From: Anaerosoma tenue
GTDB lineage: Bacteria; Actinomycetota; Coriobacteriia; Anaerosomatales; Anaerosomataceae
Assembly (NCBI RefSeq): GCF_023161965.1
Contig: NZ_JALNTY010000001.1
Coordinates: forward strand, 1 to 64,000
DNA length: 64,000 nucleotides
Direction: 5' to 3'
How positions within the stretch are numbered: position 1 is the first letter of the stretch; every line of letters begins with the position of its first letter. The translations under genes and the position numbers were made by a program. This document shows, in pieces, positions 1 through 64,000 of the stretch. Under the pieces are notes generated by a model. It saw only the letters and a list, made by a program, of their open reading frames with translations. It ran no database searches and had not been told where the DNA came from.

Positions 1-320
1 AGGCCTAACCCGGGCGTCGAGCAGGAAGCGCGCCCGTGTGCGGTAGACTCGGGTTGCCGGCGTTTGCCGGTGCGGGACGGTCGAAACGGGGGCCTGAGTG
101 AGCGGGGCCTGATCGCGGTCCTCATCAACGCGGGTATCGTGGTCGCCGCTGGCACGTGTGCGTCACGACCTCGTTTCCGAGGGGACCACCTGCTCCGCGT
201 GGCGTTTCTGCGACAACGAATCTGACGCGAATGAACTGGCTGATCGCTTGAGCCCTCATCGCTCGTCGTGTGCGAGTGCTTCGAGGTCGTGTTCGGTGAC
301 GCGTATTCAAAGGAGGAGTG
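1..320. other. No supported gene
   Basis: Nothing convincing is encoded here. One plus-strand frame is open from the window edge to a stop at about 225, with a short hydrophobic stretch near its middle, but it has no recognisable family or ribosome binding site. It could be the tail of an upstream gene. The long minus-strand frame across this stretch has arginine- and serine-rich shadow composition. Confidence 0.4.
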
Positions 321-743
321 ATGGTGTTCGCAGGTTGGTACGCCTTCACCGTCGGTGTGCTGATGATCGTGCAATGGGCGTTCTTCATCCTCACTGGCCA
401 GGTGCCCGAGTTGCAGTCCGAGCCGCTCCGTATCGCGTTCCACCTTGCGGCAGAGGGTGTGACCGCCGCACTGCTGATCGTCGCAGGCGTAGCGCTGCTG
501 CGGTCGCGGCGGTGGGCCCGTAGCGTCGGGCTCGTCGCGTTCGGTTCGCTCGTGTACACGAGCATCGTCAGCCCCGGATACTTCGCGCAGCTCGGGCAGT
601 GGCCGTTGGTGGCGATGTTCGCGGCGCTGCTCGCCTCGGCCGTGGCATGCATCGTCGCCCTCATGCGGATCGATGCATCGCCGGGGGCGGCTTCTGGGCG
701 GGACCATGCGAAGTCGCTGCGCGAGAGGGATGCGCATGACTGA
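321..743 (+). CDS. Small membrane protein, unknown function
   Basis: A 140-residue protein with four likely membrane helices: one at the N-terminus starting with Phe-Ala-Gly-Trp-Tyr, one near residues 35-55, one near 65-85 and one near 90-110. A polar tail follows. The start is ATG 321 because AGGAGG at 311-316 sits four bases upstream; GTG 318 would be too close. The stop overlaps the start of the DUF2200-like gene at 736, so the two are probably translated together. No family was recognised with confidence and no catalytic residues stand out. Confidence 0.7.
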
Positions 744-897
744 ACATCGCCTGTTCGCCATGGAGTTTGCGAAGGTCTACCCACTCTACGTTGCGAAGGC
801 CGAGCGGAAGATCCGCTATCTGGACAAGCTGATCGATGAGCTCGCCCGCGGCAAAGCGATGGACAAGATCCTGCGCCGACCCGCCGGTTCTTCCTGA
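736..897 (+). CDS. Internally deleted DUF2200-family protein
   Basis: A 53-residue protein. Its first 25 residues match the start of DUF2200 proteins ([20 protein letters not shown]) and its last 30 match the end ([20 protein letters not shown]). DUF2200 proteins are usually about 115 residues, so roughly 60 central residues are missing and the two ends are joined in frame at Lys-Ile. GAGAGG at 722-727 supports ATG 736. It overlaps the upstream membrane protein by eight bases. It may be a remnant or a minimal version; no function is known for the family. Confidence 0.65.
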
Positions 898-989
898 GCC
901 ACTTCAGGTCCGAGGGAGACTGGCCAGACTCGTGCGCAGCTCCACGCACTACGCTCGGCCGGGGGCTCCCGGCAGGGTATGCTTCGCGT

Positions 990-1568
990 ATGACACATGA
1001 AGGGGTGACGGTGGAACGAGAGCAGATTCTGCGCGCGCTGCGAGACGGCAACGAGCGCTACGTCCGCGAACGTGGCACCGAGCTGATTGGCGGCGTGCCC
1101 GGTGTGGTACCCGCGCATCGGCCGGTCGCGGTGGTCATCGGCTGTTCTGATGCGCGTGTGCCGGTGGAGCAGGTGTTTGACCAGCCACCAGGCTCGCTCT
1201 TCATCGTGCGGGTGGCCGGGCACGTGCTGGAGCCCGCGGCACTCGCCTCCATCCTCTATGCCACGCGTGAACTCGAGGTGCGGCTGGTGATCGTGCTCGG
1301 ACACCAGGCGTGCGGCGCCGTGCGCGCCACCCTCGCCGGCACGACCGATGAGGCGCTCCTTCCGCTTGTGGCCCCCATCGCCGCGCGGCTTTCCACTGTG
1401 GGGGATGAGGGGTTCTGCGAAGACAGCGCCACCCGGACGAACACTCGCGCAGCGGTGGCCGAGGTCGAGGCGTACCTGCGCGAGGTGACGCCGGAGCTGG
1501 TCGGGCTCGTGACGGTGCGCGGTGCGGTGAAGTCGCTCGACAGCGGCGAGGTGGAGTGGCTGGAGTAG
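990..1568 (+). CDS. Beta-class carbonic anhydrase
   Basis: Interconverts carbon dioxide and bicarbonate in the cytoplasm using a zinc ion. The 192-residue protein has the beta-class zinc ligands: Cys in the CSDAR motif near residue 52, whose Asp and Arg form the catalytic dyad, and the His and Cys of HQACGA near residues 105-108. The length is typical of the short bacterial forms. The start is uncertain: ATG 990 has little upstream signal, while GTG 1011 has AAGGGG five bases before it and may be the true start. It appears to be a single-gene unit. Confidence 0.9.
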   Translation: MTHEGVTVEREQILRALRDGNERYVRERGTELIGGVPGVVPAHRPVAVVIGCSDARVPVEQVFDQPPGSLFIVRVAGHVLEPAALASILYATRELEVRLVIVLGHQACGAVRATLAGTTDEALLPLVAPIAARLSTVGDEGFCEDSATRTNTRAAVAEVEAYLREVTPELVGLVTVRGAVKSLDSGEVEWLE

Positions 1569-1649
1569 ACTCGGACCGCGAAGCGATGCCCGCGCGCTCA
1601 TCGTGCGCCCGGCCGCGTCACACGTGCGCGTTCCAGAATCGACAGGCAG

Positions 1650-2018
1650 GTGGTGGTTCCAGTGGCAGATGCGACAGCTGGTAGCCCGATCGACGAATAC
1701 ATCGCAGGATTCCCACCCGAGACGCAGGCCGTGCTCCAACGATTTCGCGCCATCATCAGCGAGTCGGCTCCGGACGCTGTCGAGACGATGAGCTACGGCA
1801 TCCCCACGTTCGATCTTCGTGGCACGCACCTGGTGCACTTCGGTGGCTTCACCAGGCATGTGGGCTTCTATCCCACGCCCACTGGCACCGAGGCGTTCAA
1901 AGAGGAGCTGTCACGCTTCAAGTCGGGCAAGGGATCCGTGCAGTTCCCACTCGGCCAGCCTCTTCCGGAGGATCTCATCCGCCGTATGGTGGAGTTCAGG
2001 GTGGCGGAGCTGGGATGA
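1650..2018 (+). CDS. DUF1801 (YdhG-like) protein
   Basis: A 122-residue protein of the DUF1801 fold. Visible family features are the IDEYIAGFP stretch near residues 13-21, ETMSYGIPTF near 47-56, and VGFYPTP followed by GSVQFPLGQPLP in the second half. Members are small cytosolic proteins; some are described as iron chaperone-like, but the activity is not settled. The start is GTG (1650 or 1653) after CAGGCAGG; GTG 1662 is also possible. The rifampin ADP-ribosyltransferase-like gene begins 10 bases after the stop, suggesting co-transcription. A second, different DUF1801 protein lies at 10180. Confidence 0.8.
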   Translation: MVVPVADATAGSPIDEYIAGFPPETQAVLQRFRAIISESAPDAVETMSYGIPTFDLRGTHLVHFGGFTRHVGFYPTPTGTEAFKEELSRFKSGKGSVQFPLGQPLPEDLIRRMVEFRVAELG

Positions 2019-2028
2019 GGCGCACTCG

Positions 2029-2667
2029 GTGAAGAACAGCGGCTGCGTGATCGAGCAATACCGGGACGGACGGCTCGTGCGGACCTTCACGCCGTCGGGC
2101 GATCAGGTTCGCCCGTGGCGCATGGAGGTCAACGGTAAGAGCTACTTGAGAACGAACGGATGGGTGCTCTCCAAGATCCTGCCGACATTGGTGGAAGGTT
2201 CCCGCGTGACCACCAGGGTGGTGCAGTGGACCCCGGTCACGCTGGACCACTGCGATCACGTGGAGGGGCCCTTCTATCACGGAACGAAGTCGGTGCTGCA
2301 GGCGGGCGACGAACTCACGCCGGGCTTCGGCTCCAACTTCCAGGACGGGCGCGTCTCCAACAACATCTACTTCTCGGCACTGATAGACACCGCCGCCTGG
2401 GGGGCGCAGTTGGCCACCGCGCTGTCCGGAGGTGAGGGCCGTGGGTACATCTACGTCGTAGAGCCTCTGGGCGCGTTCGAGGATGACCCCAACGTCACCA
2501 ACAAGCGGTTCCCCGGCAATCCCACCAGGTCATACCGGACCCGAGACCCGCTACGGGTCGTCCGTGAACTCGTGGAGTGGGAAGAACACAGCGCCGAGGA
2601 TCTCAGCGCGATGCTGGAGCACCTCGCCCGTCTCCGGGAGCAGGGGCTCGACACCATCGAAGACTGA
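2029..2667 (+). CDS. arr: Rifampin ADP-ribosyltransferase with N-terminal extension
   Basis: The C-terminal ~130 residues match Arr, which inactivates rifamycins by ADP-ribosylation using NAD. FYHGTKSVL carries the NAD-binding His near residue 84, NNIYFSAL carries the conserved Tyr, and VEPLGAFEDDPN and FPGNPT are family hallmarks. Arr is normally about 140 residues; here GTG 2029, preceded by a GGGATGAGG stretch, gives 212 residues with an extra ~80-residue N-terminal part of unknown fold. ATG 2122 would give a shorter extension. Whether it confers resistance or modifies another target cannot be read from sequence. Confidence 0.85.
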   Translation: MKNSGCVIEQYRDGRLVRTFTPSGDQVRPWRMEVNGKSYLRTNGWVLSKILPTLVEGSRVTTRVVQWTPVTLDHCDHVEGPFYHGTKSVLQAGDELTPGFGSNFQDGRVSNNIYFSALIDTAAWGAQLATALSGGEGRGYIYVVEPLGAFEDDPNVTNKRFPGNPTRSYRTRDPLRVVRELVEWEEHSAEDLSAMLEHLARLREQGLDTIED

Positions 2668-2689
2668 AGCACCGCAGGAGGTGTGCAAG

Positions 2690-3046
2690 ATGATCACCAC
2701 GAAGGAGGGCTCAGAGCTGCAACGTTCCGATCCCGGCACGCATGGCGCGATGCCCCGAAGCGCCGCCGGCTGGTGGGCGATCGTCCTGAGTGTGATCGGC
2801 CTCGGTTCATGGATCATCCTGCCGCTCATCACGATCAACTTCCGAGACACGTTCCCGATCACAGACACGGCTCTGATGCCGATCATCGGCATCGTGCTGG
2901 TCGATCTTGCGGCGGCGATCGATCTGTTGTGCGTGCTGCGCTGGAAGGAGCGCTCCACGCTCAACATCATCGCCCTGGTGATCACGCTCCCCGCGGCGTT
3001 GTTCTTCACCTTCATCGTGGTGGGCGAGGCGTTGGGTGGCGTATGA
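2690..3046 (+). CDS. Small three-helix membrane protein
   Basis: A 118-residue protein with a polar N-terminus of about 25 residues and three predicted membrane helices near residues 27-50, 63-85 and 95-113. A short basic-acidic loop (RWKERS) separates the last two. ATG 2690 follows GCAGGAGGTG at 2675-2683. The gene starts 22 bases after the Arr-like gene, so it may be in the same transcript. No family was recognised. Confidence 0.7.
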   Translation: MITTKEGSELQRSDPGTHGAMPRSAAGWWAIVLSVIGLGSWIILPLITINFRDTFPITDTALMPIIGIVLVDLAAAIDLLCVLRWKERSTLNIIALVITLPAALFFTFIVVGEALGGV

Positions 3047-3160
3047 GCAAGTCCCGTATCGTGAGTGCTCCTCTGCCGCGGGCGGCCCCCGACTATCTGC
3101 GGGATACTGTGTGATGTCATCCTTCCGCTGGTCGACCGTCCACTTCGAGACGAGGTAGCG

Positions 3161-3886
3161 ATGCGCAGACTGCTCAAGCCCGTGCTCATCACACTGGCGG
3201 CGCTCCTTGTGCTCGCCTCGGCAGGGTTCTACGGCTGGACGCGTGTCGCGCGATACCCGGCCTTTCCCGAGGCGGCGACGCTGGCGCGATCTGCAGAGAC
3301 GGAGCGTGGCTGGTACGTGTTCCAGCCCGATGGGGAGGTGCGGGGCGGCCTGGTCTTCTACCCGGGAGGACTCGTCGATCCTGCGGCTTACGCGCCCCTG
3401 ATGCAGCAGGTCAGCGATCGCGGGATCCTTGCGGTCATCGTGCCGATGCCGCTCGACCTGGCGGTGTTCGGCATCGGTCGCGCCGATGACGTCATCGAGG
3501 TCTACTCGGATGTGGACACCTGGGCGATTGGCGGCCATTCGCTCGGCGGCGCGATGGCTGCTGAATACGTGAATAGTGGGGCGGACTCCATCGACGGGAT
3601 CGTGCTGCTCGCGTCCTATCCTGCCGAATCCACGGATCTCTCCGGCCTTCCGATCGGAGCGCTCTCCATCTACGGGACGGAGGATGGCGTGTCCGGGGAC
3701 GTCTTCGAGGAGTCGCTTCAGCGTCTGCCGGTCGATGCCACGCTCGTGGAGATCGAGGGCGGCAATCACGCGCAGTTCGGCGACTACGGACCCCAGGAAG
3801 GGGACGGGGTCGCCACCATCGATCGCACCGAGCAGCAGCGCATGACCGCCAGGGCGATCACCGTGATGGTGGAGGGGCTCGAGTAG
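3161..3886 (+). CDS. Exported or membrane-anchored alpha/beta hydrolase
   Basis: A 241-residue serine hydrolase-fold protein. Residues 1-27 form a signal or anchor helix (basic start, then ITLAALLVLASAGFYGW). The nucleophile elbow is GHSLGG, a GTEDG stretch later supplies the likely acid, and GGNHAQFGDYG supplies the His, completing a Ser-Asp-His triad. It resembles the small Abhydrolase_5 group of Gram-positive bacteria. ATG 3161 is preferred because the basic-hydrophobic signal starts there; the open frame continues 96 bases upstream without a good ribosome site. The substrate is unknown. Confidence 0.8.
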   Translation: MRRLLKPVLITLAALLVLASAGFYGWTRVARYPAFPEAATLARSAETERGWYVFQPDGEVRGGLVFYPGGLVDPAAYAPLMQQVSDRGILAVIVPMPLDLAVFGIGRADDVIEVYSDVDTWAIGGHSLGGAMAAEYVNSGADSIDGIVLLASYPAESTDLSGLPIGALSIYGTEDGVSGDVFEESLQRLPVDATLVEIEGGNHAQFGDYGPQEGDGVATIDRTEQQRMTARAITVMVEGLE

Positions 3887-3946
3887 CGCCGCCCTTGCTG
3901 GCGCGACGCGTGCGCTAGAATCGGAGCACGCGGGTGTGCGCCGGGG

Positions 3947-6751
3947 GTGTGTATGGCGGGTCGGGCAAGAGATTCCGGATACGCGGGGCGGCAAGCGTGG
4001 ACGCCTGCGCCGCGGCGACGCACGATCACCGTGCTGGCGTGCACGTTGGCGCTCACGGTAGCCCTGACCGCGGCATTCGCCGCACCTGCGGCGGTAAGCG
4101 CAGCTGACCACGATACGGTGGGTGACGCGATATCCTCGGCTGCTTCGAGCTTCGGTGTCACCGGTCTCGATCAGAGCGTGAGCGATCTCAGCGGCCCGAC
4201 GCACGAAGTGCAGATGGTGTACGACTTCCTGCACATGTGGCGGAGCGGAGGCGGCGCGTCTCCGGACGTGCTCCAGGAATGGACCGCTCACTACAGCACC
4301 CCGTCGGGTTGGCCGCTCTACATCTGCGTTTCGAGATTCGACCCCCTGGATTCCGAGGAGGCCTACCGGCTCTGGGCCTCCCGTTACGATGATGAGATCC
4401 GCGCGATCTACTCTGGCTTCCAGGGCGAGATGCCCTCAGGGTTCTCGGCCAGAGAGGTCCGCGTAGGCGATACGAAGGGCACCGAGTGGGCGTTCACGGT
4501 TCCGGGTGGGATACGCGAGAAGACGCTGGGGTGGCGTCAGGGCCCGCTGGTCATCGAGGTGAATTACGGTGAAGGCGCCAGTTCCAGCGGATTCGCCGAG
4601 CTGCTGTTCAACGAACTCGACAGTCTCGACCTGGAGGATGCCTCGCGGCCCGAATCCGCCGACGAGCCGCTCGCTCCAGAGACCCCGACCGAAGGGCTCA
4701 CGGTCGGCGCCTTCCCGGGCAGCTTCAGCGCGCTGGGAGATGAAGTGCGCATCACGATCGGCCTCTCCGGAGCCGATGCGCAGGATGCCCCGGTCTCGCT
4801 CACCGGTCACGGACGCGACCTCCACGCGGTCACCGATGCAGGAGGGTCGGCGTCGTTCGTGGTGATCCACGACGATGAGAGCGTTTCCGAGTACCGCTTC
4901 CGCATCGTTGCGGGGGATCGGCAACGCGATGTGGTCATCCCCGTCCTGTCGCTTCGCATCCTGCCCGAGGATGACCCTGGGACGGGTGAGCCGTACGCTG
5001 GCGTGGTTGCCGACGGGCGGTCCACGCTGACCCTCAGGATCGAGCTCGGCGCCGATACGGAGGGTGTGCTTCGCGTGGCCCCGCCGGTCGTCGGTTCGCT
5101 CGAGGGTGACGGGCTGGCGGATGACGGGACGCTCACGCTGCAGTCTGGCGCGGTGGTGCTTACGTACGCTCCGCCCCCATACGTGACGAGCGATCATCTG
5201 GACACGGTGATCACTCCCCCGGCGCCTGGTGACACGCTCATGAGCGCTCGTGATGCGCGAACGGCATACTCCAACGGGGGTAGGATCCATATCGCGACCA
5301 TCCCGCTGGAATTCACGTTCACGGGCGCGGATGGGCGCGACACCACAGTGAAGCACGACGTCCTCGTGGCGCGACCTCCCGTCATGCTCGTCCACGGATT
5401 CACCGGTGACGCGTCCACGTGGTCGCGCCTTCACTCGTATCTGGGTGAACGCGGCTTCGACGGGGTGATCAACGAGTACTACGCCGGGAACCAGGGGATC
5501 CACGACCAGGCCGAACTGCTCGGGAGGGACATAGCGCGCGAGAAGGACCGCTATGCCACGGCGGGTCTGAAGATCGCTGCGGTCGACGTGGTGGGTCACA
5601 GCATGGGCGGATTGATCGCCCGGGAGTACGTCTATGGCCTGGCGCCGCATCCCGACGACGTGCGCAAGGTCATCATGGTAGGCACGCCCAACCACGGCGC
5701 CACATTCACCGACAAGATCCTCGGCAATCTGGCGACCGAGTGGAGCGGGGCACACTCGTTGGCCTCAGAGCAGCTGTACTCCGGAAGCGCGTTCATGGCG
5801 CAGATCAACGACGGCGAGGCCGTTGGCCGCCACCTCGCACCCGGCGTGCAGTACGGCAACATCTACGGCGTACGGGATGACTGGGTCGTCACACAGTCGT
5901 CCGCCTGGCTCAACGGGGTTGCGGAGCGGCGCATCACGGGTGTCACGCACTCGCCCGCCATTCCGGTGCCCGGTACGCCGATCGCCGAGTCGGCGCAGGT
6001 GTTCGACTGGATCCTGGCCTGGCTCGGATCCGATATCCAGCGGGCCGCCCTCAAGGACACGCGGGTCGAGATAGTGGCTGGCCGAGGCGAGGTGTACCTT
6101 GCCGGGTGGGGCGACGATGGCGCGCCCACACGGAGCGAGATCGCATCGTTCCCTCGCAGCGTTCCAGCATGGCAGGACGTGGGTACCGGATCGGATAGCG
6201 GTGCCCGCATCCGCCTTTCAGTGGCCGGCCTGGCGTGGGGTTCCATCGATCTGGCGCCCGATACCCTCATCACGCTCGGCAATCTCACGCCCGAATCGGT
6301 CACCGTGCGGGTTCGGCAAGGAAGCGCGCGTTTCCGTTCGCTGAGAAGGGCTGGCGGAGGACATTTCGAGGTTGTCGTAGGCGAGGGCGAGCCGGGAGCC
6401 TGGACCGAGTTCCACCCCGACGCGAAGGTGATCGGACTCGACACCGATTTCGTGGTCTTGGCTGGAGCCACGGGTCAGGGTTCCGTGGAGGCGCTCGTGC
6501 TCGAGGGCCGCGCGCTCTTTGACGGCGGTTCTGCGGCTTCAGGCGGGGAGCGGGTCGAACTGAGCGTGCTCCAGGCCGGCGTCACTGGCGGGAAGGCGAG
6601 TGAGGTCTCCGCACTCGCTGGTGACCAATGGTGGGCCGACGCGTTCTACCGGCCGTCGTTCACTGAAGTGCTCGGCGAGTGGTGGGCCATCATCCGGTCG
6701 CAGTTCGAGTTGTGGTTCGCCGCTCTGCTTGAGGGGGATGGCGCCTCGTGA
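3947..6751 (+). CDS. Exported lipase-like protein with FecR-like C-terminal domain
   Basis: A 934-residue protein with a signal sequence near residues 27-52. The middle contains an alpha/beta hydrolase domain (about 478-690): PPVMLVHGF forms the oxyanion strand, DVVGHSMGGLIAREY is the nucleophile elbow with Ser near 552, and MVGTPNHGA is typical of PGAP1/lipase-like acylhydrolases. Residues about 750-850 resemble FecR-type beta domains (VTVRVRQGSARF, DTDFVVLAG). The region before the hydrolase looks like immunoglobulin-like adhesion or carrier modules. The start is GTG 3947 or ATG 3953. The next gene overlaps by four bases. The substrate is unknown; a surface lipid or polymer is a guess. Confidence 0.75.
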   Translation: MCMAGRARDSGYAGRQAWTPAPRRRTITVLACTLALTVALTAAFAAPAAVSAADHDTVGDAISSAASSFGVTGLDQSVSDLSGPTHEVQMVYDFLHMWRSGGGASPDVLQEWTAHYSTPSGWPLYICVSRFDPLDSEEAYRLWASRYDDEIRAIYSGFQGEMPSGFSAREVRVGDTKGTEWAFTVPGGIREKTLGWRQGPLVIEVNYGEGASSSGFAELLFNELDSLDLEDASRPESADEPLAPETPTEGLTVGAFPGSFSALGDEVRITIGLSGADAQDAPVSLTGHGRDLHAVTDAGGSASFVVIHDDESVSEYRFRIVAGDRQRDVVIPVLSLRILPEDDPGTGEPYAGVVADGRSTLTLRIELGADTEGVLRVAPPVVGSLEGDGLADDGTLTLQSGAVVLTYAPPPYVTSDHLDTVITPPAPGDTLMSARDARTAYSNGGRIHIATIPLEFTFTGADGRDTTVKHDVLVARPPVMLVHGFTGDASTWSRLHSYLGERGFDGVINEYYAGNQGIHDQAELLGRDIAREKDRYATAGLKIAAVDVVGHSMGGLIAREYVYGLAPHPDDVRKVIMVGTPNHGATFTDKILGNLATEWSGAHSLASEQLYSGSAFMAQINDGEAVGRHLAPGVQYGNIYGVRDDWVVTQSSAWLNGVAERRITGVTHSPAIPVPGTPIAESAQVFDWILAWLGSDIQRAALKDTRVEIVAGRGEVYLAGWGDDGAPTRSEIASFPRSVPAWQDVGTGSDSGARIRLSVAGLAWGSIDLAPDTLITLGNLTPESVTVRVRQGSARFRSLRRAGGGHFEVVVGEGEPGAWTEFHPDAKVIGLDTDFVVLAGATGQGSVEALVLEGRALFDGGSAASGGERVELSVLQAGVTGGKASEVSALAGDQWWADAFYRPSFTEVLGEWWAIIRSQFELWFAALLEGDGAS

Positions 6752-7002
6752 GCTTCTGCACCGCATGCGGCTCATCTATGAGCGAGACCGATCGGTTCTG
6801 CACCGCGTGCGGGGCGCCCCGCACTGAGTCGCCGGCGATTCACGGGTCTCGTGAGCGCTCCCCCCGCACGGCGCGCAGGATCGCAGTTCTCACGGTAGTA
6901 TTCGTGGTGGCCTGCGCACTCGCGCTGGTCACCGGCTACACGGTGTGGTCGTCGCCGCCGCGGGTGGATCCCGCCGCCGTCGAGGTGAGGATCATCCCGT
7001 GA
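6748..7002 (+). CDS. Zinc-ribbon single-pass membrane protein
   Basis: An 84-residue protein. The N-terminus holds a double-CxxC zinc ribbon (FCTACGSSM, then FCTACGAPR), and residues ~46-68 form one membrane helix followed by a short outside tail. GTG 6748 overlaps the stop of the exported lipase-like gene by four bases, so the two are translationally coupled. Such zinc-ribbon anchors are common in Gram-positive bacteria, and their role is unknown. Confidence 0.75.
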   Translation: MSFCTACGSSMSETDRFCTACGAPRTESPAIHGSRERSPRTARRIAVLTVVFVVACALALVTGYTVWSSPPRVDPAAVEVRIIP

Positions 7003-7189
7003 CGTGATGGTGACCCCCCAAGGGGCGCTGTGCCGGTCATGGTATGGTGAGCCACGGATGAGCAGGGGGCACCGTTCCGCTGCTTGGTCCGCGGGACGGC
7101 CACGGCTGTGCAGACTCCAGCGGCCGAAGCATGGTTGCGTGCCATCTCGTACGAGACGCGGGGGCGTTCGTAGACGAGAGGAGTACGTC

Positions 7190-7669
7190 ATGAGTATCCG
7201 TAATCCGATCCGGGTCCTTCTGCTGCTGGTGGCGCTGTTGCTTGCTGTCACCGCTGCGGGGTGCGGTGGTCAGGACGCAGGGTCCACATCGCCGGAAGCT
7301 TCTTCCGAGCCTGCCGCAGAGCCGGCTGAGCCAGAAGTCGTTCCCCAGGAGGATGGATCTCTCGAATTCGATGAGATCCCCGGGATCGACGGGTACGAGG
7401 TGACCGAGGAAAACGTGATGGGCAACGAGCTGTACGTCAACCTCGTGGGCGACGCCACTGAGGAGCAGGCGTTGGCTGACTTTTCCGAGTGGGCGCTTGA
7501 CGAGGAATGGGCGCCGCTCGACATGGAGTTTCCCAACGTCGACCTCGTCTACGGCAAGCAGGACCGTGTCTACCCGATGAAGATATCGGTCTTCCCTCAG
7601 CCATCCACTGGCGGTGTGGAGGTCCTGGTGATGATGCCCGCGCACGGAGACAAGCTCGGCGACTGGTAG
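7190..7669 (+). CDS. Lipoprotein, paralogue of the one at 11429
   Basis: A 159-residue predicted lipoprotein. Residues 1-22 are a lipoprotein signal peptide ending in a lipobox with Cys in AAGCGG. A low-complexity Ser/Pro/Glu linker (about residues 25-50) leads to a ~105-residue domain beginning FDEIPGIDGYE and ending in GDKLGDW. The domain shares ELYV, EQALADF, DRVYP and the C-terminal KLGDW with the lipoprotein at 11429. ATG 7190 follows GAGAGGAG. The open frame extends 186 bases upstream, but the signal peptide fixes this start. No known family was recognised. Confidence 0.8.
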   Translation: MSIRNPIRVLLLLVALLLAVTAAGCGGQDAGSTSPEASSEPAAEPAEPEVVPQEDGSLEFDEIPGIDGYEVTEENVMGNELYVNLVGDATEEQALADFSEWALDEEWAPLDMEFPNVDLVYGKQDRVYPMKISVFPQPSTGGVEVLVMMPAHGDKLGDW

Positions 7670-7711
7670 CGTTCGGATCGGGAGATGCCCGATGACAGTG
7701 CCGCGCTGTGT

Positions 7712-8569
7712 TCAGCGCCTCTTCTGGGCCTTGTCGAGGAGCTTCAGTCCCTTGGCGGCCTGCTTCGCAACAGACTTCTCGCCGTCGGCGGAGAGTTGCC
7801 GGAGATAGGGCCGGGCCGACTCGTCGGCTCTCTTGGCCATCTTCGCGAGCAGCTTCGCCGTGAGCAGCCGTGCGCTCACGGCGTCATCGCCGATATGCCG
7901 CGTGACGGCGTTGACCGTCAGCAGCTGGTCGCGCTCCTTGAGCATGATCTCGGCTGCCGTCGAGCCCTGCATCGCCAGGTCCACCAGCGCTGGTGCGTGT
8001 TCCGGGCGGACGTGGTCGTCCAGCTGTAGCAGGAGTGATGCAGCCTTGTCCCGCCACGCGAACTCCTGCTTGTGACGCTGCGCGGGGTCGGTCACGTCCG
8101 GGTCGACCGGCACGTCTCCCACGGTGATGAGGTCCAGAAGGGCCTCCGGGTCGGCCACATCGTGCCAGTCGGCAGTCCACCCCTTCGTGCGCTGGCCGAG
8201 GGCGACCCTCGCGATCTTCTCGATCGGCGCACTGAGGTCTCCTGCGTTCTGGGTCGCGAGAGTCGCCGCCGCCATGCCCGGCCCGATAACGTGGCCGTCG
8301 TACATCGCGAGGTCGTTGAGCGCATCGGTGAAGCCGGGATGCCCCGCGAGACTCACGCGCGCCGGGTCGGCAAGGAGCCGCGTGAGCGCAGGCACGGTCC
8401 TGTCATCCCAGTCGATCGCACCAAGGAAGACAGCTGCGGTGCCACGGACCTCCGGTTGGTGGGCCGAGCGGCTCAGCTCCACAAGCGTGTCCAGGGCTTC
8501 CGGATCGCGCTCCTCATAGGCGCGTGTCCCCGTGGCGCGTACCTCATCCAGCGATAGGCGGTCGGTCAT
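7712..8569 (-). CDS. HEAT-like repeat protein
   Basis: A 285-residue, all-helical, soluble protein rich in Ala and Leu with several ~35-residue helical repeats (for example PEALDTLVELSR, RTVPALTRLLADPA and APALVDLAM), suggesting a HEAT or Armadillo-like scaffold. The C-terminus is Lys/Arg rich. ATG at 8569 is chosen because the minus strand has GGAAGGAGCG just upstream; an in-frame ATG seven codons earlier lacks one. No catalytic motif is seen. It is convergent with the lipoprotein at 7190, and the genes end 43 bases apart. Confidence 0.65.
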   Translation of the reverse strand: MTDRLSLDEVRATGTRAYEERDPEALDTLVELSRSAHQPEVRGTAAVFLGAIDWDDRTVPALTRLLADPARVSLAGHPGFTDALNDLAMYDGHVIGPGMAAATLATQNAGDLSAPIEKIARVALGQRTKGWTADWHDVADPEALLDLITVGDVPVDPDVTDPAQRHKQEFAWRDKAASLLLQLDDHVRPEHAPALVDLAMQGSTAAEIMLKERDQLLTVNAVTRHIGDDAVSARLLTAKLLAKMAKRADESARPYLRQLSADGEKSVAKQAAKGLKLLDKAQKRR

Positions 8570-8623
8570 GACGCGCTCCTTCCAGCACATGTCGCGGCCA
8601 CGTGATCGCGGTTCCGGGTCGCC

Positions 8624-9001
8624 TCACTCCGTTGGCGATTCGTCGTCGGGCACGAACAGCCGCCGCACCTCAACGCCGCCGTCACGCGTCGCCGGATGCG
8701 CACGCGCTGCGTGCACCGCGGTGTCCATATCCGGTGCCGAGATCACATAGAACGCCGCGGGGACGAGATCCGAATCCACGAGCGGGCCGCTCCGCACCTC
8801 GTCGCCGACGATCGTGGTCGCGTCGACGCTCGACTCGAACGCGAAGCCCCGCTGTCCCGCGAAGTAGGAGCCGCCGAGCACCTTGCCGCCCAGCTCCTTG
8901 GCGAGGGCAGGGTAGCGCTCGATCTCATCGAGGTGATGCTTGGAGAGCGCCATCGGGTCTGCTGGCGGTGCAGAATACACGAGCACTCCGAACTGCGGCA
9001 T
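8624..9001 (-). CDS. YCII-related domain protein
   Basis: A 125-residue protein of the YCII/DGPF type. The opening strand MPQFGVLVYSAP, the central DEVRSGPLVDSDLVPAAFYV segment (dimer interface strand) and APDMDTAVHAARAHP are characteristic. In this lineage such proteins often sit beside ECF sigma factors, but none is present here. The biochemical activity is not established. It is followed, on the same strand, by the helical repeat protein. Confidence 0.75.
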   Translation of the reverse strand: MPQFGVLVYSAPPADPMALSKHHLDEIERYPALAKELGGKVLGGSYFAGQRGFAFESSVDATTIVGDEVRSGPLVDSDLVPAAFYVISAPDMDTAVHAARAHPATRDGGVEVRRLFVPDDESPTE

Positions 9002-9174
9002 CCGAGCCTCCTTACGGGTCAGGTCACACGTGTGTCATACCCGAGGCCCATGCCGCACACTCATGGGGTTCAAGAGCACACCCGGTGCGGTATGCTCGTG
9101 AGCGGCGCGGACGAGCAGCTCTCCGTGCACTGGCAGTACCCGCCCTGGCGGCAGCACGACGAGCGGAGGCGAAC

Positions 9175-10125
9175 GTGATCCGGATCAGGCGTAAGACGTT
9201 CAGCGGCAACGAGGTCCAGGAGTTGCGCAGCCTCCCCGAGGATGGAAGCGCGTGGGTCGATGTGGTCAAGCCGTCCGATGCGGAGCTGGACAAGCTCGCG
9301 GAGATGGTGGCGGTCGACCGGGATGTGTTGCGGGCCGCGCTGGATGATGAGGAGCTGCCCCGGCTTGAGGTCGAGGAAGACTATGTGATGGTCATCCTCG
9401 ACGTTCCGCAGGTGGAGCGGGACATGGAGGACTTCATCGTCTACCAGACCTACCCGCTGGGCATCATCCACACGCCGCGGGCCTTCGTGACCGTACGGCT
9501 CTACGAGAGCCACGTGCTCGACCGCTTCGTGAGCGGCGGCTACCGCGGCTTCTCCACACACAAGCGGAGCCGTTTCACCGTGCAGATCGTGCGCGAGGTA
9601 GCCGCAGCCTACGTGAACGCGCTGCGCAGCATCGACACGGCCAGCACTCGCCTCGAGATGAGCCTGCGCAAGTCGATGCAGAACGCGGAGCTGATCCAGA
9701 TGCTCTCCCTCGGGAAGTCGCTGGTCTACTTCTCCACGTCGCTCAAGGCCAACCAGGGAGTGTTGCGACGCATGGCCCGCAATGCGCTCTTCACCGAGTA
9801 CGAGGAAGACGCCGAGTTGCTCGAAGATGCGGTGCTCGAGACCGAGCAGGCCATGGAGATGGCCGAGATCTACACTAACATCCTCAATTCCACGATGGAC
9901 GCGCTGGCGTCGGTGATCTCCAACAACCTCAACGTGGTGATGAAGGTGCTCACCTCGGCAGCGATCGTGATGGCCGTCCCCACGGTGATCGCGAGTTGGT
10001 ACGGCATGAACGTGATCGACATCCCGCTCGCCGAGACTCCCGGGGCGTTCTGGATAGTGGTGGCGATCTCGATCCTCCTCGGCACGGCGATCGGATGGTG
10101 GCTGCGCAAACGGAATCTTATGTAG
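9175..10125 (+). CDS. corA: CorA-family divalent cation transporter
   Basis: A membrane channel for Mg2+ and possibly Co2+/Ni2+, active as a pentamer. The 316-residue protein has the large cytoplasmic N-terminal funnel, the long stalk helix, and two C-terminal membrane helices near residues 257-280 and 285-308. The YGMN signature that forms the selectivity loop lies between them, and the end is a basic KRNLM tail. GTG 9175 after GCGGAGGCG is the start; the frame upstream is arginine-rich shadow sequence. It appears to be monocistronic. Confidence 0.93.
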   Translation: MIRIRRKTFSGNEVQELRSLPEDGSAWVDVVKPSDAELDKLAEMVAVDRDVLRAALDDEELPRLEVEEDYVMVILDVPQVERDMEDFIVYQTYPLGIIHTPRAFVTVRLYESHVLDRFVSGGYRGFSTHKRSRFTVQIVREVAAAYVNALRSIDTASTRLEMSLRKSMQNAELIQMLSLGKSLVYFSTSLKANQGVLRRMARNALFTEYEEDAELLEDAVLETEQAMEMAEIYTNILNSTMDALASVISNNLNVVMKVLTSAAIVMAVPTVIASWYGMNVIDIPLAETPGAFWIVVAISILLGTAIGWWLRKRNLM

Positions 10126-10179
10126 GAGAAGGGGCGCGAGCATCGATATGACCGGCGATCCGTTGAGAGAGGTGCACCC

Positions 10180-10608
10180 ATGGCCGAGTTGAAGACCCAG
10201 CCCACCAACGCGAGCGTCGATGACTTCATCGCGGAGGCGTGCGGTGAAGGCAGGAGCGACGACTGCCGTGCGCTCGTGGAGATGATGTCCCGCCTCTCCG
10301 GATCCCATCCGGTCATGTGGGGCCCGAGCATCGTCGGCTTCGGGAGCTATCACTACCGGTACGCCAGCGGGCGTGAGGGCGACTGGTTCGAAGTGGGGTT
10401 CTCGCCCCGCAAGCGTGACCTCACGCTGTACATCATGTCCGGCTTCGACGGGTACGAGGATCTGCTCGCGCGACTCGGGACGTTCCGCACCGGCGTGTCA
10501 TGTCTGTACGTGAAGAGCCTCGCCGATATCGACCTGCAGGTCCTTGAGGAGCTCGTCTCAGCTTCCATCGCCCACGTGCGTGCCGAGATGGACACAACCC
10601 ACCGCTGA
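10180..10608 (+). CDS. DUF1801 protein
   Basis: A 142-residue cytosolic DUF1801 protein. Family features include VDDFIAEACGEGRSDDC near the N-terminus, MWGPSIVGFGSYHYRYASG in the middle, and GFSPRKRDLTLYIMSG. It begins with ATG 10180 after GAGAGAGG. It differs from the DUF1801 protein at 1650 and belongs to the longer subgroup with the central GPSIVGFG motif. It follows corA by 54 bases. Confidence 0.85.
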   Translation: MAELKTQPTNASVDDFIAEACGEGRSDDCRALVEMMSRLSGSHPVMWGPSIVGFGSYHYRYASGREGDWFEVGFSPRKRDLTLYIMSGFDGYEDLLARLGTFRTGVSCLYVKSLADIDLQVLEELVSASIAHVRAEMDTTHR

Positions 10609-10797
10609 GCTGCACGAGGCAGCGGCCGTACGTCAGACGGAGGCGCCTTTCGTCATCTTGCCGCATCCAAGAGGCCTTTCAGACGTTATCGTATGCGGTG
10701 GCTCGTGCCTGCGACCTCACACGTCGGCTGGATGTGGGCCACCTGTCACCCCGGCGAATGGTTACCGTGCGCGCCGCGCACGTGCAGCGGAGGGACC

Positions 10798-11286
10798 GTG
10801 ATCGGCATGACCGTGGCGCAGTTCTTCGATCGGGCGATCTCCTGGGAGCGAGCAGCCGAGGTCTTCTACTCAGCGCTCGCGGAGATGTTCGTCGCCGATC
10901 TTGCTGCACGCGACATCTGGCTCAAGATGGCGGCCGACGAGGCGCTTCACGTGACCCTGCTTGAGACGGGACTTGTCCACCTTGCCGACGACGAGAGGGC
11001 ACAGGCGCTGACAGCGCATCAGCTCGATGTCGTTGACTCGATCGAGCGCGAGCTCCGGGAGATCCGGAGCGAGAAGATCGCCACGCTCGATGATGCGTAC
11101 GAACTCGCCAACAGGCTCGAGAGCTCGGAGATCAACAGCGTCTTCCAGATGCTCGTGCTGGACAAGCTTGAGCCGGATACGCGGAGCGAGCTGGTGAGGT
11201 CGCAGTTCGAAGAGCACGTGGCACGTCTTGCCGAGTTGCGGCGCGCGTTCACACGCGAGGAGCGCAGAGCGCTCTCGTGCTCCTGA
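10798..11286 (+). CDS. Ferritin-like domain protein
   Basis: A 162-residue four-helix protein resembling rubrerythrin/ferritin-like domains. Helix 1 carries WERAAEVFYSALAEMF, helix 2 carries DEALH (ExxH metal ligand pattern), helix 3 LESSEINSVFQML and helix 4 QFEEHVARL. The fourth helix reads EEH rather than a clean ExxH, so a complete diiron site is uncertain. GTG 10798 lies five bases after AGCGGAGGG and is preferred to ATG 10807. No rubredoxin domain is attached. It could act in oxidative stress or simply bind iron. Confidence 0.7.
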   Translation: MIGMTVAQFFDRAISWERAAEVFYSALAEMFVADLAARDIWLKMAADEALHVTLLETGLVHLADDERAQALTAHQLDVVDSIERELREIRSEKIATLDDAYELANRLESSEINSVFQMLVLDKLEPDTRSELVRSQFEEHVARLAELRRAFTREERRALSCS

Positions 11287-11428
11287 GCGGTGCGCCCGTG
11301 GACAGCCGGATGTGCGCCACGCATGCGGCCGGATCCACGCTGGATGTGGTAGCGTAGTCGGCTGTGAAGGGCCGCATCGCGGCGTTCCCGCTCCGCGCAG
11401 ACCGCTGTTGACCAGAAGGGGATCGACG

Positions 11429-11905
11429 ATGAACAAGAAGGGCCTCACCCGGGCACTCTTCCTCGCGCTCGCGCTCGTGCTTTCACTCGCGCTTTTCGGT
11501 TGCGGCAGCGACGAGGCTGACTCGTCGTCATCATGGGGTGAGTCCTCGCAATCCAGCGACACCAGCGGTACCGTCGCCGACGCGGGATCCCAGGCTGCAC
11601 CGGCCGACTTCGATGACATCCCCGACCTGTCGGACTATGAGATGGTCGACGAGACCGAGATGGGCACCGAGCTGTACGTGACGTTCGAGGGCGATGCGGA
11701 CCCCGAGCAGGCGCTCGCCGATTTCGGCGCATGGGCGGAGGCGAATGGGTGGACGGCGCTGGACGTCGACTGGCCCAACACCGACCTGGCGTTCGAAAAG
11801 GCCGATCGGGTCTACCCCTTGAAGATCTCGGCCTACCCACGCTCAGGCGGCTCGGAGATCCTGCTCATCATGCCTGCCGAGGGAGAGAAGCTCGGCGACT
11901 GGTAG
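11429..11905 (+). CDS. Lipoprotein, paralogue of the one at 7190
   Basis: A 158-residue lipoprotein: basic start MNKKG, hydrophobic core, lipobox with Cys in ALFGCGSD near residue 23, a Ser-rich linker to residue ~50, then a domain with FDDIPDLSDYE, GTELYV, EQALADFGAW, DRVYPLKIS and terminal EGEKLGDW. It shares most conserved positions with the lipoprotein at 7190, so one arose from the other by duplication. Each copy has its own signal peptide and ribosome site (AGAAGGGGA here). The family was not recognised. Confidence 0.8.
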   Translation: MNKKGLTRALFLALALVLSLALFGCGSDEADSSSSWGESSQSSDTSGTVADAGSQAAPADFDDIPDLSDYEMVDETEMGTELYVTFEGDADPEQALADFGAWAEANGWTALDVDWPNTDLAFEKADRVYPLKISAYPRSGGSEILLIMPAEGEKLGDW

Positions 11906-11915
11906 GCTGCTCGGC

Positions 11916-12278
11916 TCAGGGCGTGATCATCACCGGGCCGTCGGCATCGTCGTCGCGCTTCTCGGTCGCACGGGGCCGGTAGTTCGCGGGTACGGCGCGG
12001 GCGTTCGACCATTCCACCATCGTGGCATCGCACACGGCACAGAGCACGGTCTCGCCCATGGCCACGATCGACAGCTGCGTGCCGCGCGAGAACTGCGTGA
12101 GTGCGTGCGGGCGCTTGACGAGGTCGGTCCCGCCACAGGTGACGCACCGCTCGGGCTCTTCGTCGCGAAGCCATGAACGTCCGCACGCCCCGCAGGTGAT
12201 ACGGATACCGTCGGGTGTCTCAGAACCGCGTATGTCGTCCGACTCGCCGCAGTCCGGGCAGGCGATCGTTCGGGCCAT
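11916..12278 (-). CDS. Multi-zinc-ribbon protein
   Basis: A 120-residue soluble protein with four Cys pairs: ACPDCGES, TCGACGRS, RCVTCGGTD and LCAVCDAT. The first three look like zinc-ribbon knuckles; the fourth could bind metal with the third. The tail is acidic. ATG at 12278 has AAGGAGTC upstream on the minus strand; a longer frame upstream is antisense to the acetyltransferase gene. It converges on the lipoprotein at 11429, with only ten bases between stops. A nucleic-acid or protein-binding role is possible but not shown. Confidence 0.7.
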   Translation of the reverse strand: MARTIACPDCGESDDIRGSETPDGIRITCGACGRSWLRDEEPERCVTCGGTDLVKRPHALTQFSRGTQLSIVAMGETVLCAVCDATMVEWSNARAVPANYRPRATEKRDDDADGPVMITP

Positions 12279-12465
12279 GGCAGACTCCTTGCGTCGTGGC
12301 GCGGCCATCATGCGTGTGTGACCCCGAGGGTACCAGCGCGATCTCTCCGCGTCTCGCAGACGGAGCAAGGCGTTGGCGACGGTCCTGCGAGTGTCGCCTC
12401 GATGCGCTACCCTGCTGGAGGCCGGTCGAACCGGTGCACGGACAGCGTCAGAAGGGAGCAGGCTT

Positions 12466-12972
12466 GTGATCATCCGCCTCGAGACCCCGCGCGACGTAGA
12501 CTCGATACGCGATATCACCATCGCTGCGTTCAAGGACCACCCGTTCAGCAGGCAGACGGAGCACCTCATCGTCGATGCGTTACGAGAAGCGGGCGCTTTG
12601 CAGGTGTCGCTGGTCGCCGAGACGGGCGGCGACGTAGTGGGACACATCGCATTCTCGCCCGCAGTGGTGGGCGACGCGCTCACCGGTTGGTTCCTTCTAG
12701 GCCCGGTCTCGGTACATCCCGACCACCAGGGGTCGGGAGTGGGCCGCGCGCTCGTCGAGGCAGGATTGGATGTGCTTCGTTCGAGAAGCGCATCCGGATG
12801 CGTTCTGGTGGGCGACCCGTCGTTCTACGCGCGGTTCGGTTTTCAGCAGTGCGGAGACGCCACGTATCCCGGTGTGCCGGCAGACAATGTTCTATGCCTG
12901 GCACTCGGTGATGAGACGCCATCGGGCGAGATCCGTCATCATCCCGCGTTCGACGCCTCACCCGCAGAGTAG
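12466..12972 (+). CDS. GNAT-family N-acetyltransferase
   Basis: A 168-residue acetyltransferase of the YhbS-like GNAT subgroup, using acetyl-CoA. The first strand and helix carry IRLETPRDVDSIRDI. The acetyl-CoA pyrophosphate loop is HPDHQGSGVGRALVEAG, a clear Q/RxxGxG/A motif near residues 84-101. DPSFYARFGFQ is the characteristic C-terminal motif. GTG 12466 follows GAAGGGAGCAGG. The substrate is unknown. Confidence 0.85.
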   Translation: MIIRLETPRDVDSIRDITIAAFKDHPFSRQTEHLIVDALREAGALQVSLVAETGGDVVGHIAFSPAVVGDALTGWFLLGPVSVHPDHQGSGVGRALVEAGLDVLRSRSASGCVLVGDPSFYARFGFQQCGDATYPGVPADNVLCLALGDETPSGEIRHHPAFDASPAE

Positions 12973-13002
12973 GGGAGCGCCCCTCAAGACAGGAGGCCGT
13001 AG

Positions 13003-14895
13003 GTGTTCGTGGTCCCGGGGTCGAACAGCCGATCGGGAGTCAGTTCGTTCAAGCTGGACCCTTCGGTCAAAGACGCCAAGGTGGCGCCAGGCACGTCCCG
13101 GCGCATCCTGGGGCTGCTGCGACCGTACCGCGCCATGGTCGCCGGGTTCCTCGTACTGGTGGCGGTCGATGCCGTTATCGGCGCCGTGGATCCGCTCATC
13201 TACCGGGAGATCATCAACCGGGGCATCCTGGGAGGCGACGCGGGGCTCGTCATCTCGCTGGCGCTCCTGATCGCGGGCCTGGCCGTGCTCGACGGCGGCG
13301 TCCTGCTGGTCCAGCGGTATCTCGGACTCCGCATCGGCGAGGGTCTCATCTACGACATGCGTACGAGGGTCTATGCGCACGTGCAGCGGATGGGACTCGG
13401 CTTCTTCGTGCGAACCCAGACCGGCGCACTGGTGAGCCGGCTCGACAACGACGTCCAGGGTGCCCAGACGGCGCTCACCAACGTGCTTTCAACGGTCATC
13501 GGCAACCTGATGCGCGTGACGCTCGTGCTGATCGCGATGTTCGCGTTGTCGTGGAAGCTCACGCTGATCGCGCTCATACTGCTTCCCGTGTTCGCCTTGC
13601 CAGCGCGCTGGGTGGGGCAGCGGATGCGCCGCATCACCCGCGAGGGCTACGACCTGAGCGCCGAGATGAACACGATGATGGTGGAGCGCTTCAACGTGGC
13701 CGGTGCGCTCCTGGTGAAGCTCTTCGGTCGACGCGCAGATGAGGAGGCCGAGTTCGCCGGGAAGGCGGCCCGGGTCCGCGATATCGCGGTGACCCGGGGA
13801 GTATACGGCCGCATGTTCTTCGTGTCGCTCACACTCACCGCAGCGTTGGGCACGGCGCTTGTGTACGGATGGGGCGGCGCGATGGCTGCCCGTGGTCTCG
13901 TCGACGTGGGTACGGTCGTCGCCCTCACGGCATACCTCAACCGTTTGTATGGGCCCCTCACGGCGCTGTCCAACATCAACGTCGACGTCATGACCGCGCT
14001 CGTCTCCTTCGAGCGTGTCTTCGAGGTGTTGGATCTACCGCTCCTGGTGAAGGACAAGCCAGACGCGGTGACTCTCGATCGCGGTCCGGCGCGCGTGGAG
14101 TTCGAGAACGTGGAGTTCTCGTATCCGTCGTCGAAAGACGTGTCGCTCGCCTCGCTCGAGTCGGTAGCCGTCACCGACCTGCCCGAAGGGCAAGCCGTGC
14201 TCCGTGACATCAGTTTCGTCGCAGAACCCGGGAAGCTCGTCGCGCTGGTCGGCCCCTCGGGCGCCGGGAAGTCGACCATCAGCTACCTGATCCCGCGTCT
14301 GTACGACACCGACAGCGGGGCCGTGCGAGTCAATGGAGTGGATGTTCGCGACGCCACCCTCGAATCGCTGCATGATGTCGTGAGCATGGTCACGCAGGAC
14401 CCCCATCTCTTCCACGACACCCTTCGAGCGAACCTGCTCTATGCGGATCCCGATGCCACACCGGACGAGCTCATAGCTGCGCTCGAAGGCGCGCAGATCC
14501 GCACGCTCGTGGACTCGCTGCCCGAGGGTCTCGACACGCTCGTGGGCGACCGCGGCTACCGGCTCTCGGGCGGAGAGAAGCAGCGGATCGCGATCGCGCG
14601 ACTGCTCCTGAAGGCGCCCGACGTCGTCGTGCTTGACGAGGCGACCGCCCATCTCGACTCCGAATCGGAGGCGGCGGTGCAGCGCGCGCTGAAGACGGCG
14701 CTTGCCGGACGGACCTCGATCGTCATCGCCCACCGCCTGTCCACCATCCGCGATGCCGACCTCATCCTGGTGGTGGATGGCGGAAGGATCGTGGAACACG
14801 GGGCTCACGAGAGCCTGCTGGCCGCCGGTGGACTGTACGCCGAGCTCTATCACACGCAGTTCCGCACGGAGCCGGCGGGCGACGAGGGCTCCTGA
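13003..14895 (+). CDS. ABC exporter, fused membrane and ATPase domains
   Basis: A 630-residue half-transporter of the MsbA/LmrA type that would work as a dimer, exporting an unknown substrate. The six-helix membrane domain spans about residues 40-330. The ATPase domain follows, with Walker A GPSGAGKST near 417-425, the Q-loop VTQDPHLF, the signature LSGGEKQ, Walker B VVVLDEAT and the H-loop IAHRLS. An insert of about 20 residues lies before the VLRDISF strand. GTG 13003 follows GACAGGAGG. It starts 30 bases after the acetyltransferase gene and may share its transcript. Confidence 0.9.
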   Translation: MFVVPGSNSRSGVSSFKLDPSVKDAKVAPGTSRRILGLLRPYRAMVAGFLVLVAVDAVIGAVDPLIYREIINRGILGGDAGLVISLALLIAGLAVLDGGVLLVQRYLGLRIGEGLIYDMRTRVYAHVQRMGLGFFVRTQTGALVSRLDNDVQGAQTALTNVLSTVIGNLMRVTLVLIAMFALSWKLTLIALILLPVFALPARWVGQRMRRITREGYDLSAEMNTMMVERFNVAGALLVKLFGRRADEEAEFAGKAARVRDIAVTRGVYGRMFFVSLTLTAALGTALVYGWGGAMAARGLVDVGTVVALTAYLNRLYGPLTALSNINVDVMTALVSFERVFEVLDLPLLVKDKPDAVTLDRGPARVEFENVEFSYPSSKDVSLASLESVAVTDLPEGQAVLRDISFVAEPGKLVALVGPSGAGKSTISYLIPRLYDTDSGAVRVNGVDVRDATLESLHDVVSMVTQDPHLFHDTLRANLLYADPDATPDELIAALEGAQIRTLVDSLPEGLDTLVGDRGYRLSGGEKQRIAIARLLLKAPDVVVLDEATAHLDSESEAAVQRALKTALAGRTSIVIAHRLSTIRDADLILVVDGGRIVEHGAHESLLAAGGLYAELYHTQFRTEPAGDEGS

Positions 14896-14951
14896 GTGCT
14901 CTAGACGACTGTCAGACGCGGGCGAACGTCCGTCGCACACGTTCTGCACCA

Positions 14952-14978
14952 TTGAGGGTCATACCCCGCTGCTATACT
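14952..14978 (+). promoter_or_regulatory. Possible sigma-70-type promoter
   Basis: TTGAGG at 14952-14957 and TATACT at 14973-14978 precede the gene at 15028. The 15-base spacer is shorter than ideal. The -10 is the same hexamer as at the secG and tRNA-Leu promoters, which raises confidence. Confidence 0.4.
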
Positions 14979-15027
14979 CTCAGGACTGGCAGCAAAGACC
15001 CGCATCAGCGGTGAAGGGAGCAGTGCC

Positions 15028-15381
15028 GTGAAGTTCCTCATTCGTATGCTGTTCAGCGCCGCGGCCATCTTCGGTGTGGCCTACCTTTCCGACGGCGCGC
15101 TACTCAAGGTCGACGCCTTCTGGCCCTCCGCGGTGATCGCGGCGCTCGTGCTCGCGGTCGTGAACGCGGTGGTCAAGCCGATCGTGCACGTCCTTTCACT
15201 CCCGGTCACGGTCCTCACGCTCGGTCTGTTCTCGCTCGTGATCAGCGCAGGCATGCTCTATCTCGTGGCGTGGGTGGTCGACGGGGTCTCCACCACCGGC
15301 TTCTGGCAGACACTTGTCTCAGCGGTCATCATCGCCATCGTCACGTCGGTAGGCACATCGCTGGCTGATTCGGGCAAGTAG
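15028..15381 (+). CDS. Phage-holin-4-like membrane protein (PF04020 type)
   Basis: A 117-residue protein with four membrane helices, matching the chromosomal phage_holin_4_2 family (YvlD-like): FGVAYLSDG after helix 1, ALVLAVVNAVVKPIV in helix 2, LSLPVTVLTLGLFSLVIS in helix 3 and VVSAV-like helix 4. The NAVVKPIV and LPVT motifs are hallmarks. Despite the name, members are ordinary chromosomal membrane proteins of unknown role. GTG 15028 follows GAAGGGAGCAG. rapZ begins 14 bases downstream, so it may lead that operon. Confidence 0.8.
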   Translation: MKFLIRMLFSAAAIFGVAYLSDGALLKVDAFWPSAVIAALVLAVVNAVVKPIVHVLSLPVTVLTLGLFSLVISAGMLYLVAWVVDGVSTTGFWQTLVSAVIIAIVTSVGTSLADSGK

Positions 15382-15395
15382 TCGAGGAGGCTGAG

Positions 15396-16313
15396 ATGGC
15401 CGGAGACATCGACATCGGCGATTCATCGCCCGCGCCGGTTGCCGAGCGCGATCTGGTGCTCATCACCGGGATGTCGGGCGCGGGCCGTACGCAGGCGATC
15501 CACACGTTCGAGGACTTGGGCTATTTCTGCATCGACAACCTGCCGCCGGCGCTTCTCGGACAGTTGGTCTCGCTTGCCGCGCTGCCGGGCAGCCGCGTGC
15601 GCAAGGTCGCCGTGGTGTGCGACGTGCGCGGCGGGGCGTTCTTCGAGGAGCTCATCAGCGAGATCGACCGTCTTGAGGCCCGCGGCGAGCGGCCACGCAT
15701 ACTGTTCCTCACGGCCGACGACCGCACGCTCGTGAACCGCTTCAAGGAGACCCGTCGGCGGCATCCCCTTGCCGACATCGGGTCGGTCACAGAGGGGATA
15801 TCCCGGGAGCGCGAGCTCCTACAGGCGGTGGAGCAGCGCGCCGATCTGCTCATCGACACCACGGACCTGCCGCCCAGACGACTGCGCGCACTCATCCGCG
15901 AGGAGTTCATCACCGCGGGTCGTGAGACCCAGTTGATGGTCACTGTCTCCTCGTTCGGGTTCAAGTACGGCGTGCCCATCGACGCGGACGTCGTGATGGA
16001 CGTGCGCTTCCTGCCCAATCCGTACTACCTCGACAGACTTCGCTCCAAGACCGGACTCCAGGACGAGGTCAGGGAGTTCGTGTTCAGCAAGCCGGAGGCG
16101 GAGATCTTCCTGGACCGGTGGTATCCGCTGATCGAGTTCCTGCTGCCCAACTACCTCTCAGAGGGCAAGACCGCGCTCCACATCGCGCTTGGCTGCACGG
16201 GCGGCATGCACCGCAGCGTGGCGCTCGCGGAAGAGACGGCCGCGCATGTCCAGCGACTCGGCTACACGGTGACGGTCACGCATCGCGACATCTCGAAGGA
16301 CAGGACGCGATGA
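15396..16313 (+). CDS. rapZ: RapZ-family nucleotide-binding protein
   Basis: A 305-residue RapZ/YvcJ protein. The P-loop near residues 24-33 is GMSGAGRTQ, with Arg in place of Lys as seen in actinobacterial members, followed by FEDLGYFCIDNLPP. The C-terminal domain carries FGFKYGVP, DVRFLPNPY and the HIALGCTGGMHRSV motif, which in E. coli forms the RNA/metabolite-binding part. In E. coli RapZ tunes glucosamine-6-phosphate synthase through small RNAs; in Gram-positive bacteria the role is less clear. The stop overlaps yvcK by four bases (ATGA). Confidence 0.95.
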   Translation: MAGDIDIGDSSPAPVAERDLVLITGMSGAGRTQAIHTFEDLGYFCIDNLPPALLGQLVSLAALPGSRVRKVAVVCDVRGGAFFEELISEIDRLEARGERPRILFLTADDRTLVNRFKETRRRHPLADIGSVTEGISRERELLQAVEQRADLLIDTTDLPPRRLRALIREEFITAGRETQLMVTVSSFGFKYGVPIDADVVMDVRFLPNPYYLDRLRSKTGLQDEVREFVFSKPEAEIFLDRWYPLIEFLLPNYLSEGKTALHIALGCTGGMHRSVALAEETAAHVQRLGYTVTVTHRDISKDRTR

Positions 16314-17236
16314 CGACGGGCGGCTCAGCGGTAGCGATCGGCGGCGGGACAGGGCTCCCTCTGGTGCTGCGCTGCATGCTCCGGGCCGGTCTCGAGCCCA
16401 CGGCCGTGGTGACCATGGCCGACGACGGCGGCTCCTCCGGGCACCTGCGCCGGGAGCTGGGGATGCTCCCGCCCGGTGACATCCGCAACTGTCTTGTGGC
16501 GTTGGCCGATCCCGGGAGCGAGCTCGCGCCGGTCTTCCAGTACCGGTTCGCCTCGGGGGAAGGTCTGGCGGGTCATGCCATCGGGAATCTGATCATCGCC
16601 GCGCTCGCGGACCTCGAAGGTGGCTTCGGCGAGGCGGTGGAGGCTGCCGGCCGGATGCTCGGGGTTCGCGGGAGCGTGGTACCGTCCACCCTCGCAGACG
16701 TGGTCCTCTCCGGATGGGACAGTGCGGGCCGACGTGTGATCGGACAGGCCAGGGTGGCCGAGACGGAAGGTCCCATATCGCAGGTCCGTCTCGAGCCGCG
16801 CGATGCTCCTGCCTATGGCCCGGCTCTTGACGCCATCCGTGACGCCGATGTGGTGGTGATCGGCCCGGGCAGCCTCTTCACCAGCATCATCCCCAACTTC
16901 CTCGTGAGTGGCGTGACCGACGCGCTTCGCGAGAGCGACGCGCGTGTCGTGTACGTGTGCAACGTGGCGAACATGCGTGGCGAGACCCAGGGAATGGATG
17001 CCGCCGACCACGTGGACGCTCTCGTCGCGCACGGCCTGGAGGGCCTGATCGACGTAGCGCTCGTGGATATCCCTGCCGAGCCGGCGGGTCGTAGGCATGT
17101 CCTGGCGGGCGACGATCAGCTTTCGCGGATCCGGGCTCACGGCGTGCGTGTCGTGACCGCCGACCTCACCGACGCCGGTGACCCCGCGCGTCACGATCAG
17201 GACAGACTGCTCGCGGCGCTCACGGAGGTGTGGTGA
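16310..17236 (+). CDS. yvcK: YvcK/CofD-like gluconeogenesis factor
   Basis: A 308-residue CofD-related protein that binds UDP-sugars and is needed for cell-wall homeostasis and growth on gluconeogenic carbon in Bacillus and mycobacteria (CuvA). Motifs include the N-terminal AIGGGTGLPLVLR, the TMADDGGSSG signature, PPGDIRNCLVALAD, IGPGSLFTSIIPN and CNVANMRGET. The start ATG 16310 overlaps the rapZ stop by four bases, and whiA follows directly. The rapZ-yvcK-whiA order is the standard Gram-positive arrangement. Confidence 0.95.
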   Translation: MTTGGSAVAIGGGTGLPLVLRCMLRAGLEPTAVVTMADDGGSSGHLRRELGMLPPGDIRNCLVALADPGSELAPVFQYRFASGEGLAGHAIGNLIIAALADLEGGFGEAVEAAGRMLGVRGSVVPSTLADVVLSGWDSAGRRVIGQARVAETEGPISQVRLEPRDAPAYGPALDAIRDADVVVIGPGSLFTSIIPNFLVSGVTDALRESDARVVYVCNVANMRGETQGMDAADHVDALVAHGLEGLIDVALVDIPAEPAGRRHVLAGDDQLSRIRAHGVRVVTADLTDAGDPARHDQDRLLAALTEVW

Positions 17237-18163
17237 ATGTCGTTCACTGCCGAGGTGAAGGAGGAACTCGCCCGCATCGAGGCGGCCAAGGCCTGTTGCG
17301 CTCGTGCGGAGCTCTCGGCGCTCATCCGCGTCGAGGGGGCGCTCCATTTCACCGGCCAGGGGCGGGTACGACTTGAGATCGCCACCGAGACGGCGCCCGT
17401 GGCGCGCAAGGTGATCAAACTCCTGCACGGCACGTATGACCTTGAGACCGAGTTGACCGTCAGGCGCTCTGTGCTGCACCGGTCGAACAACTACCTGATC
17501 ACCGTGATCGACCAGCCGGCGTTGCAGCCGGCGCTGACCGAGATGGGTATCATCGACCGCTCGTACGCCCCGCTGTACGAACTGCCCTCGAGGCTGGTGA
17601 AGAAGGACTGCTGCGCCATCGCATACCTGCGGGGCGTGTTCCTCGGCGGAGGATTCGTCGCCGATCCCCATGGCGACTTCCATTTCGAGCTCACCGCCGA
17701 GTCCGAGCCGATCGCCCACGATCTGGTGCGTCTGATGGCGCGCTTCGACATCCATGCCCGGGTCACCCAGCGGCGGGGAGCGTACACGGTGTATCTCAAA
17801 GGCGCCGAGCCGATCGTCACGTTCCTGGCGCTGGTGGGTGCGCACCGGGCACTGCTCCGAACCGAGGATGTGCGTATCCTGAAGGAGATGCGTAACGACG
17901 TGAACCGTCTCGTGAACGCCGAGACGGCGAACCTCCAGAAGACCGCGGCCGCGGCAGCGGGGCAGGTCGCTGCGGTCAGGGCGATCGAGCGGGCGCGAGG
18001 GTTGGAGTCGCTGCCGCCTGCATTGCGCGAGATCGCGTCGCTGAGGCTCGAGTATCCGGAGGTCAGCCTTCGCGAGCTCGGCGAGCTGGCCGACCCGCCG
18101 CTGTCGAAGTCGGCGGTCTATCATCGCATCCGGAGGCTCGAGGAGCTGGCGGAAGAGGGGTAG
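17237..18163 (+). CDS. whiA: WhiA sporulation/cell-division regulator
   Basis: A 308-residue WhiA: an N-terminal LAGLIDADG homing-endonuclease-like fold (about residues 10-200, with the AYLRGVFLGGGFV motif near 130) that lacks nuclease residues, joined to a C-terminal DUF199-type helix-turn-helix (about 225-305, with SLRLEYPEVSLRELGELADPPLSKSAVYHRIRRL as its core, broken here only for description). It controls sporulation septation in Streptomyces and division in Bacillus. ATG 17237 abuts the yvcK stop with no gap. Confidence 0.95.
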   Translation: MSFTAEVKEELARIEAAKACCARAELSALIRVEGALHFTGQGRVRLEIATETAPVARKVIKLLHGTYDLETELTVRRSVLHRSNNYLITVIDQPALQPALTEMGIIDRSYAPLYELPSRLVKKDCCAIAYLRGVFLGGGFVADPHGDFHFELTAESEPIAHDLVRLMARFDIHARVTQRRGAYTVYLKGAEPIVTFLALVGAHRALLRTEDVRILKEMRNDVNRLVNAETANLQKTAAAAAGQVAAVRAIERARGLESLPPALREIASLRLEYPEVSLRELGELADPPLSKSAVYHRIRRLEELAEEG

Positions 18164-19282
<1,119 letters not shown>

Positions 19283-19296
19283 GCCGGCATCCCGGC

Positions 19297-19324
19297 GGGG
19301 CGTCCATAGCGTTATGGGCGCCCC
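19297..19324 (+). terminator. Hairpin between gapA and pgk
   Basis: GGGGCGTCCATA at 19297-19308 pairs with TATGGGCGCCCC at 19313-19324, twelve base pairs with one G-U, closing a four-base loop. The tail is GCTTCTC, not a clean U-run. It may be a weak terminator or an attenuator that makes gapA transcript more abundant than pgk. Confidence 0.55.
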
Positions 19325-19366
19325 GCTTCTCGCACGGCAGGAGACCCGTCCGTTCCAGGAGGCCCG

Positions 19367-20554
19367 ATGTTCGCCAAGAAGACCGTCAAGGACGTCGACG
19401 TGCGCGGCAAACGCGTGCTGGTGCGTGTCGACTTCAACGTACCGATCGCCGAGGGCGAGGTGACCGACGACACCAGGATCCGCGCCGCGCTGCCTACGAT
19501 CCGCTATCTGATCGACCACGGGGCGCGGGTGGTGCTCATGAGCCATCTCGGCCGCCCGAGCGGCGCACCCGATCCGCAGTACACCCTCAAGCCGGCAAGG
19601 CGCACGCTGCAACGGCTCGTCGGACGTAACGTGGCGTTCTCGCCGGAGATCGTGGGGCCTGAGGCCGAGGAGGCCGTGGGGCGGATGATCGACGGCGAGA
19701 TCCTGATGCTCGAGAACGTGCGGTTCCATCCCGGCGAGAAGAAGAACGATCCCGGGTTCGCGCAGCAGCTCGCATCGCTCGGCGACATCTACGTGAACGA
19801 TGCCTTCGGCGCTGCGCATCGCGCCCACGCGTCCACGGCGGGGGTGGCCGAGTATCTGCCCGCGTACGCGGGCATGCTCCTCACCCGCGAGGTGGACACC
19901 TTGAACGGCATCCTCATCGACCCCGACCGCCCGTTCGTTGCGATACTCGGGGGTAGCAAGGTGAGCGACAAGTTCGGCGTGATCGACAAGCTCATCGAGT
20001 GCTGCGATACCTTGCTGATCGGTGGCGGGATGGCGTTCACGTTCCTCGTCGCGAAGGGCCTCGAGGTGGGAGACTCGATCGTCGAGGCCGACTGGGTGGA
20101 GCCGGCGAAGCAGATGCTGGAGAAGGCGCGGACGGCGGGCGTGGACCTGGTGCTCCCCACCGACTTCGTGGTGGCCACGGAGATCGTGGACGACGCCGAC
20201 ACCAGGATCGTCGGCCGGGAGGAGATCCCCGTAGGGATGATGGGCCTCGATATCGGGCCCAGCACGATAGAGCTCTACAAGGGCGACATCGCCTCGGCAA
20301 GGACCATCTTCTGGAACGGGCCGATGGGCGTGTTCGAGAAGAAGCCGTTCGAGACCGGCACCCGTGAGATCGCGGTGGCGGTTGGCCGCAACAACCGGGC
20401 CCAGTCGATAATCGGCGGTGGCGACTCGGCCGCCGCGCTCAGGAAGTTCGGCCTGGACGACCGCGTCACGTTCGTCTCCACGGGCGGCGGCGCTTCGATG
20501 AAACTGCTCGAGGGCGCTGCGCTTCCCGGCGTGGACGCGCTCCAGGACAGGTAG
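19367..20554 (+). CDS. pgk: Phosphoglycerate kinase
   Basis: Transfers phosphate from 1,3-bisphosphoglycerate to ADP in glycolysis. The 395-residue length is normal. Motifs: RVDFNVP near the start, MSHLGRPSG, LENVRFHPGEKKN, the hinge and nucleotide part ILGGSKVSDK, WNGPMGVFE and the C-terminal GGGDSAAAL with STGGGASMKLLEG. ATG 19367 follows CCAGGAGG. tpiA follows after nine bases. Confidence 0.97.
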   Translation: MFAKKTVKDVDVRGKRVLVRVDFNVPIAEGEVTDDTRIRAALPTIRYLIDHGARVVLMSHLGRPSGAPDPQYTLKPARRTLQRLVGRNVAFSPEIVGPEAEEAVGRMIDGEILMLENVRFHPGEKKNDPGFAQQLASLGDIYVNDAFGAAHRAHASTAGVAEYLPAYAGMLLTREVDTLNGILIDPDRPFVAILGGSKVSDKFGVIDKLIECCDTLLIGGGMAFTFLVAKGLEVGDSIVEADWVEPAKQMLEKARTAGVDLVLPTDFVVATEIVDDADTRIVGREEIPVGMMGLDIGPSTIELYKGDIASARTIFWNGPMGVFEKKPFETGTREIAVAVGRNNRAQSIIGGGDSAAALRKFGLDDRVTFVSTGGGASMKLLEGAALPGVDALQDR

Positions 20555-20563
20555 GAGGCTGCC

Positions 20564-21334
20564 ATGACGACCCGGCACATGCTCGTTGCGGGGAACTGGA
20601 AGATGCATACCACCTCAGGTGAGGGTGCCGTACTCATACAGGACATCGCGCAGCGAGTCGAGGAGGAGTGGAACGAGGTGGAGGTGGCGGTGTGCCCGCC
20701 GTTCACCGGCCTCAAGGCGGCATCGACCGTCATCGAGCTCGACGGACTGCGGATCTCCCTCGGCGCGCAGGACGTGCACTGGGAGGCCGAGGGAGCGTAC
20801 ACCGGCGCCATCTCGGCGCGGATGCTCACCGAACTCCGGTGTGACTACGTCATCGTGGGCCACTCCGAGCGCCGGGAGTTCTTCGGCGACACGGACCAGA
20901 GCGTGAACAAGAAGGTGCGTGCGGTCTTCGACGCGGGCATGACGCCGATCATGTGCTGCGGCGAGGCGCTTACGGTCAGGGAAGCCCTCGAGACGGAATC
21001 GTTCGTGCGCGCCCAGGTGACCGCCGGCGCCGCGGGCCTCACATCAACCGAGGCGCAGCGCCTTGTGATCGCCTACGAGCCCATCTGGGCGATCGGCACC
21101 GGGCGCACACCCACCCCGGAGGCTGCCAACGACGTATGCCGCTCGATCAGGGCCACCATCGGCGCCATGTACGGCCCGCCCGCGGCCATGGCCGTGCGCG
21201 TCCTCTATGGTGGCTCGGTCAAGCCGGAGAACGCAGCGATGTTCTTCGCCGAGCCCGACATCGATGGTGCTCTCGTGGGCGGCGCCGCTCTCAAGGCCGA
21301 CCCCTTCGCCGATATCGTGAAGGCGGCCCGCTAG
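20564..21334 (+). CDS. tpiA: Triosephosphate isomerase
   Basis: Interconverts dihydroxyacetone phosphate and glyceraldehyde-3-phosphate. The 256-residue barrel has AGNWKMHTT with the active-site Lys, VGHSERREFFGDTD with the catalytic His, AYEPIWAIGTGRTPT with the catalytic Glu, and YGGSVKPEN near the end. ATG 20564 follows AGGAGGCTG. The following gpmI start abuts the stop. Confidence 0.97.
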   Translation: MTTRHMLVAGNWKMHTTSGEGAVLIQDIAQRVEEEWNEVEVAVCPPFTGLKAASTVIELDGLRISLGAQDVHWEAEGAYTGAISARMLTELRCDYVIVGHSERREFFGDTDQSVNKKVRAVFDAGMTPIMCCGEALTVREALETESFVRAQVTAGAAGLTSTEAQRLVIAYEPIWAIGTGRTPTPEAANDVCRSIRATIGAMYGPPAAMAVRVLYGGSVKPENAAMFFAEPDIDGALVGGAALKADPFADIVKAAR

Positions 21335-22873
21335 GTGGCGCCGCGCCAACCGGTTGCGCTGATCATCATGGACGGGTTCGGCATGGCCGCGCCCGGCCCC
21401 GGCAATGCCATCTCCCTTGCGCGGACACCAGCGCTCGACCGCCTCTTCGAGACGCATCCCTGGACCACGCTCTCGGCAAGCGGGCGTGCTGTGGGTCTTC
21501 CCGAGGGCCAGATGGGCAACTCGGAGGTGGGGCATCTCAACATGGGAGCCGGCCGCATCGTGTACCAGGAGCTCACGCGGATCGATGCGGCCATCGCGGA
21601 CGGCTCACTGCAGGAGAACGATGTGCTCCGTGAGGCGATCGCTGTCGCGGTGGCCGAGGGACGGGCCGTCCACTTCATGGGCCTGGTGTCCGACGGCGGG
21701 GTGCACAGCCACCAGCAGCACCTCTACGCGCTCGTCCGGATGGCAGCGTCGCTTGGCGCCGAGCGCGTCTTCGTGCACGCGTTCCTCGACGGTCGCGATG
21801 TGCCGCCCACGAGCGGACTCGGCTACGTGAAGCAGCTTGAAGGCGTGCTCGGTGAGATAGGCGTGGGTCGGGTGGCCACGGTGTCGGGGCGTTACTACGC
21901 GATGGACCGCGACAACCGCTGGGAGCGGGTGGAGCGGGCGTGGCGTGCGATAGCGCTCTCCGAAGGCGCCAGGGCAGACTCAGCCACCGGAGCGATAGCG
22001 GCCTCGTACGACGACGGGGTGACCGATGAGTTCGTCGTGCCGGCGGTGGTGCATGACGGCGACGAGCCGGTGGCGCGTGTCGAGAGCGGCGACGCGCTCG
22101 TGTTCTTCAACTTCCGCCCCGACCGCGCCCGCGAGATCACGCGCGCCTTCACCGACCCCGGCTTCACAGGATTCGCCCGTACGGTGGCGCCGGATGTGCG
22201 GTTCGTCTGCCTCACCGAATACGATCCCACGATCCCCGCACCGGTGGCGTTCCCCAAGGACCTGCCGTGCTGCGTGCTCGCAGACGTCGTGGCGGACGCC
22301 GGACTGCGGCAGCTGCACATCGCGGAGACGGAGAAGTACGCGCACGTGACGTTCTTCTTCAACGGAGGTGCGGAGGCGCCCAAGGCGGGGGAGGAGCGGA
22401 TCCTCGTGCCCAGTCCCAAGGTGGCCACCTACGACCTCCAGCCGGAGATGAGCGCTCCCGAGGTCACGCGACGGCTCGTGGACGCCATCCTCGCCGAGCA
22501 GGCCGATCTCTACGTGGTCAACTACGCGAACTGCGACATGGTCGGTCACACCGGCATCCTTGAGGCGGCCGTGGCGGCTGTGGAGGCCGTCGATGCCGGT
22601 GTAGGCGCGGTGGTGGATGCCATCCGTCAGCGTGGCGGCTCGGCGATCATCACTGCGGACCACGGCAACGCGGAGCAGATGCGCGACCCGGCAGACGACG
22701 GTGCGTTCACCGCTCACACGCTGAACCCGGTGCCATTCATCTGTGTGGCCGACGGTGTGTCCGAGGTCCGAAGCGGGGGAGTCCTCGCGGACGTGGCGCC
22801 GTCGGTATGCGACCTGCTGGGAGTAGCGGCGCCCGACGCCTGGACGGCCCGTTCGCTGTTGGATATCACTTGA
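21335..22873 (+). CDS. gpmI: 2,3-bisphosphoglycerate-independent phosphoglycerate mutase
   Basis: Converts 3-phosphoglycerate to 2-phosphoglycerate using two manganese ions and a phosphoserine intermediate. The 512-residue protein has LIIMDGFG at the start, the catalytic Ser in GNSEVGHLNMGAGR near residue 65, HAFLDGRDVPP, FFNFRPDRARE, and the alkaline-phosphatase-type metal sites NYANCDMVGHTG and TADHGNAEQM near the end. GTG 21335 follows the tpiA stop directly. Enolase is not in the window. Confidence 0.97.
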   Translation: MAPRQPVALIIMDGFGMAAPGPGNAISLARTPALDRLFETHPWTTLSASGRAVGLPEGQMGNSEVGHLNMGAGRIVYQELTRIDAAIADGSLQENDVLREAIAVAVAEGRAVHFMGLVSDGGVHSHQQHLYALVRMAASLGAERVFVHAFLDGRDVPPTSGLGYVKQLEGVLGEIGVGRVATVSGRYYAMDRDNRWERVERAWRAIALSEGARADSATGAIAASYDDGVTDEFVVPAVVHDGDEPVARVESGDALVFFNFRPDRAREITRAFTDPGFTGFARTVAPDVRFVCLTEYDPTIPAPVAFPKDLPCCVLADVVADAGLRQLHIAETEKYAHVTFFFNGGAEAPKAGEERILVPSPKVATYDLQPEMSAPEVTRRLVDAILAEQADLYVVNYANCDMVGHTGILEAAVAAVEAVDAGVGAVVDAIRQRGGSAIITADHGNAEQMRDPADDGAFTAHTLNPVPFICVADGVSEVRSGGVLADVAPSVCDLLGVAAPDAWTARSLLDIT

Positions 22874-22898
22874 GGGTGTGGGCGGGCGCGGCTATACT
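22870..22898 (+). promoter_or_regulatory. Sigma-70-type promoter for secG
   Basis: TTGAGG at 22870-22875 and TATACT at 22893-22898 are separated by 17 bases, a near-consensus housekeeping promoter. It overlaps the gpmI stop and leaves a 5' leader of about 50 bases before GTG 22957. Confidence 0.75.
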
Positions 22899-22956
22899 GA
22901 CACGGTTCGTCTGAGACGCCCTATCGCCGCTTTGCGGCGCACGTGAGGAGAGCGCT

Positions 22957-23202
22957 GTGGATGTAGTCGCATATATCGCCCTTGCCATTCATGTGGTATG
23001 CGGAGTCGGCATGATTATATTCGTGCTGCTTCACTCCGGGAAAGGCACCGGAGTGTCATCGATGTTCGGTGCGGGTATGCCCGCCTCGGCCACCGGCACG
23101 GGCACCATCGAGAAGAACCTCGACCGCATCACCATCGCGTTCGCCGCAGGTTACGGGTTTACAGCGCTGCTTCTGATGCTGATCTACCGGCCGGGCATGT
23201 AG
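22957..23202 (+). CDS. secG: SecG preprotein translocase subunit
   Basis: An 81-residue inner-membrane protein that helps the SecYE channel move preproteins. It has two membrane helices (about residues 4-26 and 54-75) joined by the conserved Gly-rich loop GKGTGVSSMFGAG. The start is GTG 22957 after GAGGAGAG. Its position downstream of glycolytic genes is common in Gram-positive bacteria. It is followed by a terminator hairpin. Confidence 0.93.
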   Translation: MDVVAYIALAIHVVCGVGMIIFVLLHSGKGTGVSSMFGAGMPASATGTGTIEKNLDRITIAFAAGYGFTALLLMLIYRPGM

Positions 23203-23230
23203 CGGGCATCCGCAGCATCGCCACCGACGC

Positions 23231-23255
23231 AAGGGCGGCCCTTCGGGCCGCCCTT
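23231..23255 (+). terminator. Intrinsic terminator after secG
   Basis: AAGGGCGGCCC at 23231-23241 and GGGCCGCCCTT at 23245-23255 form a perfect 11-bp stem with a TTC loop. CGTGATTTT follows, so the U-run is short and offset. It separates secG from the peptide transporter operon. Confidence 0.8.
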
Positions 23256-23482
23256 CGTGATTTTCCCGAGTGTCCTGATTATGCGTGGACGCTTGCACTT
23301 CGCGGCAGAGAAGGCCAGACTATTACTTCAAGTAAACGCAAATCCGCTCTAGTGGCATGGTGGCGACCACTGTGCCCGGAAGCCGCGTGAGTCGGCGTAA
23401 GGAGGGATGTGCGAGGCGAGAGCTGTCAAGACCGCAACGGATAGGACGACAACGGTCCTAGTTACTGGAGGGAGGCTCTATC

Positions 23483-25144
23483 TTGTCTGAGCGATTCCGT
23501 AAGGGACTTTCGATCATCCTGGCGCTCACTCTCGTCGCTGCCCTGTTCTCAATGGGTGGTTGTGCGGCCGAGGAGGAACCCGCCGAGGAGCCGGTCGAAG
23601 GCGAAGAGCCGGCTGAATCTGGTGTGACGAAGGGTGGCACGTTCAACTTCTACATCAGCGAGCCGGCGTTCATCGATCCCATCAACCTTCAGGAGTCTGA
23701 AGGAACCCAGGTCGGCCAGGCCGTCTTCGACAGCCTCGTGGAGTTCGACCCGATCACGTCCGAGGTGCTGCCGGCAGCCGCTGAGAGCTGGGAGCCCAAC
23801 GAGGACGCCAGCGTGTGGACCTTCAATCTCGTTGAAGGCGCCAAGTTCCACGATGGCAGCGACGTGACCGCCGAGGACTTCAAGTTCGCCTGGGATCGCA
23901 TCTGCAACCCGGAGAACGAGTCGGAGATCTCGTATCACCTCGCAGTGGTGCAGGGCTACGACGAGATGCAGGAAGGCACGGCTACCGAGCTTTCCGGCGT
24001 CAAGGTCGTGGATGACTACACCCTGGAAGTCACGCTGAACTACGGTTTCGCGGACTTCGAGTATGTCGTCGGTCACCCGGCTCTCGCGCCGGTGCCGAGC
24101 GACGGTGTGACCGAGGCGTTCGGCGACATGCCGATCGGCAACGGCCCGTTCATGATGGCCGAGCCGTGGGCGCATGACCAGTACATCGAGGTCGTGAAGT
24201 TCGACGACTACTACGGCGACGAGCCGAACATCGACGGCGTCTACTTCAACATCCTTGCCGATCAGGACACCGCGTTCCTCGAGTTCGAGGCCGGCAACCT
24301 GGACTTCGTGCCGATTCCCGTCGGTCAGATCCAGGCCGCCGTGGATACCTACGGCGAGAGCCCTGACGGCTACACGCTCAACCCAGGCGAGCAGGTCAGC
24401 CTCGGTGCCGAGCAGGCCATCTACTACCTGCTCATCAACAACACCGATCCCGCGCTGCAGGACCCCAAGGTCCGCGCCGCCCTGTCGCTGGCGATCGATC
24501 GCCAGGACATCTGCGACAAGGTCTTCGAGGGTACCCGCGAGCCCGCAACGGGCATCGTGCCTCCGGGCATCGTAGGCCAGAGTGCCAACGCATTCCCGTA
24601 CTCCAAGTATGATGTCGAAGCCGCCAAGCAGATGCTGGCCGACGCCGGCTTCCCGAATGGCGAGGGCTTCCCGACCATCAGCCTCGAGTACAACACCGGC
24701 TCCGGTCACGAGGACATCCTGCAGCTGGTCCAGGAGGACCTGAAGGCCATCGGCGTCGACGGCGAGCTCGTCGGCTCCGAGTGGGCGCAGTATCTCGACA
24801 AGCTGGGTGCCAAGAACTACCAGGTCGGTCGCCTCGGCTGGATCGCCGACTACCCGATCATGGACAACTTCCTGTATCCGCTGTTCAAGAGCGACAGCAG
24901 CGACAACTACTCGTTCTATATGAACGAAGACGTCGATGCGATGCTCGATGAGGCCCGCACGACCGTCGATGACGACGCGCGTGTCGCCCTCTATCAGGAA
25001 GCCGAGAGCATCGTCGGTGAGGACTCCGCGGTGATCCCGATGTTCTACTACCGTCACACGCGTGTCGCATCCGATCGCGTGAACGACGGTGTGTACAGCG
25101 CCAACGGTCTGTTCACGTTCGACACGGTGTGGCTCTCCGAGTGA
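23483..25144 (+). CDS. Peptide ABC transporter substrate-binding lipoprotein
   Basis: A 553-residue solute-binding protein of family 5 (DppA/OppA) that captures dipeptides or oligopeptides outside the membrane. The signal peptide ends in a lipobox with Cys in MGGCAAEE near residue 28, followed by a Glu/Pro-rich linker. The core contains GGTFNFYISEP, the family signature VWTFNLVEGAKFHDGSDVTAEDFKF region near residues 110-135 and VRAALSLAIDRQ. TTG 23483 after CTGGAGGGAGG is the start. It is the first gene of a five-gene transporter operon and is separated from dppB by a strong hairpin. Confidence 0.92.
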   Translation: MSERFRKGLSIILALTLVAALFSMGGCAAEEEPAEEPVEGEEPAESGVTKGGTFNFYISEPAFIDPINLQESEGTQVGQAVFDSLVEFDPITSEVLPAAAESWEPNEDASVWTFNLVEGAKFHDGSDVTAEDFKFAWDRICNPENESEISYHLAVVQGYDEMQEGTATELSGVKVVDDYTLEVTLNYGFADFEYVVGHPALAPVPSDGVTEAFGDMPIGNGPFMMAEPWAHDQYIEVVKFDDYYGDEPNIDGVYFNILADQDTAFLEFEAGNLDFVPIPVGQIQAAVDTYGESPDGYTLNPGEQVSLGAEQAIYYLLINNTDPALQDPKVRAALSLAIDRQDICDKVFEGTREPATGIVPPGIVGQSANAFPYSKYDVEAAKQMLADAGFPNGEGFPTISLEYNTGSGHEDILQLVQEDLKAIGVDGELVGSEWAQYLDKLGAKNYQVGRLGWIADYPIMDNFLYPLFKSDSSDNYSFYMNEDVDAMLDEARTTVDDDARVALYQEAESIVGEDSAVIPMFYYRHTRVASDRVNDGVYSANGLFTFDTVWLSE

Positions 25145-25183
25145 TCGAGGGTCACGACCGGTATTGCTGACAGGCTCTGACGT

Positions 25184-25216
25184 GTGTGCCGGGGCGCCCC
25201 GGGCGCCCCGGCACAC
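25184..25216 (+). repeat. Perfect 33-base palindrome between substrate-binding protein and permease genes
   Basis: GTGTGCCGGGGCGCCC at 25184-25199 is the exact reverse complement of GGGCGCCCCGGCACAC at 25201-25216, around one central base. There is no U-run, so it is more likely an RNA stem that protects the upstream message or partly attenuates transcription than a full terminator. Confidence 0.8.
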
Positions 25217-25263
25217 CACCTCTCACACCGTTCTGATGTACACGTGGAAGACGGTCCCATCTC

Positions 25264-26235
25264 ATGTTCAAGTACGTTGTACGACGCATATTCCAGATGA
25301 TCCCGGTGTTCCTCGGCGTCACCCTCATCCTCTTCGTTCTCCGCGTCCCCGGTTTGTTGCCGGGTGACCCGATCCAACTGATCGTCGGCGAGAAGCCGCT
25401 GACACCTGCGCTGAGGGCCCAGATCGAAGAGAAGAACCACCTCAACGAGCCGCTGCACATCCAGTACGCCTACTACGTGAGCGGCATCGCGCAAGGTGAC
25501 CTCGGCGAGTCCTATCAAAAGGGCCGCGCTGTCACCGACATCCTGTTCGACAAGTTCCCCAACACGTTCAGGCTTGCGCTGGCCGGTATCCTCGTCGAGA
25601 TCGTGATCGGCATCAGTGCCGGTATCATCTCGGCGATACGGCAGTACTCGTTCTGGGACGTCCTGGTCACCTTATCGACGTCCATACTCGTGTCCGTGCC
25701 GGTCTTCTGGCTCGGACTCTTGCTGCAGATGTTCTTCGGCATCCGGCTGAAGGAGTGGACCGGAGGGGCGGTGTTCCTGCCGATCTCAGGCATGGGCAAC
25801 CCGCCCGACTTCGTCCACCTCATCCTCCCTGCGATAACACTGGCTTCCGTCTCGACGGCATACGTGGCGCGTATCATGCGCTCGCAGATGCTTGAGGCAA
25901 TGGGCCAAGACTATATACGCACCGCGATGGCAAAGGGCCTTACCGAGCGAGCGGTGGTCTTCAAGCACGCGCTCAAGAACGCGCTCATCCCGGTGGTCAC
26001 CTACGTCGGCATCGACCTTGGCGTCCTGATGAGCGGCGCCATCCTCACAGAGACCGTGTTCTCGTGGCCGGGCGTCGGCCGTGAGATCTACCTTGCGGTC
26101 ATGCAACGCGACTGGCCTGTGGTGATGGGCGGCGTGATCGTGATCGTTCTGATCGTCATGTTCATCAACCTGTTGGTGGACATCAGTTACGCCCTGCTCG
26201 ACCCGCGGATCCGATATGGAGGTGCGGCCGAATGA
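25264..26235 (+). CDS. dppB: Peptide ABC transporter permease DppB-type
   Basis: A 323-residue inner-membrane permease with the DppB/OppB layout: N-terminal helix (MFKYVVRRIFQMIPVFLGV), a short external segment, then five helices. The ATPase-contacting EAA loop is near residues 215-245 (RTAMAKGLTERAVVFKHALKNAL region), and GVLMSGAILTETVFSWPGVG is a family hallmark. ATG 25264 is the start. The stop overlaps the dppC start by four bases (ATGA). Confidence 0.95.
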   Translation: MFKYVVRRIFQMIPVFLGVTLILFVLRVPGLLPGDPIQLIVGEKPLTPALRAQIEEKNHLNEPLHIQYAYYVSGIAQGDLGESYQKGRAVTDILFDKFPNTFRLALAGILVEIVIGISAGIISAIRQYSFWDVLVTLSTSILVSVPVFWLGLLLQMFFGIRLKEWTGGAVFLPISGMGNPPDFVHLILPAITLASVSTAYVARIMRSQMLEAMGQDYIRTAMAKGLTERAVVFKHALKNALIPVVTYVGIDLGVLMSGAILTETVFSWPGVGREIYLAVMQRDWPVVMGGVIVIVLIVMFINLLVDISYALLDPRIRYGGAAE

Positions 26236-27221
26236 GCGCCAGACGACGCAAGCCCGGCTTCCCCCCTGATGCGGATCCCGACTCCCCTAAGACCGCGTTC
26301 CGGGACGGATCGGAAGGCGAGCAGGCGGGAGGATCGTTCGACTATGTCGGCGACGAACTGGCGAACCGCCCCGAGCGTACCCTGTGGGGTGACGCCTGGA
26401 TCCGCCTTCGCAAGAACAAGCTGGCGATCATCGGTCTCATTTGGATCCTGATCGTCGTGACGCTGACGCTCTCGGCCGACCTGTGGGTGCCACAGAACTT
26501 CGCGTCGCCAACGTCCACCGAAGCCGGAAGCCTCGAGGCCCCCTCGGCAGCCCATCCGTTCGGCACAGACCGGATCGGTCGCGACGTCTTCTCACGGGTG
26601 ATCTACGGAGCGCGCGTGTCACTCGCTGTTGGCGTGCTGGCCGTTGGCATCTCGCTCGTCATCGGCCTGCTGATGGGAGCGCTCTCAGGCTATTACGGCG
26701 GCCTCGTGGACACGCTGGTGATGCGCACCGCCGACATCTTCTTCGCGTTCCCGTACACGCTCTTCGCGATCGCGTTGCTGGCGGTCCTGGGGCCGAGCTA
26801 CCGCAACGTGTTCATCGCCATCGGTATCCTCGGCTGGCCATCGGTGGCCCGTGTGTTCCGCAGTTCGATCCTCTCCGTGAAGGAGAACGAGTACGTGGAC
26901 GCCGCACGCGCCATGGGCGCGTCCGACTCGCGGATCATCTTCCGCCACATCATGCCCAACGCCGTCGCTCCGATCATCGTCTACGGGACCATGAGCATCG
27001 GTGGCGCGATCATCGCCGAGGCTGCACTCTCGTTCCTCGGTATGGGCGTCCAGCCTCCCACTCCCTCGTGGGGCGCGATGCTCTCTGAGGCCAAGGCGCT
27101 GATGGTGGCCGCACCGTGGCTCACCATCTGGCCGGGCTTCGCCATCCTGACCACCGTGCTCGCGTTCGTGCTCATGGGCGACGGGCTGCGCGATGCGCTC
27201 GATGTGAAGATGAAGGACTGA
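26232..27221 (+). CDS. dppC: Peptide ABC transporter permease DppC-type
   Basis: A 329-residue permease partner of DppB. A hydrophilic N-terminus of about 60 residues, longer than usual, precedes the first helix (KLAIIGLIWILIVV). HPFGTDRIGRDVFSRVIYGAR is the conserved motif after the first external loop (split across the loop), and the EAA-type loop reads YVDAARAMGASDSRIIFRHIMPN. Six helices are predicted. It overlaps dppB by four bases and is followed by dppD after four bases. Confidence 0.95.
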   Translation: MSARRRKPGFPPDADPDSPKTAFRDGSEGEQAGGSFDYVGDELANRPERTLWGDAWIRLRKNKLAIIGLIWILIVVTLTLSADLWVPQNFASPTSTEAGSLEAPSAAHPFGTDRIGRDVFSRVIYGARVSLAVGVLAVGISLVIGLLMGALSGYYGGLVDTLVMRTADIFFAFPYTLFAIALLAVLGPSYRNVFIAIGILGWPSVARVFRSSILSVKENEYVDAARAMGASDSRIIFRHIMPNAVAPIIVYGTMSIGGAIIAEAALSFLGMGVQPPTPSWGAMLSEAKALMVAAPWLTIWPGFAILTTVLAFVLMGDGLRDALDVKMKD

Positions 27222-27225
27222 CGAC

Positions 27226-28239
27226 ATGGCCCTGCTTGAAGTCACGAACCTCAAGACGCACTTCACCACGCGGGACGGCGTGGTGCGAGCGGTCGACGGG
27301 GTCACGTTCGAGGTGAAGGAGGGGCATACCCTCGCGATCGTTGGCGAGTCCGGTTCCGGCAAGTCGGTCACCGCGCTCTCGCTGATGCGGCTGATCCCCG
27401 ATCCCCCCGGAAAGATCGTCGAAGGCCAGATCATGCTTCGTGGTGAGAGCGTCCTGGGCATGAACGAGAGTGCGGTGCGCTCCATGCGCGGGGACCGGAT
27501 CGCGATGATCTTCCAGGACCCGATGACCTCGCTCAACCCCGTGTTCAGAGTCGGCTACCAGATCGGCGAGGCGCTCCGCATCCACAAAGGGATGACTCGC
27601 AAGCAAGCCGATGCGCGGGCGGTGGAGATGCTCGACCTCGTGGGGATCCCCAACCCTGCACAGCGCGCGCGGGACTATCCCCACCAGTTCTCGGGTGGCA
27701 TGCGCCAGCGCGCCATGATCGCGATGGCTCTGGCATGCGACCCGGACATACTGATCGCCGACGAGCCCACCACGGCGCTGGACGTGACGATCCAGGCGCA
27801 GATCCTCGAGCTCATGATCGAGCTCCAGCAGCGCCAGGGCACCGCGATCATCATGATCACCCACGACCTTGGCGTCGTGGCCGACATGGCCAACGACGTG
27901 ATGGTGATGTATGCGGGCAAGCAGGTGGAGTACGGCAAGGCCGACGAGGTCTTCTATCGACCCCTGCATCCGTATACCTGGGGGTTGCTGGCGAGCCTCC
28001 CGCGGCACGACGTCGACGAGAAGGGCACGCTGCTTCCCATCGAGGGACAGCCTCCGAGCCTGATCGACGTTCCGCCGGGCTGCGCGTTCCACCCCCGGTG
28101 TCCGTACGCACAGGAACGCTGCAAGCGCGAGATACCGGAGTTGCGCGAGGTAGCGCCGGCGCATCTGGCCGCGTGTCACTTCGCCGGGCAGGTCGGCTTC
28201 GGCCAGGGTGCCGCGGGCAATGGCGAGGGGGTGGCGTGA
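27226..28239 (+). CDS. dppD: Peptide ABC transporter ATPase DppD-type
   Basis: A 337-residue ATP-binding subunit. Walker A is [10 protein letters not shown] near residues 38-47, the Q-loop [11 protein letters not shown], the signature FSGGMRQR, Walker [13 protein letters not shown], and the H-loop MITHDLGVV. The C-terminal oligopeptide/dipeptide extension includes [15 protein letters not shown], whose cysteines are the [4Fe-4S]-type cluster seen in some DppD proteins. It shares one base with the dppF start. Confidence 0.95.
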
Positions 28240-29300
28240 TGGCCGAGCTTCTTCGTGTCGAGAACCTCGTCAAGCACTTCGCGGTCGACCAGGGGATCAT
28301 CGCGTCGCGCCTGAGCAAGAAGGTACACGCCGTGGACGGCGTGTCGTTCGGCGTGCGTTCCGGCGAGACTCTGGGTCTGGTAGGGGAGTCCGGCTGCGGA
28401 AAGTCCACCACGGGGCGATGCATCATCCGTTTGACCGAGCCGACGGACGGACGGGTCGAGTTCGATGGACGTGACGTTCTCGCGCTCAAGGGCAAGGACC
28501 TGCAGCAGTTCCGCCGCGAGGTGCAGTTCATCTTCCAGGACCCGTATGCCTCACTCAATCCGAGGATGACGATCGGCGAGATCGTCACCGAGCCGCTGGG
28601 GGTGCACCGGATCGGCACTCCGCTCGAGCGCCGGAATCGCGCGAAGGAACTGCTCGACGTCGTCGGCCTGAATCCCGAGCACATCAACCGCTACCCGCAT
28701 GAGTTCAGCGGCGGTCAGCGACAGAGGATCGGCATCGCTCGTGCGCTCGCCCTCCAGCCGCGCCTGGTGATCTGTGACGAGCCCGTCTCGGCGCTCGATG
28801 TGTCGATCCAGGCGCAGGTCATCAACCTGCTGGACGACCTTCAGGACCAGTTCGGCCTCACGTATGTCTTCATCGCTCACGACCTGTCGGTCGTGCGTCA
28901 CATCTCGGATCGCGTAGCGGTGATGTACCTGGGCAAGATCGTCGAGACCGGTGACTGGCGCGGGCTCTACGACCAGCCACATCACCCGTACACGCAGTCG
29001 TTGCTGTCGGCGGTGCCGGTGCCGGACCCCGACAAGCAGCGAGCACGCCAGCGCATCATCCTGGAGGGTGACGTCCCGAGCCCGATAGACCCGCCCAGCG
29101 GGTGCCGCTTCCATACCCGTTGTCCGATCGCGCAGGAGCGGTGCTCGATCGAAGAGCCTGAGCTGCGGGATGTGGGGTCGGGTCAACAGGTGGCGTGCCA
29201 CTTCGCCAAGCCGTTCCCGATCCCGGAGAGCCTGGGTGTGTCGAGTGGCTATGCCACCGCGGATACCGCTGAGGCGCCATCTACCACGAGCGGCGCATGA
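28239..29300 (+). CDS. dppF: Peptide ABC transporter ATPase DppF-type
   Basis: A 353-residue ATPase pairing with DppD. Walker [13 protein letters not shown] lies near residues 48-59, the Q-loop [11 protein letters not shown], signature [15 protein letters not shown], Walker [13 protein letters not shown]-loop IAHDLSVV, and the C-terminal [14 protein letters not shown] motif. An insertion ([19 protein letters not shown]) after the first strand is typical of DppF. ATG 28239 overlaps the dppD stop by one base; the longer open frame upstream is shadow. It is the last gene of the operon. Confidence 0.95.
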
Positions 29301-29323
29301 CCGGCCCACGATGGGAATCGGTC

Positions 29324-29352
29324 TAGGCAGTCTCGGAACGTCTTGTTATACT
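29324..29352 (+). promoter_or_regulatory. Promoter for tRNA-Leu
   Basis: TAGGCA at 29324-29329 and TATACT at 29347-29352 with a 17-base spacer, 30 bases before the tRNA 5' end. The -10 is strong and the -35 matches four of six consensus positions. Confidence 0.5.
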
Positions 29353-29382
29353 CTCGTTCGCTGCCCCCACGGCAGCAGCTCT

Positions 29383-29468
29383 GTCCGAGTGGCGGAATGG
29401 CAGACGCGCTAGGTTGAGGGCCTAGTGTCCTTAGGGACGTGCGAGTTCAACTCTCGCCTCGGACACCA
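29383..29468 (+). tRNA. tRNA-Leu (anticodon GAG)
   Basis: An 86-base tRNA with the CCA end encoded. The acceptor stem GTCCGAG (29383-29389) pairs with CTCGGAC (29458-29464). The anticodon stem CTAGG/CCTAG encloses TTGAGGG, placing GAG at 29416-29418. A long variable arm (TGTCCTTAGGGACG) marks it as class II. The T-loop is GTTCAAC. Confidence 0.97.
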
Positions 29469-29478
29469 GAAACGATCA

Positions 29479-29508
29479 GGGCCTCTTCCCGGAAACGGGG
29501 AGGGGCCC
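29479..29508 (+). terminator. Terminator-like hairpin after tRNA-Leu
   Basis: GGGCCTCTTCCC at 29479-29490 pairs with GGGGAGGGGCCC at 29497-29508, with G-U pairs, around a six-base loop. TGTCTCTGT follows in place of a pure U-run. Confidence 0.65.
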
Positions 29509-29589
29509 TGTCTCTGTCCGGGGTATCATGGCGCCCCTGCCGGCCACGTGTGGGTACAGTGACCACAGGGAGACAGGCGCGCAACGGGG

Positions 29590-30087
29590 GTGGGGATGAT
29601 GCCCGAAGGGGCCAAGAACGATTGGCGGACGCTGCCGCTCGGCTGCACCATGACGTTGCTCTGGGGCTTGATCGGGATAGCCGCGCTCGTTGCGGCGGTC
29701 TACTTCCTGGTGCTCGCGCCTGGCGCCGAGTCGAACGATCTGCGCCGCTACAGCATCTACGGGGTCACGGAACGCGGTGCGAACCACCTCTACACGTTCG
29801 AGTTCGTCGGCGAGGGCGATTCGGGAACCATACGCGTGCTGGAAGACGAGACCGGGGGCGGGACGTTCGAGATCGATGGCGGTTCGATCCGCATCGACAT
29901 GGAGCGCAAGGTTCCCGATCCGGGCACGCAGGAGCGACAGCCCAACGTCTTCGAGGGCACGATCACGCCCGATGGCTCACGTATCGAGGGCACGTGGCGC
30001 TCGGCGGACTACGAGGGATATGCCGATGGCACCTTCGTGGTGTTCGACGAGTGGGTGGAGTGCCCGTTCTACGCGGAGCTGGAGTAA
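29590..30087 (+). CDS. Single-pass membrane protein with exported beta-rich domain
   Basis: A 165-residue protein. Residues ~20-45 form one membrane helix (MTLLWGLIGIAALVAAVYFL), and the remainder is a predicted beta-rich outside domain with HLYTFEFVGEGDSGTIRV, GGGTFEIDGGSIRI and GTITPDGSRIEGTW. The last pattern resembles small lipocalin-like or carbohydrate-type beta proteins, but no family was recognised. GTG 29590 or ATG 29596 could be the start. The metallophosphoesterase gene follows 61 bases downstream. Confidence 0.7.
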   Translation: MGMMPEGAKNDWRTLPLGCTMTLLWGLIGIAALVAAVYFLVLAPGAESNDLRRYSIYGVTERGANHLYTFEFVGEGDSGTIRVLEDETGGGTFEIDGGSIRIDMERKVPDPGTQERQPNVFEGTITPDGSRIEGTWRSADYEGYADGTFVVFDEWVECPFYAELE

Positions 30088-30148
30088 GGCGGTAGCCGCC
30101 GCTACGGTGCGGGGCGCACGTGGTGTACCCTTTCGGGAGGGGGTGACC

Positions 30149-31042
30149 ATGCGCACGCAGCAGCGACTCACCGAGGCCTACCAGAACGCACGCGTGATCT
30201 CGTTCGATGACGAGTCGAGATTCGTCTTCATCAGCGACTGTCATCGCGGCGACGGCAGCCTCTCCGACGAATTCATGCGCAACGAGAACTCGTATCTGCA
30301 TGCGCTCAACTACTACTACCGCAACGGTTTCGTCTACGTCGAGGTGGGCGATGGTGACGAGCTGTGGGAGCACCCTCACTTCAAGCACATCCGCGGCGCG
30401 CACCACGACACGTTCCGCGCGATCGAGCGCTTCTTCGACGACGGGCGGTATGTCCTCATCTGGGGCAATCACAACAATTTCCTGCGAGACACGTCGTACG
30501 TGGAGAAGAATCTGCACGTCCACCACAACGAGTACACCGGCGAGGTGTACGAGTTCATGCCGGGCATCGAGCCGATCGAGTCGGTAGTGTTCCAACACGA
30601 CCCGAGCGGGCAGGAGATCGTGGTGCTCCACGGGCACCAGGGGGACTTCGCCAACGACCAGTTCTGGTGGCCCACCATGTTCGCGCTGCGCCACTTCTGG
30701 CGGTACGTACATGCGCTCGGCGCCAGAAACCCCGCCAGTCCCGCGAAGAACACGCTGAAGCGGCACAAGATCGAGCGGCACTATACCAAGTGGATCAAGG
30801 CGCACAAGAAGGCGCTCATCTGCGGTCACACGCATCGGTTCAAGTATCCGCGCGACGGAGAGGTGCCGTACTTCAACGCAGGCTGCTGCGTCTACCCCAC
30901 GATGCTGACCGCCATCGAGCTCTCGCGTGGTGAACTGCGGTTGGTCCTGTGGCACGTGGTCTCCGACGCCGATGGACATCTCAAGGTCGAGCGTCGTGTG
31001 ATCGGCGGACCCGAGCCCGTGGGGCGGTTCGCGATGGGGTGA
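30149..31042 (+). CDS. Calcineurin-like metallophosphoesterase
   Basis: A 297-residue phosphoesterase with a two-metal site. Motifs in order: ISDCHRGDG (DxH), VGDGDELW (resembling the GDxxDLW of LpxH-type enzymes), WGNHNNFL (GNH followed by Asn where Asp or Glu is usual), VLHGHQGDF and ICGHTHRF. ATG 30149 follows GGGAGGGGG; the longer upstream frame is antisense-like shadow of the preceding gene. The substrate is unknown; a UDP-diacylglucosamine role would not fit a Gram-positive envelope. Confidence 0.8.
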   Translation: MRTQQRLTEAYQNARVISFDDESRFVFISDCHRGDGSLSDEFMRNENSYLHALNYYYRNGFVYVEVGDGDELWEHPHFKHIRGAHHDTFRAIERFFDDGRYVLIWGNHNNFLRDTSYVEKNLHVHHNEYTGEVYEFMPGIEPIESVVFQHDPSGQEIVVLHGHQGDFANDQFWWPTMFALRHFWRYVHALGARNPASPAKNTLKRHKIERHYTKWIKAHKKALICGHTHRFKYPRDGEVPYFNAGCCVYPTMLTAIELSRGELRLVLWHVVSDADGHLKVERRVIGGPEPVGRFAMG

Positions 31043-31099
31043 GGCCGTCAGGCTCGCATCGTGCTACGGTTGTCCGACGAGGCTCCCTGAAGGAGTTGG

Positions 31100-31819
31100 G
31101 TGATCGATCTCGTTCCCATATTCGTGGGTGACGGCGTTCCTGCCGGGTGTGTCCGGTGCGGGGCGGCCGGCGCTTCCACGTACTTGCCCGTGGAGACGAT
31201 AGCCGCAGCGATCGCAGAGACCGCGACGGCCGATGGCGTGGTGCTGACCGGGCCTGAACCGTTCGCCCATCCTGACTTGCCCCGCGTGGTTGCTGCGTGC
31301 CGGGATGCCGGCGTCTCCCGGATCGCCATCGAGACGGATGGCGGTGCGCTGTCGGTCCCGGGCAACGCTCACGGTGTCCTGCTCTCGGGCGTACGGCATC
31401 TGTGGGTGCGTGTGCTGGGCTCCTCGGATGAGATGCACGATACCCTCGCGGGGAAACGTGGCATCGCTCAAGCGATGCGGGCCGGTGTCGCGGGCTACCT
31501 CGCGAATGCGGAGGCGGAGCGCCTCCAGGTGGCGGTGACCGCGGTCGTTCCGGTGTGCGAGCACGATCTGGCCGAGTTGCCGGCGATCGTGGCGTACTGC
31601 GCCGCACAGGGCTTCCATGCGGCGCGGCTCGTGGCGGCCGGGGCGCTCCCTTCGTCCGCGGAGACGATCGTGGCAGCCGCATGTGACACGGGCATGGTGA
31701 ACCATCTGTGGGTCGCCGTGGATGAGTCTCTGCCGCTTCCGCCCTCCCATCGTCTTCACGGCGAGGTCGACGGCGGCCCCGGTGCCTCCTCCCGCTCTGA
31801 AGCGGGTGAGTCGTCGTGA
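31100..31819 (+). CDS. Degenerate radical-SAM-like barrel protein
   Basis: A 239-residue protein shaped like the first part of a radical SAM enzyme. GCVRCGAAGAS sits where the CxxxCxxC cluster loop would be, but only two Cys (CxxC) remain. VLTGPEPFAHPDLPRVV matches the radical SAM GGEP motif and following helix, and VSRIAIETDG matches the next strand. A further barrel continues to a low-complexity tail. GTG 31100 follows AAGGAG. The stop overlaps the cobalamin-type radical SAM gene by four bases. It probably cannot bind a normal [4Fe-4S]-SAM cluster; it may be a partner or scaffold. Confidence 0.6.
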   Translation: MIDLVPIFVGDGVPAGCVRCGAAGASTYLPVETIAAAIAETATADGVVLTGPEPFAHPDLPRVVAACRDAGVSRIAIETDGGALSVPGNAHGVLLSGVRHLWVRVLGSSDEMHDTLAGKRGIAQAMRAGVAGYLANAEAERLQVAVTAVVPVCEHDLAELPAIVAYCAAQGFHAARLVAAGALPSSAETIVAAACDTGMVNHLWVAVDESLPLPPSHRLHGEVDGGPGASSRSEAGESS

Positions 31820-33093
31820 CCGCGCCTCTCAAGGTCGTGTTGCTGGCGATCAACTCGCCCGGCTATCAGTCGCTCGCCCTCGGCTACCTGCGGGCCTACG
31901 CTCAGGCTGACTCCAGGTTGCAGGGCCGCGTGGGCTTCCAGACGCTCGACCTCACCACCTCGGATGACCCCTGGTGGATCGCGTATCGCGTGATCGCGCT
32001 CGAGCCCCAAGTGCTCGCCGTCTCGGTGTTCTGCTGGAACGCGAGCGCGGTTCACGATGTCTGCCGCATCGTCAGGCAGGCGCTGCCCGGTATCCGCATC
32101 GTTCTCGGCGGACCTGAGGTAGGGCCCGTGGCGGACGAGGTGCTGCGGGCGCACCCCGAGGTGGACGCGGTGGTGAGAGGCGAGGGCGAGGCCGCCTTTG
32201 CCGACGTCCTCGATCTTGCGCGTCGGGAGAAGCCGTTCACGCGTGCGGATGGGGTCACCGCACGCAATGCCGCGGGCGAGGTGGTGGCCGCCCCGGACAG
32301 GCCGCTCATCGCCGATCTCGACACCATCCCGTCGCCATACCTCACGGGTATCGTGGAGCCGCGCGAGGGGAGCGCGTACATCGAGACCTTCCGGGGTTGC
32401 CCGCATGCCTGCGGCTACTGTTTCGAGGGTAAGGGTTACGGACGGATCCGATCGTTCGGGAAAGACCGTGTGGAGGCGGAGATCGCCTACCTGGCAGATG
32501 AGCGGGGTGTGCGGCAGTTCTCGTTCATCGACTCGGTCTTCAACCTCACCCCGGGCAGGCTGGAATGGCTTGCGGGTGCGCTCGAGCCCTACGCACGACA
32601 GGGGCTCACCCTGCATACCGTGGAGGTCGATATCGAGCGCGTGGATGATGAGGCGGCCGCCCTGCTCCGGCGGGCGGGGGTCATCTCTGTCGAGACCGGG
32701 CCCCAGAGCGTGGGGGAAGCGGCGCTGGCGGCATGTCGTCGACCGTTCGACCCGACGCGGTTCACGGCGGGTGTGGAGGCGCTCAAGCGGCACGGCATCT
32801 CGGTGGAGTGCGATCTCATAGCGGGGTTGCCGGAAGACACCGCGGATGACTTCCTTGAGGGACTGCGGTTCTGTCTCGACCTCGACCCTGGCAAGATCCA
32901 GACCTCCACCTTGCACGTACTCCCGGGCACGGACCTCTATGCACGTGCCGATGAGCTCGGCCTGCGGTTCGACCCACGACCACCGCACGAGATCGTGGCC
33001 ACCGACGATATCGGCTTCGCCGACCTGCGGCGCCTGGAGGCCCGCTCGATCTACATCGCCCGCCTGTACGGCTCCCGGATCGAAGGAGCGTGA
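31816..33093 (+). CDS. Cobalamin-binding-domain radical SAM enzyme
   Basis: A 425-residue enzyme of the B12-binding radical SAM class. The N-terminal Rossmann-like domain (about 1-140) has LAINSPGYQSLALGYLRAY and VLGGPEVGPVADEVL; it lacks the His of DxHxxG, as in many members. The radical SAM domain (about 180-400) has the cluster motif CPHACGYC near residue 196 and TGPQSVG and DLIAGLPEDT downstream. Such enzymes perform methylations or rearrangements on unactivated carbons. The substrate is unknown. An aminotransferase gene starts two bases after the stop. Confidence 0.85.
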   Translation: MTAPLKVVLLAINSPGYQSLALGYLRAYAQADSRLQGRVGFQTLDLTTSDDPWWIAYRVIALEPQVLAVSVFCWNASAVHDVCRIVRQALPGIRIVLGGPEVGPVADEVLRAHPEVDAVVRGEGEAAFADVLDLARREKPFTRADGVTARNAAGEVVAAPDRPLIADLDTIPSPYLTGIVEPREGSAYIETFRGCPHACGYCFEGKGYGRIRSFGKDRVEAEIAYLADERGVRQFSFIDSVFNLTPGRLEWLAGALEPYARQGLTLHTVEVDIERVDDEAAALLRRAGVISVETGPQSVGEAALAACRRPFDPTRFTAGVEALKRHGISVECDLIAGLPEDTADDFLEGLRFCLDLDPGKIQTSTLHVLPGTDLYARADELGLRFDPRPPHEIVATDDIGFADLRRLEARSIYIARLYGSRIEGA

Positions 33094-33094
33094 C

Positions 33095-34264
33095 GTGTCC
33101 GCGATATCACAACGCGCACTGTCCATACGCCCGTTCATCGTGATGGACGTGGTTGCCCGGGCGCGCGAGCTCGAGGCGTCGGGCCGCGACATCGTCCATC
33201 TCGAGATCGGCGATCCCGACTTCAGCACGCCCGAGGTGATCGTCCGTGCCGCCGAGGCGGCGATGGACGCTGGTGATACGGGCTACACGCAATCGCTCGG
33301 ACTGCCCGGCTTGCGCGAAGCGGTGACACTGCGGGCACGGGAGGACTACGGGGTCAGTGTGGACCCGAACACGGTCGTGGTGACGCAGGGCACGTCGCCC
33401 GCGATGCTGCTGCTCTTCGGCTCGCTGCTCGATCCGGGCGACGAGGTCATCATGCCGGACCCCTGCTACCCCGCGTACCCCAATTACGTGAACTTCCTGG
33501 GCGGGGTACCCGTGTCGGTGCGGGTGCGCGCGGAGGACGGGTTCCGCTTCCGCATCGACGAGGTGGAGCGCGCGATCACGCCACGCACGAAAGCCATCAT
33601 GGTGAACTCCCCTTCGAACCCTACGGGCGGGGTCCTTGGCGAAGCCGACCTGCGTCATCTTGCCGCGTTGGCCGAGCGGCACGGCATCTGGCTCGCCAGC
33701 GACGAGATCTACCACGGACTCCAGTTCGAGGGCCGCCCGCGCTCCGTGCTGGAGTTCACCGACCGGGCGTTCGTCCTCAACGGCTTCTCCAAGGCGTACG
33801 CGATGACCGGGTGGCGTCTCGGCTACCTGATCGCGCCTCCGGAGTTCGTTAGGCCCGCCGAGAAGATCCAGCAGAACTTCTTCCTGTGCGCGAGCAACTT
33901 CGTACAGGTGGCCGGTACCACGGCGCTGTTGGAGGCCCAGGACGACGTTGCGAGGATGCGCTCGGTGTACGACGAACGTCGGCGCTATCTTGTTCCGGCC
34001 CTGCGGGAGGTGGGGCTCACGGTGGCCACTAAGCCGCTCGGCGCGTTCTATGTGTTCGCCGACGCCACGGCGTGGGGTCGTGATTCGGTTGCGCTCGCGG
34101 GCCGTCTGCTCGAGGAAGCGGGTGTGGCGGCGGCTCCCGGCGTGGACTTCGGCCCCGGAGGGGAAGGCTTCCTGCGGTTCAGCTACGCCACGTCGATGGA
34201 ACGTCTGCACGAGGGTGTCTCGCGGCTGGCCGGGTGGGCGTCAGCGAACGGATCGGGCGGCTGA
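33095..34264 (+). CDS. Pyridoxal-phosphate aminotransferase, class I/II
   Basis: A 389-residue fold-type I aminotransferase of the AspC/AlaA-like group. Motifs: LEIGDPDFSTP near the start, TQGTSPAMLLLFGSLLDPGDEV, DPCYPAYPNY, NSPSNPTGG with the cofactor-contacting Asn, ASDEIYHGL, and the Schiff-base Lys in NGFSKAYAMTGWRLGY near residue 232. GTG 33095 is chosen since it directly follows the radical SAM stop and precedes conserved sequence; the longer frame is shadow. The substrate is unknown; the linkage to the radical SAM pair suggests a shared amino-acid-derived pathway. Confidence 0.9.
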   Translation: MSAISQRALSIRPFIVMDVVARARELEASGRDIVHLEIGDPDFSTPEVIVRAAEAAMDAGDTGYTQSLGLPGLREAVTLRAREDYGVSVDPNTVVVTQGTSPAMLLLFGSLLDPGDEVIMPDPCYPAYPNYVNFLGGVPVSVRVRAEDGFRFRIDEVERAITPRTKAIMVNSPSNPTGGVLGEADLRHLAALAERHGIWLASDEIYHGLQFEGRPRSVLEFTDRAFVLNGFSKAYAMTGWRLGYLIAPPEFVRPAEKIQQNFFLCASNFVQVAGTTALLEAQDDVARMRSVYDERRRYLVPALREVGLTVATKPLGAFYVFADATAWGRDSVALAGRLLEEAGVAAAPGVDFGPGGEGFLRFSYATSMERLHEGVSRLAGWASANGSGG

Positions 34265-34412
34265 TGCAGGAGCGTCCGTGCGCCCGTCGAAGACCACGGA
34301 GTGACCGTTCGGCGCCGTCCGGCGCCGGAGGAGCCGCCGAACGGTTCATCGGCGCCACTCATCGGTCAGTGCTGGAGTGGACCGTGGACTTTGCCGATAC
34401 AAAGAACGTCAA

Positions 34413-34428
34413 CGGTACGGCGCTTGCT
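34413..34428 (+). promoter_or_regulatory. Candidate sigma-54 promoter before PHP gene
   Basis: CGGTACGGCGCTTGCT matches the -24/-12 consensus (TGGCAC, five bases, TTGCW) except at two positions, with GG and GC ten bases apart. The expected start is near 34439, 30 bases before GTG 34469. It is weaker than the sites at 39860 and 44200. Confidence 0.4.
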
Positions 34429-34468
34429 GTAACCGCGTGGGTATCCACCGACCGAGGATAGGGGCAGT

Positions 34469-35215
34469 GTGAGCACACAGGTCTGGAGCAAGGCCGACCT
34501 CCACATCCATTCGATGCACAGCGACGGGCTCGCCAGCGTGCCGGAGATCCTGGAGTACGCCGCCAGCGAGACCGACCTCACGGTCATCGCGATCACCGAC
34601 CACAACACCATCGAGGGCGCTCTCTTCGCGAAGGAGCTCGAAGAGATGTACGACATCGAAGTCGTAGTCGGCGAAGAGGTGTCCACCACCGAGGGGCACG
34701 TGCTCGGACTGTTCCTCACGGAGGAGATACCACCCGGACTCACCCCCACCGAGACGATCCGCAGGATCAGCGAGCAGGGCGGCATCGCGATTATCCCGCA
34801 TCCGTTCTCCGCGCGCGGTGTCTTCGGCCCGTTCGGCAGGAGCAAGCTCGCCGACGCCGTCCGCGACATGGCGTTCAACGCGCTTGAGGTCTACAACTCC
34901 GTCCCGGGTCTGATCTGGGCCAACCGTCTCGCGGCCAAGATGTTCAGCGGCGGCCTCGGGGTGGCAGCGGTAGGCGGTTCCGACGCCCACGTCCTGAGGG
35001 CGGTAGGCAAGGGGTACACGGTCTTCCGTGGCAGTACCGCGGAGGAGCTGCGCGCGAGCATCGATGCGCTCGAGACACATGCCGAGGCGGACCGCGGCGG
35101 ACTTGCGCTGGCGTTCCGCTACATGCGCAGCATCCCCCAGATCCGCAGGCGGCAGGCGTTCAATCAGGAGCGCTGCAAGGTCTCGCGCCGAAGCATGGCC
35201 TCAGAGCGGGCGTAG
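34469..35215 (+). CDS. PHP-domain phosphoesterase
   Basis: A 248-residue PHP-fold metal-dependent phosphoesterase. KADLHIHSMHSDG near residues 8-20 is the first metal motif, AITDHNTIEGA the second, GEEVSTTEGHVLG the third, IPHPFS and GGSDAHVLRAVGKGYT the last. The family includes 3',5'-bisphosphate nucleotide phosphatases and histidinol phosphatases; the small size and TTEGHVLGLFL resemble the former type of stand-alone PHP. GTG 34469 follows GATAGGGGCA. Its 3' end overlaps the convergent ferrochelatase-like gene by 15 bases. Confidence 0.85.
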   Translation: MSTQVWSKADLHIHSMHSDGLASVPEILEYAASETDLTVIAITDHNTIEGALFAKELEEMYDIEVVVGEEVSTTEGHVLGLFLTEEIPPGLTPTETIRRISEQGGIAIIPHPFSARGVFGPFGRSKLADAVRDMAFNALEVYNSVPGLIWANRLAAKMFSGGLGVAAVGGSDAHVLRAVGKGYTVFRGSTAEELRASIDALETHAEADRGGLALAFRYMRSIPQIRRRQAFNQERCKVSRRSMASERA

Positions 35216-36442
35216 GTCGTCTTCCTGCGGCTCGAGTGCGGCGCTCGCGGCATCGACCACCGCCTGCACGATCGTGTCGTCATCACCCCACGCATTCAGG
35301 GTGATCACCCGCACGTCACGCGGGACCCTCGCGTACGTCGCCGCGCGCTCGAGGTCGAGCATCGTGTCCAGGGTGGGTAGCACCGTCGTCGACGGGGCGA
35401 GGATGATGTGACGGCATCCGAGGGCGGCGAGGTGCCGCACCACCTCGGTCACGTCGGGAGCCTGCCAGTCGAGCGATCCGCAGCGTATGCGGTCGCCCTC
35501 GATCCCGGCCTCCATCAGCGCCATCCGCACACGCTGGTCGAAGTAGTTCTCGGTCTCGGCCGCGGCAGGGTGGCGTCGGGCCCATTCCTCCGGCATCCCC
35601 ATCCCGACGAGTGCGACACCCACGTCCGCGAGCTCGGCTCCGGTGGTGGAGGCGAGTATGCGGTCGGCCATACGCCTCACAAGCGATGCGTCGTCCCATA
35701 TCGCTCCGGCGGTGACCACGGTGGGCGTGTCGGCCTCGTGTTCCAGGGGGCCGAGTGTGGCGAGCGCCGCTTCAGCGGTGATCGTCCCCGGCGGATCCAG
35801 CGCCACGACCGCGATGCAGGCGACACCCGAGCACGCCTGGGCGGCCACCGTCTCGACCAGACCGCCTGGGCGGTGGCACGGTGCGAGATCCACGCGCACC
35901 CCGGGTATCGTTGCTGCGCGCCGGCCGATCTTGTCGAGGAGCGAGCGTGCCACCGGTGCTCCCGGAGCCGTGTTGCCCACCGCGCGATAGCGGGCCTTCT
36001 CGGCAAGGAACACGAACGGTACCGCAGTGAGGGGCAGGTCGATCGCCGCCTGCTCACGGAGTATCTCCTGGCGGTACGCGATCGCGCGGGGATCGTAGTG
36101 GTCGGGCTCCGTGCACGTCAGCACGATGATCCCGGTGCCGTCCCCGTCTTCAGGGCACCGGACGGTTGCGGGGCGGCGAGCTCGCACCAGGTTGGGGATG
36201 GCCGAGGTGAGGATCGTGTAGCCGAGCACGACCCCCGCGATCAGCGTTGCGATCGCCGCAGCGATCGCCAGTGGGGTAGAGTAGTCCTGGGAGAGGGTTC
36301 CCAGCACGTAGAGTCCTCCAAGGAAGCCGGCCGCGCCGAGCGGGACCGTGGCTGCGGCGTAGTGTCGGGGCAGCACCATGGCGGCCACGAGACATGCTCC
36401 GGACACGAGACCGCCCGCTAACAAGGCGAGCCAGTACAGCAT
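35201..36442 (-). CDS. Membrane-anchored ferrochelatase-like protein
   Basis: A 413-residue protein. Residues 1-85 hold three membrane helices. The remaining ~320 residues resemble ferrochelatase (HemH): IIVLTCTEPDHYDPRAIAY matches the opening strand and loop, ARYRAVGNTAPG matches YRxIGGxSP, and DVGVALVGMGMPEEW lines up with the active-site SAHGxP loop. There the catalytic His appears to be Met, and the later LExLxD motif reads LDTMLD. It may therefore be an inactive or altered chelatase. ATG at 36442 has AGGAGGTCTG just upstream. No other heme gene is nearby. Confidence 0.55.
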   Translation of the reverse strand: MLYWLALLAGGLVSGACLVAAMVLPRHYAAATVPLGAAGFLGGLYVLGTLSQDYSTPLAIAAAIATLIAGVVLGYTILTSAIPNLVRARRPATVRCPEDGDGTGIIVLTCTEPDHYDPRAIAYRQEILREQAAIDLPLTAVPFVFLAEKARYRAVGNTAPGAPVARSLLDKIGRRAATIPGVRVDLAPCHRPGGLVETVAAQACSGVACIAVVALDPPGTITAEAALATLGPLEHEADTPTVVTAGAIWDDASLVRRMADRILASTTGAELADVGVALVGMGMPEEWARRHPAAAETENYFDQRVRMALMEAGIEGDRIRCGSLDWQAPDVTEVVRHLAALGCRHIILAPSTTVLPTLDTMLDLERAATYARVPRDVRVITLNAWGDDDTIVQAVVDAASAALEPQEDDLRPL

Positions 36443-36501
36443 CAGACCTCCTTCACCTCCCCACGACGATAATCGAACTTCAGGAGGGACGCCACAGACG
36501 G

Positions 36502-36529
36502 TTGACAGAAATACCCCTTGGGGTATACT
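36502..36529 (+). promoter_or_regulatory. Sigma-70-type promoter for trxA, covered by operator
   Basis: TTGACA at 36502-36507 is a perfect -35, and TATACT at 36524-36529 is a near-perfect -10, with a 16-base spacer. The inverted repeat at 36511-36526 covers the spacer and the start of the -10, so a bound repressor would block RNA polymerase. Confidence 0.85.
36511..36526. promoter_or_regulatory. CsoR/CstR-type operator 1
   Basis: ATACCCCTTGGGGTAT is an inverted repeat with perfect seven-base arms and a two-base centre, matching the C-tract/G-tract operators of the CsoR family. The likely repressor is encoded 1 kb away at 37503-37805. Matching sites lie at 37867 and 44848. Confidence 0.85.
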
Positions 36530-36566
36530 TGGCACTGTACGATGTCGTTCCGAGGAGGAGATATCC

Positions 36567-36890
36567 TTGAGCAGTACCGTCCGTGAGATAAGTGAATCGC
36601 AGTTCCAGGCTGAGGTCCTCGAGGCCGACAAGCCTGTGATCGTGGACTTCTGGGCGCCCTGGTGCGGCCCCTGCCGCATGGTGGCTCCCGAGCTGGAGAA
36701 GCTGGCGGGGCGTGTCGGTGACACCGCGGCGTTCGTTAAAGTGAACGTCGATGAGGCCCGCGATGTGGCCATGCGTTACGGGATCATGAGCATCCCCACC
36801 ATCGCGAAGTTCGAAGGTGGTAATCTGGTGACGCAGGTCGTTGGCGCGCGGGGCGCGGATGCGCTCGGCCGAGAGTTCGGTCTGGTCTAG
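36567..36890 (+). CDS. trxA: Thioredoxin
   Basis: A 107-residue cytoplasmic thioredoxin that reduces protein disulfides. The active site is WAPWCGPCRMV near residues 28-38, with the conserved cis-Pro in MSIPTIAKF and the buried Asp in VIVDFW. TTG 36567 follows CGAGGAGGAG at 36551-36560 with good spacing; the frame continues upstream through the promoter, so the shorter start is right. It is the first gene of trxA-fmdB-DUF302, controlled by the operator-covered promoter. A role in thiol or persulfide stress fits that control. Confidence 0.93.
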   Translation: MSSTVREISESQFQAEVLEADKPVIVDFWAPWCGPCRMVAPELEKLAGRVGDTAAFVKVNVDEARDVAMRYGIMSIPTIAKFEGGNLVTQVVGARGADALGREFGLV

Positions 36891-36897
36891 AGGCGCC

Positions 36898-37092
36898 ATG
36901 CCAACCTACGAACTGCACTGTGTCGACTGCGGGCACGTGTTCGATCGTTTCCTGATGCGCTTGCTGAAGGAGTCGGACAAGGTGTGTCCGGAGTGTGGCT
37001 CCACCCGGGTGGAGACCGGCGTTGGCGGCGGGTTCGCGCCGAAGCGTTCGGTCTCCAGCAGCGGGTGTGCGCCGCAAGGGGGGTTCGGCTGA
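36898..37092 (+). CDS. FmdB-type zinc-ribbon protein
   Basis: A 64-residue protein beginning MPTYELHCVDCGHVFDRF, the hallmark of the FmdB (CxxC-CxxC) zinc-ribbon family. The second pair is VCPECGS, and a Gly/Ser-rich tail with one more Cys follows. The gene starts seven bases after trxA. The function is not established; some members have been proposed as regulators of amidase or formamidase genes. Confidence 0.85.
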   Translation: MPTYELHCVDCGHVFDRFLMRLLKESDKVCPECGSTRVETGVGGGFAPKRSVSSSGCAPQGGFG

Positions 37093-37125
37093 GGCTAGCC
37101 GCACCGCCCGTGAGGCCGGTCCGAC

Positions 37126-37488
37126 ATGGTGGTGATGATGGATTTCACCTATAGACGGGAGGGGAGCAAGACCTTCCCGCAGATGGTCGAAGCCGTCGAG
37201 CGGTCTGTCCGCTCGCACGGCTTCGACGTCGTCAAGAGGCACGATCTGCAGGCCACGCTGGCGGCGAAAGGGTTCGAGATCCAGCCCCTGGTGGTGCTCG
37301 ACATCGCTGTCCCCGGTGGCGTGATGGACGTCTGCAAGATGCATGTGTATGCAGACGGTGACGCGGTGTGGGTGAGCGCGATCAGGCCGATCTCGCTCTG
37401 GAATGCCGAGGACGGGTGCACGGCGGGGGAGATAGCCGACCTGGACGCATCGGTGGCGGCACTGATCGACGCCGCGTGCGCCCTGTAG
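37126..37488 (+). CDS. DUF302 protein
   Basis: A 120-residue protein of the DUF302 family, with FPQMVEAVERSVRSHGFDVVK near the start followed by HDLQATLAAKGFE, the region that defines the fold. DUF302 genes are often found near sulfur-oxidation and thioredoxin-like genes, which fits the setting. The start could be ATG 37126, 37135 or 37138; none has a clear ribosome site. It is the last gene of the trxA transcript and ends 15 bases from the stop of the convergent repressor gene. Confidence 0.8.
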   Translation: MVVMMDFTYRREGSKTFPQMVEAVERSVRSHGFDVVKRHDLQATLAAKGFEIQPLVVLDIAVPGGVMDVCKMHVYADGDAVWVSAIRPISLWNAEDGCTAGEIADLDASVAALIDAACAL

Positions 37489-37502
37489 CGCGTCCGCGGA
37501 CC

Positions 37503-37805
37503 CTACTGGACGCAGCTCGAGTACTTCAGGAAGACCTTGATGGCCTCATCGATCAGCTCGTCCTTGTCGGTGACGCTGTCATCCACGAGGCAGGTCTTCA
37601 TCGAGTAGCCGATGATGTGCAGGCCCACCTGATTGAGCGCCGACTTGGCGGCCATGATCTGGGTGAGCACCGCCTCACAGTCCTTGCCCGATTCGATCAT
37701 GGTCTGGAGGCCCCGCACCTGACCTTCAAGCCGCTTGAGACGGTTGACGATCTTTCGGCGTTCTTCCTCGGTGGGGGTGAGGTTCGTGACCGGAGTCTGG
37801 CTCAT
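37503..37805 (-). CDS. CsoR/CstR-family repressor, CstR-like
   Basis: A 100-residue all-helical repressor of the CsoR/RcnR/FrmR/CstR family: RLKRLEGQVRGLQTMIES is the family core. The two sensor cysteines are Cys43 (GKDCEAVL) and Cys72 (MKTCLVD), 29 residues apart as in CsoR and CstR. The third copper ligand of CsoR, His four residues before the second Cys, is Ser68 here, so a thiol-based persulfide switch is more likely than Cu(I) binding. ATG at 37805 has AAGGAGCC upstream. Its promoter contains operator 2, implying autorepression. Confidence 0.88.
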   Translation of the reverse strand: MSQTPVTNLTPTEEERRKIVNRLKRLEGQVRGLQTMIESGKDCEAVLTQIMAAKSALNQVGLHIIGYSMKTCLVDDSVTDKDELIDEAIKVFLKYSSCVQ

Positions 37806-37863
37806 GAGGGGGCTCCTTGCGCGTACGAGGCTTCGGCGTAGAATCGAGTGAATGTTCGGCACA

Positions 37864-37892
37864 AATATACCCCTAGGGGGTATGTTGGGCAA
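37864..37892 (-). promoter_or_regulatory. Sigma-70-type promoter for the CstR-like repressor gene
   Basis: On the minus strand TTGCCC (37892-37887) and TATATT (37869-37864) are separated by 17 bases. Operator 2 fills the spacer. The start would lie near 37857, about 50 bases before the repressor ATG. On the plus strand, TATGTT at 37881-37886 may serve the transporter gene. Confidence 0.65.
37867..37883. promoter_or_regulatory. CsoR/CstR-type operator 2
   Basis: ATACCCCTAGGGGGTAT has seven-base arms ATACCCC and GGGGTAT with a three-base centre. It lies between the divergent repressor and CDF transporter genes and overlaps the repressor promoter, so both are likely controlled. Confidence 0.87.
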
Positions 37893-37904
37893 GTCGGAGG
37901 GGCA

Positions 37905-38843
37905 GTGGGTTACACCCAGTCCAAAGGCAGAGGCGTCAGTCGTACCCGGGCGGTCCGTCGGGTCTTGTGGTGGGTGCTCGCTCTCAACGTGGCAGTGGCT
38001 GTGGCGAAGCTCTTCTACGGCGTCCTCATCGACTCCGTTTCCATCACGGCCGACGGGTTCCATTCCCTGTTCGATGGCACCTCCAACGTCATCGGTCTCA
38101 TCGGACTGAGCGTCGCGGCGCGGCCTGCCGATCGGAGCCATCCGTACGGACACGCCAAGTTCGAGACGTTCGCCTCGGCGGCCATCGGAGCGATGTTGAT
38201 GCTCGCGGCGTGGCGTGTGGGCTCCTCGGCCTTCGAGCGGCTGCAGAACCCCGGCAGCGGCCCGTCCGTCGATACGGTGAGCTTCGTGATCATGGTCGCC
38301 ACGCTCGTGGTGAACATCGTGGTGACCACGCTCGAGCGACGGGCCGGGCGGCGGCTCGGCTCGGATGTGCTGCAAGCCGATGCGAGCCACACGGCCAGCG
38401 ACGTGCTGGTGACCGTGAGCGTCATCGGCGGGCTTGTGGCGGTGCGTCTGGGCTACCCCATCGCCGACCCGCTCCTCGGGCTCGTCGTATCGGCGTTCAT
38501 CGTCGTTACAGGGCTGCGCGTCCTCGCGTCGGCGGGAGAGACATTGGCGGACACGGCGCAGATCGATCCGGCGGACGTGTGCGCGTTCGTACTGGAGCTG
38601 GACGGCGTGCGGGGCTGCCACGATGTGCGCACGCGGGGGAGCGAGAGCGGGGTGTATGTCGACCTCCACGTGCAGGTGGACCCGACGATCACGGTGGCTC
38701 AGGGACACGCGATCGCCGAGCGGGTCGAGGAGGCGATCGGCAACGGCTTCGACGAGGTCGTGGACGTGATCGCGCACCTCGAGCCGCTCGACGAGTACCA
38801 GATGCGCAAGACCGAGCGGCAGGAACGGGACGGCTTGCTGTGA
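37905..38843 (+). CDS. CDF-family cation efflux transporter
   Basis: A 312-residue cation-diffusion-facilitator, an inner-membrane metal/proton antiporter of about six helices. The metal-site pairs are in SITADGFHSLFDG (Asp, His, Asp of helix 2) and DASHTASDV (Asp, His, Asp of helix 5). The cytoplasmic ferredoxin-like domain is at about 215-300 with YVDLHVQVDPTITVAQGHAIAERVE as the core, divided here by its strand break. GTG 37905 with GGAGG at 37896-37900 is the start; a longer frame would place operator 2 inside the coding region. The metal is not predictable. Confidence 0.87.
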   Translation: MGYTQSKGRGVSRTRAVRRVLWWVLALNVAVAVAKLFYGVLIDSVSITADGFHSLFDGTSNVIGLIGLSVAARPADRSHPYGHAKFETFASAAIGAMLMLAAWRVGSSAFERLQNPGSGPSVDTVSFVIMVATLVVNIVVTTLERRAGRRLGSDVLQADASHTASDVLVTVSVIGGLVAVRLGYPIADPLLGLVVSAFIVVTGLRVLASAGETLADTAQIDPADVCAFVLELDGVRGCHDVRTRGSESGVYVDLHVQVDPTITVAQGHAIAERVEEAIGNGFDEVVDVIAHLEPLDEYQMRKTERQERDGLL

Positions 38844-39853
38844 CGGCCCGTGAACGAGAGACGGCAGCGGGCCGGCGCGCCGAGGGATACACGCTGGTGA
38901 TCCTCGCCGCATTCTGTTGGGCCGGCGGGGGGCTTCTCGCGAAGTGGCTGTTCTCGGCGGCGGGTCCCGAGACCGCGGGATGGCCGTTCCCGCCGATGGG
39001 GATCGAAGTCGACCCCCTCATATTGTCGGCGGCTCGCGCGCTGGTGTCCTTCTCCGTGGCCTTCGTCTACCTGTCGGCGCGGCGGCGTCACCTGCTCCGC
39101 GTGCGGGTGCGGGACCTGCTGTTCCTTGCGGCGTTCGGCGTGTTCGGGCTTGCGATGGTGCACTTCGCCTACTTCAAGGCGATATCGCTTACCGGGGTCG
39201 CCACTGCGATCCTGCTCGAGTATCTCGCGCCGGTGATCGTGCTGGTGTTCTCGGTGACCTTGCTGGGGGAGCGGCTGACCCTGGCTCTGCCCACCGCGGT
39301 CTTCCTGAGCGTCTCCGGCTGCGCGCTGATGGTGGGGGCCTTCGGTGCCGAAGGCATCGTGGTGCCGCGTGACGGGCTGCTGTGGGGGCTTGCGTCGGCT
39401 GTCTTCTTCGCCACGTATTCCTTGATGGGCAAGTACGCCGCAGGCAGGTTCGCGCCCTGGACCTTGCTCACGTATGGTCTCGGTGCGGCGGCGGTGTTCT
39501 GGATGGTGGTGCTGGGAGGTCCGGGAGAGATCATCGCGCTGCTATCTGACGCTCGAACCGCTGTCGCCGTGGTGGTCATGTCGGTGGTGAGCACCGTGAT
39601 ACCGTTCGGAGCGTTCCTCAAGGCGCTCACGCTCATCGAGGCGACCCAGGCGTCGGTGACCTCCACCATGGAGCCGGTGATCGCCGGCGTGGTGGCCTGG
39701 TTCACCTTCGGCGAGCATCTGACGCCGCTGCAGCTGTTCGGCGGCCTGCTGGTGATCGCGGCTGTGATGCTCTCGCAGGCGCGAACACGCGTGCCGGCGG
39801 AGATGCCGGTGGTCGAGACGGACCCGCCTGACGGCCTCGAAGACGGCTCATGA
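38840..39853 (+). CDS. EamA/DMT-family transporter
   Basis: A 337-residue membrane protein with ten predicted helices arranged as two EamA repeats (about residues 15-160 and 180-315). Hallmarks are FAYFKAISLTGVATAILLEYLAPV in the first repeat, split by the helix break, and ATQASVTSTMEPVIAGV in the second. It probably exports a small metabolite or amino acid. GTG 38840 overlaps the CDF stop by four bases, so it is translationally coupled to the metal transporter. The sigma-54 promoter of rpoN follows seven bases after its stop. Confidence 0.87.
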   Translation: MTARERETAAGRRAEGYTLVILAAFCWAGGGLLAKWLFSAAGPETAGWPFPPMGIEVDPLILSAARALVSFSVAFVYLSARRRHLLRVRVRDLLFLAAFGVFGLAMVHFAYFKAISLTGVATAILLEYLAPVIVLVFSVTLLGERLTLALPTAVFLSVSGCALMVGAFGAEGIVVPRDGLLWGLASAVFFATYSLMGKYAAGRFAPWTLLTYGLGAAAVFWMVVLGGPGEIIALLSDARTAVAVVVMSVVSTVIPFGAFLKALTLIEATQASVTSTMEPVIAGVVAWFTFGEHLTPLQLFGGLLVIAAVMLSQARTRVPAEMPVVETDPPDGLEDGS

Positions 39854-39859
39854 CCTACG

Positions 39860-39875
39860 TGGTACGCTGTTTGCT
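39860..39875 (+). promoter_or_regulatory. Sigma-54 promoter of rpoN
   Basis: TGGTACGCTGTTTGCT matches the -24/-12 consensus (TGGCAC, five bases, TTGCW) at all defined positions but one (C to T). GG and GC are exactly ten bases apart. A start near 39886 leaves a short leader before the rpoN ATG at 39900, implying autoregulation. Confidence 0.7.
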
Positions 39876-39899
39876 GGAGCGCCGACCCGCGGGGGCCCC

Positions 39900-41291
39900 A
39901 TGGACCTCACCCAACACCCAGAGCTACGGCAGAAAGTCACCCTCTCACCCCAGGTCTACCAGGGGCTGAGCATCCTCGCCATGCCCGTGGCGGAGCTTCA
40001 CACGCTCATCGAGAACGAGATCCTGGAGAATCCCGTCCTCGAGGTGGAGGAGGATGACTACGAGTCCGTCGAGAGCGAGGAGCGGCTCGAGACCTCCGAG
40101 GAGGAGCGGGCCTGGGACGAGTGGCTCGACCAGTACGAGGAGCTCGAGCGGATGGACGGTCCCTCCACGCGCGAGCCCGTGGCCGATGATGTGAACACAG
40201 AGGAGTTCGTGGGCGGTGTGGTGTCGTTCACGGAGTACCTTCTCGAGCAGCTCGCGATGATGGATATCGATGACGACCTCGAGGTCGCCGCCAAGGCGGT
40301 GATCGGATCGCTGGATGGCGATGGCTTCTTCGTGGGGACCGAGGACGAGATCGCCGCGATCGCCGGAGTCACGCTCGAGGTCGCGGTGCAGGCGCTGGGG
40401 GTCGTCCAGCAGCTGGATCCCCCGGGCGTGGGCGCCCGGTCCGTACCGGAGGCCTTGCGCATACAGGCTGAGACGGTGGGGCTCGACACGCCGCTTCTGC
40501 TCGCGACGGTCGACGGCCATCTCGATGACGTGGCTGCGAGCCGGTACAAGAAGATCGCGCGCGCATTGGGAAGCGATGAGGCGTCGGTGCGGGAGACGGT
40601 CGAGATGCTCCGGACCCTGAACCCCCGGCCGGCGGGCGCGTTCTCGCCCGGTTCGGCGCCGGCGTACGTGGTGCCGGATGTGACCGTCAGACGATTCGAC
40701 GACGAGTGGCTCGTGCTGCCCAACACCGAGGCGGTGCCAGGGCTGCGCGTGAACTCGCGCTATCGCTCGCTGCTGCGCTCCGACTCATCGGCAGACGACG
40801 AGACCCGTCGCTATCTCAAGGACAAGGTCCGTCAGGCTGAGAGCTTCATGCGCAACGTGGACCGGCGGCGGGACACGGTAAGCCGGATCGCCGAGATCGT
40901 GCTCGAAGTGCAGCGCGACTTCTTCGAGGACGGGCAGGGTGATCTGCGCCCGCTGCGCCTCGAGGACGTGGCGGTGGAGCTGGGCGTCCACCTCTCCACG
41001 GTGAGCAGGGGCGTGACCGGCAAGTACATGGCTACTCCGTACGGGCTGTTCGAGCTCAAACACTTCTTCTCGGGGGGCTACCGCACCTCGACAGGGATGG
41101 ACGTGGCCGCCACCACCGTCAAGAAGCGCCTGAAGGAGCTCCTTGAGGCCGAGGACCCGGAGAAGCCGATGTCGGACCAGCGTCTCGCCGACGCCCTCTC
41201 GGAACAGGGAGTGGACGTGGCGCGGCGGACGGTGGCCAAGTACCGGGAGGAGCTCGGGGTCGAGCCTTCGTGGGCGAGAAAGCGGCGATGA
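39900..41291 (+). CDS. rpoN: RNA polymerase sigma-54 factor
   Basis: A 463-residue sigma-54, which binds core polymerase and -24/-12 promoters and needs an ATP-driven activator. The N-terminal activator-contact region starts TQHPELRQKVTLSPQVYQGL, and an acidic region follows (about 50-100). The central core-binding part contains LDPPGVGARSVPEAL and LRTLNPRPAGAFS. The C-terminal DNA-binding domain ends with the RpoN box ARRTVAKYREE near residue 440. It is rare in Actinomycetota-like genomes. ATG 39900. The kinase gene overlaps its stop by four bases. Confidence 0.95.
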   Translation: MDLTQHPELRQKVTLSPQVYQGLSILAMPVAELHTLIENEILENPVLEVEEDDYESVESEERLETSEEERAWDEWLDQYEELERMDGPSTREPVADDVNTEEFVGGVVSFTEYLLEQLAMMDIDDDLEVAAKAVIGSLDGDGFFVGTEDEIAAIAGVTLEVAVQALGVVQQLDPPGVGARSVPEALRIQAETVGLDTPLLLATVDGHLDDVAASRYKKIARALGSDEASVRETVEMLRTLNPRPAGAFSPGSAPAYVVPDVTVRRFDDEWLVLPNTEAVPGLRVNSRYRSLLRSDSSADDETRRYLKDKVRQAESFMRNVDRRRDTVSRIAEIVLEVQRDFFEDGQGDLRPLRLEDVAVELGVHLSTVSRGVTGKYMATPYGLFELKHFFSGGYRTSTGMDVAATTVKKRLKELLEAEDPEKPMSDQRLADALSEQGVDVARRTVAKYREELGVEPSWARKRR

Positions 41292-42811
41292 TCATGCGCG
41301 GGCGGGGATCCGGACACGAACGGCGTGTCACGCGGCCGGGTGAGGCGGTGCGGCACGATGTGGTGCTGATCGTCCTGCTCCTCGCCATGGTGACTGCGCT
41401 GCACCTGTTCACCACGAGCGCCCCTGAGATGATGTCGGTACACCTGCTGTACCGCAAGCTCTACTACGTGCCGATCATCTACGCCGGTTTCGTGTTCGGA
41501 TGGCGCGGGGGCCTCATCGTGGCCGTTGCCGCGTCACTGCTGTTCGGTCCGCATGCCCACACGTCCATGGGCGGACTCGTGGGTCCTCACGTCGACAACC
41601 TGTACGAGATGGTGATGTTCCTCGCGGTCGGCTTCCTGTTCGGATGGTTGCGCGACCTCGACGAGCGCAAGGCCTTCGACCTCCGGCGTGTCAGCCTCGA
41701 GCTCGAGGACGCCTACCACACGCTGGAGGAACGGGCGATTCAGCTCGTCACGATCCAGCACTACATGCAGGCCATCCTGCAGTCGATCACGTCGGGGGTC
41801 ATCACAGTAGGCCCCGACGGCTCGGTGGCGACCGTCAACAGTGCCGCTGAGCGTGCGCTCGGCATGAGCGAGGACGAGATGGTGCCCAGGCGGCTGGGCG
41901 CGTTGTTCAGGGACGGCGGCGGTCTCGACGCCGCGTTGCGCCACGTCCTGCGGGGTATCGCCGACAGGCTCGTGAGCGAGACGACGCTGGAGACCATGAG
42001 CGGCAAGACGTTGCACGCGCGCGTGTCCATCGCGCGCATGAGGGACGACCAGGGGCGGGTTCTCGGCGCGGTGGTGAGCATCGAAGACGTCTCCGAGGTG
42101 CGCGCGCTCACCGACCAGCTGATCCGCGCCGATCGGCTTGCGGCGATGGGCGAGCTGACGGCAGGCGTGGCGCATGAGGTGCGCAACCCGCTTGGGATCA
42201 TCAAGGCGTCGGTGCAGCTGGTAGAGGAGTCGGGCGGGGACCCCAAACGCATGGCCGAGGTCACCCGCGTCATCAAGCAGGAGATCGACCGCCTCGACCA
42301 CGTGATCAAGGCGCTCCTCGACTTCGGGCGCCCCTCGGCTCCTGCGCTGCGTCCGACAGACGTGGGCGCCGTGCTGGACGACGTGGTCCTCTTCACCCGG
42401 CGGTTCGCGCGTGAGGCCAGCGTGGCGATCGAGGTGGAGCGCGCCGAGGGCCTGTCACCCGTGATGGCCGACGCGGACCAGCTCAAGCAGGTGCTCGTCA
42501 ATCTCGTCTCCAACGCCGTACAGGCCATGGGCGAGACCGGTGGCACGATCCGTGTCACCGCCTACGACGACGCGCGCGACGTGTACATCTCGGTCGCCGA
42601 CTCGGGTCCCGGGATGGCCCCGGAGGTCATGGAGAAGGTGTTCGACCCGTTCTTCTCCACGCGCGACGGCGGTACCGGCCTCGGGCTCACCATCGTGCAT
42701 CGCATCATCGACCAACACGGGGGCCACATCGAGGTCGCGAGCGCACCGGGTGCGGGGACCACGTTCACCGTGGCCCTCCCGGTTGCGAAGGAGAGAGGGG
42801 AAAGCCGATGA
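41288..42811 (+). CDS. Membrane sensor histidine kinase, NtrB/AtoS-type
   Basis: A 507-residue kinase. Residues ~20-125 hold about four membrane helices with small loops, a possible membrane-signal sensor. A PAS domain follows (about 160-275, ITSGVITVGPDGSVATVN). The dimerisation helix carries the phosphorylated His in GVAHEVRNPLG near residue 295. The ATPase domain shows the N-box NLVSNAVQAMGE, DSGPGM, and GGTGLGLTIV. ATG 41288 overlaps the rpoN stop (ATGA); GTG 41270 is an alternative. The partner is the activator encoded next, overlapping by four bases. Confidence 0.92.
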   Translation: MIMRGRGSGHERRVTRPGEAVRHDVVLIVLLLAMVTALHLFTTSAPEMMSVHLLYRKLYYVPIIYAGFVFGWRGGLIVAVAASLLFGPHAHTSMGGLVGPHVDNLYEMVMFLAVGFLFGWLRDLDERKAFDLRRVSLELEDAYHTLEERAIQLVTIQHYMQAILQSITSGVITVGPDGSVATVNSAAERALGMSEDEMVPRRLGALFRDGGGLDAALRHVLRGIADRLVSETTLETMSGKTLHARVSIARMRDDQGRVLGAVVSIEDVSEVRALTDQLIRADRLAAMGELTAGVAHEVRNPLGIIKASVQLVEESGGDPKRMAEVTRVIKQEIDRLDHVIKALLDFGRPSAPALRPTDVGAVLDDVVLFTRRFAREASVAIEVERAEGLSPVMADADQLKQVLVNLVSNAVQAMGETGGTIRVTAYDDARDVYISVADSGPGMAPEVMEKVFDPFFSTRDGGTGLGLTIVHRIIDQHGGHIEVASAPGAGTTFTVALPVAKERGESR

Positions 42812-44157
42812 ATGGTCGTGTGCTGATAGCCGACGACGAGAAGAACATGAGATGGGTGCTGAGCCAGGCGCTCGAGGCGGAGGGCTACGAGGTGGTGGAG
42901 GCGGTCGACGGCAAGGAGGCGCTGTCGGCTATAGCGGAGCAGGAGCCGGGGCTGCTCATCCTCGATCACAAGATGCCCGCGCCCGACGGCATGGAGGTGC
43001 TCCGGCGGCTGCGCGCGAAGGGTCATCGGTTCCCCGTGATCATGCTCACGGCGCATGGCAATGTGCAGACGGCTGTAGAGGCGATGAAGGCTGGCGCCAA
43101 CGAGTACCTCACCAAGCCGTTCGACCTGGACGAACTGAAGCTGGGTATCGAGAAGGCGCTCAGGGTGGAGGCGCTCGCTGCCGAGGTGGACCGGCTGCGG
43201 GCCGAGCTCGATCGGGACTGGGACATCGAGGGCATCGTGGCCGCCGACCCCACCATGCTCGAACTCCTCGGCACGATCGAGAAGGTGGCGCCGACGAACG
43301 CCACCGTCATGGTCTACGGCGAGTCGGGCACCGGTAAGGAGCTCGTCGCCCGAGCGCTTCACCGTCTCTCGGGACGGTCGGCCAAGCCGTTCATCTCGAT
43401 CAGCGCAGGGGCGTTGCCGGAGACGCTGCTCGAGAGCGAGCTCTTCGGTTATGAGAAGGGTGCGTTCACGGGCGCCACGACCGCCAAGCCGGGACGTTTC
43501 GAGATGGCCAACGGCGGCACCCTGTTCCTCGATGAGATCGGCGACATCACTGCGGCGGTGCAGGTGAAGCTCTTGCGCGTGCTGCAGGAGCGCACCTTCG
43601 AGCGCCTCGGCGGGACCCGCAGTATCGAAGTCGATGTGCGGGTCGTGGCCGCGACCAATCGCGACCTGCAGCAGCTGATCGCTGAAGGCGCCTTCCGCGA
43701 GGACCTCTTCTACCGGCTGAACGTGGTGCCGCTCACCATCCCGCCGCTCCGGAAGCGGCAGGCGGACATACCGCCGCTTGTCGCCCACTTCCTGGAGAAG
43801 TTCGGTGCCGGAGAGCGCACCATCTCACCGCAGGCCATGGAGGCGCTCGTCGCCTATCAGTGGCCCGGCAACGTGCGGGAGCTCGAGAACACCATGGAGC
43901 GGGTGACGATCCTGTCCCACAGCGATGTGATCGAGGCGGAGGACCTGCCCGCCGAGGTGCGTGCCGGCGTCGGCCTTGCGGGGGCGGGCACGCGGTGCTT
44001 CGTCCTCCCCGAGGACGGTCTCGACCTGGAGGAGACCGAGCTCGACTTCATCCGTCAGGCGCTGGAGCGAGCGGGGGGCAACGTCCCCAAAGCGGCGAAG
44101 CTGCTGGGGCTCACCACCAAGACCCTCGAGGTGAGGATGGAGCGGTACGGCCTGTGA
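42808..44157 (+). CDS. Sigma-54-dependent response regulator, NtrC-type
   Basis: A 449-residue enhancer-binding activator. The receiver domain (1-120) has DDEKN, the phosphorylated Asp near 52 in ILDHKMP and the Lys in LTKPF. The AAA+ domain (about 145-370) has Walker A GESGTGKE, the sigma-54 contact loop GAFTGA near residue 220, and Walker [13 protein letters not shown] Fis-type helix-turn-helix ends the protein ([23 protein letters not shown], read across the turn). With rpoN and the kinase it forms one translationally coupled operon. The nearest predicted target promoter is 43 bases downstream. Confidence 0.95.
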
Positions 44158-44199
44158 TCCCGGGATGCAGGTCACGTTGTGGATGCGGATGCGCGTCCT

Positions 44200-44215
44200 T
44201 GGCACGTCGCTTGCA
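44200..44215 (+). promoter_or_regulatory. Sigma-54 promoter, perfect consensus
   Basis: TGGCACGTCGCTTGCA fits TGGCAC-N5-TTGCW at every defined position. I saw no other perfect match on this strand of the window. The expected start near 44226 precedes GGAG at 44247-44250 and GTG 44258. A palindrome ATCCCGGGAT at 44157-44166 lies about 63 bases upstream of that start and is a possible activator site. Confidence 0.85.
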
Positions 44216-44257
44216 CCTCGGGCGACGTACGGCCGAGCGACTCGCTGGAGCAACCCT

Positions 44258-44608
44258 GTGAAGCATCTGCGTACCTACAAAGTGGTCGCCCTTGCAGCTG
44301 TCGCTCTGCTCGCCGTCACCGTGGCAACCGTGTCAGCCGTGAATCATGCGTCGGAGCACGCCGGCTGCGCGGTACTCACCCCCTTCAGCGGCAGCACCAT
44401 CGCCACGTCGCTCATCGTCCTGGCGGTTGCCGGGCGGGCGCTCATGCGGCAGCGCAGGACCGGGTCGGACGGGCTTGACGAGCGCACGGAGCGGCACGCG
44501 TGCGGTTCGTGCGGTCATGAGGTCTACGGCGCGTGGCGCATGTGTCCCTACTGTGGCGCGATGCTTGAGAGCGGCAGACGGATCGATGGAAGCGAGGTCG
44601 GCTCATGA
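44258..44608 (+). CDS. Two-helix membrane protein with C-terminal zinc ribbon
   Basis: A 116-residue protein with two membrane helices (about residues 7-26 and 45-62) and a cytoplasmic zinc ribbon: HACGSCGHEV and MCPYCGAML. A loop with Glu-His and Cys (SEHAGCAV) lies between the helices. GTG 44258 after GGAG is chosen; an earlier in-frame ATG at 44165 lies upstream of the sigma-54 promoter and would be left off the transcript. The HMA gene overlaps the stop by four bases. The function is unknown, but its promoter makes it the first predicted target of the adjacent activator. Confidence 0.75.
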   Translation: MKHLRTYKVVALAAVALLAVTVATVSAVNHASEHAGCAVLTPFSGSTIATSLIVLAVAGRALMRQRRTGSDGLDERTERHACGSCGHEVYGAWRMCPYCGAMLESGRRIDGSEVGS

Positions 44609-44826
44609 CCACCACACAGCGGTTCGTGACGACGGGCATGCACTGCCACTCGTGCTCGATGCTGATCCAGATGGATGTGGGCGGTATCGACGGCGTCGAG
44701 GCCGTCGTTTCGGATCATCGCACGGGGATCACCGAGGTCACCTATGATGACAGCGTTCTCGACCCTGAGCAGATCGTCGAGGCGATCGTGAAGGCCGGAT
44801 ACGGGGCGGAGCTCGCTGGGGACTGA
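44605..44826 (+). CDS. Heavy-metal-associated (HMA) domain protein
   Basis: A 73-residue single HMA domain, the fold of CopZ/MerP metal carriers. The binding motif GMHCHSCSM (GMxCxxC) sits near residues 11-19, and VEAVVSD, ITEVTYDD and EAIVKAGYGAEL complete the four-strand fold. These proteins bind Cu(I) or another soft metal through the two Cys and deliver it to a partner. ATG 44605 overlaps the upstream gene by four bases. No copper ATPase is nearby; the next gene is ccdA. Confidence 0.88.
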   Translation: MTTTQRFVTTGMHCHSCSMLIQMDVGGIDGVEAVVSDHRTGITEVTYDDSVLDPEQIVEAIVKAGYGAELAGD

Positions 44827-44847
44827 TCCCTCCGGGGTGGACGAGCA

Positions 44848-44864
44848 ATACCCCCACGGGGTAT
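44848..44864. promoter_or_regulatory. CsoR/CstR-type operator 3 at ccdA promoter
   Basis: ATACCCCCACGGGGTAT has the same seven-base arms as operators 1 and 2 with a three-base centre. It overlaps a likely promoter: TGGACG at 44838-44843 and TATAAG at 44862-44867, spacer 18. It gives ccdA its own repressor-controlled start downstream of the sigma-54 promoter. Confidence 0.85.
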
Positions 44865-44906
44865 AAGTGAAGTGCTCCACATCCCGCCCCGAAGGGAGCC
44901 GATCCC

Positions 44907-45632
44907 GTGAGCGAGACCGCTTCGCTGTTCGCGGCGCTGGGCGCCGGATTCATCACGTTCCTCTCACCATGCGTCCTGCCGTTGATCCCCGGGTATGTCG
45001 CGTTCATGACCGGCATGACATCCGCGGAGTTGACCTCTTCTGAGCGAAAGACGTCGCAGGTCCTCATCCCATCGCTGCTGTTCGTTCTCGGTTTCAGCAT
45101 CGTCTTCGTGGCCCTTGGCGCGTCCGCGTCGGTTGTGGGCTCCTTCCTGAGCCAGTACAGCTCGGTGCTCGAGAAGGTCGCCGGGGGCATCATCATGCTG
45201 CTCGGGTTCTTCATGCTCGGCATCATCAAAGTGCCGTGGCTCTATGGCGAGGCGCGGTTCGAGATGCACAAGGCCAAGCGGTTCGGCGGGCTTGCCGCAC
45301 TCGTGATGGGTATGGCATTCGCATTCGGCTGGTCGCCGTGCGTGGGTCCGGTGCTGGGCTCCATCCTCATGGTCGCTGCCAACAGCGCCGAGGCGGGCCG
45401 TGGCGCCCTGCTTCTGGGCGTGTACTCGATCGGCCTGGGCGTACCGTTCGTGCTGGTGGCGCTGCTGTTGGGCAAGGTCAAGCCGGTGCTCAACTGGCTC
45501 AACCGGCACGCTCTGATGATCAACCGCATCGCCGGCGTCGTGCTGATGACCCTCGGACTGCTGATCCTGACCGGGTGGATCGGACCGGTCGTGGGGTGGC
45601 TCTCGATGTTCATCCCCAAGGTCGGTGGCTGA
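44907..45632 (+). CDS. ccdA: CcdA-type thiol-disulfide transporter
   Basis: A 241-residue membrane protein with six to seven helices that passes reducing equivalents from cytoplasmic thioredoxin to the outside, in cytochrome c maturation or other thiol pathways. The two redox Cys are in LSPCVLPLIPGY near residue 22 and WSPCVGPVLG near 146. GTG 44907 follows GAAGGGAG. No cytochrome c assembly gene is nearby; the shared operator with trxA suggests the two work together under thiol or sulfur stress. Confidence 0.9.
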   Translation: MSETASLFAALGAGFITFLSPCVLPLIPGYVAFMTGMTSAELTSSERKTSQVLIPSLLFVLGFSIVFVALGASASVVGSFLSQYSSVLEKVAGGIIMLLGFFMLGIIKVPWLYGEARFEMHKAKRFGGLAALVMGMAFAFGWSPCVGPVLGSILMVAANSAEAGRGALLLGVYSIGLGVPFVLVALLLGKVKPVLNWLNRHALMINRIAGVVLMTLGLLILTGWIGPVVGWLSMFIPKVGG

Positions 45633-45712
45633 AGCCCGCGTTGCCGCTGAGGTGACCGTGCTCTAGGATGGATTCCCGGGTCCCGTGGCGTCCGTTCCAG
45701 GCAGGAGGCGGC

Positions 45713-48700
45713 GTGCAGGCGCGCGAGCGGTTCACTCTCACCAACCGGCTGCTGCTGCTTGCGGCGCTGATCGTCGTGAGCACCACGGTGCTCCTGATCG
45801 GTACCTCGGCCGGTGGCGTGTACCGCATGGCTCAGCGGCAGGAGTCGGTACGGCATGCAGCCTACGGCGATGTCGTCATCTCCCGCCTTGGGAGCCGTTT
45901 CGCCAACGTGCGCGCCACGATGCGGTCGGCCGCTGAGAATCCTGCTCTCCGGGACGAGGACGAGCGTGTGGTGCGACAGGCGCTCTCCTCGCTTGCGTTG
46001 AGCGATGCCGCCTACATCGAAGGCGCCGCGCTTCTCGCGGAGCCTACAGCCACGCCGGTGGCCTGGCCTGCGGAGTCGCTTGACGATGCATCGCTGCGGG
46101 CTCTCAGGTCGATAGACGCCTCCTCGGCGACTGATTCGGTGTTGTGGGTGCCCCCGGGGGGTACGAGCAGGGGCGCTCTGTGGGCGTACGCGCCGGTCCG
46201 CACGCCGGGTGAACGTACCCGTGTGCTGGCCGCCAGGGTGCGCACGTCGTTCATCGACGGGGAGCTGGCCGAGGTGGGGAGTCTGCCCGGCTCACCGCTT
46301 GCCACAGTGATCGACGAGGCAGGCGGTCTGCTCTTTGCGAGTGTGCCGCTCTCCTCGCTTGAGGGGCTTGACGTAGAGGTCACGCCCGAGGATGAAACGG
46401 GCGCCACCGGCGTCGTGAGCATCGAGGCTTCAGCCCCTCTGGTGGGGACCTACTCCCGGATCACGGAACCGGCGGACCTGGGGTGGAGCGTGGCCGTGCT
46501 CGAGCCGGAGATGCGGGTATGGCGTGAGACGTGGACCGCCCTTCGGCCGGGGCTGGTGGGGTGGATCGTCGCGCTTGGTGTGGCGCTCGTGGGTGCGCTC
46601 TGGGTGGTCACCCGCTCCACGCGGCCGCTGCGGCAACTCGAGCGGCGCGCACGCGCGATCGGCGCGGGCGATCGGCTGGAGCCCGAGGAGGTCGTGGAGC
46701 ACGACGAGGTGGGGCGGCTCCTCGATGCCTTCAATGGTGTCGTGCGTCGGTTCAACAGGCTGACCGACGCTGCCGAACTGCTCGCCAGGACGACCGACCG
46801 CCGTCAGGTGATAGTGGGCGTGGCGACCTCGGTGGCGCACATGTTCGATCCGGCCGATGTCGATGTGCTGCTGTTCGGCGAGTACGGTGATCTCGAGTTG
46901 GCGGTCGTCCGCGGCGGCCTCTCGGGCCGGCACGACGTGCGGATCCCGGCACCGGCGGAGGGCTGGATCGCTGAGTGCCTGAGCACCGAGCAGCCGGTCT
47001 CAGCGGTGTTCGATCCCGACGATCCCGTGTTCGCTCTGCACGGACGCACGGCGACCGTGGGTATGGCGGCGCCGTTGTGGGCGGGAGGCGACTGCATCGG
47101 TGCGATAGCCGTGGTACGCCACGAAGGAAGAGCGTTCACTGCGGGCGAGAAGGAGACGCTGCGTTCCTTCATCGCGCAGGCGGCCGTGGCTCTGCAGAAC
47201 TCGCGCCTCTTTGAGAACGAGCGCCGTTCCCGACGCGAGGCGGAGGCGTTGCGCGAGATCGCCGAGCGGGTAGCCTCTCCGGTTGGGGTGGAGGAGACGC
47301 TCCGATACGTGGCCGCATCGGAGGCCGAGCTGCTCGGCTTCGACGGATCGGCCGTGGCACTGCTCGATCCACCCGCAGAGTACGGCTTGTCGGGGGATCT
47401 CGATCCCGGCGGGGCGGCCGTGTGGTCACAGGTGTGGTCCGCGGTGGACCGCGATCGCTCGCGGGCGGAGCCAGTGTACGTGGAGGACGGCACGCGCGAT
47501 CCGGACGTGCAGGCTGCGCTCAGATCGGCGGGCGTCCGCTCTGCCCTGCTGACTCCGCTGATGCGTCAGGGGCGTTGTGTCGCTGTGCTCGTCTGCACGT
47601 CGGACGATGAGCGCCGGCCTCCCGGGACCAAGCGCATGGGGCTTGCGCGCACCATCGGCGCCGAGGCGTCGCTTGCCCTGGAGAACGCGTATCTGTTCCA
47701 GGCGGCCAAGAGCCGTGCCGACAATCTTGAGACCATCTTCAGGATCTCGCACGCGGTCGGCTCGTCGCTGCAGACGCGGGTGGTGCTCAACCGCGTGCTC
47801 GATGTGGTTCAGAAGATACTCTCGGCCGATGCGGTCATGCTCATGACCTACGACTCGGCGCGCAAGACGATCTCCATACCGATGGCGCGCGGCATCCTGC
47901 ACCGCGACATGCTGGAAATCACGTTCCGGCCGGGCGAGGATGTGCCGGGCCGGGTCTTCGAGACGCGTGAGCCGGAGCGGTATGACCGCATCTCCGAGGC
48001 GGACACGCGGCTTCTCAACGCGGCATCGGGGCAGGGCCTCGAATCGCTGCTGGCGGTGCCGCTCCTGGCCCGCGGTCGCAGCATCGGCGTGCTCGTGGTG
48101 TTCGCCAAGGAGCCGGGCATGTTCAGCAGCGACGAGATGGACCTGCTCCGCACGTTCGCGGCTCAGGCCGCCTTGGCGATCGACACGGCCGAGTTGTTCA
48201 GCAAGGAGCACCATGTGGCATCGGTGCTGCAGGCGAGCATCCTGCCGTCGGGGCTTCCGCGGGTGCCCGGGCTCGACACGGGCAGCGTGTACCAGCCGGC
48301 AGGAACCGACGCGGACATCGGCGGTGACTACTACGACCTGTTCGTAGGACCGGACGGCACCGTGTCTATCTCCATCGGTGACGTATGCGGCAAGGGCGTC
48401 GTCGCCGCCACCAAGACGTCGATGATCAAGTACGCCATCCGGGGCATGGTGGCCGCCGGCCTCGCTCCCTCGCGCATCCTGGAGGAGCTGAACCGCATGC
48501 TGCTCGAATCCGGCGACGCCACGAGCATCGTCACGCTCTGGCTGGGCCGGCTCGACACGTCCACTGGCGTTCTCCGGTACGTCGACGGTGGTCACCCTGC
48601 CGGTCTGCTCCGGCACGGCGATCCGGTGGAGATCGAGCGCCTCGGGACCACGGGTGCGCTGCTCGGTGCGGTGGCGGACGGCGTCTGGGAGGAGCGGGAG

Positions 48701-48964
48701 GTGCGATTGTCTCCCGGGTCGACCCTGCTGCTCTACACGGATGGGGTCACCGAGGCCCGTGATCAGGCGCGATTCTTCGGAGAGGGCCGAGTACATCGCG
48801 CCCTGCGGCCGGGAGGATCGGCGTCTGCCGTTGCCCAGCGGCTGATGTCGATGGTGCAGCGCTTCAGCCAAGGCGAGATGCGTGATGACGCCGCGATCCT
48901 CGTGGTCCGATACGAACCCGATCCCGGGCCGGATGTTACGGATGAGGCCGGCAGTGGAATGTGA
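45713..48964 (+). CDS. Membrane sensor with HAMP, GAF repeats and SpoIIE-type phosphatase
   Basis: A 1083-residue PP2C-type serine phosphatase. A membrane helix (about 12-33), an external Cache-like sensor region, a second helix (about 281-303) and HAMP (about 304-355) precede about three GAF domains (roughly 360-500, 513-660 and 670-833). The phosphatase domain (about 838-1073) has DIGGDYYDLF, GDVCGKGV, DGGHPAGLL, YTDGVTEARD and DDAAILVV with the metal Asp residues. It should dephosphorylate an anti-anti-sigma factor; the next gene encodes one. GTG 45713 after GCAGGAGG is preferred over ATG 45668. Confidence 0.9.
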   Translation: MQARERFTLTNRLLLLAALIVVSTTVLLIGTSAGGVYRMAQRQESVRHAAYGDVVISRLGSRFANVRATMRSAAENPALRDEDERVVRQALSSLALSDAAYIEGAALLAEPTATPVAWPAESLDDASLRALRSIDASSATDSVLWVPPGGTSRGALWAYAPVRTPGERTRVLAARVRTSFIDGELAEVGSLPGSPLATVIDEAGGLLFASVPLSSLEGLDVEVTPEDETGATGVVSIEASAPLVGTYSRITEPADLGWSVAVLEPEMRVWRETWTALRPGLVGWIVALGVALVGALWVVTRSTRPLRQLERRARAIGAGDRLEPEEVVEHDEVGRLLDAFNGVVRRFNRLTDAAELLARTTDRRQVIVGVATSVAHMFDPADVDVLLFGEYGDLELAVVRGGLSGRHDVRIPAPAEGWIAECLSTEQPVSAVFDPDDPVFALHGRTATVGMAAPLWAGGDCIGAIAVVRHEGRAFTAGEKETLRSFIAQAAVALQNSRLFENERRSRREAEALREIAERVASPVGVEETLRYVAASEAELLGFDGSAVALLDPPAEYGLSGDLDPGGAAVWSQVWSAVDRDRSRAEPVYVEDGTRDPDVQAALRSAGVRSALLTPLMRQGRCVAVLVCTSDDERRPPGTKRMGLARTIGAEASLALENAYLFQAAKSRADNLETIFRISHAVGSSLQTRVVLNRVLDVVQKILSADAVMLMTYDSARKTISIPMARGILHRDMLEITFRPGEDVPGRVFETREPERYDRISEADTRLLNAASGQGLESLLAVPLLARGRSIGVLVVFAKEPGMFSSDEMDLLRTFAAQAALAIDTAELFSKEHHVASVLQASILPSGLPRVPGLDTGSVYQPAGTDADIGGDYYDLFVGPDGTVSISIGDVCGKGVVAATKTSMIKYAIRGMVAAGLAPSRILEELNRMLLESGDATSIVTLWLGRLDTSTGVLRYVDGGHPAGLLRHGDPVEIERLGTTGALLGAVADGVWEEREVRLSPGSTLLLYTDGVTEARDQARFFGEGRVHRALRPGGSASAVAQRLMSMVQRFSQGEMRDDAAILVVRYEPDPGPDVTDEAGSGM

Positions 48965-49000
48965 ACCGTTGTGCCTGCAGGAACCCCCGGGAGCGTGTGG

Positions 49001-49783
49001 ATGAAGATCGTCACGGACCATCATGGAGACGGCCGCGCATGCGTGGTCCGCATCCATGGCGAGATAGACATGGTCACCGTGCCCGAGGTGCAGGGCGCGC
49101 TTGAGTCGGTCATGAACAGGGGTTGTCTCAACGTGGTGCTCGACCTGCAGAAGGTCTCGTACATGGACAGCTCTGCACTCGGGCTGCTCGTATGGGCAGA
49201 TCGGGCACTGCAACCCAAGGACGGTACGCTCGTGCTTGCCGGGGCGGACCGCAACGTTTCGCGGATCCTGGAGATCTCGGGCCTTGTGACGGCCGCACCG
49301 ACCCTCACCGCAGCCGCAGACGCTGCTGACGCGCTCTCCGGCCTGGAGCTCTCGGACGCGCCTGATGAGCCGCTATGGGTCAGGGAGATGGCGTTTCCTG
49401 CCCACTCGGCCTCTCTCGCACGCATGAGGGCCGATGTATGCGAGGTCCTCGAGCCGCTCGAGATCGCCGAGTCGGCATCGTTCGATATCAGGGTCGCTGT
49501 GGGAGAGGCGCTCTCCAACGCGATACGTCATGGGTCACCACACGGCGAGGACGATGCCGTGTCGGTCACGGTGACGGCGTACGATGATCGTGTGGTACTC
49601 GTGATAGCGGACTCGGGGGCCGGCTTCGACGGGGAGTCCTCTTCGAACGGGGATCCGTACGCATCGTCCGGAAGGGGCGTGATGTTCATGCGTGCCCTGA
49701 TGGACCACGTGGAGTTCTCGCCGTTGCCGGGGGGAGGCACGGCCGTCACGCTGGTGAGGCATCTCGGTAAGACGGCAGGGTGA
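49001..49783 (+). CDS. Fused anti-anti-sigma (STAS) and anti-sigma kinase (HATPase) protein
   Basis: A 260-residue protein joining two partners that are usually separate. Residues ~5-100 form a STAS domain like SpoIIAA/RsbV, with the phosphorylatable Ser in VSYMDSSALGLLVW. Residues ~130-255 form a GHKL kinase like SpoIIAB/RsbW: EALSNAIRHG (N-box), IADSGAGFD and SGRGVMFMRALMD. ATG 49001 is preferred; GTG 48971 or 48995 are possible. It directly follows the SpoIIE-type phosphatase gene. No sigma factor gene of the SigB/SigF type lies in the window, so the final target is elsewhere. Confidence 0.85.
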   Translation: MKIVTDHHGDGRACVVRIHGEIDMVTVPEVQGALESVMNRGCLNVVLDLQKVSYMDSSALGLLVWADRALQPKDGTLVLAGADRNVSRILEISGLVTAAPTLTAAADAADALSGLELSDAPDEPLWVREMAFPAHSASLARMRADVCEVLEPLEIAESASFDIRVAVGEALSNAIRHGSPHGEDDAVSVTVTAYDDRVVLVIADSGAGFDGESSSNGDPYASSGRGVMFMRALMDHVEFSPLPGGGTAVTLVRHLGKTAG

Positions 49784-49862
49784 GTCGTCTGACACCGGGG
49801 TGTGCGAAGCTCGCTCCGGACGGGTATCCTGTTTAGGGTGCGAACCTACGGAAGGGTGTGTC

Positions 49863-50429
49863 ATGGAGCTGGCTGAGGCCATACGCGGCAGACGATCGAT
49901 ACGGATGTTCGATGGGCGCGAGGTCGAGAGGGATCTCATCGGCCAACTCATCACGGCCGCCACGTACGCGCCGTCCCGCATGAACACGCAGCCATGGCAC
50001 TTCCACGTGTCGGTGGGCGAATCCCGCAAAGAGGTGGCCGAAGTCATGGCCATGACGACCGCCTACCTCGAGGAGTACCTGGACATACTCGGCCCCGAGG
50101 GTGTGGAGCACGCCGCCCGGTTCTACGCGGATCTCGGCTCAGCTCCAGTGGTCATCGCGGTCGCTTCGCCTGTCACGGGGGATCCCAACGTGGACCGAGA
50201 CAACGCCATATCGGTGGGAGCGGCCATCCAGAACCTGCTCCTGACCGCCCATGATCTCGGCCTGAGCTCGTGCAGCATCTCTTCTCCGCACTGGATCCGC
50301 GACCGGCTCCGCTCGGTGTTCAAGATGGTCGAGGGGTGGGAGATCATCTCGCTGATCGTGCTTGGCTACGGGGCCGAGGAGCCGCATGAGCGCAATCGTC
50401 ATACCGATGTGGTGACGTATCTCACGTGA
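49863..50429 (+). CDS. Nitroreductase-family flavoprotein
   Basis: A 188-residue FMN-binding nitroreductase-fold oxidoreductase. RRSIRMFDGREV near residues 10-21 is the FMN phosphate-binding start, APSRMNTQPWHFHV is the family signature, SVGAAIQNLLLTAHDLGL lines the cofactor site, and VLGYGAEEP is near the C-terminus. ATG 49863 follows CGGAAGGGTG. The HAD gene overlaps its stop by four bases. The substrate is unknown. Confidence 0.9.
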   Translation: MELAEAIRGRRSIRMFDGREVERDLIGQLITAATYAPSRMNTQPWHFHVSVGESRKEVAEVMAMTTAYLEEYLDILGPEGVEHAARFYADLGSAPVVIAVASPVTGDPNVDRDNAISVGAAIQNLLLTAHDLGLSSCSISSPHWIRDRLRSVFKMVEGWEIISLIVLGYGAEEPHERNRHTDVVTYLT

Positions 50430-51136
50430 GCGGATCGGCGCTACGGGCTGTCTTCTTCGACGTGGGCAACACCCTGCTGTACGCCTCACCGAGCGTCTCG
50501 GAGGTGTGTCGTTCGGTTCTGGAGCGTGCCGGGCATTTCCGCGATATCTCGGTCATCGATTCGTACATGCCGCTCGTGGACGCGTACTACGAAGAGCGGT
50601 ACGCGGAGGACGACGGATTCTGGGCCGACGAGGAGCGCACCTCGTCCGTATGGGTGGGCATGTACTCGCTGCTGTGCCGTCAGCTCGGTATCGAGAACGA
50701 GGCGGTCGCCATCGCGCGTCACGTGTACGACGAGTTCGGCCGCCCGGACAGGTGGGCGTTGTACGACGACGTCCGCCCGGCCTTCGAGCGACTCAGGGAG
50801 CGCGGCCTCGCCGTGGGCGTGATATCCAACTGGGACTCGCGGCTGCAAGGCCTTCTTGAGGGCCTTGGCCTTGGCGATGTGCTGTCCGACATAGTGGGGT
50901 CCGCCGATGTCGGCCTCCACAAGCCCGATCCACGCATCTTCGCTCTCGCCTGCGAGCGCCTGGGGGTGCAGCCCGAGGAGGCGGCGCATGTGGGCGACCA
51001 TCATTACGCCGACTATCTCGGTTCGACCGCGCTGGGCATGCGTGCCGTCCTGATCGACCGGCACGGCGTGAAGGCGGACCATGGAGTGACGCCGATCACC
51101 ACGTTCGATGTCCTCGAGGGGGAGTTGGGCCTGTAG
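50426..51136 (+). CDS. HAD-superfamily hydrolase, REG-2-like subgroup
   Basis: A 236-residue HAD-fold protein with a helical cap (about 15-100). Motif I is FFDVGNTLLY, where the second Asp of DxD is Gly, as in the REG-2-like group. Motif II is GVISNWDSR, the Lys is in GLHKPDPRIF, and motif III/IV is HVGDHHYADYLG. It likely hydrolyses a small phosphate ester, but the changed motif I leaves activity uncertain. GTG 50426 overlaps the nitroreductase stop by four bases. Confidence 0.87.
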   Translation: MSGSALRAVFFDVGNTLLYASPSVSEVCRSVLERAGHFRDISVIDSYMPLVDAYYEERYAEDDGFWADEERTSSVWVGMYSLLCRQLGIENEAVAIARHVYDEFGRPDRWALYDDVRPAFERLRERGLAVGVISNWDSRLQGLLEGLGLGDVLSDIVGSADVGLHKPDPRIFALACERLGVQPEEAAHVGDHHYADYLGSTALGMRAVLIDRHGVKADHGVTPITTFDVLEGELGL

Positions 51137-51199
51137 TGGCGTGTACCGGTCGGTGATCCTGACCGACGGTCGCGGATGGCAGTCAACCTCGACCGGCAC

Positions 51200-51228
51200 T
51201 TGACGGTTTGGCTCCACCGGCGCACAAT
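51200..51228 (+). promoter_or_regulatory. Possible sigma-70-type promoter for the 50-residue gene
   Basis: TTGACG at 51200-51205 and CACAAT at 51223-51228 are 17 bases apart. The -35 is strong and the -10 matches four of six positions. The start would be near 51235, about 70 bases before ATG 51305. Confidence 0.5.
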
Positions 51229-51255
51229 CCTGAGTGTCAGGCCAGTACGGCAGAA

Positions 51256-51285
51256 GCAGCAGTAGTCGCAGCAGTAGTCGCAGCA
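51256..51285 (+). repeat. Short tandem repeat in the leader of the 50-residue gene
   Basis: GCAGCAGTAGTC occurs twice in tandem (51256-51267 and 51268-51279) and a third, partial unit GCAGCA follows. It lies in the predicted leader, just before the ribosome site AGAAGGAG. Confidence 0.8.
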
Positions 51286-51304
51286 ACCAGAAGGAGCACA
51301 GGCC

Positions 51305-51457
51305 ATGACCCTCAGAGAGGCGCGCAAGCGCTATCCCCTGGTACCCCATGAGATCTTGAAGTGGGCCGTTGAGAACATCGCGGATCCCAAGGATCTCGAG
51401 AGGGGACTCTTCCGTCTCGACCAGGCGAAGCGCATCCAGGTCAAGTACGGCGTCTAG
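51305..51457 (+). CDS. Small 50-residue protein
   Basis: The open frame encodes 50 residues starting MTLREARKRYPLVPHE and ending RIQVKYGV. It is charged, mostly helical and soluble, and the LVPHEILKWA segment could be a short helical bundle motif. AGAAGGAGCACAGG precedes ATG 51305, and a likely promoter lies upstream, so the gene looks real. The stop is 41 bases from the convergent antiporter operon end. No family was recognised. Confidence 0.65.
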   Translation: MTLREARKRYPLVPHEILKWAVENIADPKDLERGLFRLDQAKRIQVKYGV

Positions 51458-51497
51458 GGATCCGGATCGCTCGTGATGCCGTATGCCCGACAGCGCC

Positions 51498-53048
51498 CTA
51501 TCGCGTCGAGAGCAGGATCAGCAGGATCGCCAGCGCCACGAACAGCGTGGTCGCGGTAGTCCACGCCACCAGTCGACGCTCGGTCGACATGAGCAGATCG
51601 CGCAGGCGCCGACGCCTATCCGTCGATGGTTCACGTGCGGACCGCCGTGAGGCGCTTACGAGTGCGTCGAGTCCGCGTATCCAGCGGGTCGCCGTGTGCA
51701 GCACGTCGCCAGGCGGAACCGAGCCGGCGAGACGACGGACCCGGCCAGGCGCGAATCGGAGGATGTACGCGCCCGCGATCGCCGCAAGCGCCGGCCATAT
51801 GGCGCTCCACATCGAACCGACGTCGAATGCGCTCTCGATCGCGTGGGTGTTCCACTGCGCGGGCCAGATCCACACCGCGACGACACTCACGGTCAGCATG
51901 ACAGCCCACAAGATGGTCGGGATGCGCGCAGGCGTGGCCGGCTGCTGTGGGCGGTGCCGGACGAGCAGGTAGAAGCGGATCATCAGGGCGGCGGTGCCGA
52001 TGGCCGTGAAGGGGATGAGCGCGTAGACGGCCTCGGGCACCGGGCCATGCAGCGCATGCACGGCGTCCTTAAGCGCGTACTTGGCAACGAACCCGCTCGA
52101 GAGCGGCACTCCCACCAGCGATATCGCGGGCACGGCCAGAGCGGCCAACGCGACGGTGCGCGCGCGGCCCGAGAGGCGTGCCACGACATCGTCGCCCAGC
52201 ATGAGCGCGCCCTTTGCGAGTCCGTGATGGAGCGAGAAGGCCACGACAGCGCCGTGCGCGAGACCGATGGCCTCGGGTGTGCTGAGGCTCGCCGCCGCCG
52301 CAACGAGCACTAGTCCCATCTGGCTTGCGCTTGAGTAGCCCAGCACGGCCCGGGGCGTGGTGGTGAGCACGCCGAGAACGGCTGCGCCGAACGCCGTGGC
52401 ACAACCGATGAGCATGACGGCCGAGGTCCAGCCCTCCGGCATGACGCCTGCGGGGAGCAGCCGAACGAGCGCAAGGGCGCCGACCTTCGTAGAGGCCCCC
52501 GCGAGGGCCGCCGCGGCGCCTGAGGGCCCGTGTGCGTACATGACCGGGAGGATGCCCGACGCCGGGAGCGTACCGATCTTGAGCCCCAGCGACAGGAGCA
52601 GCAGGGTGGTGACATAGCCGGCCGTAGGCGTCCCGCCGACCGCGCTCCGAAGCGCGGTGAGTGCGAGGCCGTCCGCCTCGGTCGCCATGAGGACGAGCGC
52701 TGCGAGCAGGAGCGCCTCGCTCACCGCGGTGAGCGTGAGGTAGATCGCCGCGGCGCGCCGGGATGCGTGAGTCCGGGGATGGGCGATGAGGCCCCAGACG
52801 GGGATGGCCATCAGGGCGAAGCACAGGTAGAACGAGACCGCGTCGGCCGCAGCGGCGACAGCGATGCCGCCGACCGCCGCCGGCAGGTAGTACACGAAGA
52901 GCCGTGCACGGTCATCGGCAGGCACCGTGAACCACGCGTAGACGCCCGACAGGATCCAGACGAAGGCGAACAACGCGATGAACGACGTGCCCACATCATC
53001 CAGCGCGAACGTCAGGCCGCCGATGCCCGCAGGCAGTATCTCCGTCAT
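51498..53048 (-). CDS. Mrp/Mbh antiporter subunit, divergent NuoL/M/N-like
   Basis: A 516-residue membrane protein with about 14 helices, the third NuoL/M/N-type subunit of the operon. It retains the helix LLLSLGLKIGTLPASGILPV with the Lys and the LHHGLAKGALML helix with His and Lys, but the loop between (YAHGPSGAAAALAGASTKVG) differs from the usual PSPVSALLHAxxVVKAG pattern. It likely moves protons or Na+ in a divergent way. ATG at 53048 overlaps the upstream gene by four bases. It is the last gene of the operon. Confidence 0.82.
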   Translation of the reverse strand: MTEILPAGIGGLTFALDDVGTSFIALFAFVWILSGVYAWFTVPADDRARLFVYYLPAAVGGIAVAAAADAVSFYLCFALMAIPVWGLIAHPRTHASRRAAAIYLTLTAVSEALLLAALVLMATEADGLALTALRSAVGGTPTAGYVTTLLLLSLGLKIGTLPASGILPVMYAHGPSGAAAALAGASTKVGALALVRLLPAGVMPEGWTSAVMLIGCATAFGAAVLGVLTTTPRAVLGYSSASQMGLVLVAAAASLSTPEAIGLAHGAVVAFSLHHGLAKGALMLGDDVVARLSGRARTVALAALAVPAISLVGVPLSSGFVAKYALKDAVHALHGPVPEAVYALIPFTAIGTAALMIRFYLLVRHRPQQPATPARIPTILWAVMLTVSVVAVWIWPAQWNTHAIESAFDVGSMWSAIWPALAAIAGAYILRFAPGRVRRLAGSVPPGDVLHTATRWIRGLDALVSASRRSAREPSTDRRRRLRDLLMSTERRLVAWTTATTLFVALAILLILLSTR

Positions 53049-54517
53049 GGCGTCCACCCCCCGAACGACGGGGCGATGGCGGTGAGCGCCCAGTGGGCCG
53101 GTGATCCGGGAAGACCGGCGGTCACGCCGAACGCGATCGTCAACGCGGCGACCACGACGATCGGCCACATCATGCGGCGATCGCTCTCGGGGCCGGCGGC
53201 CTCAGGGAACTCGCCCGGGCGGATCGATGCAATGAGGATCGGGAACATGTAGCCGATGGCGAGCGCTCCGCTCGATACGTACACGAGGAGCGCCCACACC
53301 GAGCCGCCCTCACTGGCGCCGGCTCCCAACAACCACTTGCTCGCGAATCCCGCCAGGGGCGGGATGCCCGCCAACGCGAACGCTGCTACGGCGAACGACG
53401 CCATCGTCACGGGCATGCGCCGGGCCACACCCGGGAGCTCGCTTACCTTCTTGACGTGGAGCGTCTCGGCGAGACTTCCGGCGGTGAAGAACATCGTGAT
53501 CTTCATGACGGCATGGTGCGCCAGATGCGCCACCGCGCCAGCTGCCGCCAGCGGCGTGCACAGTGCGGTGCCGAGGGTGATGTAGGAGAGTTGCGCGATG
53601 GTGGAGTACGCAAGGCGCTTCTTGAGGTCGTCCTGCCGCAGTGCGATGACCGATGCCACGACGATCGTGACAGCGGCGGCAACGGCGAGCGGGGTGGCAA
53701 CGCCGAGCGAAGTGCTCAGCGCGGGACCATAGAGCTCGTTGACGAGTCGGACGATGCCGAAGACACCCGCCTTCACCACGGCCACCGCGTGCAGTAGCGA
53801 GCTCACCGGAGCCGGGGCGACCATCGCGCCGGGAAGCCATCCATGGAGCGGCATGATGGCGGCCTTCACGCCGAATCCGGCGACCATGAGTCCGAAGATC
53901 ACGCGCAGCTCGGTGGTGCGGCCGGACACCGCATCGAGCGCGCCGCCGGGGGTGAACGGCGTCGACCCCGCGATGGTGGCAAGCCACGCCACACCCACCA
54001 GCAGTGCCGCCCCGCCCCCGAGCGCGTAGTAGAGGTACTTCCGTCCCGCCGCAAGCGCCTCGGGTGTTCCCGAGTGCACGACGAGGGGGTATGTGGTGAG
54101 TGTGAGGATCTCGTAGAAGATGAAGAGGCTCACCGGGTCCTCGGCGAGAGCGACACCGTTGGCGGCGGCTATACACCACGCGAAGAAGCCGAAGAACCGT
54201 GCACGGTCGCGGGCATGCTCCATGTAGCCGATCGCGTACACGAGCGTCACGCCCCAGAGCACCGTGGCCACGGCGGAGAACAGCAGGCCAAGGAGGTCGC
54301 CGCTCACCCCCAGCGTGAAGCCCGGGACGATCGCGATGCGCGAAGCCGCCTCCGCTCCACCCGTGTAGGCGGCGCGAGCCATGAGGAGCACAACAGCCGA
54401 GGATGCCAGGGCGGCACCCAGGTTCACCACGTTGCGGGCGCGCGAACGCTGCTCGCCGAGAAGCAGTGTGGCGACCCCCGCACCGGCGGGAACGAGCACC
54501 GGAAGCCACGCGATCAC
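53045..54517 (-). CDS. Mrp/Mbh antiporter subunit, NuoL/M-like
   Basis: A 490-residue membrane protein with about 14 helices of the proton_antipo_M family. The conserved core reads KAAIMPLHGWLPGAMVAPAP followed by VSSLLHAVAVVKAG, and HHAVMKITMFFTAGSLAE is the second Lys/His helix. The Glu in the EDPVSLFIFYEILTL helix completes the usual channel residues. GTG at 54517 overlaps the upstream stop by four bases. The longer frame upstream is shadow. It stands beside two homologues, so the complex has three candidate ion paths. Confidence 0.88.
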   Translation of the reverse strand: MIAWLPVLVPAGAGVATLLLGEQRSRARNVVNLGAALASSAVVLLMARAAYTGGAEAASRIAIVPGFTLGVSGDLLGLLFSAVATVLWGVTLVYAIGYMEHARDRARFFGFFAWCIAAANGVALAEDPVSLFIFYEILTLTTYPLVVHSGTPEALAAGRKYLYYALGGGAALLVGVAWLATIAGSTPFTPGGALDAVSGRTTELRVIFGLMVAGFGVKAAIMPLHGWLPGAMVAPAPVSSLLHAVAVVKAGVFGIVRLVNELYGPALSTSLGVATPLAVAAAVTIVVASVIALRQDDLKKRLAYSTIAQLSYITLGTALCTPLAAAGAVAHLAHHAVMKITMFFTAGSLAETLHVKKVSELPGVARRMPVTMASFAVAAFALAGIPPLAGFASKWLLGAGASEGGSVWALLVYVSSGALAIGYMFPILIASIRPGEFPEAAGPESDRRMMWPIVVVAALTIAFGVTAGLPGSPAHWALTAIAPSFGGWTP

Positions 54518-55998
54518 GGCGTCACCCCCTGGCCCAGAACGAGCACGCTGGCGTTGACGAGCTCGGTGACGAGCGGGCTTGCCAGTACGAGCAGCGCTGC
54601 TCCCGCCGCAAGCGAGAGGGGCACCCACTCTGTGCGTATCGCGCCGGACGGCGGGTTCAACGCCGCGGGGGAGTCGCGCAGCAGCACGCCGAGAAGGCGG
54701 AACATGTACGCGGCCGCAAGCAGTCCGCCGGTCACCAGCACCAGCGCCCACCACCACTGACCAGCCGAGAGCGCCGCCGAGACCAGCATCCACTTGGCCG
54801 CGAAACCGCCGCTCGGCGGTAGGCCCATCATCGTGACGCCTGCGAGCGCCAGCGTCATCACCAGCACCGGGGCGGAACGGGCGGCCCCCGCCATCTCGTC
54901 GATCCTCTCATAGCCGAAGCGCGACGCGAGACTGCCCGCTGCGAGGAAGAAGCCCGACTTGGCGAGAGCATGCGTGATCGCATGGAACAGAGCGCCACCA
55001 AGAGCAAGCAGGAAGACATCGGTGCCAGCCCGAGCCAGCGGGAAGACGATGAACAAGTAGCCGATCTGCGCGACTGTGGAGTAGGCGACGAGCTGCTTTA
55101 TGCGGGTCTGCACGAGCGCTTGCAGCGAACCCCAGATGATCGCGGTCGCCCCCAGGACGCCGAGCACGATGTCGACGCCGGGCAGGAATCCAGGGGGTGC
55201 GACACTGATCATCAGGCGCAGGATCGTGTAATAGGATCCCTTGACGACGAGGGCCGACAGCACCGCGCTCACCGGGGAGGGAGCCGAGCCATGCGCCGAG
55301 GGCAGCCAGAAGTGCGCGGGCACGAGGGCGGTCTTGAGCAGTAGCGCCGCGACCATGAGCGAGAGTCCGGTGGCCGCAGCGGGGTCAGGCACGAGGGTCG
55401 AGCGGAGTATAGCCATATCGAGACTACCGGTGGCCGAGTAGACGATCGCCACGCCCAAGAGATAGGTCATGGCGGCGAGCATGCTGGAGAAGAGGTAGCG
55501 TGCGCCCGCACGCAGCGCCCGCGAGCCGCCGTTGAGCGTCACCAGGGCGACCGCGGAGATGCCCACGAGTTCAAGGCACACATATACGTTGAAGATGTCG
55601 CCTGTGAGGAACAGGGCGTTCAGGGAAGTCCACATGAACAGCCACAGCGTCCAGAACATGCCGTGACCGTACACGCTCGCCCGGGGTCCCCGGAAGTAGT
55701 CGGTGGCATAGACGGTGACGGCAAGGCCCACGACAGCGCTCAACAGCACGAAGAGCGCCGAGGCTCCATCGGCCACGAGGTCGATGCCTACGGGCGCGCC
55801 CCAGCCGCCGATCTCGTAGCGGAAGGGCCCCACCGCGAGCACCCGTACGACGAGGCCGATCGAGAGCCCGAGTATCGTGAGGCCGGTCAGGACCGCGACG
55901 ACCGGGTCACGCCGCCGCTCGGTGACGAACGTGAGTGAGGCTCCCGCAAGAGGGGTCATGACCAGGAGTGCCGGTAGGTGGTGGGCGATGCTCATCAC
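54514..55998 (-). CDS. mrpD: Mrp/Mbh antiporter subunit MrpD (NuoN-like)
   Basis: A 494-residue membrane protein with about 14 helices, closest to MrpD/MbhH. Channel residues are in NALFLTGDIFNVYVCLELVG (Glu), LLKTALVPAHFWLPSAHGSA with PSPVSAVLSALVVKG, and HAITHALAKSGFFLAAG. It would be a proton or Na+ pathway of the multi-subunit antiporter. ATG at 55998 (or the next codon) overlaps the MrpC stop by four bases. Confidence 0.92.
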   Translation of the reverse strand: MMSIAHHLPALLVMTPLAGASLTFVTERRRDPVVAVLTGLTILGLSIGLVVRVLAVGPFRYEIGGWGAPVGIDLVADGASALFVLLSAVVGLAVTVYATDYFRGPRASVYGHGMFWTLWLFMWTSLNALFLTGDIFNVYVCLELVGISAVALVTLNGGSRALRAGARYLFSSMLAAMTYLLGVAIVYSATGSLDMAILRSTLVPDPAAATGLSLMVAALLLKTALVPAHFWLPSAHGSAPSPVSAVLSALVVKGSYYTILRLMISVAPPGFLPGVDIVLGVLGATAIIWGSLQALVQTRIKQLVAYSTVAQIGYLFIVFPLARAGTDVFLLALGGALFHAITHALAKSGFFLAAGSLASRFGYERIDEMAGAARSAPVLVMTLALAGVTMMGLPPSGGFAAKWMLVSAALSAGQWWWALVLVTGGLLAAAYMFRLLGVLLRDSPAALNPPSGAIRTEWVPLSLAAGAALLVLASPLVTELVNASVLVLGQGVTP

Positions 55999-56309
55999 GC
56001 ATCAGCCTCCGGCGGGTCGTCATCGAGGGTGGTCAGCCCTGTGACGGTGTAGTACCGCTTGACGATGGCCAGGCCGAGGGCGGTGAGCGCCACCGTGACG
56101 ACGATGCCGGTGAGCACCATCGCCTGGGGCACGGGGTCGGGTCGCCCCTGTGCGCGGTTGCCGAGACCGATGAGTATCAGGAAGACGCCGCTTCCCATCA
56201 GGTTGGCGGCGACCACCTTGTGCAGGAGATGCGGCCTCGCGAGCATGCCGTAGACGCCGATCGAGAAGATGAGCGCGCCACCGAGGCCGTACACGAGGTA
56301 GTGGTTCAT
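55995..56309 (-). CDS. mrpC: Mrp antiporter subunit MrpC (NuoK-like)
   Basis: A 104-residue three-helix membrane protein of the MrpC/NuoK type: YGLGGALIFSIGVYGMLARP, LLHKVVAANLMGSGVFLILIG and the DPVPQAMVLTGIVVTVALTAL helix ending before an acidic tail. The DPVPQAMVLTGIVV motif is diagnostic. ATG at 56309 overlaps the preceding gene by four bases. Confidence 0.95.
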   Translation of the reverse strand: MNHYLVYGLGGALIFSIGVYGMLARPHLLHKVVAANLMGSGVFLILIGLGNRAQGRPDPVPQAMVLTGIVVTVALTALGLAIVKRYYTVTGLTTLDDDPPEADA

Positions 56310-57250
56310 GCGATCCCACCGTCCGGACCCGGCGAGGCGGAGGCGATGAAGAGGCTCACCAGGCTCGCCCCGATGGACAGTGTCAGCCAGGTCTCCATCG
56401 CGAGGATCAGTGTCTTCCGGGTCTCGTCGGGGTACTGGAGCAGCGTCCCGCCCAGGAACAGCGGATACAGGGCGATCGCGATGAATACGAGCAGCCCCAC
56501 AGTCAGCGAGAGGCGGACCACGCGCCGCCCCGCCCACCGGGGGGATGCGAAGCCCGAGAGCGCGAGAAGGATCCCCGCTGCCCCCAGGACCGCTCCCGCC
56601 TGGAACGCTCCTCCCGGCTCGGACGAGCCGATCCACACGAGGTGGCCGGCGATCAGGAGCATGAAGGGAGTGACGATGCGGGTGAACGAGCCCAGGAGGG
56701 GGCCAGCGAAGCCGGCGAGGCGACGGCCAAGGATGTCGGGCGCGTCGCGAAGCGAGAAGACGGCCACCGTGGCGAGCATCAGCACCGCGATCTCAAGCAG
56801 CGTGTCATAGCCCCGGAAGTCGAGCAGCACCGCGGTGACCACGTTCTTGATCCCGCTGTCCTCGGCTCCCGCCGTCATGAGGGGCGCGAGACCGTCCGCC
56901 TCGGCAGGCAGGTTCACAACGAGCAGGGCGAGCACGAAGAACACGATAACGCTTGCGAGAAGCGGTAGAGGGGCGACGCCGCGCCTGACGTGACGTTCCG
57001 GGATCGGCCCCGGCGTACGTTGGCGGAGATGGCCTGCGGCGTCGAGCAGGATGACGCCTGTGACCCCTGCGCCGATGGCCGCTTCAGCGAGTGCGACGTC
57101 AGGTGCGCCGAGGCGCACCCAGCCGAGTGCCATGAACAGTCCGAATACCACGAACATGACCACCGACTTGTACACTCCGCGTGGCGACAGCGAGCCGAGG
57201 GCGATCCATACGATCACGGCCATGAGCATGATGTCGAAGACGAGCATCAT
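56306..57250 (-). CDS. mrpB: Fused MbhD-MbhE-MrpB antiporter subunit
   Basis: A 314-residue membrane protein made of three Mrp/Mbh parts. Residues ~1-75 match DUF4040/MbhD (GWVRLGAPDVALAEAAIGAG), ~90-180 match MbhE (AEDSGIKNVVTAVLLDFRG, YDTLLEIAVL), and ~185-314 match MrpB/MbhF (IVTPFMLLIAGHLVW, SEPGGAFQAGAVLGA). The first two parts are normally the C-terminal end of MrpA. Here they are joined to MrpB and separated from the NuoL-like part encoded downstream. It overlaps its neighbours by four bases on both sides. Confidence 0.9.
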   Translation of the reverse strand: MMLVFDIMLMAVIVWIALGSLSPRGVYKSVVMFVVFGLFMALGWVRLGAPDVALAEAAIGAGVTGVILLDAAGHLRQRTPGPIPERHVRRGVAPLPLLASVIVFFVLALLVVNLPAEADGLAPLMTAGAEDSGIKNVVTAVLLDFRGYDTLLEIAVLMLATVAVFSLRDAPDILGRRLAGFAGPLLGSFTRIVTPFMLLIAGHLVWIGSSEPGGAFQAGAVLGAAGILLALSGFASPRWAGRRVVRLSLTVGLLVFIAIALYPLFLGGTLLQYPDETRKTLILAMETWLTLSIGASLVSLFIASASPGPDGGIA

Positions 57251-57564
57251 GAGGTCTCACGCACCCAGGGCTGGATGCCCTTCTCGCGCGCCGCGCTGGC
57301 AACGAGATGGCAGGCGGTCGCGCCGGTGAACACGATGAGCAGCCACACGACGAACAGTTTCGCCGCGGCGGTCCATGAACCGGAGCGGAGCGCCAATCCA
57401 ACGACCAAGAGGCCGAGGCCGAGGTTGTCGGCCTTGGTGAGGGCGTGGAGGCGCGTGAAGACGTCGGGGAACCTGACGAGACCTACCGATCCGGCGACGA
57501 AGAAGAACCCGCTTCCGATGAAAGCGAGCACGCTCACGGTGTCCAGGACGGTCTGGATGCTCAT
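57247..57564 (-). CDS. mrpG: Mrp antiporter subunit MrpG
   Basis: A 105-residue three-helix membrane protein: VSVLAFIGSGFFFVAGSVGLVRFPDVFTRLHA is split over helix 1 and the signature loop; RFPDVFTRLHALTKADNLG is the MrpG hallmark. The last helices include LFVVWLLIVFTGATACHLVA. The start at 57564 overlaps mrpF by four bases. Confidence 0.95.
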   Translation of the reverse strand: MSIQTVLDTVSVLAFIGSGFFFVAGSVGLVRFPDVFTRLHALTKADNLGLGLLVVGLALRSGSWTAAAKLFVVWLLIVFTGATACHLVASAAREKGIQPWVRETS

Positions 57565-57821
57565 TCGTCAGGCCCCCAGGCGCGCTTCACGAAAGCAACA
57601 GTCGTGAGTGCTCCGAGGAGTGCGAACACGAGCGCCACGTCGTAGAGGCTATGGATGCCCTCGATCTCTGCGAGGAGCAGCGTGAGGGCGGTCCCCGAAG
57701 TGCCGAACAGCATCGGTGCGAGCATGCGGTCTGCGGCTGTGGGCCCTCGCTCGATACGGTAGATGCCGAGCGCCACGCTGGCGATGAGCACTATGGCGAG
57801 GATCTCGAGCGTCATCTTCAT
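57561..57821 (-). CDS. mrpF: Mrp antiporter subunit MrpF
   Basis: An 86-residue three-helix membrane protein with RIERGPTAADRMLAPMLFG after helix 1, the MrpF signature, and YDVALVFALLGALTTVAF in the last helix. ATG at 57821 overlaps mrpE by four bases; an in-frame ATG two codons later is an alternative. A long frame upstream is shadow of mrpE. Confidence 0.94.
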   Translation of the reverse strand: MKMTLEILAIVLIASVALGIYRIERGPTAADRMLAPMLFGTSGTALTLLLAEIEGIHSLYDVALVFALLGALTTVAFVKRAWGPDE

Positions 57822-58351
57822 GCGAGATCCTCGATAGTCCGCGGTGCGAGTGTCTGCCCGAACACCGCGCCCACGCGGTCCTCCAGGGCGATGAGTCCCT
57901 CGATCGATCTCGCGCACATGTCCAGCATATGGACCTCGAGCCGGTCGCCGTCCATGCGAGCGCTTAGTGTGCCCGGCAACAGGCTGATCGTATCTGCGAA
58001 CAGGACCCGCGCCGGCCTGCCGGTGATCCGGATCGGATACCAGATGCACCCGGGATCGAGCGGAAGGGAGGGGCGCAGCGCCCGCGCGGCCACATCGATG
58101 CCCCCGAGGACCGATTGGACGACGAAGAAACCGATGTAGCGCAGCGTTCCCCGGACACTGATGCGTGGCATGTCGCTGCGTATGAGCGCAGTGGAGAGCA
58201 CTGCTGCGAGCACGGCGAACGGAACGCCCATGACGAGCGAGCCGAGATCGGCCTCGCTGACGATGATCCACGCCAGAACGAACCACGCCGTACGGAGCAG
58301 TATCCGCCGTACGGTGGTCGCAGTGGTCATGGATGCGGTTCTCTGCTGCAT
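57818..58351 (-). CDS. mrpE: Mrp antiporter subunit MrpE
   Basis: A 177-residue MrpE, the first gene of the antiporter operon. Two N-terminal helices (about 15-60) and a third (about 68-88, GTLRYIGFFVVQSVLGGIDVA) are followed by a cytoplasmic domain with the family features ADTISLLPGTLSARMDGDRLEV, split across two strands, and HMLD. The start is ATG 58351 after AGGGACG, or ATG 58330. No clear promoter was seen upstream. Confidence 0.92.
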   Translation of the reverse strand: MQQRTASMTTATTVRRILLRTAWFVLAWIIVSEADLGSLVMGVPFAVLAAVLSTALIRSDMPRISVRGTLRYIGFFVVQSVLGGIDVAARALRPSLPLDPGCIWYPIRITGRPARVLFADTISLLPGTLSARMDGDRLEVHMLDMCARSIEGLIALEDRVGAVFGQTLAPRTIEDLA

Positions 58352-58476
58352 CGTCCCTGTTCTACGCGGTCGCCCTGGCGATAGTGCGCATCATGATAAC
58401 GCACCGACCGCCGCCATCATCAGGCCTGAAGCACGACGGGCCCACCCGGTTGTCCGGACAGGCCCGTTGTCAGGTC

Positions 58477-58550
58477 TGGAGGCGACGCCCGGATTCGAAC
58501 CGGGGATAAGGGCTTTGCAGGCCCCTGCCTTGCCACTTGGCCACGTCGCC
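58477..58550 (-). tRNA. tRNA-Cys (anticodon GCA)
   Basis: A 74-base tRNA with CCA encoded. Acceptor stem GGCGACG/CGTCGCC, U discriminator as expected for Cys, anticodon loop CTGCAAA with GCA at 58518-58516, T-arm GGTTCGAATCC. Confidence 0.96.
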
Positions 58551-58639
58551 GTTCAAAAGGAGCAGTCGATCCGTTGTCAAAGAAGGTCGGCCACGTGGGC
58601 CATCATACCTGCCCTTCGGGCCGACCTCCGAGGTGTCGA

Positions 58640-58715
58640 TGGAGCGGACGACGGGATTCGAACCCGCGACCCCAACCTTGGCAAGGTTGTGCTCTACCAA
58701 CTGAGCCACGTCCGC
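58640..58715 (-). tRNA. tRNA-Gly (anticodon GCC)
   Basis: A 76-base tRNA with CCA encoded. Acceptor stem GCGGACG/CGTCCGC, anticodon stem CAACC/GGTTG around TTGCCAA, giving GCC at 58682-58680, T-arm GGTTCGAATCC. Confidence 0.96.
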
Positions 58716-58828
58716 GCGCAGGGGGTAGACTACCACGGACGAGAATCGGCGTGCAACAGCCTTGATAGAGGGGGCTAGCGCATCGCTCGCCGACTGCTAC
58801 AATAGGCGTCGCTGTTCGCAGCTACCAT

Positions 58829-58903
58829 GGGCGCTTAGCTCAGGGGGAGAGCACTTCCTTGACGCGGAAGGGGTCAGAGGTTCAAATCCTCTAGCGCCCA
58901 CCA
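58829..58903 (+). tRNA. tRNA-Val (anticodon GAC), likely attachment site
   Basis: A 75-base tRNA with CCA encoded. Acceptor stem GGGCGCT/AGCGCCC, anticodon stem CTTCC/GGAAG around TTGACGC, giving GAC at 58861-58863. An integrase gene ends 110 bases downstream and points toward it, so the 3' half of this tRNA is the probable attachment core, which should be repeated at the far end of the element outside the window. Confidence 0.96.
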
Positions 58904-58972
58904 TGGAAACCGCAGGTGAGGGGCCGTTTTTCGGGAAACCGGGGACCGGCCTCTCACTCGTTTTCGGGCCCT

Positions 58973-58994
58973 GTGTAGCCACCCGTGTAGCCAC
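58973..58994. repeat. Direct repeat near the attachment end
   Basis: GTGTAGCCAC occurs at 58973-58982 and 58985-58994, 12 bases apart, between the tRNA-Val 3' end and the integrase stop. It is a candidate pair of integrase arm-binding sites. Just upstream, GAGGGGCCG and CGGCCTCTC (about 58918-58954) could form a hairpin. Confidence 0.6.
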
Positions 58995-59012
58995 TGCTCA
59001 TCCTCCCTTCGT

Positions 59013-60152
59013 TCAGAGCCCGATCGCCGCGGCGCTGGCCGTCACGGCGGCCCGTGCCACCTCGGCGCTCACGTGCCCGTACACGTCCGCCGTGATGCGG
59101 ATATCAGCATGCCCCAGAAGCTCGCTCACGGCTTTCAGATTGACGCCGTTCTCGAGCCACATGGTGGCCGCCGAGTGCCTGAGCGTGTGCACTGTAGCGC
59201 CCTCCACGCCGGCGTGCTCCGCGGCCGTCGTGAGCGCTCTCAGGACGTTCCGCGGCTCGAAAGGCGTGCCGCAGGGCGTCGTGAACACGTATCCGCCTTC
59301 TTGCCAGATGTTCGCGGCCCTCAGGCGCTCCTCGAGCTGCTTCTTGCGGGTGTCCTTCAGCAGACGCACCATCCCGGGCGACAGCGCGAGCACGCGGCGG
59401 CTCTTGGCCGTCTTCGGCTCTGTGACCACGAGCTCGCCGTCGATCCGCGCGAGCGTGCCCCGCACGTGCACTGTCCCGGCGTCGAGATCCACGTCGGCCC
59501 ACCTGAGCGCGAGCGCCTCGCCCCGCCTGAGGCCGAGCGCCGCGATCGTGGCAAGCACCGCGTAGTACCGGGTGCGGCGTGCCGCTTCGAGGATCCGCCT
59601 CGTCTCGTCCTGCGAGAGGAAGCGGGCCTCCTTGCGGGCCACCTTCGGCTGGGCGATCGCTGCCGCCGGATTGCGGGCCATGAGCCCGTCACGTACCGCA
59701 TCGGCGAGCGCCATGCGCAGCACGTTGAACACGCGTTGCACGGTCGCCTCGGAGAGGCCCCGCGCCCGGAGGGCGATGATGAGCCGCTCCACGTCGGCCG
59801 GCCTGAGCCTTTCCAGGCTGACGGCACCGATAGCGCCCGCCTCGAGGTGCCGCTTCGCGAGGCATCCGTAGTTCGCCTTGGTGGTCGCCTTCCGGCTGGA
59901 GGCCGCGAGCGTGGTCTGCCGCCACTCGGCGAGCCACTGCGCGACCGTGGCCGATGAATCACGGACGGGCCCACCGCCGTCGATGCGGTCCCGCGCTGCC
60001 TTCATCTTGGCGCGGGCCTCGGTCTTGGTCCTGCCGTAGAACGTCTTGCGCCCACGTTCGCCGGTGGTGGGGTCCTCGTAGCGGAGAGACGCGCACCACT
60101 TGCCGTCGCCGCGCTGGTACAGACTGCCCTCACCGTTCGCTCTCTTGCCCAT
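59013..60152 (-). CDS. int: Tyrosine recombinase/integrase
   Basis: A 379-residue phage-type integrase. An N-terminal arm-binding domain (GSLYQRGDGKWCASLRYED) is followed by a core-binding SAM-like domain (about 65-155) and the catalytic domain. Active-site residues: Arg in ALGLRRGEAL, His-x-x-Arg in HTLRHSAATM, His in LLGHADIRIT and the nucleophile Tyr in ADVYGH near residue 362. ATG at 60152 with GGGAGG eight bases upstream is the start. Its 5' end overlaps the upstream unknown gene by 23 bases, so the two are probably expressed together. Confidence 0.95.
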   Translation of the reverse strand: MGKRANGEGSLYQRGDGKWCASLRYEDPTTGERGRKTFYGRTKTEARAKMKAARDRIDGGGPVRDSSATVAQWLAEWRQTTLAASSRKATTKANYGCLAKRHLEAGAIGAVSLERLRPADVERLIIALRARGLSEATVQRVFNVLRMALADAVRDGLMARNPAAAIAQPKVARKEARFLSQDETRRILEAARRTRYYAVLATIAALGLRRGEALALRWADVDLDAGTVHVRGTLARIDGELVVTEPKTAKSRRVLALSPGMVRLLKDTRKKQLEERLRAANIWQEGGYVFTTPCGTPFEPRNVLRALTTAAEHAGVEGATVHTLRHSAATMWLENGVNLKAVSELLGHADIRITADVYGHVSAEVARAAVTASAAAIGL

Positions 60153-60963
60153 TCGTTTCACCTCCCTTGTGATCTAAGTAGTTCCGCAGTCTGTCGACAT
60201 CAGATTCCGTCAACCAAGACAGCGAATCAGAGAGATCTCGGAGCTGATCAAGGAACCAGGGCCGCCACGACTCCCGGAATCTCAGATCGTAGTACCAGCG
60301 CAGCCCCTTCTCGTCCCCGGTAAGTGTCTTCGCGGCCTTCTGAAACGCGTTCTGAAGCTTCAGCGCATCCCGGTAGCTCCACTCCGGATATCGTGCATTC
60401 CACACCTCAGTACGCTCCCTCCACGTGCTCCCTGGTGCCGCCTCTAAACAGACGAATCTCACCAGCGCGAGCTTACGATCACCCAGAGACCTTCGGGTCT
60501 TGATGTCGGTGGCGGCGCGGAGACGTGGCCATGCTTTCTGCAGCTTGGAGTACATCGCCTGCAGCGACAGCCGATCGTCGAATCTAATAGTGACCCATCC
60601 GTGAGGCGGGATTACGCCAGCGAAATGGAGCCAGATGCCGTGTGCTGGCTCGTGCTCCACTACAAAGGTGGGTTCAGGAGCGAACTCCGATTCGTAGTCA
60701 CCGCGCGCGCGCTCAAGGTCATGCAGCAGCCGCCACTGTGGATCCACGTCTCCGAGATCCTGCGTATCCACTACGCGCGAGGGGAGAGGGGCGTTACCAC
60801 GGAACGCATCCAGAACACGTCGCGCCAGCTTCAGGGCTGCTGCGCGCGCGTCATCACTCTTCGCTTGCTCGAGCAAAGCCACGAGACCAGCTTCGGCCAA
60901 GAAGACACGTTCACGTGGTGAACGACAGTCCAGCGCGGACCACAACGCATCCGATGTTCCCAC
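60130..60963 (-). CDS. Unknown mobile-element protein
   Basis: A 277-residue soluble protein, not recognised. The first ~65 residues are helical and Ala/Leu-rich (LVALLEQAKSDDARAAALKLA), the middle has beta-type patterns (GIWLHFAGVIPPHGWVTIRF), and the rest is rich in Trp, Arg and Leu with RWYYDLRFRESWRPWFLDQL split across two helices. GTG at 60963 has GGGAGG nine bases upstream. It precedes and overlaps int. It may be a defence or immunity cargo gene, but nothing proves that. Confidence 0.55.
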   Translation of the reverse strand: MGTSDALWSALDCRSPRERVFLAEAGLVALLEQAKSDDARAAALKLARRVLDAFRGNAPLPSRVVDTQDLGDVDPQWRLLHDLERARGDYESEFAPEPTFVVEHEPAHGIWLHFAGVIPPHGWVTIRFDDRLSLQAMYSKLQKAWPRLRAATDIKTRRSLGDRKLALVRFVCLEAAPGSTWRERTEVWNARYPEWSYRDALKLQNAFQKAAKTLTGDEKGLRWYYDLRFRESWRPWFLDQLRDLSDSLSWLTESDVDRLRNYLDHKGGETNGQESER

Positions 60964-61034
60964 TTTGCACACCTCCCAATGGAAACAATACGCTCATACG
61001 TAGAAACACGTCAAGCGGAAGGGAGACGACAAGC

Positions 61035-61214
61035 ATGGACAGTAGGCTACTAAGTGTGGACGAGGCCCAGAAAGCGCTGGGCGTGCACAGGTCGACGCTA
61101 TACGAGCTCATGAGGAGTGGCGACATCGAGTCGGTGAGGATCGGCCGGCGCCGCCTCATCCCGGTACAGACGATCGAGGCGTTCATCGAGGGCCTACGGG
61201 CGGTGGCGCGATGA
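61035..61214 (+). CDS. Excisionase-like helix-turn-helix protein
   Basis: A 59-residue MerR-type (HTH_17) winged helix protein: LLSVDEAQKALGVHRSTLYE forms the helix-turn-helix and VRIGRRRLIPVQTIEAFI the wing and last helix. Such proteins act as excisionases or early regulators on integrated elements. ATG 61035 follows GGGAGACGAC. It is divergent from the int operon with a 71-base gap, and the ATPase gene overlaps its stop by four bases. Confidence 0.85.
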   Translation: MDSRLLSVDEAQKALGVHRSTLYELMRSGDIESVRIGRRRLIPVQTIEAFIEGLRAVAR

Positions 61215-62212
61215 GCGACGATGTGCTCGTCGACGGCTTGCTCAAAGTAGGTGACGTGGGGGTCCTGGCGGCGCCACCGAAAGCGGGCAAGACCTTGGCA
61301 CTCGAGGATCTCGCTGTCGCGCTGGCGGGATCCCACGTCGGAAGGCAGGAGTGGATGGGCCGCCGCTGTGAGCCCTGGGAGTGTGAAGGCCCCGACGACA
61401 TCCTGGAGCGGATAGTGCTCTACCTCAATCTCGAGATACCGGCTGATGAGCGCCGTGCGCGGCACCGCTCCGCGCTTGCGGCCCGCGGCCTCACCGAGGA
61501 GGACGTGAAACACTCCTACTTCGCGATGGACCTGCGTGACACTGAGGGCGCCTGGGACTTCGATGCCCTGTGGCAGCAGGTGAAGTGGCACGTGAACGCC
61601 GTCAGCGACCTGGAGTACGTCGACCTGATCGTCATCGATCCGATCTACATGTTGGTGGACGGCGATGAGAACAGCAACAAAGCCATGGCCGCGTTCCTGA
61701 GCCAGGAGATCGCGGCGTTCCGGGACGTGTACCGATGCGCAGTGGTCTTCAGCCACCACTTCATCAAGGCGTGGCGCAGCGTGAAGAGTCACGAGGACCG
61801 CATCGCGGGCGCGGGCACCCTGAGCCGCTATCCCGACTCGATCATGACGCTCAGCCCCGCCACGGCCGGGCGCACCGAGTTCAACGCCACCACGCGCAGC
61901 ATGGACTTCCACGACATACGCGGCCTGATGCTCATCCAGGACGGCCCCCGGTTCGTCGAGTGCAGCGACACCGCCGCCGAGGCCATCGCAGGCGATCCGT
62001 TCGAAACGAAGCTGCGCGCGGCATTCGATGAACTGTCCACGAGTGGCCCGGTCCGGGTGTCGGAGCTCGCGAAGAAGCTCAGAAAGGACCGGTCGTCGTT
62101 GTACGGACGGCTTCCGAAGTACGGATTCAACATCACCAAAGGTGTTGTGACCCCCTCTGTTGTTGGTGTTGAGCCCGACCCAACAACAGATAACAACTCT
62201 GGTGGTGTGTGA
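61211..62212 (+). CDS. RepA-type hexameric ATPase
   Basis: A 333-residue AAA_25/RepA-like ATPase for element replication. Walker A is APPKAGKTLAL near residues 20-30, Walker B is VDLIVIDPIYML near 138-149, and VVFSHHFIKAW resembles the sensor strand of DnaB/RecA-type helicases. A C-terminal winged helix (about 270-320, VRVSELAKKLRKDRSSLYGRL read in two helices) precedes a Thr/Asn-rich tail. ATG 61211 overlaps the HTH gene by four bases. No primase or initiator is encoded beside it. Confidence 0.8.
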   Translation: MSDDVLVDGLLKVGDVGVLAAPPKAGKTLALEDLAVALAGSHVGRQEWMGRRCEPWECEGPDDILERIVLYLNLEIPADERRARHRSALAARGLTEEDVKHSYFAMDLRDTEGAWDFDALWQQVKWHVNAVSDLEYVDLIVIDPIYMLVDGDENSNKAMAAFLSQEIAAFRDVYRCAVVFSHHFIKAWRSVKSHEDRIAGAGTLSRYPDSIMTLSPATAGRTEFNATTRSMDFHDIRGLMLIQDGPRFVECSDTAAEAIAGDPFETKLRAAFDELSTSGPVRVSELAKKLRKDRSSLYGRLPKYGFNITKGVVTPSVVGVEPDPTTDNNSGGV

Positions 62213-62316
62213 GGTCCGTTTGCGTGTGTGTGTGGGCCTCTCTCTAAAGAGAGGTCCCAACACAACACAGAACGCAACGGAGCGACCCACACACGAAAGG
62301 ACGAAAGGACGAAACG
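62157..62316. repeat. Nested inverted and tandem repeats downstream of the ATPase gene
   Basis: CTGTTGTTGG (62157-62166) pairs with CCAACAACAG (62180-62189). GGGCCTCTCT (62234-62243) pairs with AGAGAGGTCC (62248-62257). GTGTGTGGG (62228-62236) pairs with CCCACACAC (62286-62294). ACGAAAGG, ACGAAAGG and ACGAAACG stand in tandem at 62293-62316, ending at the next ATG. The stretch could be an origin, a transcription control site or an RNA structure. Confidence 0.65.
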
Positions 62317-62694
62317 ATGGGACCCGACGAACACGCCATCATCGCCAAGCGGGTGATGGAGGCCGACATCGACTTCCTGGCCCCCGAAATCAACCGTGCG
62401 ATGGACGATCTCAGCGAATGGCTCAAGATGCACCACGAGCTCGCGCAGGAGGGCGCGCTCAAAGACGACGAGCTGGTGATCCACAACGCCATCGCGCACC
62501 GCATCCTGAAGGCGCTCATCGAGGTGTTCGGCCCGGACGACACGGAGATCTTCCGTGGCGTGGGGCTCGCGGTCTCGGGGCTCGTGGTGGCAGCGGCGAC
62601 CGTCAACTACATGCGCTTCAGCGCCGAGGACGCGGTGGTCACGGCCGAGGCGATCGCACGCGAAGCGGCGAAGTGGGGTGACACCGATGTCTGA
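62317..62694 (+). CDS. Unknown small element protein
   Basis: A 125-residue mostly helical, acidic protein with AIIAKRVMEADIDFLAPEIN and a hydrophobic stretch near residues 85-100 (GLAVSGLVVAAATVNYM). The 8-base repeats AAAGG sit in its ribosome-binding position. The tape-measure gene overlaps its stop by eight bases. It is in the position where a tail chaperone might be, but has no recognised family. Confidence 0.6.
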   Translation: MGPDEHAIIAKRVMEADIDFLAPEINRAMDDLSEWLKMHHELAQEGALKDDELVIHNAIAHRILKALIEVFGPDDTEIFRGVGLAVSGLVVAAATVNYMRFSAEDAVVTAEAIAREAAKWGDTDV

Positions 62695-64000
62695 CGGCCA
62701 GGTGGTCATCGACATAAAGGCCGACGACAAAGCCTTCCGGCGCGAGGTGGCCGACCTCGGCAAGAACGTCCAGCGCAGCCTCAAGGGCGTCGAGGGCGTG
62801 TTCTCCAGGACGGGATCGGCGTTCACGCGGTACGTGACCGCGCCCATCGTGGCGGGGACCACGGCGGCCGTCGTGTTCGGCATCAAGACCGCCGCCAGCT
62901 TCGAGCAGACCGAGGTGGCGCTGGAGACGATGCTCGGGAGCGCCGAGGCCGCCAAGCAGATGCTCGACGACCTCAAGACGTTCGCGGCCAAGACGCCGTT
63001 CGAGATCCCCGGACTCATGGACGCCACCAAGCGCCTGCTCGCCTACGGGTTCGCCGCCGAGGACGTGATCCCGATGCTCACGAGCGTCGGCGACGCGGCG
63101 GCCGGGCTCTCTCTCGGCACGGACGGGCTGAACCGCATCATCGTGGCGCTCGGCCAGATCAAGACGAAAGGCGCCGTGCAGGCCGAGGAGATGCGCCAGC
63201 TGGCCGAGGCCGGCATCCCGGCGTGGGACGCGCTCGCGACCAAGCTCGGCGTCACCATCCCCGAGGCGATGAAGCTCGTGGAGCAGCGGGCCGTCGATGC
63301 CGACGACGCGATCGCGGCGATCACCGAGCGCATGGACCGCGACTTCGGCGGGATGATGCTCAAGCAGGCCGACACGCTCTCCGGCCTGTGGAGCAACCTG
63401 AAAGACGTGTTCTCCATCAAGCTCGGCGAGGCTTTCCAGGAAAATGCCGAGCCCATCAAGCAGACCCTGCGCGAGCTGATAGAAGTCTCCGGACCGCTCA
63501 TCGACGCGCTCATGCCCGCGTTCGTCTCCGCGATGGACGCGCTAATGCCGATGCTCGAAGACGGCGCGGACCTGCTCCAGAAGTTCGCCGACGCCGACGA
63601 GGACACGCAGGAGGCCATCATCAAGATGGTCGCCGCTCTCGCGCTCCTCGGCCCCGCCCTCAAGATCACCGCAGGCGGGCTCGGCATGGTCAACTCGGCC
63701 ATCGGCGTCATGACGAGCGCACGAGTGGCGTCGGCCCTCGGCGAGTGGCGCACCGCGCTCAGCCTCGTGACGCAGAACGCGGGCACCTCGGCCACCGCGC
63801 TCGCGGGGCTGTCCACGCAGACCGCTGCGGTCTCGGCCGGGTACGTGGCGCTCGCCGGAGCGGTAGGCTACGGCGTCGGGACGCTCATCAACAGCATCCC
63901 GGCCGTGGAGCAGACCGCCGACGCGCTCGCCGAGGCGGCAGGCGAGGCCGACAGCCTCGGCGAGTACCTCGCGACAGCGGGCGAGCGGCAGAAGACGTGG
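62687..64000 (+). CDS. Phage tape-measure protein, cut by the window end
   Basis: At least 438 residues are open to the window edge. The start MSDGQVVIDIKADDKAF is the typical tape-measure N-terminus. Next comes FTRYVTAPIVAGTTAAVVFG, the conserved hydrophobic segment, and then FEQTEVALETMLGSAE and FAAKTPFEIPGL. ATG 62687 overlaps the preceding gene. Tape-measure proteins set tail length in siphophages. The gene follows the ATPase and one small gene, with no visible head genes between, which is unusual. Confidence 0.9.
   Translation, partial: MSDGQVVIDIKADDKAFRREVADLGKNVQRSLKGVEGVFSRTGSAFTRYVTAPIVAGTTAAVVFGIKTAASFEQTEVALETMLGSAEAAKQMLDDLKTFAAKTPFEIPGLMDATKRLLAYGFAAEDVIPMLTSVGDAAAGLSLGTDGLNRIIVALGQIKTKGAVQAEEMRQLAEAGIPAWDALATKLGVTIPEAMKLVEQRAVDADDAIAAITERMDRDFGGMMLKQADTLSGLWSNLKDVFSIKLGEAFQENAEPIKQTLRELIEVSGPLIDALMPAFVSAMDALMPMLEDGADLLQKFADADEDTQEAIIKMVAALALLGPALKITAGGLGMVNSAIGVMTSARVASALGEWRTALSLVTQNAGTSATALAGLSTQTAAVSAGYVALAGAVGYGVGTLINSIPAVEQTADALAEAAGEADSLGEYLATAGERQKTW

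Follow-up and report, generated by a model that had tools for sequence, protein, structure and literature searches.

In Escherichia coli, the two-component system ZraSR mediates a metal response through sigma-54 and is autoregulated. Sigma-54 activators are also known to drive more than one small RNA copy, as in the LuxO-Qrr system of Vibrio and with GlmY/GlmZ of enterobacteria. In Myxococcus xanthus, the NtrC-type pair CorSR (curA) is linked to sigma-54 promoters and to the control of copA (PMC3707914). Among small RNAs, alpha-r14/NfeR1 and CcsR (RF02344 and RF02791) form hairpins that expose C-rich loops of the CCUCC type, and NfeR1 pairs with translation starts (PMC10746234). Published surveys describe Actinobacteria as being without sigma-54 (PMC3162934; PMC12316311).

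Here, we analyzed a window of 64,000 nucleotides from Anaerosoma tenue together with genomes of its order, Anaerosomatales, in the class Coriobacteriia, to which named relatives assign it. The window carries an rpoN-kinase-activator operon that is followed by a -24/-12-like element at 44200-44215. We propose, with a probability of about 0.8, that this element is the sigma-54 promoter of a small, self-contained stress regulon that is autoregulated and has a small RNA arm.

The regulator operon

39860-39875, plus strand: TGGTACGCTGTTTGCT, predicted sigma-54 site (class A), 24 nt 5' of the rpoN ATG
39900-41291, plus strand: rpoN, sigma-54, with AID, CBD, and DBD (Pfam) and the RpoN box ARRTVAKYRE
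41270-42811, plus strand: sensor histidine kinase with an N-terminal membrane region, PAS, HisKA, and HATPase
42808-44157, plus strand: sigma-54 activator (bEBP) with a receiver, AAA+ with GAFTGA, and a Fis-type HTH

The rpoN product scored 395.5 bits against TIGR02395 (cutoff, 277), and the activator, at 240 bits, is the sole true bEBP in the genome, the other AAA+ proteins scoring 35 bits or less. The genome thus encodes the machinery for sigma-54 promoters, in the form of a sigma-54 that has all three domains and the RpoN box and a GAFTGA-bearing bEBP. For the kinase, the top NCBIfam model was AtoS, followed by ZraS, both under cutoff. Kinase and regulator scored highest against the AtoS/AtoC, ZraS/ZraR, and NtrC models, none of which reached its cutoff; for ZraS/ZraR, the scores were 228.9 of 479 bits and 396.5 of 760 bits. 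No metal-binding sensor domain is recognizable in the kinase. In other Actinomycetota lineages (L312-L315), the same rpoN-kinase-activator trio lies beside unrelated genes (ABC transporter, peptidase).

The sequence-only reading had called sigma-54 rare in this lineage. This holds for the phylum, in which 18 of 396 sampled Actinomycetota genomes scored above the family cutoff, but not for the order, in which sigma-54 was found in 66 of 69 Anaerosomatales genomes. Nearly all of the order has one rpoN copy per genome, and exactly one strong bEBP was present in 53 of 65 genomes. The order of the locus (CsoR, CDF, EamA, RpoN, kinase, activator, zinc ribbon, HMA, CcdA, RsbU, STAS) is largely syntenic across Anaerosomatales.

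The site at 44200-44215

44157-44166, no strand: palindrome ATCCCGGGAT, probably incidental, its first base shared with the activator stop codon
44200-44215, plus strand: TGGCACGTCGCTTGCA, predicted sigma-54 -24/-12 promoter (class B), ahead of the zinc-ribbon and HMA genes
44258-44608, plus strand: 116-aa membrane protein with a C-terminal zinc ribbon (CxxC...CPYCG), first gene of the promoter
44605-44826, plus strand: HMA-domain metallochaperone-like protein (CopZ-like, MHCxSC; PF00403, 2.6e-12)

By motif comparison, TGGCACGTCGCTTGCA fits TGGCAC-N5-TTGCW at every defined base; it also fits TGGCACG-N4-TTGCW, with a T preceding, and its GG and GC elements are 10 bp apart, the spacing of a -24/-12 promoter. 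The activator stop ends at 44157, leaving 42 nt before the site, and 42 nt 3' of it lies a GTG start that is served by a GGAG ribosome site. Both the perfect match behind the regulator operon and its closeness to the activator stop, as originally described, were therefore borne out. The palindrome noted upstream is indeed present; however, it is absent from the same-genus relative L066 and from other close relatives and so is not conserved.

By genome counts alone, TGGCACGTCGCTTGCA is unremarkable. The 2.1-Mb genome contains two perfect TGGCAC-N5-TTGCW matches, as it does of the reversed control, and with up to one mismatch allowed, the window was expected to hold 1.41 matches and holds 2. The other perfect match in the genome precedes a conserved small RNA. 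A genome-wide count had been suggested as a measure of how special the site is; it is special not by number but by conservation. We scored 57 Anaerosomatales loci for site B (TGGCAY-N5-TTGCA) with at most one mismatch and at most 90 nt from the activator stop, using the reversed pattern as a control. The site was present in 53 of the 57 loci and the control in none. In 52 of these 53 loci, the site is followed by a CxxC..CxxC zinc-ribbon protein, with a membrane segment detected in 48 of the 53. The earlier view that the site leads into the zinc-ribbon membrane protein and the HMA protein is supported. The HMA gene overlaps the stop of the zinc-ribbon gene by 4 nt, and GMHC.SC is conserved in the HMA protein across relatives. 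Site B and the zinc-ribbon gene were both undetected in L106, L107, and L120.

Site A (TGGTAY-N5-TTGCW) was found before rpoN, with at most one mismatch, in 56 of 60 relatives and the reversed pattern in none, and both half-sites are at a fixed spacing across relatives. When sites A and B were aligned, motif positions carried up to 2 bits, the N5 spacer little, and the flanks mostly 0.1 to 0.3 bits; at site B, the -24/-12 elements are thus kept in place while the flanks drift. The element at 44200-44215 is very probably a real sigma-54 promoter, and site A points to autoregulation of the rpoN-kinase-activator operon. Such order-wide conserved promoters argue against the published absence of sigma-54 from Actinobacteria. 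In L120 (G053), the rpoN-kinase-activator genes are kept behind a degenerate site before rpoN, but we detected no zinc ribbon, HMA, CcdA, site B, or small RNAs.

Control of ccdA

44849-44863, no strand: CsoR-type operator TACCCCCACGGGGTA, then TAA, between the HMA gene and ccdA
44907-45632, plus strand: CcdA/DsbD-type membrane protein
37503-37841, minus strand: CsoR/CstR-family repressor ORF (PF02583), start probably internal

The ccdA gene had been named as a possible further target of the site. It is probably not a simple sigma-54 target, and at most a secondary one, because the gene is preceded by a CsoR-type operator of its own at 44849. This operator merges with a -10-like element about 58 nt 5' of the ccdA start, and the arrangement recurs in relatives, many of which have a CsoR-type operator about 50 to 110 nt before ccdA. 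The operator TACCCCCACGGGGTA had 0 control matches in the window. The CsoR/CstR ORF is divergent from a CDF transporter, and an operator of the same type, conserved in the order, lies at the boundary of the two genes (37868-37882). In the translation of the CsoR/CstR ORF, read by eye, the His-ligand position of the Cys-His-Cys set appears to be Ser, which would resemble CstR.

Further sites in the genome

G000:C3:147079: site C, perfect TGGCATATCGGTTGCA, 5' of genes for a small secreted protein, a DsbD_2-cupredoxin protein, and an ATPase of the CopA type
G000:C3:203382-203478: C-rich small RNA of about 97 nt with a perfect sigma-54 site
G000:C2:304150-304247: paralogous C-rich small RNA of about 97 nt with a perfect sigma-54 site
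G000:C3:301185: sigma-54 site F, about 100 nt before clpC
G000:C1:890653: perfect -24/-12 match within tilS, 410 nt 5' of hpt-ftsH
34413-34428, plus strand: possible sigma-54 site CGGTACGGCGCTTGCT that deviates at one position and lies 40 nt 5' of a PHP-domain gene

In 34 of 41 separate loci, site C, with one mismatch or none, was present about 430 to 610 nt 5' of DsbD_2, which is followed by CopA. The ATPase scored 618.6 bits against the copper-ATPase model TIGR01511 (cutoff, 397). In L084, L091, L094, L102, and L103, DsbD_2 follows site B immediately within the rpoN locus, and in four of these five, CopA is there as well; both targets are therefore tied to one regulon. Together, a kinase with an NtrC-type regulator and sigma-54 sites before metal-export genes form the arrangement seen in CorSR and ZraSR.

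In each small RNA unit, a sigma-54 site is followed by a stretch of about 97 nt that contains two hairpins, C-rich loops, and a terminator. A covariance model from which the promoter had been excluded matched 66 of 69 genomes, usually in exactly two copies. A perfect sigma-54 site preceded the small RNA core by 34 to 37 nt in 30 of 30 loci; at 14 further loci, the site was perfect in 12 and had at most one mismatch in 13, giving 43 of 44 copies scored. Both sides had changed in 8 of 25 helix pairs among nine sequences, which are compensatory changes, and the loci have a terminator hairpin with a T-run, as expected of an intrinsic terminator. Rfam returned subthreshold scores only, the best being 30.2 bits for L233 against ar14 (RF02344; gathering cutoff, 58.8). 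A match to CcsR1 in L235 lies elsewhere in that locus. With no Rfam match above threshold, the two small RNAs apparently constitute a new, undescribed RNA family, and their loops suggest an anti-Shine-Dalgarno-like action.

The clpC site was perfect in 24 of 30 loci and had at most one mismatch in 28 of 30, at about 110 to 150 nt 5' of the gene. A sigma-70-like -10 element is found downstream of the sigma-54 site at G000:C3:301185. The site inside tilS was perfect in 5 of 9 genomes and similarly placed in others, which is only suggestive of a further sigma-54 target; it was first taken for a coding coincidence, but given its repeated GCA and TTG codons and its position ahead of hpt-ftsH in several genomes, it may be either. 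In G008, the ortholog of the PHP-domain gene is preceded by a perfect site at a distance of 37 nt, an observation confined to two genomes. Two other candidates were rejected: C4:31885 is inside a coding ORF, and the L021/L135 pair reads as coding.

Assigned by coordinates, 45 of 69 perfect genome-wide matches in nine genomes fall at six conserved positions, as do 6 of the 8 in this genome. An early reading, in which the regulon consisted of the rpoN locus and the copper genes and the rest was chance, was dropped once matches from the nine genomes had been compared. The 44200 site, earlier named as the direct target of a two-component sigma-54 system, is thus one of at least six conserved sites and not the sole target. 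The analysis showed the sites, their conservation and linkage, and, by homology, the gene families; it also showed that a genome has one sigma-54 and, as a rule, a single activator.

We assigned the activator to the sites because it is the sole bEBP in 53 of 65 genomes and no enhancer was found. We looked for a shared enhancer, in the form of dyads and k-mers, on both sides of classes A, B, and C and then upstream of all five classes, including the small RNAs and clpC; none was found in either search. The inverted repeat TGAGTG-N4-CACTCA was seen before clpC alone (21 of 28); at G000:C3:301185, it lies directly upstream of the sigma-54 site.

A proposed regulon and its alternatives

From these sequences, we infer where transcription starts, that it depends on RpoN and the activator, what the signal is, and how the small RNAs act, as follows. 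The neighboring kinase would respond to a stress, in all likelihood an excess of copper or a related metal or thiol stress, and phosphorylate the neighboring activator, whose AAA+ ring would open sigma-54-bound RNA polymerase at the conserved promoters, about six in number. Site A would drive the rpoN-kinase-activator operon itself, providing positive feedback; site B, the zinc-ribbon membrane protein and the HMA chaperone; site C, the operon of the secreted protein, the DsbD_2/cupredoxin protein, and the CopA copper ATPase; sites D and E, the two copies of the C-rich anti-Shine-Dalgarno-like small RNA; and site F, clpC. We lean slightly toward the fuller version of this scheme, in which one sigma-54, one activator, and six or seven promoters, possibly enhancer-less, couple copper export, protein quality control, and a small RNA pair.

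Both clpC and the small RNA pair point to a stress wider than copper. The copper link may be indirect because the kinase has no recognizable metal-sensor domain and the trio elsewhere adjoins unrelated genes; since the trio stands beside other genes outside the order, the signal may be broader. It is possible, at clearly less than even odds, that the regulon is a general response to envelope or protein damage with a nonmetal signal, copper export being only one output. Such a response would accommodate clpC, the two small RNAs, the tilS site ahead of hpt-ftsH, and the nonmetal genes beside the trio in other Actinomycetota. However, HMA, cupredoxin, DsbD, and CopA proteins are encoded in the two protein operons with the closest linkage to the regulator. 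Copper, too, harms proteins and thiols, and clpC is therefore compatible with both explanations.

The CopA operon and HMA protein could instead serve copper-enzyme assembly rather than detoxification, given that DsbD_2, cupredoxin, and CopA-like ATPases are also found in oxidase assembly clusters. We regard this as unlikely because COX1 was not found in this genome or in most of its relatives (54 of 69 genomes of the order), whereas DsbD_2 is present in 62 of 69.

At the level of single sites, several families read TGGTATATT or TGGTATAAT before rpoN, a good extended -10, and the element there might be a sigma-70 extended -10 (TGnTATAAT) and not a sigma-54 site. This is improbable in that the TTGC half-site is invariant at a fixed spacing, and the family to which the window belongs has TGGTACG, many of its members carrying a TATAAT-like box of their own farther upstream; the element at site A may serve both sigma-54 and sigma-70. 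That the 44200 match arose by chance in GC-rich DNA, as the equal number of perfect reversed-control matches in the genome would allow, has a negligible probability and is already refuted by the conservation of its position in relatives (53 of 57, versus 0 for the control). A sigma-54 promoter within an autoregulated stress regulon is the reading we retain for 44200-44215.

Comparison with known systems

The small size of the regulon makes it a clean case for reading a near-complete sigma-54 regulon from sequence, and the targets of the paired small RNAs are testable in cultivated Anaerosomatales (PMC9686372). These RNAs share C-rich hairpin loops of the anti-Shine-Dalgarno type with alpha-r14/NfeR1 and CcsR. 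They differ from these families in clade, in having two hairpins instead of three, and in their sigma-54 promoter, and they gave weak scores only. As with Qrr and GlmY/GlmZ, a sigma-54 activator would drive more than one copy of a small RNA. To Qrr and GlmY/GlmZ, we saw no sequence relation, the loops here being C-rich and anti-Shine-Dalgarno-like.

With ZraSR, this locus has in common a sigma-54 two-component system that is apparently autoregulated and probably responds to metal, and its kinase and regulator resemble ZraS/ZraR and AtoS/AtoC. However, the sensor part is unlike ZraS, the targets are others, and the scores are under the curated ZraS/ZraR cutoffs. By analogy, the kinase-activator pair would work like ZraSR and CorSR, yet it should not be filed as ZraSR.

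Of the described systems, CorSR from M. xanthus comes closest. Both are two-component systems with a sigma-54-interacting regulator and predicted sigma-54 promoters, a cupredoxin protein and a CopA ATPase are among the targets of CorSR and among the proposed targets here, and in both the regulator genes are within the cluster (PMC3707914). In contrast, CorS has a periplasmic sensor with one membrane span, and M. xanthus is a deltaproteobacterium (PMC3707914). Here, the sigma factor is itself in the operon, with its own predicted site, and the proposed regulon adds clpC and two small RNAs.
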